Source: Candidatus Omnitrophota bacterium
GTDB lineage: Bacteria; Omnitrophota; Omnitrophia; Omnitrophales; Aquincolibacteriaceae
DNA: 42,429 nt
Direction: 5' to 3'
Assembly: GCA_903819565.1 (NCBI GenBank)
Contig: CAIJDY010000107.1
Coordinates: forward strand, 1-42,429
A model generated the notes under the pieces. That model made no database searches. It had not been told where the DNA came from and saw only the letters and a list, made by a program, of their open reading frames with translations. Shown here piece by piece: positions 1 to 42,429 of this stretch. Position numbers and translations under genes: made by a program. How positions within the stretch are numbered: the stretch's first letter is position 1; each line of letters opens with the position of its first letter.

Positions 1-1
1 C

Positions 2-1183
2 ATCAATGATACGCTGGGCCACGTGATCGGCGATCAGCTGATCAAAGCCGTTTCTGTCAGGATCCTTAAGACCGTTTACAATTCGGATACCGTGACACGC
101 ATTAGCGGTGGCAATTTCATGATCCTTCTGCCGCATCTCGGTGCACATGAGAACGCGGAGAACGTGGCGAACAAGATCCTGACGGCGTTCAAGTCCCCGT
201 TCCGCATCAACGAGCACGAGCTTTTCACGACCTGCAGTATCGGGATCGCGATATCCCCGGGAGACGGAGCCACGAGCGGGGCGTTGATGAAGAACGCGGA
301 TGCCGCGATGCATCTTTCCAAGGAACGGGGGAAAGACCGCTACCAGCTTTTCTCTTCCGCGATCACGAATAACAGTTTTGAGCGGTTGGTACTCGAGAAT
401 AGCTTGCGGCGGGCTCTGGAACGGCAGGAGTTCAGGCTTCATTACCAGCCGCAACTTGACCTGCGGACGGGGAAGGTGACCGGGGTCGAGGCCTTGATAC
501 GCTGGCAGCATCCGGACCTTGGGTTTATTCCGCCGATGGAGTTCATCCCGGTCGCCGAGGATACGGGACTGATCCACGCGATCGGGGATTGGGTGCTTCA
601 AACCGCCTGCGAACAGAAAAGGATCTGGAACAAGATGGGTTTCAAGGATCTGAGGGTGGCGATCAATCTTTCCGCGCGGCAATTTCACTACGCGAATCTG
701 GTAGATCTTATTTCGAACGCTGTCAAGAAGGTCGATATGGACCCGCGGGGACTGGAACTGGAGCTTACGGAGAGCACCCTGATGGACCGTTTGGAAGAGA
801 CGACGGAGACGCTTCGCAAACTCAAGGACATGGGCCTGAGCATCAGCATCGACGATTTTGGTACCGGGTATTCTTCGCTGATGTACCTGAAAACTTTTCC
901 GATCGATGCGATCAAGATCGACAAGTCCTTCGTCCATGACGTCACTACCGACGTGGACGACTCGGCCATTACCCAGGCCATTATTTCCATGGCGCACAGC
1001 CTGAAGCTGGAGGTAGTCGCCGAAGGGGTGGAGACCAGTCCGCAGCTGGAGCTTCTCCGGTCGCAGGGTTGCGACATCATCCAGGGGTATCTTTTCAGCA
1101 AGGCCATTCCTCCTGAAGACATTATCCCGCTCATGAGCAACGGCGCCGCAAAAAAGGTTCTTTCGCCCACCAAACAACCCTGA
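2..1183 (+). CDS. GGDEF-EAL domain protein (5' truncated by window edge)
   Basis: Frame open from base 2 (INDTLGHVIGDQL, end of GGDEF domain); EAL motif EALIRWQHPDLGFIPPMEFIPVAEDTGLI, ELTES, DDFGTGYSS, EGVET. Confidence 0.95.
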   Translation: MNDTLGHVIGDQLIKAVSVRILKTVYNSDTVTRISGGNFMILLPHLGAHENAENVANKILTAFKSPFRINEHELFTTCSIGIAISPGDGATSGALMKNADAAMHLSKERGKDRYQLFSSAITNNSFERLVLENSLRRALERQEFRLHYQPQLDLRTGKVTGVEALIRWQHPDLGFIPPMEFIPVAEDTGLIHAIGDWVLQTACEQKRIWNKMGFKDLRVAINLSARQFHYANLVDLISNAVKKVDMDPRGLELELTESTLMDRLEETTETLRKLKDMGLSISIDDFGTGYSSLMYLKTFPIDAIKIDKSFVHDVTTDVDDSAITQAIISMAHSLKLEVVAEGVETSPQLELLRSQGCDIIQGYLFSKAIPPEDIIPLMSNGAAKKVLSPTKQP

Positions 1184-1362
1184 TCTTCTCGGGAATTTCC
1201 GCAACGTGACCTTTCATGCCTCCAGCGTGCATTTTTCATTCTTAAGTTCGGGAAGGTTTTCTCCGATACGTGCACTGCATTACCGGAAATCTCTAAGATT
1301 TTTCGCTCCAAAAAAATCGATAATAAACCGGTAACAGGTGTAGAATAAATTAGGTTCGATAG

Positions 1363-1695
1363 GTGCTTTCAATGTCGAGGGCCGCGGCGAAAGCCGGGGC
1401 GAAGGACATGGCAAGATCACGAGCAAACCTTCCTTTTCGGTGTGTTTCGGTGTTGTTCCTTATGGTCGCCGCGGTTTTCTTTGGCGGGGCGGCTTTTTCT
1501 CCCGGCGCGGTCCCATTTATTTCACTCCTGAACCCCAGCGGGGTCTCTGCGGGAACAAGCGTGAATAGCATGCTGGCGTTCCAAGATACAGCGCCGGTCT
1601 TCCAGCCTGCCTTGCCGGCAGGCGGGCATGACGTTGTTTTGAGACAGGTGGACGAGATGATGCTTACCGAACGCGCGGTTTCCACCGCGGTTTAA
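1363..1695 (+). CDS. hypothetical short protein, possible signal/TM segment
   Basis: ORF with hydrophobic N-terminal stretch (VSVLFLMVAAVFFGGAAF); an overlapping antisense ORF exists; no recognised family. Confidence 0.35.
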   Translation: MLSMSRAAAKAGAKDMARSRANLPFRCVSVLFLMVAAVFFGGAAFSPGAVPFISLLNPSGVSAGTSVNSMLAFQDTAPVFQPALPAGGHDVVLRQVDEMMLTERAVSTAV

Positions 1696-1856
1696 GAAGT
1701 TCCGGACTACACTCCCTTTGACAGGATGGGTTCGTAGCCGTGACTCTTTTTCGTTTGTTTCATCGGCGCTGGCGGGACGGTCTTGCTTCGTAGACCTGCG
1801 GGTGCCGGTGGAAAACGGTGCTGGAAAATTCTTCTAAAAAAGTCATAATAGCCTCC

Positions 1857-3179
1857 ATGGCATACCGTTTTGTTTGCTCCCACTGCGGAAAATCATTCGA
1901 ACTCGACACGCCTGCTGCGAAGGAGTGTCCTTTTTGCTATTGGTCATCGACCGTGAAGCGGGAGGATGGAGATCCGTCACAGAAGAAAAAGGGTCCGGCG
2001 GCGTCAAAATTCTCACCTCCCGTAAAAGATCCGGGCGTGAAGAAGGACATTTCCGGCCGGAGCCTGGGGTATCTTCTCAGGATCGTTCTTATTCTTTTGG
2101 TGCTGGCCGGGATTGCGGTCGCAGGTTTCTGGGTATATAAAAAACTGCCGGTCTCTTCCCCAAAAGGCGAATCCTTCACGATCCAATTCCCCAAAACGGA
2201 AAAGGCCTCTTTGAAATCCCCAGCGGTCGCTTCCGGCGTGGCGGCCCTTTCTCCGGAAGACAAAGAGGCCCTTTATAAAGAGATGACCCTTCCTTCGGAA
2301 CGCGTCCCGGACGCCTCCGAGCAGGAGATCTTGAATCGGGCGGTCCGGCTGGAGACCGGCTGGGTGGAAAAAGTGCCATCCGCGAGCTGGACTGCGGAGC
2401 AATACACCCGGCTGATCGAGGATCAGGAACGCTTTTATAAAATGCCTTTCCCCCGAAGCTATAAGAAAAAGCTCCAGGAACTTTTCAAAACCCAGTACCT
2501 CGCGGGTGTCGAAGCCTTTACGAAGGGAGACCTTCTGGCCGCGCGCGACCTGTGGGTGGGGTCCCTGGCGATCCCGCTTTATTCAGAGGATCTCCGGAAG
2601 CACCGGGCCGTGGCGCTTACCATGCTCCGTCCTTTTATCAATGACACGCTGGCCAAGATCCGGGCGATGAATCAAAGCCTTGTCGACAAGGGAAAGCGTG
2701 CCCAGGAAGAGGCGTTAAGCGCGGAGTACCAGAATCTTTCTGCGTTGATCGCGCAGAAACAATGGGCCGGGGCGCTTGCGGCGATAGCGTCCCTCACGCC
2801 CCGGGTGACGCAGCTCCAGCAAAGCTCGAAGATCCGGGAGGCTCCGCCGTCGTATCCGGCGTCGTTCGGCAACGTGGATCAGGACATCCAGCGCGCGCTC
2901 ATGGATTTGATGGCGACGAATCCGTCAACGTTAGCGGACCTGCAACCGTTGCAGCAGGATCTGGTCGAAAAAAAGGAAGTTCTTGAGACTTTTACCGAGG
3001 ACTACCTGAAAGGCGTCATGACGACGTACCAGAATGCCATGGCGCTTATTCACGTACAAAAATGGGGAGAGGCGATCCAGGCGTTTGAGTCCATGGCGGG
3101 TCCGCGGGAACTTCAGGAAGATGCGGCCCGGAAGGTCGCTATCCTGAAAAAGATCGGCCAGTCTTCGATAGCTTCGTAA
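1857..3179 (+). CDS. zinc-ribbon, single-TM protein with long helical/TPR-like C-terminal region
   Basis: Internal ATG at 1857 gives MAYRFVCSHCGKSFELDTPAAKECPFC (CxxC..CxxC); TM LGYLLRIVLILLVLAGIAVAGFWVY; helical repeat-like C-terminus. Confidence 0.75.
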   Translation: MAYRFVCSHCGKSFELDTPAAKECPFCYWSSTVKREDGDPSQKKKGPAASKFSPPVKDPGVKKDISGRSLGYLLRIVLILLVLAGIAVAGFWVYKKLPVSSPKGESFTIQFPKTEKASLKSPAVASGVAALSPEDKEALYKEMTLPSERVPDASEQEILNRAVRLETGWVEKVPSASWTAEQYTRLIEDQERFYKMPFPRSYKKKLQELFKTQYLAGVEAFTKGDLLAARDLWVGSLAIPLYSEDLRKHRAVALTMLRPFINDTLAKIRAMNQSLVDKGKRAQEEALSAEYQNLSALIAQKQWAGALAAIASLTPRVTQLQQSSKIREAPPSYPASFGNVDQDIQRALMDLMATNPSTLADLQPLQQDLVEKKEVLETFTEDYLKGVMTTYQNAMALIHVQKWGEAIQAFESMAGPRELQEDAARKVAILKKIGQSSIAS

Positions 3180-3250
3180 TAAATGAAGCAGGGGATGAGC
3201 GCAGCCTTGATTCATCAGGGAAAACCAGCTAAGCTTTGGGGGAAGATGTC

Positions 3251-3652
3251 ATGAGCCGCGAGGCGCTAATGTTCGGAGGCGGAAAAGCCGGAAGGGTTTT
3301 GTATGCGCTGGTGCGGGATATGGTCGCGGCTTCCCGGATCGTTAAAAGTGCCGGCCCGCTTCATGTCATCGCGCGGAATTTCGACCGGGCCCAAACGCTT
3401 CTTGATCATGCCGTGAAGGAAAAGCCCTGTTTGGTGATCTTGGATCTCGAAACCTGTGAAGTGGAGGCATTTCAGGTGCTCAAAGAGTTGCGTTATAATG
3501 CCGATTTAAAGGGAGTCCCTGCAGTGGGGGTGGTGACCCAGGCGAAGGCGATGGTGAAACCGGAGGCCGAGAAGGCAGGTTGCCTGCGGGTCTATTTGAA
3601 GACGGAATTCATCAGGGAACTTCCGGATCTGATCGCGAGGTATGCCGCATGA
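3251..3652 (+). CDS. degenerate response-regulator receiver-like protein
   Basis: LVILDLETCEVEAFQVLKELR resembles the receiver phospho-Asp strand; ATG at 3251 preferred over the track start. Confidence 0.55.
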   Translation: MSREALMFGGGKAGRVLYALVRDMVAASRIVKSAGPLHVIARNFDRAQTLLDHAVKEKPCLVILDLETCEVEAFQVLKELRYNADLKGVPAVGVVTQAKAMVKPEAEKAGCLRVYLKTEFIRELPDLIARYAA

Positions 3653-3936
3653 TTTTTCATATAGGGAACGATATGCCCGTGGTGGAAACGAAGGTAATGG
3701 ACTGCGAGTCCTCCTCGTTCACTTCCGAAGAAACACGCATCATCAAAAGTCAGATCCGCAAGAACAGGGCTTTGATCAATGATTACATCAAGCGGATCGA
3801 TCTGTTCGTGAATCAGGAGCGTTATCCCCAGCAGGTCGATTTTGTCGCGAAGATCCGCGCGCGGTTGTTCCTTTTAATGGACGAGAACGATACTTTCCGG
3901 AAAGTCCTCTGGAAGCATTGCCAACACGGGTTTTAA
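3649..3936 (+). CDS. hypothetical small protein
   Basis: ATG at 3649 overlaps the upstream stop (ATGA), suggesting translational coupling; no recognised family. Confidence 0.55.
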   Translation: MIFHIGNDMPVVETKVMDCESSSFTSEETRIIKSQIRKNRALINDYIKRIDLFVNQERYPQQVDFVAKIRARLFLLMDENDTFRKVLWKHCQHGF

Positions 3937-4034
3937 TCAGAGACCGATCAACCCGCGATAATGAACGCGCTCCCGGTTTTTAATAAAGACCAGATGAGAA
4001 CCGGACAACAGCAAACGACAGGAATGAGGACCTT

Positions 4035-5297
4035 ATGATCGAACATCTGACAACATTGATCCTTGGCGGCGGGCAGGGGAAGCGCCTTTTTCCCTTAACA
4101 AGTTATCGTTCCAAACCGGCCGTTCCGATCGGCGGGCAGTACCGCCTGGTTGACATCCCGATCTCCAACGCCATCAACTCCGGATTGCGGCGCGTTTTCG
4201 TCCTGACCCAATTCAATTCCGCCTCGCTGCACCGGCACATTCACCGGACGTACCCTTACGAGGCTTTCACGAAGACCAGCGTGGAACTTTTAGCGGCCGA
4301 ACAGACGCTCGAGCACACCGATTGGTTCCAGGGGACGGCCGACGCGGTCCGGAAATGCATGCCGCATTATCACAGCTACGTGACCGACACGTTCCTGATC
4401 CTTTCCGGGGACCACCTCTACCGGATGGATTACCGGGAGATCCTGAAATTCCATCACGATCATGACGCGGACGTCACAGTCGCGACCATCCCGGTCCCCG
4501 AGCGCGAGATCAAGGGGCTCGGGATCATGAAGTTGAGGTCGGACGGAGCCATTACGGATTTTATTGAAAAGCCTACGAAAGATGAATCGGTCGCCTCCTA
4601 TGTTCTTCCCAGGAAGAAATGCGCCGAGATGGGGATCAAATCCAAGTCACCGACATATCTTGCGTCGATGGGGATCTATGTCTTCAAAAAAGACGTTTTA
4701 ATGGACGTTCTGGCGGGACAGGAGAAGGATTTTGGAAGGGAGATCATCCCGAAGGCCATAAAAAAGCATAAGGTGTTCGGGTACGTGTTCACCGGTTATT
4801 GGCGGGACATCGGGACGATCGGTTCTTATTTCAACGCCAGTCTGGGGCTTGCAGCGCCGGAACCCTCCTTCAGTTTTCTTTCACCGCAGGGGCGGATCTA
4901 TACCCGTCCGCGCTACCTGCCGCCTTCGAGGTTCCTGAATACCCAAATGGAGCATGTGCTCATGTCCGAGGGATGCACGTTCTACGGCGCTAAGGTCCAG
5001 GAGTCAGTGATCGGACTCCGCTCCATCGTGAATCAGGGGACCGTGATCCGCCGGAGCATTCTCATGGGGAACGACTATTACGAATGGCCCGCCTCGAACA
5101 CAGACCGCAAGCTCGGGATCGGTAAGAACTGCCTGATCGAAAACTGCATCCTCGATAAGAACGTCGGGATCGGCGACAATGTCGAGATCACGAACATCCA
5201 CAAGCTCAAGGAAAAAGATGGAGAGAATTATTTTATCCGTGACGGGATCGTGATCATTCCCAAGGGCGCGCACATTCCGCCCGGCACAAAGATCTAA
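4035..5297 (+). CDS. glgC: glucose-1-phosphate adenylyltransferase
   Basis: ILGGGQGKRLFPLTSYRSKPAVPIGGQYRLVDIPISNAINSG plus C-terminal left-handed beta-helix-like repeats. Confidence 0.95.
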   Translation: MIEHLTTLILGGGQGKRLFPLTSYRSKPAVPIGGQYRLVDIPISNAINSGLRRVFVLTQFNSASLHRHIHRTYPYEAFTKTSVELLAAEQTLEHTDWFQGTADAVRKCMPHYHSYVTDTFLILSGDHLYRMDYREILKFHHDHDADVTVATIPVPEREIKGLGIMKLRSDGAITDFIEKPTKDESVASYVLPRKKCAEMGIKSKSPTYLASMGIYVFKKDVLMDVLAGQEKDFGREIIPKAIKKHKVFGYVFTGYWRDIGTIGSYFNASLGLAAPEPSFSFLSPQGRIYTRPRYLPPSRFLNTQMEHVLMSEGCTFYGAKVQESVIGLRSIVNQGTVIRRSILMGNDYYEWPASNTDRKLGIGKNCLIENCILDKNVGIGDNVEITNIHKLKEKDGENYFIRDGIVIIPKGAHIPPGTKI

Positions 5298-5316
5298 CGA
5301 ACGGTCCGGTTCTTTT

Positions 5317-5625
5317 ATGAGCTCTCGCCAGTCTTTTTTCACGTTCCGGGAATGTTTCCTGCTCGCCGGCCTGCTGTTGTTCGTCGTGCCCCCGGGCCGG
5401 GCCCAGGGAAGGACGGGCGCGGAAGGAAAGGATCCGGAAGGATCGGTCGCGCAGGCCCAGGCGACGCTTTCTTCCTTGTTCGGAAAAAAGGCCACCCTGC
5501 CGATCCCGCCACGGGTCAACGGAACGATCGCCCTTCCGAGTTTCGATTCAAAGGATTTTCGGGTCGATGAGGAGTGGGTCCGGGGCCGTAAAGATTCCGA
5601 AGAAAAACAAGGACCGGGTCAGTGA
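5317..5625 (+). CDS. small putative secreted protein
   Basis: Signal-peptide-like N-terminus (FLLAGLLLFVVPPGRAQG); directly after glgC; 3' end overlaps the convergent permease gene by 7 bp. Confidence 0.5.
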   Translation: MSSRQSFFTFRECFLLAGLLLFVVPPGRAQGRTGAEGKDPEGSVAQAQATLSSLFGKKATLPIPPRVNGTIALPSFDSKDFRVDEEWVRGRKDSEEKQGPGQ

Positions 5626-6716
5626 TCCGCTCGTCCAAGCCGCAGAAAAGCCACGGTCGCGAACAGGATATTCCCGCCCCAAGCGCTAAAGAAGGGAAGG
5701 AGCTTCCCGGATTTTCCTAACGCGAGAGCCACGGCGTCAGTCACGTAATAAGCGAAGACGGATGCCGCGCAGATGAGCACGCTCATGGCAACAGCCTTGC
5801 GGTTGCGGACCGAACCGAGGAAGGGAACGGCGATGAGCATCATCACGAGCCCTTTCCAGGGTGCCGCCAAGCGGCTGTAGAGATCCACTTTTTCGGCGTA
5901 GACCGCGATGCCGTTCTCCCGGAGTTTTTGGATCGTGTATTTCAATTCGTGGTAGGATAGGAAGATGGTCTCGCTGGCGGTGTTGATGAGGTCCCGCGGT
6001 GTGATGTCGATGTCCGGATAGGTTTTTATCGGGATGACGATAGGTTTCCCGAGCACGCCTCCCTGCACGTCCGTCTGATATTCCGTAATGCCCTCGAAAA
6101 CCCAATGGTCTTCGACCCAAGCGCCTTTTTTCGCGAAGATTTTTTGAGTGGTGTGGTGGGTTACCGGATCCATCCAGATAATGATGGCATCTTCAAGGGT
6201 CTTGGGCCGGGGAGCGAATTTCCGGAAATAATACAGCGTGTTCCCGCCGGAATAATAGGTCACGTTCTTGAAGACCTTGCGGTCCTCTTTGCCCTTCTTT
6301 TTCTCGATATAGATCTCCAGCAATTCGTTGGCCGCGCGGTAAGTCTTGGGCACGATACGGTCGGCGATCAGGAAAGTGATGATGCCCAGGAGTAGCGCCA
6401 GAAAGATCAGGGGGCGGACAATGGTCAGGATCTTGATGCCTGCGGCCTTCATGGCCGTCAACTCGTTGTGGAGGCCGAGGTTAACCAGAAGGAAGATCGT
6501 TCCAAGCCAGATGGACCACGCGATGGTCTGGGTGAAAGAAAAAGGGATGAGGGAAAGGTAATAACGCAGGATGATGAGGATTGGGGTCTTGTTCCTTAAC
6601 AGCTCATCGAGATTATCAAAGAGGTCCGCGACCAAGATCAGGAAGACGAGCGTGAGAGAGCAGAAGAGGATCGGCATCAGCAGTTCTCGCACAAGGTAAC
6701 GGTCCAGGACTTTCAA
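5619..6716 (-). CDS. LptF/LptG family permease (LPS export)
   Basis: MKVLDRYLVRELLMPILFCSLTLVFLILVADLFDNLDELL; MKAAGI motif; C-terminal TM block. Confidence 0.9.
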   Translation of the reverse strand: MKVLDRYLVRELLMPILFCSLTLVFLILVADLFDNLDELLRNKTPILIILRYYLSLIPFSFTQTIAWSIWLGTIFLLVNLGLHNELTAMKAAGIKILTIVRPLIFLALLLGIITFLIADRIVPKTYRAANELLEIYIEKKKGKEDRKVFKNVTYYSGGNTLYYFRKFAPRPKTLEDAIIIWMDPVTHHTTQKIFAKKGAWVEDHWVFEGITEYQTDVQGGVLGKPIVIPIKTYPDIDITPRDLINTASETIFLSYHELKYTIQKLRENGIAVYAEKVDLYSRLAAPWKGLVMMLIAVPFLGSVRNRKAVAMSVLICAASVFAYYVTDAVALALGKSGKLLPFFSAWGGNILFATVAFLRLGRADH

Positions 6717-6903
6717 GGGGAATCTCCTCTAATACTGCGTTCCTAGTAATTACGGGTTCGCAACCCTGATTCTCTCTCATTAAATTGATGAATGGTGTCA
6801 AGACAGCCCACGCTGCCCTTCACCGAATAAAAAGTCTGGGCAGCTAACCCTAAGCATCCAACGGAGAACGGTGCCAAGGGTCAATGATCGCGAAGTCCTT
6901 ATA

Positions 6904-7632
6904 CTAGCCGCGCGGGGTATGAATCTCAAACTGTTTTTCTCGGGAGGTTCCGGTCTGCCCGACGGTGCGGGCAAGCGTGAAGAGGTCCACGCGTCTGGCG
7001 CCGAACGATTTGAGCGTCCGGGCGGCCTCATTGGCCGTGGCACCGGTGGTGAAAACATCGTCCACAAGAAGAAAAGAGCGGCCGGCGACTCTTTGGGGAT
7101 GCCGTACTTTAAAGGCGCCGTAGACATTGATCGCCCGCTCTTCGTGGTTCAGGAACGTCTGGCTGGGAATGGGATGTTTTTTGACCAGGAGCGATCGGGC
7201 GAGCGGCGGGGTCAGCTCGGGGCTGAGAAGATCCGCCAGAATTTCGGCTTGGTTGAAGTGTCTTTTCAAAAGTTTCAGGCGGTGGATCGGGATAGGGAGG
7301 ATCGCGTGATACGCGCGGTCGGAGGTGACGGCCTGCGCAAGAGAAAGGGCCGGGCCGCGGCAAGTTTTGAGCAGATGGTCTTTTCGCGCGTATTTGACGG
7401 CGTGCAGAAGTTCTTTGAAGGGAGAACGGTAGGCATAAACGGCCCAGACATGATCCAGCGATTCGAATCGCTCTTCGACCCACGCCTCCTCGAGTGGCCA
7501 GGCGAGGCTGTTCAAGGCCCTGGAGCAATCCTCGCAGAGAATCTTCTCTTCGAGCGTGAGCATCCGGGGACAGAGGGCGCAAACCGCCGGATAGAAAAGC
7601 CGGACGAAAGCTTCTTTGTATTGACGGAGCAT
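6904..7632 (-). CDS. comF: ComF family phosphoribosyltransferase-like protein
   Basis: Zinc-binding CALCPRM...CEDC and PRPP motif FLLVDDVFTTGATANEAA. Confidence 0.9.
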   Translation of the reverse strand: MLRQYKEAFVRLFYPAVCALCPRMLTLEEKILCEDCSRALNSLAWPLEEAWVEERFESLDHVWAVYAYRSPFKELLHAVKYARKDHLLKTCRGPALSLAQAVTSDRAYHAILPIPIHRLKLLKRHFNQAEILADLLSPELTPPLARSLLVKKHPIPSQTFLNHEERAINVYGAFKVRHPQRVAGRSFLLVDDVFTTGATANEAARTLKSFGARRVDLFTLARTVGQTGTSREKQFEIHTPRG

Positions 7633-7737
7633 AAATAAAATGGCCGCTGTTGACTGTATGACCCCGGACCGAAGAGCCTGCTTTTATCGGTTCGACGGGG
7701 ATATGCGCACATATTTTCACCAAGAAAAGAATATAGA

Positions 7738-7760
7738 TTATTTGATTTAAAATCAAATAA
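7738..7760. repeat. perfect 11-bp inverted repeat, 1-nt centre (TTATTTGATTT-A-AAATCAAATAA)
   Basis: Read directly; lies in the AT-rich spacer between comF start and EF-P stop (both - strand). Confidence 0.75.
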
Positions 7761-7798
7761 AAAATATTAATAAGGCAAATGCTGAACTTCAGACGGAT

Positions 7799-7817
7799 CT
7801 GGGATTTATAATCCCAG
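7799..7817. repeat. 8-bp stem-loop CTGGGATT-TAT-AATCCCAG downstream of the EF-P gene
   Basis: Perfect inverted repeat about 22 nt past the EF-P stop; no T-run on the - strand, so not a canonical terminator. Confidence 0.5.
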
Positions 7818-7839
7818 GTTGAGAAGGGGAAAGCAGTTT

Positions 7840-8412
7840 TCAGGCGCGACCCGCGACCTCACCGGTTTCGGTGTTCACGCGGACAGAAGTGCCCGGCTCG
7901 ATATAGAGGGGGACCTGGACCTCGATGCCGGTTTCGAGTGTTGCTTTTTTCATGGAACGACCCGAGGAAGAGGTTCCTTTCATGACCGGATCCGTCTCGG
8001 TGACGGCCAGTTCGACGTAGACGGGCAGTTCCAGCGAGACGACGGTTCCGTTCAGCTTTAGCGCCTGGACTTCCAGGTTTTCCTTCAGGTAGAACCGCTG
8101 TTCCGCCAATTTTTCCGCGCTGAGAGAAAATTGCTCGAACGTGGCGTTGTCCATGAAACAATAATCGGAACCGGAAGCGTAAAGGAAAGCTGCCGGAACT
8201 TTTTCGACGTCCGCCAGATCGAATTTTTCCGCCGTCTTGAAGGTCTTGTCCAGAACGGCCCCGTTCAGAAGATTGCGTACCTTGGATTTCACCATGGTGG
8301 AAGCCCCGCGCGCCGTCGGGGAAGTGAACCGGACATCAAGCACGAAGTAGGGAAGTCCCTCGATCAAAATATAAAGTTTCTTTTCCAGTTCGTTCGCTGA
8401 AACCTGCGACAT
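7840..8412 (-). CDS. elongation factor P family protein with EfpL/YeiP-like loop
   Basis: EF-P fold signatures (FMDNATFEQF, LPVYVELAVTETDPVMKG, KKATLETGIEVQVPLYIEPG); loop FTSPTARGASTMVKSKVRNL. Start at internal ATG 8412 (MSQVSANELEKK). Confidence 0.9.
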   Translation of the reverse strand: MSQVSANELEKKLYILIEGLPYFVLDVRFTSPTARGASTMVKSKVRNLLNGAVLDKTFKTAEKFDLADVEKVPAAFLYASGSDYCFMDNATFEQFSLSAEKLAEQRFYLKENLEVQALKLNGTVVSLELPVYVELAVTETDPVMKGTSSSGRSMKKATLETGIEVQVPLYIEPGTSVRVNTETGEVAGRA

Positions 8413-8682
8413 GATGGGGCTCCTTCCCTGTCCGAAGTTTCGGACCATGGAAGCGTCATTCTATACGAGAGACGTTCGTTTACCAAGAGCTCCTTGAAGC
8501 GGGTTTGATGCGTCGACGGACGGGGAGAGGCCTTTGCCGCGGAAGGATGCGTGATGGAGGAGGTTCCGTCAAACATTTAAGTTGACGGCAGTGCCCCCAA
8601 GGGATTAAATCTCACTCTTGATAGGTCGTCGCGAACGGGCTGTTCTTGAAGTTAAAATGACTTAAGCGGACGGGATTTGATT

Positions 8683-9438
8683 ATGTTGTCGGAAGGAAAA
8701 ATTCGGTCACTGACGGTGGTCATCCCCATTTTAAATGAGGAAGCCATCATTGAAAAAAGCCTGACCACTCTCTCCGATGTTCTCAAGACCATATGTCTTG
8801 ATTACGAGATCGTCGTCGTGGACGACGGCAGCACGGACAGGACCGCGGAGATTCTGAAGAAACTGGCTCTTTCGATCGGACGTTTGAAGATCCTCCGGAA
8901 TTCCCGCAATGAGGGTCTCGGTGGCGCGTTGTGTCACGGCTTCAAGCACGCCGCGAAAGATGTCGTCTTCTATATCGATGCGGACATGCCTTTCCAGTAT
9001 GCCGAGGTCTTACGCGCCGTGAAGATCCTGGAAGAAAGCCGCGCGGACGGTGTTGCCGGATTCAGGAATAACCGCGAGCAGGAGCCTTTTTTCAGGCGTC
9101 TTTCGTCGATGGCTTATAACGGGTGCGTGAGCTGCCTCTACGGCATCAAGATGCTGGATATCAATTGCGCTTTTAAATTGATGAAAAGAAATGCGCTGAA
9201 ACAGCTGGATCTGAAAGCAAAGGGGTCGTTCATCGATGCAGAATGGATGGTCCGCGCGGCCTACGGAGGATATAAAATACAGGAGCTGGGAGTGGAGTAT
9301 TATCCGCGCCCTCAAAGCAGTTCGCGTTTGTTCCGGCTCCGCCCAATCGCGACGGCCTTTTGGGAGATGATAAAGTTTTTCCCCGATATCCGGCGTTTGA
9401 AAGGTCCCGCGAGTCAGGACCCCCAAGCATGCCGTTAG
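8683..9438 (+). CDS. GT2 family glycosyltransferase (dolichyl-phosphate-mannose synthase-like)
   Basis: VVIPILNEEAIIEKSL, YEIVVVDDGSTDRT, GLGGALCHGF, FYIDADMPF; ATG at 8683. Confidence 0.9.
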   Translation: MLSEGKIRSLTVVIPILNEEAIIEKSLTTLSDVLKTICLDYEIVVVDDGSTDRTAEILKKLALSIGRLKILRNSRNEGLGGALCHGFKHAAKDVVFYIDADMPFQYAEVLRAVKILEESRADGVAGFRNNREQEPFFRRLSSMAYNGCVSCLYGIKMLDINCAFKLMKRNALKQLDLKAKGSFIDAEWMVRAAYGGYKIQELGVEYYPRPQSSSRLFRLRPIATAFWEMIKFFPDIRRLKGPASQDPQACR

Positions 9439-10112
9439 CCGGAATCTGTGAAAAATTCCGTCTTTTTCCATTTCGTTCCCGCATGGGGACGATTGCCCGC
9501 GGGTATCCGGCCAAAATACTGCCGCATCTTTTTGTGCGGTGGTTTTCCTGCCCTTTTGAGCTGATCGAACCCCACGTACCCAGGCAGGGGGTCATTTGCG
9601 ACCTGGGATGCGGTCACGGGCTGATGCTGCACCGTCTGGCGTCCCTTTTGCCTCCGGAAGCGACCCTTCTGGGGTTTGACATCGATAAGGAAAAGATTGG
9701 TTTTGCGCGGGCTTTTGATCATGATCATCGCATCTGGTTTGAAGCGAGAGACATTCTTGCTGCATTGGATCTGCGTGATGTGACCTGCTTGATTTTGAAT
9801 GATGTCTTGCACATGCTTTCCTATTCCCACCAGGAACTTTTGCTTCAGAGGTGCTTCGATTGCCTTGCGAAGGAAGGCGTTCTGATCCTTAAGGAAATAA
9901 ATGCCCAGGCGTCCTGGAAATATTGGTGGGCAGGCATCCAAGCGTATTTTGTAAAGGATGTCTTTCGTCTTACCCGGGGGGAAGGATTTCATCCCCGGTC
10001 CGTGGGTTGTCTGACCGGGCTGCTGGAAAAAATCGGTTTTAAAGTGGACGTTCTGCCGGCCCACCAAGGATATCCCTATCCTCACATGATCTTTCTTTGT
10101 CACAAAGGTTGA
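9429..10112 (+). CDS. class I SAM-dependent methyltransferase
   Basis: Motif I VICDLGCGHG, LLGFDID, VLILKEIN; ATG at 9429 overlaps GT2 end. Confidence 0.8.
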   Translation: MPLAGICEKFRLFPFRSRMGTIARGYPAKILPHLFVRWFSCPFELIEPHVPRQGVICDLGCGHGLMLHRLASLLPPEATLLGFDIDKEKIGFARAFDHDHRIWFEARDILAALDLRDVTCLILNDVLHMLSYSHQELLLQRCFDCLAKEGVLILKEINAQASWKYWWAGIQAYFVKDVFRLTRGEGFHPRSVGCLTGLLEKIGFKVDVLPAHQGYPYPHMIFLCHKG

Positions 10113-10121
10113 ACGCATGCA

Positions 10122-11465
10122 ATGAAAGAGACCGCTCTGCTGTTTAATCCGCCTGCTCCGCCCGGCTCGCAGTGTGTCATTCGCGACTTCTACTGCAGTT
10201 TTTCTTCGAAAGCCGATTATTATTGGCCTCCTCAGGACCTTTTGGCGCTGTCCGGGGTTCTGCGGGAAGATTATGATGTGCAGGTAATCGATGCCGTCGC
10301 TTCCGGACTCGGTCCGGCGGCCTGCCGGGAGATGATCCAGGCCAGCCGAGCCTCGGTGATGATCTTTGCCACCGGCAGCGTTTCGCTGACGGCAGATATG
10401 GCGTTTATGGGGAGCATTCCAAAGCGGGAGGGGAGCCGGTGGCTTGCCAGTGCCAGCCTGTTTCATTCCGCGAGGGAAGCCACGCTGCGCCGGTATCCGT
10501 TTTTGGATGATGTGATCTCGGATTTTACGGACCCAAGCATCCTTGACCGGCTGCGAGGCAAAGAAGCCCGGAAAGTCGTGGCCGCCGAATTCAGTCTCGG
10601 CAGGCCTCTGTATGAGCACTTCATCGGCCGCGGGAAGTCTTTACCGTTTTTCGGAGGGGCGTTTTTTTCCATCATGACAAGTTCGTTCGGCTGCGAATTC
10701 AGCTGCGGGTTTTGCACGGCGGGGACGTACCGGATCAAGTTCAGGGACATGAAGGAAGTGTTGGAGGATATCGGGTATTTGAAGAGCCGCGGCGTCGGAA
10801 AGATCTTTTTTGTCGATCCTCTTTTCACGGCGGATCCCCAAAGGGTCCTGAGGTTCTGTGATGCGGTCCGCGATCTGAAAATGGAGTGGATCTGCAATGC
10901 TCACGTGGATACGATCCAGGACGAGGCTCTGTTGTGCGCCATGGAAGCAGCGGGCTGTCGTGTTCTTTTGATTGGCGTGGAAAGCGGAGACGAAGATCTC
11001 CTGAAGCGATGGGGAAAGCGTACGGACGTCGGACGGATCAAAAAGGCGTTCGCGTTGTGCCGTAAACACCGGATCGCGACGCTCGGGTATTTTATCATCG
11101 GCCTGCCGGGGGAAGACCGGGAATCCTCCCGGAAAACGGTTCGTTTTGCCAAGGAGCTTCGGTGCGATTATGCTTCGTTTGGATATGCGACCCCCGATGA
11201 AGGAACGCGGTTGCGGAAAGAGGCGTTAGAGAAGGGATGGTGCAGTCCCTCCGAGATCTCAAGAGATTTCGACTCTTCGCAGGCGCCGGTTTTAGGGACC
11301 GAAACCTTGCCGCGCGAAGAGGCCGTTCAATTATTTCAAGAGGCTTACCGGAGTTTTTATTTTAGACCCGGATATATTCTAAGTGCATTGCTGAAAGTAA
11401 GGTCCCTGACGGGGCTAGGCGCCTTGTTCCGCACGGGGAGGGCGATATTAAAGAAAAATATCTGA
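10122..11465 (+). CDS. radical SAM protein with degenerate B12-binding-like N-terminus (HpnJ-like class)
   Basis: CEFSCGFC cluster motif, GVGKIFFVDPLFTADPQRV, LLIGVESGDEDLLKRWGKRT. Confidence 0.85.
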   Translation: MKETALLFNPPAPPGSQCVIRDFYCSFSSKADYYWPPQDLLALSGVLREDYDVQVIDAVASGLGPAACREMIQASRASVMIFATGSVSLTADMAFMGSIPKREGSRWLASASLFHSAREATLRRYPFLDDVISDFTDPSILDRLRGKEARKVVAAEFSLGRPLYEHFIGRGKSLPFFGGAFFSIMTSSFGCEFSCGFCTAGTYRIKFRDMKEVLEDIGYLKSRGVGKIFFVDPLFTADPQRVLRFCDAVRDLKMEWICNAHVDTIQDEALLCAMEAAGCRVLLIGVESGDEDLLKRWGKRTDVGRIKKAFALCRKHRIATLGYFIIGLPGEDRESSRKTVRFAKELRCDYASFGYATPDEGTRLRKEALEKGWCSPSEISRDFDSSQAPVLGTETLPREEAVQLFQEAYRSFYFRPGYILSALLKVRSLTGLGALFRTGRAILKKNI

Positions 11466-11467
11466 TT

Positions 11468-12289
11468 GTGAATGCCGATGATTTCGGTCTCGATCTCGAA
11501 ATTAATCGCGGGATCGATGAAGCTTGCCTCGGAGGGATGGTGAGAAGCGTTTCTCTTCTTGCTACGGGCAAGGCCTTTGAGGATGCGGTGGGGCGTCTTC
11601 GCAGGATGCCCAGGGTCGGGGTCGGGATCCATCTGTGTTTGGTGGCTGAAAGATCCGTGCTTCCCGCGCAGAAAATCCAGAGCCTTGTTGATGAACAAGG
11701 GCGGTTTCCTTCCGCCTATCGGAATTTTCTTGTAAGGTTGTGGACCCGCCGGATTCGTCCGGAGGACATTGCGATCGAACTCGACGCCCAGTTCAGAAAG
11801 TTTCTTGATCACGGAATCCACCCGACGCATGTTGATAGCCATCAATACATTCACCTCGTTCCCGCAGTTTCAACGACCGTGATCGAACTCTCTAAAAAAT
11901 ACGGGGTAAAATGGATCCGGTATCCTTCGCGGCCGGAGCGGTTTTTCCCGCGAAGTTTACGGGCCGCGGCGAAAATGATGGGGCTGGCGTTATTTTCGAG
12001 ATCGCAAACGCGGCGTATTCGAGGATTCGGCATCCGCGTTCCGGACAATTCTCTGGGATTTCTGGAATCAGGGCGTCTGGATGCCGGGAAGATGCGGGTG
12101 TTGTTGGATCGGATGATCTGCGGCGTCAATGACCTGACGGTCCATCCCGGCTACTGTCCCCAAGAAAGGGAATACGCGGCGTGGAATTATCATTGGGAAA
12201 CGGAGCTGGCTGTTTTGAAGGATGAGAGCACGATGCGTTTGGCGCGTGAAATGCGCATACGAATAGGGAATTACGCGGAGCAATCCTAA
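11468..12289 (+). CDS. ChbG/YdjC-family (HpnK-like) carbohydrate deacetylase
   Basis: VNADDFGLDLEINRGI, VGIHLCLVAERSVLP, HPTHVDSHQYIHLVP, DLTVHPGY; frame stays open upstream (KEKYLIVNADDFG), so the true start may precede 11468. Confidence 0.9.
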   Translation: MNADDFGLDLEINRGIDEACLGGMVRSVSLLATGKAFEDAVGRLRRMPRVGVGIHLCLVAERSVLPAQKIQSLVDEQGRFPSAYRNFLVRLWTRRIRPEDIAIELDAQFRKFLDHGIHPTHVDSHQYIHLVPAVSTTVIELSKKYGVKWIRYPSRPERFFPRSLRAAAKMMGLALFSRSQTRRIRGFGIRVPDNSLGFLESGRLDAGKMRVLLDRMICGVNDLTVHPGYCPQEREYAAWNYHWETELAVLKDESTMRLAREMRIRIGNYAEQS

Positions 12290-12374
12290 AGCGGTGGATT
12301 CCCGTTTTTTTCCCGCGGATTTTTCGAAACGTTAGTTCCGGAAAGCTGGGCGCGGCATCGGGCCCCGGCGTTTT

Positions 12375-13787
12375 TCAATCGCCTCGCGTGTGGGCGGAAA
12401 CGGCTTTCCAGCTTCTATAAAACTCGCGGACTTGATTTAAGGACCGTATCCTCTTGAGGTAGGACCAATACACGCGAGGGGAAGAATAAAAATCCTTCAG
12501 GATCGATCTGTGCGCCGCGACGATCTGTTCTTTTGACAGTCCGGCGGGTATAAAGACAGGATCGAAACAGGAAAACCGGTCCCACTCCGTGTCAAGAGTC
12601 CCGAACTCGTGGATCCGGTTCCAGACCTCTGAACCGGGATACGGGGTAAAGTAGGTTAGAGAGATGTCGTCCAGGCCAAGGCTTTTGATGAAATCCGCGG
12701 TTTGCTTTAAGGTTTCGGCCGTTTCCAAAGGATTGCCGAGCATAAAGAAGCCCTTGGTGGAAAAGCCCTGTTTTTGAGTGAGCCGTATTTTGATTCTGAT
12801 CTCGTCCAGCGTGATGCCCTTATCATAGAAATCGAGTATCGGCTGGGAACCGCTTTCAATGCCGTACAGGATCTGCCAGCAGCCGGATTGTTTAGCGATC
12901 TTCAGCCTGTTTTCCGTGATGATATCGATCCGGCTCAAGGCCGACCAGGCGATCCGGATGTTCTTTTTCCTGATCAGGCGAGACAGCTCCTCCAGGCGTT
13001 CTTCGGAAAGTAAAAAATTATCATCTTCGAAAAAGATCCCCCGGATGCCGTACTCTTTTTGAAGCAGCAACATCATCTCTGCCACGTAAGCGGCGCTGTG
13101 CAGCCTCACCTGATTGCCAAAGATCGCGCGATCGCAGAAAACGCACCGGCCGGGGCACCCCCGGGAAGTGACGAGAGAAACACAGGGCATCTCTTTGATG
13201 CTTTGAGTGGGGACCCTGTAATAGCGATCCAGCCGCGGCAATAGATCAAAGGCCGGAAAAGGAAGTTCGTCCAGGTCCCGGATCCTGTCCCGGGAAGGGG
13301 TCCGTAGAAGCTTTCCGTCCGCTTTGAAGACGATCCCTTGAACCGAGGTTAAGGAGGCTCCCTCCCGCAGTGCCCGCAATAATGCTTCGAGGGTCCTTTC
13401 TCCTTCACCGAGAACTCCGATATCAAAAGCGGCATTTTCAAGCAGCGTTTTTTCAGGGAGGGCGGTGAAGTGAGGCCCCCCGATAATGATCGTTATTCCG
13501 GGTAGTTTCTCTTTGAGCTTCTTTGCAAGAGCTGAGGATGTTTTTACGGAGACTGTGGTGAGCGTGATGCCTAAAAGAGAAGGATTTTTTTCACAAATTG
13601 CCACTGCGGTTTCTTCCAGTCCGTACCCCAGCGCGGCCGCGTCCAGGAGGCTTGTCTCAAAGCCCATTTTCCGTGCAGTGGCTGCCAAAGAAGCCAGGCC
13701 CAGGGGAGGTTCCACGGCGCCGGCCTGAGATAAAATGCCGTAACGCTGATTTGCGCTCACGGGGGGATTCACAAACAGGGTTTTCAC
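12375..13787 (-). CDS. B12-binding domain radical SAM protein
   Basis: MKTLFVNPPVSANQRYGILSQAGAVEPPLGLASLAA, IIIGGPHFTALPE, LGEGE, TSRGCPGRCVFCDR, FFEDDNFLL. Confidence 0.92.
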   Translation of the reverse strand: MKTLFVNPPVSANQRYGILSQAGAVEPPLGLASLAATARKMGFETSLLDAAALGYGLEETAVAICEKNPSLLGITLTTVSVKTSSALAKKLKEKLPGITIIIGGPHFTALPEKTLLENAAFDIGVLGEGERTLEALLRALREGASLTSVQGIVFKADGKLLRTPSRDRIRDLDELPFPAFDLLPRLDRYYRVPTQSIKEMPCVSLVTSRGCPGRCVFCDRAIFGNQVRLHSAAYVAEMMLLLQKEYGIRGIFFEDDNFLLSEERLEELSRLIRKKNIRIAWSALSRIDIITENRLKIAKQSGCWQILYGIESGSQPILDFYDKGITLDEIRIKIRLTQKQGFSTKGFFMLGNPLETAETLKQTADFIKSLGLDDISLTYFTPYPGSEVWNRIHEFGTLDTEWDRFSCFDPVFIPAGLSKEQIVAAHRSILKDFYSSPRVYWSYLKRIRSLNQVREFYRSWKAVSAHTRGD

Positions 13788-14092
13788 GGTCCTCTCCTCG
13801 ACGCCGATAATAAGTGCGGTTTTTCGGCCGCAGCATGTCCGGTCGTCTCAGGTCAAAATGCTAACGGCGCGCGGCCTCCGGCGACTTTTTGCCGATCATT
13901 GTACTATATCCGTGAGAGGGATCGATGCAACCGTAATCTTTCGGCAGGGGGGGGGGATCGCTTCCGTTCTTTTCACGGCGCTTTCTTTCGGCTATCATGT
14001 GCGGGCATGGAGCCCGTTTCCAGAGCCATCCATGCTGGCGGTTCTCGAATGGGTGCGCGGGTCCTTGATATGGCCGCGTGATCCCTTCGTGA

Positions 14093-14185
14093 GGGGGCCT
14101 GAATGGGTGGGCTGTTTTAAAGGATGGGGCTTTGATGTTCTTTGCGCGTGAAACACACATGAGAATAGGGAATTATGCAGACTGA
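14093..14185 (+). pseudogene. relic of the C-terminus of a YdjC-family deacetylase
   Basis: Frame gives AVLKDGALMFFARETHMRIGNYAD*, matching the C-terminus at 12208-12289 (AVLKDESTMRLAREMRIRIGNYAEQS*) without gaps, 15 of 24 residues identical; in-frame stop just upstream. Confidence 0.7.
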
Positions 14186-16442
14186 TCAAAAAGATTTGAA
14201 TCCTTTGCCCATGGTTTTGGTCAATTTGACGGTGGCCATGGCTTTAGTGAATTATTTTTGGCTGAGGCTAAATCAGTGTCCTCCGGTGGATGACGAGGCC
14301 TATCATCTCTTGTCGGCTCTGAAATATTTCTGGCTTTTCGGCAATCCGTCCTCCGGGATGTTCGGCTCCCTATTATTCGTCGATGATCTTTACCCGCCGT
14401 TATTTCCTTTTTTGGCTGCATGGGGGGCACACATTTTCGGCGCCGTGGGAACGGTTTCGTTTTGTATGACCAACGCGATTTTTCTGGTGGTCACGTTCTT
14501 TTCCTTATACGGCATCGGCCTCAAAATGGGGGATCGGAGATTAGGGGTTTTGGCTTCGTGTTTCCTTGCTTTGTACCCGATGTTCTTTCATTTGAGCCGG
14601 ATGTTCATGCTGGAGATCGCGTTGGTCGGGATGGTGACGCTGACGGTGATGCTTCTTCTTTACTCCGAGGGATTCACCCGGACGGTGTGGAGCGTTCTGG
14701 CGGGAATTTCGCTGGGTCTCGGCATGTTGACAAAGCAGACGTGCGTCGTCTTCGTCGTGGGACCGGCCCTCTGGGGGCTCCTGGGATCCTGGAACGCGCT
14801 CGATGCTAAGCAAAAAAAAAGAAAGGTCGTTAATTTTTGTCTGTTCGTCGCGTTGGGAATCGCGATCGCGTTGCCATGGTATTTTGCGGATGGAGCGACA
14901 AAATGCCTTAATATGCGAGGCGCATTTTTGGTCAAAGACAAGGTGGATTTCAACTTCTTCGCTTCTCATCTCGGGGCACTTGTTTTTTATCTCAGGGTAT
15001 TGGTGCTTGACCAAATGGGATGGATCTTTTTTGGAGGTTTTGTTCTGGCGATTTTTACAAAATTTAGAAAGCTTTTTGAATCGTCCCTTCTTTTCGTTTG
15101 GTTTGCCGTCCCGTATGCGGTTTTTTTACTGTTTCCCAACAAATACTACTACTACACACTTGCCTCCCTTCCTGCGGTGGCCTTGATGTCGGCGGGCGGA
15201 TTGTTGTCCGTCAAAAAGGCGGTTGTCCGCTGGGTTATTATTTCCGGCTTGCTCCTTTTGGGAGTTGGGCAATTTATCCAGCTCTCATTTTTGTCCCCTC
15301 AAATCCCCTCGAAAATCCTGTCCTTTGCGCGTTTCTCTCCTCAGACGGGGAATCATCAAATTCAAACACTTTTCAGGCGCATCACGGAGGAATCCAATGT
15401 CGAGAAGCCCGTTATCGGGGTCCCGAGCGTAAACCCGAATACCTTTTCGGGAGCGAAGGACACAAAAATCGGGAGAAATTATGTCTGTGTCAATTGGGAC
15501 ACTTTAAAGTACCAGGCGGCACTTGATTTGAAACCGTGGACGATAAAAACGATCAACGGTTTGAATGAGGACGATTTCACGACGCCGCCCCATTTTATCG
15601 TTTGTCACGAGCGTATTGAAAAATTAGGTTTTCCCGCTTCCTTCAGCGCTTCTTACCGGCCGACGGATATTTTTGTGATGCCGGATACGACCCGGGTCTA
15701 TTTGTACAAACTTGAGGAGGGCCGCGGATTTGGCGGGAGGAAAGCCGTTGTTCATCAGGATGAAAACAGCACTGTCTTGGACAACGGCCTTTTACAACTG
15801 GGTCTGGAGGATAACAGGTGGCGATTGTATTGGAAAGGGCAGTCCATCGTTAAAAGACTGTCGGTGCTTGCTGCTTTCAAGCCTTTCAGGATTTGGAACA
15901 ACTCGCGGGAATGTTTCTGGAGGATCTTGTCGCGAGATAAGAACCGTCTTGTGGCGAGGGCATACTTTTGTTTTCTGATTCCTGCCCAGGAGTGGGAATT
16001 TGTGCTGGATGGTAATCGTGTCTACTGGACCGTCAAAGTATTTGAGCCTTTCATTATAAAGTCCGAATGGGAAGAGGTTCGTGTCTTGTTGGTGGATGAG
16101 TATCGCCACTGGATCACGGCGCTTGGGTCCGGAGATTTTCCGCGGGGATCTGTCGAGGGCTTCATGGAAAACTGGCTGCCCTCCTCGAGCGGTGGCGGGG
16201 TTGATTCCGGTTACGTAGGGGTCGAGCAAGTCGAGGATCATTTGCCCGCCGTGACCTTTTACTCACTCCGATCGCGGAACGGACTTAAAGGAGAGGTGGG
16301 AAGTGTGGAAGGTTACATGCACGGCAAGCTTCTGAAGTATGTTTTTCGGTGGCCCTGGCGCTATGACTATTTTCGGGGTTGCCTGCTGGTCGGGGATAAG
16401 AGCTTCAATTCCCGTTGGCGGCCCGGTCTTGAAAAAGAGTAG
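14175..16442 (+). CDS. ArnT/PMT-like (GT39/GT83 type) membrane glycosyltransferase with extra C-terminal domain
   Basis: CPPVDDEAYHLLSALKYFWLFG, YPPLFPFLAAWGAHIFG, multiple TM helices, then ~245-aa soluble C-terminal region. Confidence 0.85.
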   Translation: MQTDQKDLNPLPMVLVNLTVAMALVNYFWLRLNQCPPVDDEAYHLLSALKYFWLFGNPSSGMFGSLLFVDDLYPPLFPFLAAWGAHIFGAVGTVSFCMTNAIFLVVTFFSLYGIGLKMGDRRLGVLASCFLALYPMFFHLSRMFMLEIALVGMVTLTVMLLLYSEGFTRTVWSVLAGISLGLGMLTKQTCVVFVVGPALWGLLGSWNALDAKQKKRKVVNFCLFVALGIAIALPWYFADGATKCLNMRGAFLVKDKVDFNFFASHLGALVFYLRVLVLDQMGWIFFGGFVLAIFTKFRKLFESSLLFVWFAVPYAVFLLFPNKYYYYTLASLPAVALMSAGGLLSVKKAVVRWVIISGLLLLGVGQFIQLSFLSPQIPSKILSFARFSPQTGNHQIQTLFRRITEESNVEKPVIGVPSVNPNTFSGAKDTKIGRNYVCVNWDTLKYQAALDLKPWTIKTINGLNEDDFTTPPHFIVCHERIEKLGFPASFSASYRPTDIFVMPDTTRVYLYKLEEGRGFGGRKAVVHQDENSTVLDNGLLQLGLEDNRWRLYWKGQSIVKRLSVLAAFKPFRIWNNSRECFWRILSRDKNRLVARAYFCFLIPAQEWEFVLDGNRVYWTVKVFEPFIIKSEWEEVRVLLVDEYRHWITALGSGDFPRGSVEGFMENWLPSSSGGGVDSGYVGVEQVEDHLPAVTFYSLRSRNGLKGEVGSVEGYMHGKLLKYVFRWPWRYDYFRGCLLVGDKSFNSRWRPGLEKE

Positions 16443-16487
16443 AGAACGAGGTTGCTTTTGAAGCCGGTTCGGGAGCGGCGGTAGCCC

Positions 16488-17234
16488 TTGGGGAAATTTT
16501 TGAGGACCGAAGAAGATCTTTACGTGGAAACGGGATACCAGATCCTTTACGAAGACGAATGTTTTTTCGTGGTGGATAAACCCTCGCCTTTGCCGGTCCA
16601 TCCGGTGGGTCGTTTTAAGGAAAAGAACCTCCTCAGTCTTTTGAAGCGGGACCTGAGGCCGGGTCCCGAAGGATTCCAGATCGTCAATCGCCTGGATTCT
16701 GAAACGAGCGGTCTTGTGATCGTTTCAAAATCGAGTTTCATGGCGGGTCGGTTGGGTCTTCTTTTTGAGAAACGGCAAGTGCTGAAGGAATACCAGGCGG
16801 TGGTGTTCGGAATACCTCCGGTTGAGGAGGGGACTATTTCGATCTCCCTTGGAATCCGGACGGAAAGCGGTCATAATATCCGCACGCCGGACCCCGACGG
16901 CGAAACGGCCCGGACGGATTATCAGGTCCTTGGGAATTTTGGCGATTACGCGCTCCTGAAGGTGGTCCCGCGAACCGGACGAACGCACCAGATCCGGGCG
17001 CATCTTGCTTTTCTGGGACACCCCGTCGTCGGCGATAAGATCTATATCGATCCGCGGATCTTTGAACGTTATATTGTCGAGGGATGGCAGGAGAACATGC
17101 GCCCGGTCGTCAAAGCCGTGAGGCTTTTGCTGCACGCGACTGCTCTGGAGTTCCGGCATCCGGTGACAGGGACCGCGATGCGGTTCGCGGCCGAGATGCC
17201 GTCCTGTTTTGATGAATTCTTGAACCTGCGGTAA
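16488..17234 (+). CDS. RluA family RNA pseudouridine synthase
   Basis: FFVVDKPSPLPVHP, IVNRLDSETSGLVIVSKS, PRTGRTHQIRAHLAFLGHPVVGDKIY. Confidence 0.92.
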   Translation: MGKFLRTEEDLYVETGYQILYEDECFFVVDKPSPLPVHPVGRFKEKNLLSLLKRDLRPGPEGFQIVNRLDSETSGLVIVSKSSFMAGRLGLLFEKRQVLKEYQAVVFGIPPVEEGTISISLGIRTESGHNIRTPDPDGETARTDYQVLGNFGDYALLKVVPRTGRTHQIRAHLAFLGHPVVGDKIYIDPRIFERYIVEGWQENMRPVVKAVRLLLHATALEFRHPVTGTAMRFAAEMPSCFDEFLNLR

Positions 17235-17266
17235 ACGCGGGCATTTTTTCGAAGAAAGGCTGGAAC

Positions 17267-17683
17267 ATGGATACAAAAAAAATCCGGTTCATCATCGTTT
17301 TATTAGGGCTGCTTTCTCTTTGGGGGTTTGGCGGACTTCTATGGTTCATGGCTGAGGATCGCGCGATTTTTGAGATCCTTTTGACCGCGTCCTGTCTTGG
17401 GGTGTCCGTGGTTTCGTTCTTCGGGCTCTGGCATTATCGGCGGTGGGCGCTTGTGCTGAGCCGGTTTGTTGCGCTGGCGGCGATGGGGTTCGGGGGGTAT
17501 CTGGCGCATTTCGCATGGACCTTCTGGCTTTTTCAAACCCCCACCCTCGCGGACCGTATTTTTGCGGTGCTCCGGCCCCAGGTGTCCCTTTTTCTTTTCG
17601 TGCCGGTCCTCTGGCTGGTTCTGAGCTTTTTGCCCGCTATCAACACGAAGTTCCTTCCCAAGAAAAATGAAACCCTCCCGTGA
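17267..17683 (+). CDS. hypothetical integral membrane protein
   Basis: Four hydrophobic segments; ATG at 17267; stop overlaps next start. Confidence 0.6.
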
Positions 17684-17931
17684 TACCTCGTCCGCATCCC
17701 AAGGACCCGCTTCATGGCGTGACGCTTGAGACGATCCTAGAACTTTTGGTGGCGCATTACGGTTGGGAAAAGATGGGAAGCATGATCACGATCCGTTGTT
17801 TCAATTTTGACCCGAGCATCAAGTCCAGCCTGACCTTTCTCCGGAAGACGCCCTGGGCAAGAAAGAAAGTCGAAGACCTCTACAAAAAAATTCATAAGAA
17901 ACTCAAACAACCCCTGAAAGCGAGCCGATGA
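17680..17931 (+). CDS. VF530/DUF2132 family small protein
   Basis: [60 protein letters not shown] start overlapping upstream stop. Confidence 0.85.
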
Positions 17932-18752
17932 AGATCTCCCACACGTTGGTGGCCCTGGACGTTGAATCGACCGGTATTTGGATCGAAAAAGACAAGATCA
18001 TTGAGATCGCGCTGGTCAAATACATGCCGGACGGAAAAAAAGAGACCTACGAGAAGAAGATCAACCCGGGGATCCCGATCCCTAAGGCGGTCACGGACCT
18101 GACCGGCATTTCGAACGAGGACGTTCGGGGAGCTCCTTCTTTTGAAGCGGTGGCGCCGGAGATCCTGGCTTTTCTCGGGGATGCGGATCTGGCGGGCTTC
18201 AATATCAAAAGATTCGACCTGCCGCTCCTCACGAGGGAATTTGCGGACATCGGGGTCAAGTTCGACTGGGAAACGAAGCGGACTTACGATGCCCAAATGA
18301 TCTTCCACCTGAACGAGAAACGGGATCTTTCCGCGGCTTATCAGTTTTATTGCGGCAAGGAACTGGTCGGTGCCCATTCCGCACTGGCGGACAGTGAGGC
18401 GATCTTCGAGATTCTCGAAAAGCAGGTGGCCAAGTACGGCGAGGGGCAGGAGGACTTGTCGGTCCTGGCGAAGTACGAATACAGCTCGTTCATGGAATTT
18501 TTCGACGTGGACAAAAAGTTTTGCTGGTGGCACGGGAAGCTTTACCCGATGTTTGGAAAGTACCGCCGCAAGACCTCGGTGGAAGAGATCGCGAAAACGG
18601 ACGCGCCTTACCTCCATTGGCTCCTGAAGTCGGATTTCAAAGAGGACGTCAAAACGATGATCAAGGCGGCCCTCAAGGGCGTATTCCCGTCCCATCAAAA
18701 AAAAGGGGACGCCGCTCCGGTGAGCGGGCCCGAAGCCCCGGGATTATTTTAG
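17928..18752 (+). CDS. DnaQ-like 3'-5' exonuclease (DEDDh)
   Basis: [53 protein letters not shown]. Confidence 0.9.
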
Positions 18753-18765
18753 GGATTATTTCCCT

Positions 18766-18793
18766 TTGCTTCCCGGGAGAGTTTCCGTATAAT
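18766..18793 (+). promoter_or_regulatory. putative sigma70 promoter for rpsU (TTGCTT-16-TATAAT)
   Basis: Consensus -10 and near-consensus -35 upstream of rpsU. Confidence 0.5.
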
Positions 18794-18879
18794 ACCGCCT
18801 CCAATGAACCCACACCAAGTACCGTGGCAGTGAAGGGGTTACGCGGTACGGCAGACTGCACCAGAAAGGGTGATAACGC

Positions 18880-19059
18880 GTGTTAAAAGTTGATGTCGGA
18901 GAGCACGAGCCTCTTGAAAGGGCCCTGAAGCGCCTCAAAAAGAAAATGGAGCGCGAGGGGATCTTGAAACTTCTCAAGGCGCGTAAGAATTACGAAAAGC
19001 CCAGCGAGAAGAGGCGCCGCAAAGCCCGCACCTCGAAGTCCCGCAAATTCAGCTTCTAA
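18880..19059 (+). CDS. rpsU: 30S ribosomal protein S21
   Basis: GTG start; translation (V/M)LKVDVGEHEPLERALKRLKKKMEREGILKLLKARKNYEKPSEKRRRKARTSKSRKFSF; 59 aa, below ORF-track cutoff. Confidence 0.92.
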   Translation: MLKVDVGEHEPLERALKRLKKKMEREGILKLLKARKNYEKPSEKRRRKARTSKSRKFSF

Positions 19060-19199
19060 AAGAACTTCCGCCGCTGAATTTTCTTTTTTTGATATTCCCT
19101 CAGGAGAAGACCGTTCATTCCCTGTTGTGGAAAAAGCGGTTTTGTTTTGATATCATAGCGGCTTATGATAGATCGAAAGGGCGCTGAACTCCGGAACCT

Positions 19200-20471
19200 A
19201 TGACCTCTAAATTCCAAAGTTTTCCCGGCATGGAGGATATCCTTCCGGGAGAGATCGAAAAATGGCAATGGGTGGAAGAAAAAGCCCGTGTCTTTTTCGA
19301 AGCCGGCGGTTTTAAAGAGCTCCGCACGCCCGTTCTCGAACCCACCGAGCTTTTCGTTCGCTCCATCGGCCAGGCCAGCGATATCGTCCACAAGGAAATG
19401 TTCTCTTTCAAGGACCGCGGCGAACGCGACATGACGATGCGTCCGGAGATGACGGCTTCGGTGGCGCGCGCGGTATTGGAAAAAGGACTGCTCAAGACTA
19501 CGAAATCCCTCAGGCTTTATTACATCGGTCCCATGTTCCGCGCCGAACGGCCCCAGGCCGGACGCAAGCGCCAGTTCCACCAGATCGGCGCCGAGATCGT
19601 CAACGAAGGCGCGCACGCGGATTTCGAGATCATTTCGCTGGTGTACCGGTTCCTTCAATACGCCGGCCTCAAACTTTTGACGCTCAACCTCAATGATCTT
19701 GGCGAAGAAGAGGACCGCGCGAAAGTGCGCGAAGCACTCTTGGCTTATTTTTCCAGGGAGAAGGCGAGGCTTTGCAAAGACTGCCAGTGGCGTCTTGAGA
19801 AAAATGTTCTGCGCGTCTTTGATTGCAAGGTCCACGGCTGCCAGCCCGTGATCGAAAAAGCTCCGTGGGAAGATTTCTTCCCCCTTAGCGAACGCTTCGG
19901 TGCGCTGACTAAAAAACTGGAAGCTGATGGCATTCCTTTTCAGGTAAATCGCCGGCTTGTGCGAGGTCTCGATTACTACAACGGTGTGGTGTTTGAGATC
20001 ACGGCCGAGGGGCTCGGCGCTCAGAACGCCGTGGCGGGCGGCGGACGGTACGATCATTTGTACCAGGATCTTGGCGGGAACGCGACGCCGTGCACGGGTT
20101 TCAGTATCGGGATGGAGAGGCTGCTGACGGCTCTCGAAAGCCAGAGCCCAGGGATCTTTGAAGCCCTGACGGCGCGGAAGGTTTATATCGCGCCTCTTGA
20201 AGAAACGCCCGCGCTCCTTCGGTTTTGTCGGGAAAAAGCGGTCGCGCTGCGCGAAGCGGGGATCAAGATCGAAAGTTGCGCCGGCATCTTTTCGCTGAGC
20301 CAGCATTTGAAGAAGGCGAACCAGGCCGGGTTACGTTACATGATGATCGCGGGACCGGAAGAGCTTCAAAAAGAAAAGGTTGTAGTGAAGGACCTTGAAA
20401 AAAGGGAACAGGTCGAAGTCGGCAATGAACAAGTCGTTTCTCATTTTAAGAAAGAGATGGGCTTATGTTAA
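19200..20471 (+). CDS. hisS: histidyl-tRNA synthetase
   Basis: GMEDILPGEIEKW, TMRPEMTASVARA, RGLDYYNGVVFEI, AGGGRYD. Confidence 0.95.
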   Translation: MTSKFQSFPGMEDILPGEIEKWQWVEEKARVFFEAGGFKELRTPVLEPTELFVRSIGQASDIVHKEMFSFKDRGERDMTMRPEMTASVARAVLEKGLLKTTKSLRLYYIGPMFRAERPQAGRKRQFHQIGAEIVNEGAHADFEIISLVYRFLQYAGLKLLTLNLNDLGEEEDRAKVREALLAYFSREKARLCKDCQWRLEKNVLRVFDCKVHGCQPVIEKAPWEDFFPLSERFGALTKKLEADGIPFQVNRRLVRGLDYYNGVVFEITAEGLGAQNAVAGGGRYDHLYQDLGGNATPCTGFSIGMERLLTALESQSPGIFEALTARKVYIAPLEETPALLRFCREKAVALREAGIKIESCAGIFSLSQHLKKANQAGLRYMMIAGPEELQKEKVVVKDLEKREQVEVGNEQVVSHFKKEMGLC

Positions 20472-22237
20472 GGACTGTGACGTGCGGTGAGTTGAATAAG
20501 GATTTTTCGGGGAAAACGGAGACGTTGGCGGGCTGGGTGGATACCCGGCGCGATCACGGGAACCTGATCTTTGTAGACCTGCGTGACCGCTGGGGCGTGA
20601 CCCAGGTCGTCTTTAATCCGCAAGCGGATCCCAAAATGCATCAGCTGGCCGAATCCCTGCGCGGGGAATACGTGATCCGCGTGAAAGGGAAGGTTCACGC
20701 GCGGCCGGCCGGTACCGTGAACCCCAGGATCCCCACCGGGGAGATCGAGCTTCAGGCTGAAGCGCTGGAGGTTCTGAACACGTGTCTTCCGATGCCCTTT
20801 GAACTGGGAGAGAAAAATGTCAACGAAGAGCTGCGGCTCCTGTACCGTTTTCTGGACCTGCGCCGCAAAGATATGGTCGAAAGCCTCACGCTCCGTCACC
20901 GCGTGACGAAGCTCGTGCACGAATACTTGGACCGGCACTCTTTTATTGAGGTCGAGACGCCGTACCTGACGAAGAGCACGCCCGAAGGCGCCCGCGATTT
21001 TCTGGTTCCCTGCCGCCTTAACCCGGGAACGTTCTATGCGCTCCCGCAGTCCCCGCAGCTTTTCAAGCAGCTCTTGATGGTTTCCGGCTATGATCGTTAT
21101 TACCAGTTCGCGCGTTGTTTCCGCGACGAGGACCTTCGCAAGGACCGCCAGCCCGAGCACACCCAGATCGATCTTGAAATGTCCTTCATCGACGAAGAAG
21201 ACATTATGGGCGTGGTAGAAGGAATGGTGGCGCACGTGTTCCGGCATACCAAAAAGATCGACGTCCCGTTGCCGCTCCGCCGGATCAGCTACCAGGAAGC
21301 GATGGACAAATACGGCTGTGACAAGCCCGACCTCCGCTATGGGATGTTGCTTCAGGACCTGACTCCGGTCTTCGAGGGCAGCGGGTTCAAGATCTTTGAT
21401 GAAACGATCGCGAAAAGAGGGACGATCCGAGGACTTTGTTTCACGCCGCCCGCGGGCACGGAATTTTCCCGCAAGGATTTTGACGACCTGACCCAATGGA
21501 TCCGGACCTACGGTGCTAAAGGTCTCGCCTGGTTCAAAGTGACGGGGCCGGACGCGGTCGAATCGCCGATCCAGAAATTTTTTGACGCTGCGCGGACCGG
21601 GAAGATGGTCCGAACCGTCGGCGCGAAACCCGGCGATATTATTTTCGTGGTCGCGGACCAGTTCAAGACCGCGGTCGTGTCTCTGGGCGCGCTCCGGTGT
21701 TTTCTCGCGGAGAAATACAAGATGATCCCGGAAGGGAAATTTGAACTTCTTTGGGTCGTGGATTTCCCGCTTTTCGAATGGAACGAAGAAGAAAAACGCT
21801 GCGACGCGTGTCACCATCCGTTCACGTCCCCGAAGCCGGAAGACGTTCCGCTGCTCGGGACCGAACCGCTGAAGGTCCGGGCCCGGGCCTACGACCTCAT
21901 TTGTAACGGGACCGAAATGGGCGGCGGCAGCATCCGTATCCACGATCGCGCCGTTCAGTCCAAGATCTTCGAGCTTCTGAACCTGACGCCGGAACAGGCG
22001 GAGTCGCAGTTCGGATTTTTACTCAAGGCGCTGACGTACGGGGCGCCGCCCCACGGCGGTCTCGCGATCGGGTTAGACCGTTTCATCACCCTTTTGTTGC
22101 AGCGGGATTCGATCCGCGAAGTGATCGCGTTCCCGAAGACCCAAAAGGGAACGTGTCTTATGACCGATGCGCCGTCGTCCGTGAATGAAGCGCAGCTTCG
22201 GGAACTTAACATTGCGGTGAAACTGGCAAAATCGTAA
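20465..22237 (+). CDS. aspS: aspartyl-tRNA synthetase
   Basis: [79 protein letters not shown]. Confidence 0.97.
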
Positions 22238-22257
22238 TAACAGAAAAGGACCCTCTC

Positions 22258-23214
22258 TTGCAAAAGATCATCAAGCTCCGATCCAATGAAGAAGCAAGCG
22301 CCCTTTACGGCAATCTGGACCAGAATGTCCGGCAGGCGGAGAAGGATTATCACGTCAAGATCATCGCCCGCAACGACCGGCTGAAGATCATGGGCGAAAA
22401 AAAGAACGTGGAGGACGCCCAGCGGTTCTTCGGACGGCTTTTGGAGATGGTGCGGAAGGGTTATCGCGTTCCGGACCGGGCGAAAGAGGCGGTTGCGGTT
22501 GTTCCTGAAGCCAAAGTGGAGGTTCCGAACAAAGGCGGCGTGCATTTTTTTCATCGCGGGAAAGTGATCCAGGCGCGCAGCGAGAACCAGCAGGCGTACC
22601 TCAAAGCGATCCAGACCCGGGACATCGTGATCTCGATCGGTCCCGCGGGGACCGGGAAAACTTATCTGGCCATGGCCGCGGCGATCGAGGCGCTCAAGAA
22701 AAAGCACGTTGCCAGGATCATCCTGACCCGTCCGGCGGTCGAGGCCGGGGAGAATCTCGGGTTTTTGCCCGGGGACCTTGCGGCGAAGGTGAACCCGTAC
22801 CTCCGGCCGCTTTATGATGCGCTTTACGATATGCTGGAGTTCGAAGACGTCGCGCGCTACACGGAACGCGGGGCCATCGAGATCGCGCCAATTGCGTACA
22901 TGCGCGGCCGGACGCTCAACGACTCCTTCGTGATCCTTGACGAGGCGCAGAACTGCACGCACAACCAGATGAAGATGTTCCTGACCCGCCTGGGGCAGAC
23001 CTCCAAGGTCGTGATCACCGGCGACATCACTCAGATCGACCTGCCGTCGGGGAAAAAGTCGGGGCTTATCGAGATCCGCAATATCCTCGCGGACATTCCG
23101 GACATCCAGTTCATTTACCTGAACGAGACGGATGTGGTGCGCCACCCGCTTGTGCAGGAGATCATCAAGGCTTATGAAAAACACGAACGAAAAAAAGTCC
23201 AAACGGGAGAGTGA
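22258..23214 (+). CDS. phoH: PhoH-like ATPase
   Basis: [67 protein letters not shown] start. Confidence 0.93.
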
Positions 23215-25426
23215 CCGGTCCTCCCCGAGGCCGACGTTCTTCGGCGTTTTCCCGCTAGCTGCTTTCGCGGGAGCGGCCGCTCTTGTCTGCACGGTCCTTT
23301 TCTGGGGCCGGTCGCTGGAACTTAACCGGCAGGAATTTGTCCTCGAAGAGCCGGCGGTGAGCGCCTATTTTTCGCCGCTCGCTTTTTCTTTTGTGGACGA
23401 GCCCCGGACCGCCGCTCTCCGCGCCGAAAAGGCGAAGACCGTTCCCCTGACGTACAAGATCGACGAAACGATTAATAAAAAGATCACGGAACAGACAGGG
23501 TCCTTTTTCAAGGTCCTTCAGGAGACCCGGAAGAAAAAATCGCCGGCGGATGATGCCCGCTGGAAAGAGATCCCGTTCCAGGTGCCCGCCAGTTCTCTGA
23601 GCGCGCTTCAGGATGAACATTTGTTCGCGGAGGTCAAAACAAACGTCATCAACCTTCTCGCCCATTATTTGACGCAGGGGATCCTTGCCGCTCCGGAACT
23701 TTCGCGCCTTCGCCAGTCCGGGGAGCAGGCGATTCGGGTCGTGGCGGAGGGCGACGCGACGGGGGGGATAAGGAAGCTGAACTCTTTTTTGACGAAGGAG
23801 GCGGTCCTTGAGGAAGCGCCCACGAAATTAACTCCTGAAGCCGCCAAGAACAAGAACGCGAGGAACGTCATTCTTCAGGTCCTTGGCGCCGCGATCTACG
23901 AAAATCTCGTTCTGGATGCCGACCGGACGGAGGCCTCCCGCAAAAAAGCTGCCGCCACCATCCCACCGGTCGAGATCAAGATCAAGAAGAACGAGCTGAT
24001 CGTCCAGCGGGGCATGCTGGTCACCCAGGAGATCAAAGAGCGTCTGGACCAGGTCCACAAAAGACTTGTGAGCCGGAAGCAAATGACGCAGATTTTCGCG
24101 GGCGTGCTGCTGGTGGCGTTCCTTTACGGCCTTTCCTATTTTTATTTTTTCCTGTTTGAACCGAAGGCTTTCCTGGTGCGTTCCCGGCTTTTGCTTTTTC
24201 ACACCGTCATTCTTTCCAATGTGCTCCTTTGCAAGGCGATGGTCCTGTGGCCGGACGGCTCGATCTACCTGATGCCGACAGCTTTGGCGTCACTTCTCCT
24301 GACGCTTCTGGTTAGTAGCCGGAGCGGTCTGTGGGCCGGGGCGATGATGGTCATCATGAGCGGTTTTTTGTCCGCGTTCCATGCCGATGTGGTCCTCGGG
24401 ACCCTGCTGACCTCGGCCGCGGCAACGTTCCTGGCGTACCGGGTGCGCAAGCGCATTCATTTCCTCCGTGTCGGGTTCGGCATCGGCACGGTTTATTTTT
24501 TGACCCTCTGGGGATTCCAGGTCGCGCAGAATGTCCGCGTGGGGGAGGCCTTTTCAGCGGCTTCACTGGGGTTCGGGAACGGGTTTTTGGTGGTCGTGCT
24601 CTCTTTTCTGATGCTTCCGTTCCTCGAAGCGGCTTTTGACGTTGTTACGGACATCACGCTTCTGGAGCACTCGGACCTGAATCATCCGCTCATGCAGAAA
24701 ATGATGGTCCAGGCGCCGGGGACCTACCATCACAGCCTGGTCGTGAGCGCGTTGGCCGAACACGCTTGCGAAAAGATCGGGGCGAACGCGCTGCTTGCGA
24801 AGGTCGGCTGTTACTTCCATGACATCGGGAAGATCGAACGTCCGGAATATTTCTCGGAGAACCAGGGATATCTTTACCCGAACCTGCATGACCGGCTGTT
24901 GCCGCAATTGAGCTATGAAATCATCGTGGACCATGTCCGGAACGGCGTGCAGCTGGCCCGCAAATACAAACTCAAAAGGGCGATCACGGATTTTATCATC
25001 GAGCACCAGGGGGCCGGCGTGATCTATTATTTTTACAAGAAAGCGATCGACGGGGCGCCTGCCGCTGCGCACGTCCGCGCGGACGATTACCGTTATCCAG
25101 GTCCAAAACCGCAAAGTAAGGAAACGGCCGTGGTTCTTTTGGCGGATTCCGTTGAAGCGGCCTCGCGTTCCCTGAAGGAAATGACGCCGGAGGCTATCCA
25201 GCAGCTCGTCCGCAAGATCATTAATGACAAATTCATCGACGGCCAGCTGGATGAATGCGAACTGACCCTGGCGGACCTTTACCGGATCCAGGAAAGTTTC
25301 GTTCGGAACATGGCCGCAATGTTCCACACGCGCATGAGGTATCCGATCGTCGAAAAGATCCCCGGCGCGCCGGACCTTTTTGAGGAAAATCAGTTCTCGA
25401 AGTTTCGCGTGGAGGACACTCAGTGA
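23174..25426 (+). CDS. 7TM-HD family (YqfF/PgpH-like) HDIG phosphohydrolase
   Basis: TM block, then [57 protein letters not shown] at 23174 preferred. Confidence 0.93.
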
Positions 25427-25953
25427 CACGCCCCCCGGCGTATGAGATATGCTTTCGCCAGGAGTGCCCGCGTATCGCCGTGTCGGAGCCCACGATCCGG
25501 AAGATCGCTCGCAATATTCTCCGGGACCTCGGTTTCAAAAAAGCGGTTTTGAGCATTCTTCTGGTGGACGGTGCCGCGATGCGCGCCCTCAATAACCGTT
25601 ACCTGCGTCACGCGCGAGTGACCGACGTTCTTGCGTTCAGCCAGCCCAAACCGGAGGTCCATTCGAAGGACGCGGTTGCTTCCAAGGCCCTGCGGCGCAC
25701 GGATGTCGATTTCCTCGGGGATATCGCTCTTTGCCTTCCGACGATCCGTTCCCAGGCCAAGGAATACGGCCATTCGTTCGAGGAAGAACTCCATTATTGC
25801 CTCTGCCACGGGATCCTGCATTTGATCGGCTATGAAGACAAGACCCGCAACGCTTTTCACAAAATGCACCGCAAACAGAAATTGATCCTGAAGCGTGTGG
25901 CCGGTCCCCTAGGCGCAAGCGCGAAAAAGAAGTCCGCTTCCGGCGGTCGATGA
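25423..25953 (+). CDS. ybeY: endoribonuclease YbeY (rRNA maturation)
   Basis: RHARVTDVLAFSQP, FLGDIALCLPTI, HGILHLIGYEDK; between HD hydrolase and recO. Confidence 0.9.
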   Translation: MTRPPAYEICFRQECPRIAVSEPTIRKIARNILRDLGFKKAVLSILLVDGAAMRALNNRYLRHARVTDVLAFSQPKPEVHSKDAVASKALRRTDVDFLGDIALCLPTIRSQAKEYGHSFEEELHYCLCHGILHLIGYEDKTRNAFHKMHRKQKLILKRVAGPLGASAKKKSASGGR

Positions 25954-25959
25954 CCCGCC

Positions 25960-26718
25960 ATGAGCATTCATAAAACCGAAGCGGTCGTCATCAAGACCCA
26001 GCCGTTCCGCTCGAGTTCCCTGATCGTGACTTTTTTTACGCCGCAGCTCGGGAAGATCCGTGGTGTGGTCAAGGGCGTGCACCGGGAAGGGGAGGTCCGT
26101 CAGGCAGGGTTCGAGATCTTCACTCACGCGGAATTTGTTTTCTATGAAAAGAAGCGTTCCGATCTTCACCTGATCTCGGATACCGCCATTCTGGAAAGCC
26201 GGCACGCGATCCGCAACCGCCTGGACACAATCGCCTACGGAAGCTATTTCTGTGAATTGGCGGATGAGCTCACGGAAGTCCACGACCCGCATCCGGAGAT
26301 CTTTCATCTGCTCCAATCCGGGTTTCATTTTCTTTCCGTGATCCCTCCGGCGCGGTTGGCCCTGCTTTTTGAGATCAAACTGCTCCGGGAAATGGGATGG
26401 CTTCCGTATCTTGAAAGCTGTTTCAGCTGTGGCGCCAAACCTCTCGAGCAGGGCTATTTTTCCGTCCGCCAGGGCGCCTTGATCTGCGAAAAATGCCGTG
26501 GCCAGGAACCGGGCGCGCAGCCCGTGGGAGCGCCTGTCCTGGCGGTCTTCCGCGCTTACGGCAAGGACGCATTGGAAGACTGCCTGCGCGTTTCCCACAG
26601 CAGCGTTATCGAAAACCAGATTCGGTTCCTTATTACGCAATTCCTCAACTTCCGCCTCGGGAAAGTTCTCAAATCCCGCAAGTTCCTTGAAGCGATTAAG
26701 CCTATCCTGAACCATTGA
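25960..26718 (+). CDS. recO: DNA repair protein RecO
   Basis: KTEAVVIKTQPFRSSSLIVTFFTPQLGKIRGVVKGV; zinc site CFSCGAKP...CEKCRG. Confidence 0.93.
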   Translation: MSIHKTEAVVIKTQPFRSSSLIVTFFTPQLGKIRGVVKGVHREGEVRQAGFEIFTHAEFVFYEKKRSDLHLISDTAILESRHAIRNRLDTIAYGSYFCELADELTEVHDPHPEIFHLLQSGFHFLSVIPPARLALLFEIKLLREMGWLPYLESCFSCGAKPLEQGYFSVRQGALICEKCRGQEPGAQPVGAPVLAVFRAYGKDALEDCLRVSHSSVIENQIRFLITQFLNFRLGKVLKSRKFLEAIKPILNH

Positions 26719-26847
26719 CCCACAAGTAAACTTTCGGGTTAGCCTTCAGTTTAAATATTTTTATTACCCCACAAAAAATCGACATAAATCATTCAAATCA
26801 AAAGGTTTATGTTAAAAAAATAGAAAGTAAAAATTTTTAGTATGCGT

Positions 26848-26876
26848 TTGACAATTCTAAATTGTGATGTTATGGT
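26848..26876 (+). promoter_or_regulatory. putative sigma70 promoter TTGACA-17-TATGGT
   Basis: Perfect -35 hexamer and 17-bp spacer in an AT-rich intergenic region. Confidence 0.6.
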
Positions 26877-26893
26877 TCCTTTAGAGTGTCCAA

Positions 26894-26928
26894 ATAGCAT
26901 ATAACATCTATATGCTATAAAATGCTAT
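26894..26928. repeat. 10-bp inverted repeat ATAGCATATA-ACATC-TATATGCTAT plus a third half-site TGCTAT
   Basis: Read directly; just downstream of the putative promoter. Confidence 0.7.
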
Positions 26929-26955
26929 ATAAAGACTTGAAAGGCAAAATGTAAA

Positions 26956-27750
26956 ATGAACGGAAAAATGGAGCAGGTAAAGATCCCGTATCTGTACTTC
27001 AATTTCTCGAATGAGGAGCGCGAATCCGCGATCCACTATCTCCTCGAATGCATTCTCAAGGCGCGGGACAAAGGGCGCGGACTTCAAAAGGTTCGGGGGT
27101 TCGATGAGGATGTGAACATTTATCTCGCGCACCTGCTTTTTGCCATTACGCTTCCAGAATATCACGACATGGCGGATCCGTTCCTCTCTGCCCGACCCGA
27201 GCAGGTTTTTGAATGGGTCCGGGACACCGAGGATCCGATGCTTCGCTATTTTATCTTCAAAGTGAATGCGGATAACCTGCTGGTTCAGTCCACGGTGTTT
27301 AATCCGGATTCCGAACTTGCGAAAAGATTCCCGTTCAAAAAAGACAATACCGAAGCGGTCAACGAGGAAGCGATGGCGGCGGTTCTCTATTACAATCACG
27401 CCTCCCGCTGCCATGAAGGACTGCATGAAAAGAAGACCGGCGTGGGGGAGGTTCTGGAGAAGATCGCGGGGGACCTTGGGCTTTACCAGAAGATCCTCGC
27501 GGGCGTCCGGTCCGATTATTTCAGGTTGATCGATAGCTTTCGGGACCAGGCCTTCCAGCATTTTTATGCGAAGATGGACGGGTACGAGAAACAATACCTG
27601 AAAGAGATCAAGATGGGGCATTTTCTGGAAGCGTACCAGGGATGGCTTCTTCAACGCGATCCTGTGCAGAAAAGTAAAGTGCTGTCTTTGGCCCAAGAGC
27701 TTCAGCGGCTGGATCCGGAATTCCGTTTTGACAACACAAAACTCAACTGA
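26956..27750 (+). CDS. hypothetical protein, no recognised family
   Basis: ATG ORF of 264 aa, predicted soluble and helical (NGKMEQVKIPYLYFNFSNEERESAIHYLLECI). Confidence 0.8.
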   Translation: MNGKMEQVKIPYLYFNFSNEERESAIHYLLECILKARDKGRGLQKVRGFDEDVNIYLAHLLFAITLPEYHDMADPFLSARPEQVFEWVRDTEDPMLRYFIFKVNADNLLVQSTVFNPDSELAKRFPFKKDNTEAVNEEAMAAVLYYNHASRCHEGLHEKKTGVGEVLEKIAGDLGLYQKILAGVRSDYFRLIDSFRDQAFQHFYAKMDGYEKQYLKEIKMGHFLEAYQGWLLQRDPVQKSKVLSLAQELQRLDPEFRFDNTKLN

Positions 27751-27782
27751 CGAAAGGGCTCCAAGGAGTCCGTAGGTCCCCA

Positions 27783-27947
27783 ATGAGCGAAACCCACTTG
27801 CAATATGAGGTCGAATCTAAGCGGAACGAATTCTTGGATGTTTATTCGCTCTATCTAATGACCCGTATTTCGCTTATCCGGGATGAGGCTCGCTTCAAGG
27901 CGTACGAGCTCCGTTTCCTCGATCCGAAATTCGTCACCCCGTTCTAA
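27783..27947 (+). CDS. short ORF (54 aa), possible small protein
   Basis: MSETHLQYEVESKRNEFLDVYSLYLMTRISLIRDEARFKAYELRFLDPKFVTPF; below track cutoff; 32 bp after the orphan gene. Confidence 0.35.
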   Translation: MSETHLQYEVESKRNEFLDVYSLYLMTRISLIRDEARFKAYELRFLDPKFVTPF

Positions 27948-28064
27948 AAACCTCTCTTGAAGGGGGCTTCCCCGAACAGTGTTCCCAAGGCATGAGAAAT
28001 TTGCTATAATTCTTCCTCCTAATCCAAAAAGACATGATTGATGAACCCATAGCAGGGACCACCT

Positions 28065-29261
28065 ATGACAAAACAGCCCGTTTCTTTTGATCCTCCGGGA
28101 CGTTTGAAAAAATTGCCCCCTTATCTTTTTGCGGAGATCGACCGCAAGAAACGCGAACTGGTCGCGAAGGGAAAGGACGTGATCGACCTCGGCGTGGGCG
28201 ATCCGGACATTCCTACAGCGGATTTTATTATTGAAGCCCTCAATGCCGCGGCGAAGAACCCGCGGAACCACCGTTACGCTTTGGACCAGGGTATGCCGGA
28301 GCTGCGACAGACGATCCGGGACTGGTTCCAGCACCGTTTCGGCGTGCATCTCGATCCGGACAAAGAGATCCTGCCGCTCATCGGTTCCAAAGAAGGGATC
28401 GGGCATTTGCCGCTGGCGGTGCTGGATCCCGGACAGGTGTGTTTGATCCCGGACCCGGGTTATCCGGTCTATCGTTCGGGAACCCTTTTTGCCGAAGGGA
28501 TCCCGTACACGATGCCGCTTTTGGAGAAGAACCGTTATTTTCCGGACTTTGACATCATTCCCACCGACGTGCTTCAGAACGCCAGACTTATGTTTCTGAA
28601 CTATCCGAACAATCCGACGTCCCAGGTGGCGGACAAGGCTTTTTTTGAGAAAGCGGTGGCGTTCGCGCTCAAGCACGGGATCCTGATTGCTCATGACGCG
28701 GCTTATTCTGAAATGTGCTACGAGGGGCTCAAGTCGCCGAGCATTCTGGAAGTTCATGGCGCAAAAGACACCGCGGTTGAACTTTTCTCGCTTTCCAAAA
28801 CCTACAGCATGACCGGTTGGCGTATCGGTTTCGCGGTTGGGAACGCGCAGGTCCTTGCGCTTTTGGCCAAGGTGAAGTCGAACCTGGATTCCGGGATATT
28901 TCAGGCCATTCAGATCGCCGGCATGAAGGCGCTTCAGGAGGGGCAGATGACCCTCGAAAAAAATCTGAAGATCTACCAGGAGCGCCGCGACCTTTTGGTG
29001 CAGGGCTTTCGCGATCTCGGCTGGAAGATCGAAGCGCCGAGGGCCACGTTCTATTGCTGGATTCCCGTGCCGCCGGGCTACACCTCTTCGGAACTTGCCC
29101 TGAAATTCCTGGAAGAACTCAACGTCGTGGTGACGCCGGGGAACGGTTTTGGCCCGAACGGGGAAGGGTATTTCCGCATTTCCCTGACTGTGGCGGAATC
29201 GCGGATCATGGAAGCCCTCGACCGGATCAAAAAAAGCCATCCTCATTACTGTAAATTCTAG
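28065..29261 (+). CDS. dapL: LL-diaminopimelate aminotransferase
   Basis: IDLGVGDPDIPTADFIIEAL, IGSKEGIGHLPLAVLDPG, FLNYPNNPTSQVAD, FSLSKTYSMTGWRIGFAVG. Confidence 0.9.
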   Translation: MTKQPVSFDPPGRLKKLPPYLFAEIDRKKRELVAKGKDVIDLGVGDPDIPTADFIIEALNAAAKNPRNHRYALDQGMPELRQTIRDWFQHRFGVHLDPDKEILPLIGSKEGIGHLPLAVLDPGQVCLIPDPGYPVYRSGTLFAEGIPYTMPLLEKNRYFPDFDIIPTDVLQNARLMFLNYPNNPTSQVADKAFFEKAVAFALKHGILIAHDAAYSEMCYEGLKSPSILEVHGAKDTAVELFSLSKTYSMTGWRIGFAVGNAQVLALLAKVKSNLDSGIFQAIQIAGMKALQEGQMTLEKNLKIYQERRDLLVQGFRDLGWKIEAPRATFYCWIPVPPGYTSSELALKFLEELNVVVTPGNGFGPNGEGYFRISLTVAESRIMEALDRIKKSHPHYCKF

Positions 29262-29339
29262 GGGCAAGTGACCCAGGACAAGGGGCCAGCGGTCAGAACA
29301 CTTTTTCGATTTTTTCTTGTCCACCGACCCGGAGTTATT

Positions 29340-29849
29340 ATGCCTATCGTCTTCATTGGTGTCGGATCGAATCTTGGCGACCGGGAAAACTTTTTCCGGA
29401 TGGCCGCCCTGGAAATTCAAAACGAGGCCGGGATCTGTGACCTGAAGTGTTCTCCGGTCTATGAAACGGAACCCGTGGGCGGGGAGGGACAGCCGCTTTA
29501 TTGGAACGCGGTGTGGAGCTTCACAACGGAACTGGTGCCGCAGGTCCTTTTGCATAAGCTTCATGATATCGAGATGAAGGCTGGCCGCCGGAGGAAGGTC
29601 CCGAACGAAGCGCGTGTTCTGGATCTCGACATCCTTTTTTACGGGGACAGCGTTTTGAAGCAAGCAGAACTCACGGTCCCTCATCCCCGGATCCCCGAAC
29701 GGGTTTTTGTGCTGGCGCCGTTTTGCGACCTGGCGCCGGAATTCGTGCACCCGGAAGTGAAAAAGAATATGCGGCAATTGCTGGAAGCGTGTCGCGCGAG
29801 CCATGGCGGTTGCGGCGGCGTCAGGCGATTAACAGACGGGAAAGGGTAG
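29340..29849 (+). CDS. folK: 2-amino-4-hydroxy-6-hydroxymethyldihydropteridine pyrophosphokinase
   Basis: VFIGVGSNLGDRENFF, YETEPVGG, RVLDLDILFYGD, VPHPRIPERVFVLAPFCDLAP; ATG at 29340. Confidence 0.93.
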   Translation: MPIVFIGVGSNLGDRENFFRMAALEIQNEAGICDLKCSPVYETEPVGGEGQPLYWNAVWSFTTELVPQVLLHKLHDIEMKAGRRRKVPNEARVLDLDILFYGDSVLKQAELTVPHPRIPERVFVLAPFCDLAPEFVHPEVKKNMRQLLEACRASHGGCGGVRRLTDGKG

Positions 29850-29855
29850 GTACCC

Positions 29856-30704
29856 ATGAAAATGATCCGAAGTCCCCAGCGGCTCCAGAAGATCCTCGGG
29901 AAAGAACGTCTGCGGAAAAAGACCGTCGGTTTTGTGCCGACGATGGGGGCGCTGCACGAAGGGCACTTGTCCCTCGTGAAAGCCGCGGACCGCGAGAACG
30001 ATATCACGGTGCTCAGCATTTTTGTCAACCCCTCGCAATTCGGTCCCAACGAAGATTTCTCGAAATACCCGCGCGTGCTGGGTGCGGACAAGCGGTTGCT
30101 TCGGAAGGTTAAAGTGGATTATCTTTTTTGTCCGTCGGTCCCTGCCATCTATCCCAAGGATCACGCGACCTGCGTGGCCGTCGGAGCGGAACTGGCGGAA
30201 GTCCTATGCGGAAAATTCCGTCCGGGACATTTTCAGGGCGTGGCGACCGTTGTGGCAAAACTTCTGAATATCGTGGCGCCGAGCCGTCTTTATCTGGGGG
30301 CCAAAGACTACCAGCAAGCCACGGTCATCCGGCGGCTGGTGAACGACCTGAATATGAACGTCCGGGTCCGCGTGATGCCGACGGTCCGCGAAAAAGACGG
30401 ATTGGCTATGAGCTCCCGGAACCGCTACCTGAACCCCGAGGAAAGGCGTCGCGCTCTGGCGCTGTCGCACGCGCTTTTTGAATTGCGGCGGTGCCTCCTG
30501 AAAAAGAAAGGGACGCTCGCTTCCTTAAGGACGCAAACCGTCCGGAAGCTGGAAAAGGCGGTGGACAGGGTGCAGTATTTTGAGATCGTCGATCCCGCGA
30601 CGCTCGCGCCGCTTAAAAAGATCCAGCGGAAAATGGCCGTTCTGACGGCGTGCTTTGTGGGCAAGACAAGGCTGATCGATAATGTTATAATCTCGTTTCC
30701 TTAA
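29856..30704 (+). CDS. panC: pantothenate synthetase
   Basis: GFVPTMGALHEGHLSLVKAA, VLSIFVNPSQFGPNEDFSKYPR, YLGAKDYQQATVIRRLVNDLN, GLAMSSRNRYLNPEER. Confidence 0.97.
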   Translation: MKMIRSPQRLQKILGKERLRKKTVGFVPTMGALHEGHLSLVKAADRENDITVLSIFVNPSQFGPNEDFSKYPRVLGADKRLLRKVKVDYLFCPSVPAIYPKDHATCVAVGAELAEVLCGKFRPGHFQGVATVVAKLLNIVAPSRLYLGAKDYQQATVIRRLVNDLNMNVRVRVMPTVREKDGLAMSSRNRYLNPEERRRALALSHALFELRRCLLKKKGTLASLRTQTVRKLEKAVDRVQYFEIVDPATLAPLKKIQRKMAVLTACFVGKTRLIDNVIISFP

Positions 30705-30728
30705 ACCATCCGGAGGAGTCGGGCATCT

Positions 30729-31085
30729 ATGCTTAGACAAATGCTTAGCGGAAAGATCCATCGTGTGACGGTCACCGAGGCTTGCATCGATTACGAGGGA
30801 AGCGTCACGATCGACAGTTCGCTCCTGAAGGGCGCCGGGATCCTTCCTTATGAAAAAGTCCTTATTGCCAATCTCAATAACGGTTCCCGTATCGAGAGTT
30901 ACGCCATCCCGGCCCCGGAAAGGTCCGGGGTCATTTGCCTGAACGGTGGAGCGGCCAAGCACGGGAAGGCCGGGGATACGTTGATTATCATGACCTTTGG
31001 AGTGTACTCCCCCGAGGAGATTCAAAAGCACAAACCGAAGGTCGTTTACGTTGACGCCAAGAACCGCATCGTCAAAAAGAAATGA
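30729..31085 (+). CDS. panD: aspartate 1-decarboxylase
   Basis: MLSGKIHRVTVTEACIDYEGSVTID, VLIANLNNGSRIESYAI, GGAAKHGKAGDTLIIMTFG. Confidence 0.96.
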   Translation: MLRQMLSGKIHRVTVTEACIDYEGSVTIDSSLLKGAGILPYEKVLIANLNNGSRIESYAIPAPERSGVICLNGGAAKHGKAGDTLIIMTFGVYSPEEIQKHKPKVVYVDAKNRIVKKK

Positions 31086-31117
31086 TCCGCACCGGTCTCT
31101 AACGATAGGATCCCTTC

Positions 31118-31930
31118 ATGAGAAAATTTAAGGTCGGCATTGTCGGTTGCGGGACGATCGGGACGGCCCTTGCCAAAGCGCTCACCAAGGGGCTCAGCTC
31201 CCGCGCGAAACTGGTCGGGGTTTGCGAAAAGGTTCCGGAGAAAGCCGAGGCCCTTTTTGAAAAGATCGGGCGGAAATTACCGCTCCTTTCGGTGGAAGCG
31301 CTCGTGAAGAAGTGTGATTACGTGATCGAAGCCGCACATCCGAAAGTGGCGCCGCGGGTTGCGCGGCTGGCCCTCAAAAACAACAAATACGTTCTGATCA
31401 TGAGCGTGGGCGGGCTTCTCGGATTTTCGTTCCAGAGATTGATCGATAAAACTTCGGGACGCCTTTATTGCCCGTCAGGCGCTATCGCGGGGATCGACGC
31501 TCTTTTGGCCGCGCAGGTGGAGGGGTTGCGCCGGGTGCGTCTTGTGACGACGAAACCTCCGCAGGCGCTTCAAGGGGCTCCTTACTTTAAAACCCATGAA
31601 TTCCCGCCGTTCAAAGGCAAAACCGGAAAGGCGCTTGTGTTCCGCGGGTCGGCCCTCGAAGCAAGCCGTGCTTTTCCGCAGAACATCAACGTGGCTGCCA
31701 TCCTCAGCTTGGCGGGGCTTGGTCCCAAACGGACGGAAGTGGAGATCTGGGCGACGAAATCCTCGAAGGTCAACAGTCACGAGGTCATTATCGAGGGGGA
31801 TTTCGGGGAGATCCGCACGATGACCCAGAATTACCCGTCCCCGCAAAATCCCAAGACCAGTTATCTGGCCATTCTTTCCGCGATCGCGACCCTCCGTAAA
31901 GCGTTCACGACTTTACGGCTCGGGACTTGA
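31118..31930 (+). CDS. L-aspartate dehydrogenase family protein
   Basis: [46 protein letters not shown]. Confidence 0.85.
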
Positions 31931-31942
31931 TGGAAGAACGTT

Positions 31943-34732
31943 ATGCAGGAATTCCTTGAGGTCCGAGGCGCGCGCGAGCACAACCTCAAGAACCTCTCGC
32001 TAAAGATTCCCCGCAACAAACTGGTTGTGATTACCGGCCTTTCCGGGTCTGGGAAATCTTCCCTCGCTTTTGACACGATCTACGCGGAAGGCCAGCGGCG
32101 CTACCTCGAAAGTCTTTCTTCGTACGCGAAGCAATTTCTCGAGAAGCTCAAAAAGCCCGACGTGGACCATATTTCCGGGCTTTCTCCCGCTATCGCGATC
32201 GAACAGCGTTCGACGACGCACAATCCCCGTTCCACGGTTGCGACCGTTACGGAAATTTACGATTACATGCGCCTTCTTTTTGCCAAGGTTGGGACCGCGC
32301 ATTGTCCTTCTTGCGCGCGTCCGTTGCGGGGGCAGAAGCGCGACGAGGTCTTTCGGGAGATTCTCAGCCATTCCGGCGGCCGAGAGGTCCTGGTGCTGGC
32401 GCCGCTCGTGCGGGGTCGTAAGGGGGAATTTCAAAAGCTTTTTCAAGACTCCCTGAAAAAAGGTTTCGATCGCGCTCGCATCGACGGGACGGTCAAATTG
32501 CTCAAGCCGGAAATGAAGCTCCGGAAGTCCATACGTCACGATATCGAGATCGTGGTGGATGAATTGACTCTGGGGAAAGACGACGGGGACACGCGATTCA
32601 CGGATTCTTTGGCGTGCGCGCTGGACCTCAGTACAGGGCATGTCGCGATTCTGGAAAAAGAGGCCGGGGGTCCCGGGAAGGTCCGTTTTTTTTCCACGAC
32701 CAAGAACTGCCCTGTCTGCCAGATCAGCCTTCCGGACCTCACGCCAAACATGTTCTCTTTCAACAGCCCCTACGGCGCCTGTCCGAGCTGCAAGGGATTG
32801 GGGAAACTTTCCCAGATCTTCGCGAAGAGCCTGATCACCGCGCCGGAAAAGCCCCTGATGCAGGCCCTGAACAAAAAAGTGTTTTTTTCTTTCAATAAAT
32901 ATTTTTTTGAGGACCTTCTGCATGACCTGACGGCTAAATATAATTTTGACTGGGACACGCCGTACCGCGATTGGCCCGAAGAGGCGCGCGAAGTTTTTTT
33001 CCTGGGGGACGGGGACATCTCCGGCCTTGTGGAGGAATGGGAACGGCTTTTCCACGAAACGAATTCCGAGGAGGTCCGCAGTAAGATCCGGAAGTTCCTC
33101 CGCGAGGAGGAATGCAAGGAATGCGCCGGCAAGAGGCTTCGCAAGGAAAGCCTCGGAGTCTGGATCGAAAATAAAAATATTGCGGAGGTCACCGCCTTGC
33201 CGGTCGAAGAGGCGGTCCCGTTCTTTCAAAAACTGGAATTCCAGGACACACAGAGGATCATCGCCGAGCCCATTCTCCGGGAAGTGCGGGAGCGTCTGTC
33301 TTTCCTTCTCAATATCGGTCTGGGATATCTCACGCTGGACCGGACGGTCGCGACGCTGGCCGGCGGGGAACTCCAGCGGATACGGCTCGCGGCCCAGATA
33401 GGGCTCGGGCTGACGGGAGTCCTGTACGTTCTGGACGAACCCAGTATCGGGCTGCATCCGCGGGATAACGGGAAACTTTTGGACGCGCTGGAAAAACTTA
33501 GGGACCTCCATAATTCCGTGCTGGTGGTCGAGCACGACGAAGAAACGATCCGGCGGGCGGACTATGTGATCGATCTGGGACCGGGCGCGGGGCTTGAGGG
33601 CGGCCAGATCGTCGCGCAAGGCACGCCCGGGGAGCTTGTGAATTTTCCGGGATCTTTGACGGTCCAGTATCTTTCCGGGGCCCTTGCGATCGAAGTCCCC
33701 AAGGAACGAAAGGATCCCGAAATAGCGCGGAAGCTGCTTTTGAAGGGATGCCGCGATCACAATCTCAAGAATATCGACGCGACATTTCCCCTGGGCCTTC
33801 TGATCTGCGTGACGGGAGTGTCCGGTTCGGGGAAGAGCACGCTCGTTCATGACATTCTGTACAAAGAACTGCACAATCGCACCTGGAAGACGCAGTACAA
33901 GGTCGGAGCTTTTGATTCGCTCGAAGGTGCGGGACAGATCGATAAGGTCATCGAGATCGATCAGGCGCCGATTGGTCGCACCCCGCGCTCGAACCCGGCT
34001 ACTTACACCGATATTTTCGGTTTTATCCGCAAGCTTTACGGCGATCTCGAGCTTTCCAAATTGAGACGCTACTCGCAATCCCGCTTCAGTTTTAACGTGA
34101 GGGGCGGACGATGCGAGAACTGCCGCGGGGCCGGTTTTGAAAAACTCGAGATGAGTTTTATGCCGGACCTTTTCGTGGTTTGCGAGGCCTGCCGGGGAAG
34201 GCGCTACAACGAGCCGACGCTGGAGGTGCGGTACCGGGGAAAAAATATCGCGGAAGTGCTGGACCTTTCGGTCCGTGAGGCGATCGAGTTTTTCGATAAA
34301 CTCTCCATGATCCGGGAACGTCTCGAAGTCCTGGAGGCCGTCGGTCTGGGGTACGTGAAGCTGGGACAGTCCTCGACCACGCTTTCCGGAGGCGAGGCGC
34401 AGCGCATCAAGATCGCCGCCGAACTGATCAAAAAGGCCACCGGGAAAACGCTTTACCTGCTGGATGAGCCGACCACCGGATTGCATTTCAACGACATCCG
34501 GCATTTGCTTCAGGCGCTTTTTAACCTGCGGGCGCAGGGCAATACCGTGATCGTGATCGAGCACAATTTGGATGTGATCAAAATGGCGGATTACGTTATC
34601 GACCTTGGGCCTGAGGGCGGGAAGGATGGAGGAAGGGTCGTGGCCTGTGGGTCGCCGGAAGACATTGCCAGGGTATCAGCTTCTCATACCGGGCGGTTCC
34701 TGAGAAAAATTCTGAAGATCGATCCAGTCTAG
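31943..34732 (+). CDS. uvrA: excinuclease ABC subunit A
   Basis: [60 protein letters not shown]; three zinc sites; [17 protein letters not shown]. Confidence 0.98.
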
Positions 34733-34852
34733 CCCTCATGGTTGAGGATGCTCCTTCGAAGCAGGGGGAATAAAGTTCTTTTAAAGGGAATAATTCCTTG
34801 TTATATTATGAGTATAGGTTTGATAAAAATATGGCATCAAAAGGAGCCCCCC

Positions 34853-35056
34853 ATGATCATGGAAATAGGTATCGTCGCTGGTGAGATTTGGCACTATTTG
34901 GACAGCAAGCGTAGCGCAACGGTGGAAGAGCTTACCAAGGAGTTGAGAAGGCCGCGCGAACTTGTGCTTATGAGTCTAGGCTGGTTAGGCCGCGAGGGGC
35001 ACGTCACGCTGGGGACTCCTGAAAGCGGTTACGTGGCGACGTTGAACCGTAAGTAG
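34853..35056 (+). CDS. winged-helix small protein (DUF2582-like)
   Basis: MIMEIGIVAGEIWHYLDSKRSATVEELTKELRRPRELVLMSLGWLGREGHV; AAGGAG ribosome-binding site before ATG 34853. Confidence 0.75.
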   Translation: MIMEIGIVAGEIWHYLDSKRSATVEELTKELRRPRELVLMSLGWLGREGHVTLGTPESGYVATLNRK

Positions 35057-35070
35057 TTTCGTTTCTTCTC

Positions 35071-35385
35071 GTGAAGTATTGTTGCGTTCTTTGCACGGTA
35101 CCATCTTTGAAAAAGGCCCGCGAGATCGCGGGCCTTTTAGTTTCCGGGAAAGTTGCGGCCTGTGTTTCCATCCTGCCGGGTCTGGAGTCGCATTACCGCT
35201 GGCGGGGAAAACGGGAAACCTCAAAAGAATTTCTCCTTCTTATCAAGACCCAAGCGCCCCGCTACAAAAAGCTGGAAAAGGTTCTCCTGAAACATCATCC
35301 GTATGAAGTTCCCGAGATCCTTTGCCTGCCTATCACCCAAGGCAACGGGGCTTATCTCCGCTGGATCGATTGGGAGATCCGATGA
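35071..35385 (+). CDS. cutA: divalent-cation tolerance protein CutA
   Basis: CCVLCTVPSLKKAREIAGLLVSGKVAACVSILPGLESHYRWRGK; GTG start. Confidence 0.92.
   Translation: MKYCCVLCTVPSLKKAREIAGLLVSGKVAACVSILPGLESHYRWRGKRETSKEFLLLIKTQAPRYKKLEKVLLKHHPYEVPEILCLPITQGNGAYLRWIDWEIR
35111..35142 (+). terminator. intrinsic-terminator-like hairpin inside the cutA reading frame
   Basis: AAAAGGCCCGCGA-GA-TCGCGGGCCTTTT: 13-bp perfect inverted repeat, followed by AGTTT. Confidence 0.55.
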
Positions 35386-35436
35386 TCCGTTACGGGTTAC
35401 CGGCGGTATAGTGTTATTCGCGATGTGAGACCCCGC

Positions 35437-37539
35437 ATGAAGCAAAAAAAAGATACAAAGGCGGTGAACCGGACGGTGAAGACGCTGCCGGCAGAGCCCC
35501 TGAGTTATTTTCAGTTCAAACGAGACGCTCTGACGCTCGGAATCATTCTGCTCATCGGCTTCTTGATTTATTCGAACACGTGGAAAGTTCCGTTCCACCT
35601 GGATGACCGCAAACAGATCGTTTACAACTGGTCGATCCGTAATCTTTCCCTGCAGACACTTCCCGACTTATATGCCACGAACCCGAATATGAACACGCGC
35701 TTCTTGCCGTATCTTTCCTTCGCGGCCAATTGGGCGTTGGGCGGACCGGATGTCACGGGCTACCATGCTTTTAATTTCGGGATCCATGCCTTCAATACGT
35801 TTTGGGTTTATTGTCTGATGTTCCTTATCTTGATGACGCCCAGGATGCGCGGGGTGTACTCTCCCAAAGCGGTTTATTATCTTTCTTCATTCAGCGCGCT
35901 TATCTTCATGGCCCACCCGCTCCAAACGCAGGCGGTGACCTATATCGTCCAGCGCATGGCGTCTATGGCCGCTTTTTTCTATCTGGGCGCGGTTGTTTTG
36001 TATCTGAAAGCGCGCTCCGGATCAGGGGCCTTGTATTATGGGGGCGCGATCGCGATGGGCGTGGGGGCGATGTTCTGCAAGGAAAACGCGATCACCTTGC
36101 CGTTGGCGATCATCATGATCGACATGCTTTTTTCCCAACCCAAGGACGCGAAGTGGAAAACGAGGCTGCAGTGGGCGCCTTTTTTGGCGACGGCCTTGAT
36201 CTCGCTTTATCTTAGCGGAATCCTTCAAAAGTTTTTTCATTTCCTCCCGCAAGGCGGGGGTATGGTGATGAAAGACGTGCTCCCGGATAGCGCGAAAGAG
36301 GGAGTGCTGCCCTGTGGCAAGTATTTTTTGACACAGCTAAGGGTTCTGTGCACGTACTTGCGCTTGTTCTTTTTTCCGGTGAACCAGAATTTGGATTATG
36401 ACTACCCGGTGGCCGGTTCCCTGATGGAGCCCCCAACGTTTTTTTGCGCGCTTGCGTTGATCGGGTTGATGGCGGTGGGCGTGAAATTTCTCAAGCGAAA
36501 CCGGTTGGTGTCTTTTGTGATCGGCTGGTTCTTTTTGACGCTGAGCGTGGAATCAAGCGTTATCCCCATTCACGATGTGATCTTTGAACACCGCATGTAC
36601 CTGCCGCTCGCCGGCTGCGCTGTGATCTTTCCGATGGTGATACTTTTGATGGAGAAAAAGCTGCTTTATGCGACCGCGGCCGGAGCCATCCTTGTGTCGG
36701 TGTTCTCGGTCGCGACTTATACACGCAATCGCGTGTGGGGGTCGGAAGTGTCGCTTTGGGAGGATGTGGTCAAAAAGTCTCCCAACAAGGCGAGGCCCTA
36801 TAATAATTTAGGAACGCTTCTCCTGAATGAAGGGAATGCCGGCAGGGCCCGCAAAATGTTTGAAAAGGCCACGGAACTGGACCCCCGTTTTGCGGCCGCA
36901 TTTTTCAACCTGGGTACGGTTTATGACAATAGCGGCGATGCGGATAAGGCTATGGCGTTGTACAACAAAGCTCTCGAGATCAGCCCCGAGTTTTCGGCTC
37001 CCTACAATGCCTTGGGAGCGCTGTATGGCCGGAAAGGTGATTTTGAGCAGGCTGAAAAAAATTTCGAAAAAACGATCCGGCTGGAACCGGCCAATGCGTT
37101 GGGGTACGAAAATCTGGGGGTCAATTACGTCCGTAAAGGATCTGTCGATAAGGCCATAGCAACCTTCGAAAAGGCCATCAAGGTCAATCCTGATCACGCT
37201 CAGGCTTATTGCCTCATGGGGAACGCGTTGCTCACCCGCGGGGACTGGGAGAAGGCCATGGGGTTTTATCAAAAGGCTTCCGCGCTGGATCCCAATTATC
37301 CCGAGCCTGTCCAGATGCTTGGTGAGGTTTACCTTCGGAAAATGGAATTGGAGAAGGCGGAGGGGCAGGTTCTGAAGCTCAGGAACATGAATGCTCCAAA
37401 AGTGGCCCAGACACTAGAGGATCTATTGGTCCGGGTCTTGAACGCGTCGGAGAAAAACCCCGAAGCGAGCACCGTAGTCAAGAGATCAGAAGAAGTCCCG
37501 CAGAGTGGTGGAGCCGCTATCCCGAAGGCAGGTACTTAG
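35437..37539 (+). CDS. polytopic membrane protein with C-terminal TPR repeats (TMTC/O-mannosyltransferase-like)
   Basis: N-terminal TM helices, FHLDDRKQIVYN, HPLQTQAVTYIVQRMASMAAFFYLG; at least five TPR units from KARPYNNLGTLLLNEG. Confidence 0.85.
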   Translation: MKQKKDTKAVNRTVKTLPAEPLSYFQFKRDALTLGIILLIGFLIYSNTWKVPFHLDDRKQIVYNWSIRNLSLQTLPDLYATNPNMNTRFLPYLSFAANWALGGPDVTGYHAFNFGIHAFNTFWVYCLMFLILMTPRMRGVYSPKAVYYLSSFSALIFMAHPLQTQAVTYIVQRMASMAAFFYLGAVVLYLKARSGSGALYYGGAIAMGVGAMFCKENAITLPLAIIMIDMLFSQPKDAKWKTRLQWAPFLATALISLYLSGILQKFFHFLPQGGGMVMKDVLPDSAKEGVLPCGKYFLTQLRVLCTYLRLFFFPVNQNLDYDYPVAGSLMEPPTFFCALALIGLMAVGVKFLKRNRLVSFVIGWFFLTLSVESSVIPIHDVIFEHRMYLPLAGCAVIFPMVILLMEKKLLYATAAGAILVSVFSVATYTRNRVWGSEVSLWEDVVKKSPNKARPYNNLGTLLLNEGNAGRARKMFEKATELDPRFAAAFFNLGTVYDNSGDADKAMALYNKALEISPEFSAPYNALGALYGRKGDFEQAEKNFEKTIRLEPANALGYENLGVNYVRKGSVDKAIATFEKAIKVNPDHAQAYCLMGNALLTRGDWEKAMGFYQKASALDPNYPEPVQMLGEVYLRKMELEKAEGQVLKLRNMNAPKVAQTLEDLLVRVLNASEKNPEASTVVKRSEEVPQSGGAAIPKAGT

Positions 37540-38093
37540 ATCTTTGAAGGTGATACGGCGATGAAAGCTTTGACGGTCTTTTGCCCTTCATTCATGAACT
37601 GGTGGGGAAGGGACGCGTCAAAATAAAGAGTTTCCTGGGACTTTAGGGCGATCTCCTGACTGTCGAGTTTGACCCTTAAATTGCCCTCCAGCACCCAAAT
37701 AAATTTTTCCACCCCGCGTTCATTGGTTTCCTTCGCGGTTTCACCGCCGCCCTGAAGCGTAAGGACCAAAGGGGTGATCTTCTTTTTGGAACTTTCCTGG
37801 GTCAAAAGCTCTACGGTCACGTCCTTGGTGTGGTGGGTGACCGCCCGGGTGTCTTTCTGGGATAAGTGTGCCACCTGGTCATAACGGGGGTCGATGCCTG
37901 TGTAAAGCTCCGAGAGTCCGATGCCGAGCGCTTCCGCGATCTTTTCATGGCATTCGACAGTTCCGATCATCGTCCCTGTCTCGATGCGGGAAAGAGTCGC
38001 CTGGGCGACCCCCGTTTTTTGGGAGATCTCCACCAAAGTCAGGCTTTTTTCTTTTCTGAGGCTGCGGATCCGTTGTCCCAAGTCTTTTAACAT
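37536..38093 (-). CDS. XRE-family HTH regulator with C-terminal cupin domain
   Basis: LGQRIRSLRKEKSLTLVEISQKTGVAQATLSRIETG; cupin part EKFIWVLEGNLRVKLDSQEIALKSQETLYFDASLPHQFMNEG. Confidence 0.9.
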   Translation of the reverse strand: MLKDLGQRIRSLRKEKSLTLVEISQKTGVAQATLSRIETGTMIGTVECHEKIAEALGIGLSELYTGIDPRYDQVAHLSQKDTRAVTHHTKDVTVELLTQESSKKKITPLVLTLQGGGETAKETNERGVEKFIWVLEGNLRVKLDSQEIALKSQETLYFDASLPHQFMNEGQKTVKAFIAVSPSKI

Positions 38094-38171
38094 GGACACT
38101 ATTTTAAGCAAAAAGAGAATACCGTCAAGATGAATATGATGTAAATGAATAATAATATGGTTATTTTAATG

Positions 38172-38200
38172 AAATATAATATTGATAAATAATTATATTT
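38172..38200. repeat. AT-rich inverted repeat AAATATAAT-N11-ATTATATTT
   Basis: 9-bp perfect arms in the divergent intergenic region between the HTH-cupin gene and comEA. Confidence 0.5.
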
Positions 38201-38240
38201 ATGATAGGCTTTCCCTAACGTCAAACAGGGAGGTGTCAAC

Positions 38241-38579
38241 ATGCAGTACAGAAACAGAATCAAGAGAGCTTTAGGGGTGTTCTTGGTAGCGACTTTTCTC
38301 TTCGGGGGACTGTCCATGCTACCGTTGGAGCGGGCGCAAGCCGCGCAACCTAAGGCGACTCTGCAGTTGCAGGATCAATCTTCGATGCCGGTGATCAATA
38401 TTAACAAAGCCACGGCCGAAGAACTGGACGCTATCCGGGGGGTCGGGCCTGTTTTGGCCGACCGGATCGTGAAGTTCCGGGAACAAAACGGTGCTTTTAA
38501 AAGCGTCGAGGATCTGTCGAAGGTCCGCGGAATTAACGGCTCCAAGTTCCAGAAGATCAAAGGTCAGGTTACGGTCTGA
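38241..38579 (+). CDS. comEA: ComEA-like helix-hairpin-helix protein with signal peptide
   Basis: Signal/TM ALGVFLVATFLFGGLSML; VININKATAEELDAIRGVGPVLADRIVKFREQNGAFKSVEDLSKVRGI. Confidence 0.88.
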   Translation: MQYRNRIKRALGVFLVATFLFGGLSMLPLERAQAAQPKATLQLQDQSSMPVININKATAEELDAIRGVGPVLADRIVKFREQNGAFKSVEDLSKVRGINGSKFQKIKGQVTV

Positions 38580-38682
38580 AGTCTGTTTGTCTCGCAATCG
38601 CCGCAGGACCGGCAGGCGGGAGGCTACGGAACTCCCCTAGGAGTGGGGACGGTTCGGCGGTGTTGCGGGATGAACAGGGAAG

Positions 38683-38716
38683 GCCCGCCCCGATTTTCGG
38701 GGCGGGCTTTTCTTTT
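38683..38716 (+). terminator. Rho-independent terminator
   Basis: GCCCGCCCCGA-TTT-TCGGGGCGGGC followed by TTTTCTTTT. Confidence 0.9.
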
Positions 38717-38864
38717 AAGAGAACGTTCCGGGTGTTGAAGAGGGGACGTTCTCTCCGGGTGACGGCCTTCGCTTGATTCGCCATGTCCTTTTTGTTACAA
38801 TGCCGGGTCTTTCGCCCTTCGAGAAAGGGTGACTCTAAACAGGAAAGTCCCGGTCGATCCAATA

Positions 38865-39770
38865 ATGCCTAAGTTTCTGACATTCCAAGAGTTAATACAA
38901 AAACTGAACGACTTCTGGAGCAAACAAGGCTGCCTTGTAATGCAGCCCTATGACCTCGAAGTCGGCGCGGGGACTTTTTCCCCGAACACCTTCCTGAGGG
39001 CGCTCGGTCCGGAACCCTGGAAGGCTGCTTATGTGGAACCTTCCCGCCGGCCGACGGACGGCCGCTACGGGGAAAATCCTCATCGCACCCAGCACTACTA
39101 TCAGTATCAGGTTATCCTGAAACCCTCTCCGGAGAATTCCCAGGAACTTTATCTCGACAGCCTGCGCGCGGTCGGGATTGACCCTCTCTCGCATGACATC
39201 CGCTTCGTGGAGGACGACTGGGAGTCGCCGACGCTCGGGGCGTGGGGCCTCGGCTGGGAAGTCTGGCTCGACAGCCTTGAGATCACGCAGTTCACGTATT
39301 TTCAGCAGTGCGGAGGCATCGATCTGGACGTCGTTTCCTGCGAGATCACCTATGGTCTGGAACGCATCGCCATGTTCCTCCAGCAGAAGGAATCCCTCTT
39401 TGAAATACAATGGAACTCTGGGGTTACTTACGGGGACGTCCACCTGCAGGGAGAACGGGAATTCTCGAAATTCAATTTTGAAGGTTCGGATCCCGAGATC
39501 TACCGTCGCCATTTCGAGGATTACGAAAAACAGGCGGCCCGGCTTCTCGAGAACGGGATGGTCCTGCCGGCCTACGACTGTTGTCTCAAGACCTCGCACA
39601 TTTTTAATTTGCTGGACGCCCGGGGCGCGGTAAGCGTGAACGAACGGCCGCGTTATATTTCCCGCGTCCGCGCGCTGGCGCGCCGTTGCGCGGAGGCGTA
39701 TCTTGAAAGCCGCAAGGCCCAGAACTTTCCTTTGATCAAACCTGCCCGGAAGGCAGGGAAGAGAACCTAA
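38865..39770 (+). CDS. glyQ: glycyl-tRNA synthetase alpha subunit
   Basis: [70 protein letters not shown]. Confidence 0.97.
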
Positions 39771-41878
39771 TGCCCAATCTACTCGTTGAGATAGGAACGG
39801 AAGAGCTTCCCGTCGGGACACTGGACATCGTTTATGAGCAAATCGCCGTGCAACTGCGGCAGAAACTCGTGGACGAGAGGATCGCCTTCGAAGAGGTCAA
39901 GGTCGAGGCGACGCCGCGACGGATCGCGCTTTTTGTGCGCGGGATCGCGGCCATGCAGCAGGACCGCGAGCTTGAGATCTCCGGTCCTTCCAAGGAAAAA
40001 TGTTACGACGCCGGAGGAAATCCTACGCCGGTCCTTCAGGGTTTTTTGCGCAGCAAGCAGGCGGAGGCGAAAGACATTGAAGTGCGCGAGACGCCGAAGG
40101 GACCGTTTATTTTTCTGAGAAAAAAAGACAAAGGCCGGCCGGTCGTGCAGCTGCTCCCGGAGTTCCTGAAGCAGATCCTCACGTCGCTCCCTTTCCCGAA
40201 ATTCATGCGGTGGGAAACTTCAGGGTTCCGGTTCCCGCGGCCGGTTCGCTGGCTGGTGGTGCTTCTTGATAAAAAGCGCGTGCCCATGGATTTTGCGGGC
40301 ATGAAATCGGGGAACCGCAGCTTCGGTCACCGGTTCCTGGCTCCGCAGGGTTTCGTGATACCGCAAGCGGACTGGAAACTGTACGTCGCGTTATTGAAAA
40401 AGAAACATGTCCTGCTTGATCTTGCGGCGCGCGAAACGCTGATCCGGAACAAGCTTCGCGATGCGTTCGCTCAAAAACAGATTGACGAAGACCTTGTTCA
40501 CACGAACGCCCAGCTTGTCGAAGAACCTTATTTCCTCAAGGGGACCTTTTCCCAGCAATATCTCGAACTCCCGGCCGAAGTGCTGGCCAGTTGCATGAAG
40601 AAAAATCAAAAGATCTTCGCCTGTTATGACGCCGGGACGCGGCTCAGGAACCATTTCGTGGCCGTGATGAACGGGAAAAGGAACGGGCTCGCGAGGATCC
40701 AGAAGGACTACGAGAACGTTCTGGATTCTCGGCTGAAGGACGCTCGCTATTTTTACGAACTCGACACGAAAGAGCCGATGGAGAAGAAAAAACCCGTGTT
40801 GGCGCAGCTGGTCTATCTCGGCAAGCTGGGCTCGGTGCTCGACAAGACCGCGAGGCTCGAAAAAATGGCGCCGGAGTTCGCGCAGGCGTCGGGGCACGGG
40901 GAACTTTCCGCGGACCTCGCGCGCGTGGCGGCGCTTTCCAAGATCGATCTGGTGACCCATCTTGTTTATGAAATGCCGGACCTTCAGGGGATCGTCGGGC
41001 GCGAGTACGCCCTCGAGGCCAAGGAAAAGGAAACGGTCGCTTCCGCCATCGGCTCCCAGTACCTGCCGAAAAATCTCGCGGAAGACCGTCAAAAAGTGAA
41101 AAATTCCATGGGGCCTCTCGGCGCGCTTTTCGGGATCATGGACCGTCTGGATCTTTTGGTCGGGGCATTCGGCACCGGGATCGAACCGACCGGAAGCCAG
41201 GACCCGTTCGCGTTGCGCCGGGCCGGCGGGAGCCTGGTGAAACTTGTCCGCGCCTTTTCCGTTTCTTTTTCGCTGTCTCAACTGGTGGAAGCGAACATCC
41301 GTCTTTACGGTGAACGCCTCAGCCGTCCGGGCGAACTGAAAGCGGGGCTTTTGAAATTCCTGCAGGAGCGGGTCGCGTTTGAACTCGGCGTGAAAGCGGG
41401 GACATGGCCCGCCGAGATTCTTCAGGCGGTCTGCCGCACGGACTTTGACGATCTTGCGGGAGTTTATCGACGGTTCGACGCGCTTTGCGGGCTGTCCGAA
41501 AAGGAGCCCAAGATTTTTGTCAAGGCCGCCAAGGTGATCCAGCGGACGGCGAATATGCTCAAGGGGTACGGGAAGGCGGCTGGGGAACCCCGGCAAGAGT
41601 TGTTGATCGAAGAGCAGGAGAAAAAGATCTTTGAACTTGTCCAGACGCGGATGCACGAGGTCAAGGAGCCGTTGGATCACGGGGACTATGAAAAAGCGAC
41701 GCGCCTTTTCGCGCAGATCTTTTCAGCGCCCCTGCATGATTTTTTTGATCACGTGCTGATCAATGCGGAGAAACCGGAGCTTCGGGAGAACCGGATGGCG
41801 CTCGTGGCGAAGATTAACCGCCTTTACGCCGGGAGCCTTGCGGACCTTTCTGGACTATCCAGAATTGACGAAGAGTGA
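39770..41878 (+). CDS. glyS: glycyl-tRNA synthetase beta subunit
   Basis: LLVEIGTEELPVGTL, MRWETSGFRFPRPVRWLVVLLD, TGIEPTGSQDPFALRRAGGSLV; start overlaps glyQ stop by 1 nt. Confidence 0.96.
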   Translation: MPNLLVEIGTEELPVGTLDIVYEQIAVQLRQKLVDERIAFEEVKVEATPRRIALFVRGIAAMQQDRELEISGPSKEKCYDAGGNPTPVLQGFLRSKQAEAKDIEVRETPKGPFIFLRKKDKGRPVVQLLPEFLKQILTSLPFPKFMRWETSGFRFPRPVRWLVVLLDKKRVPMDFAGMKSGNRSFGHRFLAPQGFVIPQADWKLYVALLKKKHVLLDLAARETLIRNKLRDAFAQKQIDEDLVHTNAQLVEEPYFLKGTFSQQYLELPAEVLASCMKKNQKIFACYDAGTRLRNHFVAVMNGKRNGLARIQKDYENVLDSRLKDARYFYELDTKEPMEKKKPVLAQLVYLGKLGSVLDKTARLEKMAPEFAQASGHGELSADLARVAALSKIDLVTHLVYEMPDLQGIVGREYALEAKEKETVASAIGSQYLPKNLAEDRQKVKNSMGPLGALFGIMDRLDLLVGAFGTGIEPTGSQDPFALRRAGGSLVKLVRAFSVSFSLSQLVEANIRLYGERLSRPGELKAGLLKFLQERVAFELGVKAGTWPAEILQAVCRTDFDDLAGVYRRFDALCGLSEKEPKIFVKAAKVIQRTANMLKGYGKAAGEPRQELLIEEQEKKIFELVQTRMHEVKEPLDHGDYEKATRLFAQIFSAPLHDFFDHVLINAEKPELRENRMALVAKINRLYAGSLADLSGLSRIDEE

Positions 41879-42090
41879 TATAATCGCCCCCTTCATCCCG
41901 TGACAACAGCCAAATTTGTTCATTTCACCGGACGAGTATTATAAGGAAGGCGGTTCACGTGGGGTTTTCTCCGGGGTTTCATCGGCTAAGTCGTGTTGCG
42001 AGGTTGGCGTTCCCTCCAGAGTCGATACGGGCTTTAATGAAATGGGGAAATTTTCATAACATCAAATAAAAAAAGGAGTTAAGAGCAAAA

Positions 42091-42429
42091 ATGAGTACAG
42101 CATCAGCCACAAAAAAGTCATCGAAATCATCTAAAACTAAATCCTCAAAATTCGTTTATTTCTTCGGAAGCGGTAAGGCCGAGGGCGACGCCAAGATGAA
42201 GCAGCTTCTCGGCGGCAAAGGAGCCAACCTTGCGGAAATGACCAATCTTGAAATTCCCGTGCCGGCCGGTTTCACGATCACGACCGAAACTTGCGACCTT
42301 TTCTATAAGAACGGCAAGAAGTGGCCCGCGGGTCTGGAGCAGCAGGTCCGCGAGAACATCGCCAAACTTGAAAAAGCCATGGGGCTGAAGCTCGGCGACC
42401 GGAACAACCCGCTTCTCGTTTCCGTGCGC
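42091..42429 (+). CDS. ppdK: pyruvate, phosphate dikinase (3' truncated by window edge)
   Basis: KFVYFFGSGKAEGDAKMKQLLGGKGANLAEMTNLEIPVPAGFTITTETCDLFYKNGKKWPAGL; AAGGAG ribosome-binding site. Confidence 0.92.
   Translation, partial: MSTASATKKSSKSSKTKSSKFVYFFGSGKAEGDAKMKQLLGGKGANLAEMTNLEIPVPAGFTITTETCDLFYKNGKKWPAGLEQQVRENIAKLEKAMGLKLGDRNNPLLVSVR

Follow-up and report, generated by a model that had tools for sequence, protein, structure and literature searches.

A cluster encoding glycosyltransferases, a methyltransferase, radical SAM enzymes and a YdjC-family deacetylase raises the question of which molecule these enzymes act on together. We addressed it for such a locus in a 42,429-nucleotide stretch of DNA (the window) from Candidatus Omnitrophota bacterium. 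The genes and their order, as described in a first-pass annotation of the sequence, were confirmed by open reading frames and Pfam domains:

8683..9438, plus strand: GT2 glycosyltransferase (GT2; Pfam PF00535; 251 aa)
9429..10112, plus strand: class I SAM methyltransferase (MT; Pfam PF13847 and others; ATG start at 9429)
10122..11465, plus strand: rSAM1, a radical SAM enzyme (Pfam PF04055)
11447..12289, plus strand: YdjC/ChbG-HpnK-family carbohydrate deacetylase (YdjC; Pfam PF04794, 1.1e-60)
12375..13787, minus strand: rSAM2, a B12-binding radical SAM enzyme (Pfam B12-binding and Radical_SAM)
14175..16442, plus strand: GT-C glycosyltransferase, PMT_2/ArnT-like (Pfam PMT_2, 2e-12, and PMT, 2.4e-10; 755 aa)

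In window coordinates, GT2 and MT overlap by 10 nt, a gap of 9 nt separates MT from rSAM1, and YdjC starts at or within the 3' end of rSAM1. Rfam gave no matches, and a promoter and terminator scan gave more matches than shuffled sequences, a signal too unspecific for use.

The window genome (G000, 84% complete) was compared with a congener (G001), with G002 (95% complete) and with G615 and G473, which come from another family of the same phylum. A GT2-MT-rSAM1-YdjC-GT-C unit was common to the window, G001, G615 and G473. In the congener, the cluster genes follow the same order as in the window, without rSAM2; in G615 and G473, GT2, MT, rSAM1 and YdjC stand in the window order with a GT-C gene downstream. 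This retention of order in G001, and of the first four genes with a downstream GT-C gene in G615 and G473, indicates that the cluster did not arise by chance. The same gene types are also grouped in Candidatus Aminicenantes, as a looser cluster. MT adjoins rSAM1 in G001, G615, G473 and the Aminicenantes clusters, and its start region is alike in G001. In G615, G473 and several Aminicenantes loci, a GT-C homolog lies no more than 6 kb from rSAM1. The co-occurrence in related genomes that the first-pass annotation had proposed to check was thus found.

The same comparison bears on rSAM2, which had been counted among the cluster genes. It is absent between YdjC and ArnT in G001, where the start of ArnT overlaps YdjC directly. 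We therefore rejected rSAM2 as a core member. Its only homologs in G000, G001 and G018 are 31-34% identical and lie at other places, and closer homologs lie near rSAM1 relatives in G454 and G473. It is possibly an accessory tailoring gene.

For YdjC, the sequence points to an unconventional start, probably an AUU codon at 11447 preceded by GGGGAGGG. A conventional GTG start at 11468 would remove beta-strand 1, and the ATT with a purine-rich upstream sequence also occurs in G001 and G615. The motif NADDFG...GIHLCLVAERSVLP...LVDEQGRF, on which the deacetylase had been called HpnK-like, is present, and the residues of metal-ligand type (D13, D14, H64 and H138) are invariant. YdjC scored 197.6 bits against the HpnK model, below the cut-off of 232.6, and a tree with HpnK and ChbG neither joined it to HpnK nor split it from HpnK.

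This brings us to whether the cluster makes an aminocyclitol ether on a hopanoid, as HpnI, HpnK and HpnJ do, with hopanoid genes encoded at another site of the genome or on contigs absent from the assembly. The enzyme classes and the reaction logic are the same (PMC12583986), and HpnK is the best-scoring model for YdjC, though below its cut-off. Against this, neither squalene-hopene cyclase (PF13243) nor the squalene synthase family (PF00494) was found in G000, G001 or G002, in line with the first-pass remarks that the window held no squalene or hopene enzyme and that a different lipid carrier might be modified. The search of the window genome gave no HpnH or HpnI above cut-off. GT2 matched HpnI only at E=0.21 by BLASTP, and HpnI was not among the 25 NCBIfam models listed for it. 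rSAM1 scored 144.7 bits against the HpnJ model (cut-off 577.6), and a 100/99 branch split it from true HpnJ. PF00494 does occur in G473 and G615, two genomes that also carry the cluster. Matches of Aminicenantes proteins to the cyclase model were weak (21-29 bits) and partial, and were rejected as cyclases. Genome searches and trees thus led us to reject the hopanoid reading, which is largely refuted already and which we regard as extremely improbable. Of the tailoring cluster first proposed, the glycosyltransferase, deacetylase and radical SAM logic stands and the kinship with HpnI, HpnJ and HpnK falls. The combination of radical SAM, YdjC and GT2 should not be taken for a hopanoid marker.

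What, then, does GT2 make? Its best PDB matches were ArnC and dolichol-phosphate mannose synthase, and by sequence it is an ArnC/dolichyl-phosphate-sugar-synthase-like enzyme. It is 64% identical to the GT2 of the congener and lacks a C-terminal extension that the Aminicenantes homologs have. The acceptor is not fixed by GT2 alone, and the enzyme might instead act directly on a lipid, giving a tailored membrane glycolipid with the sugar on diacylglycerol or another non-phosphate lipid and leaving the GT-C enzyme with some other purpose. Calditol synthase is a radical SAM enzyme that tailors glycolipids. Further enzymes of this kind are known, such as HpnJ (PMC12583986). We nevertheless consider direct action on a lipid quite improbable, since GT2 is nearest to ArnC and the dolichyl-phosphate synthases among solved structures and in the congener the ArnT-like GT-C gene is linked to YdjC.

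We then turned to rSAM1. It carries the canonical CxxxCxxC motif as CEFSCGFC, within the signature IRDFYCSFSSKADYYWPPQDL, and a degenerate, Rossmann-like N-terminal domain. Its top PDB profile match was AprD4 (6fd2, E=1.1e-44). The AlphaFold model of rSAM1 (pLDDT 78.9) gave the same top match with Foldseek (TM 0.79, E=5.9e-24). Identity to AprD4 is only about 24%, the AprD4 model was matched at 111.3 bits, short of its cut-off of 500, and AprD4 forms a long branch in the tree with rSAM1. Of 384 genomes sampled from the phylum, 61 carried the rSAM1 family at E<=1e-70. A deacetylase and a GT2 lay within 6 kb at 19 of 31 rSAM1-family loci and at none of 12 other radical SAM loci used as a comparison set, a count biased by probes drawn from the same loci and controls from another phylum. 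At 9 of those 19 loci, the deacetylase was an unrelated polysaccharide deacetylase instead of YdjC. This pairing of related rSAM1 loci with an unrelated polysaccharide deacetylase and GT2 supports a deacetylated aminosugar as the substrate. Other rSAM1 relatives were found among polysaccharide genes.

The GT-C enzyme has a soluble C-terminal domain. It matched no ArnT NCBIfam model and no PDB sequence, and its structure prediction (pLDDT 31) was left out of the analysis. LpxC, of lipid A synthesis, was present in all 9 genomes tested, including G000.

Taken together, we favor, with somewhat better than even confidence, a reading in which the operon follows a NaxD/FlmF2/ArnT-like route to produce a modified aminosugar on polyprenyl phosphate and export it; the nature of the carrier and sugar, the precise radical chemistry, the site of methylation, the acceptor and the product are all inferences. 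GT2 would transfer an N-acetylhexosamine from a nucleotide sugar to polyprenyl phosphate, and YdjC would remove the acetyl group from the linked sugar, giving a free amine. A 5'-deoxyadenosyl radical formed by rSAM1 would then take a hydrogen from the aminosugar, leading either to loss of a hydroxyl, as with AprD4, or to a skeletal rearrangement, as with HpnJ. MT would place a methyl group on the sugar, and on the periplasmic side the ArnT-like GT-C enzyme would hand the finished sugar to lipid A or some other acceptor at the surface. Several observations weigh against this reading: GT2 lacks the extension of its Aminicenantes homologs, AprD4 is a long branch with low identity to rSAM1, the operon has no recognised AprD3-like reductase, the GT-C enzyme matches neither an ArnT model nor a PDB sequence, and the 19 of 31 count is biased. 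If the reading is true, a new surface aminosugar is to be expected, and a separate radical SAM family would have a function open to testing.

The sugar, polyprenyl-linked or soluble, might also be destined for O-antigen, exopolysaccharide or a protein glycan, the GT-C enzyme being a polysaccharide or protein glycosyltransferase, with no single-sugar decoration of lipid A. An AsnB-like amidotransferase in the Aminicenantes clusters, a heptosyltransferase-type GT9 gene near one of them, the rSAM1 relatives in polysaccharide surroundings and the match of the GT-C enzyme to the generic PMT_2 family all fit this alternative. We judge it fairly unlikely, given that the unit is compact and conserved in the window, G001, G615 and G473 and that its annotated surroundings in these four contain no recognised flippase, polymerase or ligase.

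Within the polyprenyl-phosphate route, the presence of a radical enzyme in the cluster makes the product potentially new, and none of the papers in the collection searched combined YdjC with radical SAM. We tentatively propose, as possible but short of an even chance, that the radical SAM enzyme converts the polyprenyl-phosphate aminosugar to a deoxy, branched or carbocyclic form, that the ArnT-like enzyme attaches it to lipid A or a different acceptor at the surface, and that, paired with another deacetylase, related radical SAM enzymes do likewise across many uncultured bacteria. This would be a previously undescribed way to decorate the Gram-negative outer surface.

Among known systems, the HpnI-HpnK-HpnJ pathway to bacteriohopanetetrol cyclitol ether shares with the window a clustered glycosyltransferase, YdjC-family deacetylase and radical SAM enzyme, but differs in GT2, in rSAM1, in the missed HpnK cut-off and in its hopanoid genes, which were not found here. 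AprD4, which works with the reductase AprD3 as a radical SAM 1,2-diol dehydratase in apramycin synthesis, resembles rSAM1 in fold and profile, acts on the free-amine aminosugar paromamine and has been solved in structure with it. It differs in its low identity to rSAM1 and its soluble pseudodisaccharide substrate, and an AprD3-like reductase could not be recognised among the operon's genes. The cluster is probably closer to known lipid A sugar-adding pathways than to hopanoid synthesis, an analogy overlooked by the first-pass annotation, right as it was about lipid or glycan tailoring. The YdjC family includes NaxD, which deacetylates undecaprenyl-phosphate-linked N-acetylgalactosamine ahead of its transfer to lipid A (PMC11279074; PMC12330716). 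Francisella FlmF2, NaxD and an ArnT-type enzyme, Acinetobacter NaxD and Bordetella LgmA-D represent this undecaprenyl-phosphate-hexosamine route. Judged by family, the window is likened to it in its ArnC-like GT2, its YdjC-family deacetylase with the active-site residues intact, its tentatively ArnT-like GT-C enzyme and its lipid A-making genome. It differs in its uncultured lineage and in the operon's additional methyltransferase and radical SAM enzyme. One conserved operon of uncultured bacteria would thus combine two established concepts, transfer of an aminosugar to the outer membrane after its deacetylation and the remodelling of free-amine sugars by radical SAM chemistry.

The six genes of the cluster were confirmed within the interval that the first-pass annotation had given, and Pfam supported the domain content claimed for each.

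Genes of the window cluster, with domains by Pfam
8683-9438, forward strand: GT2 glycosyltransferase (GT2)
9429-10112, forward strand: class I methyltransferase (MT)
10122-11465, forward strand: radical SAM protein, Radical_SAM domain (rSAM1)
11447-12289, forward strand, probable start: YdjC-family protein (YdjC)
12375-13787, reverse strand: radical SAM protein, B12-binding and Radical_SAM domains (rSAM2)
14175-16442, forward strand: ArnT-like GT-C enzyme, PMT_2/PMT domains (ArnT)

GT2 shares 10 nt with MT, and a gap of 9 nt separates MT from rSAM1. The rSAM1 stop marks the site of the YdjC start, which lies at or just past it; a probable AUU start would extend YdjC into a 19-nt overlap with rSAM1. 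This AUU codon is probably the true start (window 11447-11468, with GGGGAGGG upstream). An ATT was also observed at the equivalent position in the congener G001 and in G615, a genome from another family of the phylum, with purine-rich sequence upstream of each, and a protein begun at the GTG at 11468 would lack the first beta-strand (KYLIV).

The first-pass annotation had likened the cluster to HpnI-HpnJ-HpnK and proposed a genome-wide search for hopanoid genes. In that search, squalene-hopene cyclase and squalene synthase were not found in the genome containing the window (2.1 Mb, 84% complete), in G001 or in a second congener, G002 (95% complete), and matches to HpnH and HpnI were far under the cut-off. 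Nor did the proposed kinship with HpnI and HpnJ hold: GT2 was unrelated to HpnI at the level of BLASTP (E=0.21), and rSAM1 reached 144.7 bits with the HpnJ model, whose cut-off is 577.6. In trees in which all HpnJ proteins were above that cut-off, rSAM1 and its relatives were split from true HpnJ by strongly supported branches (99/95 in one tree, 100/99 in another). YdjC scored under the HpnK cut-off, and its placement was not resolved by a tree that included proteins annotated as HpnK and ChbG. A hopanoid cluster was thus rejected on the failure to find squalene-hopene cyclase or squalene synthase in these three genomes, a GT2 that is not HpnI and an rSAM1 apart from HpnJ.

The best match of rSAM1 was instead AprD4, both by profile (E=1.1e-44) and by fold (TM 0.79, using a predicted model with pLDDT 78.9). 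Paromamine is the substrate of AprD4, a radical SAM enzyme with diol dehydratase activity (PMC5461906). In the rSAM1 trees AprD4 sits on a long branch whose exact attachment is unsure. The N-terminal third of the rSAM1 model is Rossmann-like, and Pfam detected no B12-binding domain in rSAM1.

We observed a close rSAM1 only in G001 (64% identity) among 58 sampled relatives. On the G001 contig the neighbours LptG, ComFC and EF-P are retained and the cluster reads GT2-MT-rSAM1-YdjC-ArnT, with the ArnT start within the YdjC end. Several ArnT homologs occur in this congener (G001:C99:2790-6069 and G001:C148; loci L039, L041 and L042), and the match of one such frame to the window ArnT is confined to the C-terminal 300 aa of the latter. 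In G615 and G473, which belong to one genus, GT2-MT-rSAM1-YdjC is followed by one or two more radical SAM genes and then by a large ArnT-like gene. A scan of named genomes yielded nine rSAM1 relatives at 36-41% identity, eight of them from Candidatus Aminicenantes; YdjC and GT2 genes lay within 6 kb of the rSAM1 relative in seven of the nine, and several were also near MT, AsnB-like amidotransferase and PMT_2-type genes. The congener G002, which lacks rSAM1, carries a different MT-YdjC-GT2 cluster (L029); MT and YdjC thus associate without this radical SAM gene too.

Membership of rSAM2 in the core was considered and rejected, since the G001 cluster has no rSAM2, the window gene lies on the opposite strand and the G615 radical SAM protein is only 25% identical. 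An accessory role is possible, because the most similar rSAM2 homologs found, in G454 and G473, are located close to rSAM1 relatives. In G454 the rSAM2 homolog (L124, 2767-4227) and an rSAM1 homolog run head-to-tail with a 10-nt overlap.

A deacetylase and a GT2 gene were both present within 6 kb in 19 of 31 rSAM1-family loci and in none of 12 control loci of other radical SAM proteins, a difference (Fisher p=0.0003) that is indicative only, since these rSAM1 loci were the source of the probes and the controls belong to another phylum. The deacetylase was YdjC in 10 of the 19 loci; in the other 9 it was a polysaccharide deacetylase, from a family unrelated to YdjC (four confirmed directly by Pfam, L122, L126, L127 and L137, the others assigned by homology). 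That the same radical SAM family adjoins either deacetylase suggests a free-amine sugar as its substrate. A sibling cluster (L122, L123, L126, L128, L129, L131, L133) combines an rSAM1-family gene, an FAD amine-oxidase-like gene, a polysaccharide deacetylase and GT2, often with another radical SAM gene; in L122 it adjoins a sigma-54 gene.

The gene families and the gene order are directly observed; for substrate, chemistry, step order and acceptor we infer the following as most likely. GT2 would load a HexNAc onto polyprenyl phosphate, YdjC would deacetylate the linked sugar, rSAM1 would dehydrate or rearrange it, MT would methylate it, and the GT-C enzyme would transfer it to lipid A or another acceptor. 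We regard this route as moderately probable; lipid A specifically as the acceptor is a more tentative proposal. LpxC was present in all nine genomes tested.

The best relatives of GT2 among solved structures are ArnC and dolichol-phosphate mannose synthase. In Bordetella, addition of GlcN to lipid A requires lgmA-D (PMC11895810). The YdjC-family protein NaxD deacetylates undecaprenyl-phosphate-linked N-acetylgalactosamine, a step that comes ahead of galactosamine addition to lipid A (PMC11279074; PMC12330716), and an ArnC-like GT2, FlmF2, occurs in Francisella along with ArnT-type proteins (PMC8149597). By family and description, the window YdjC and GT2 resemble NaxD and FlmF2.
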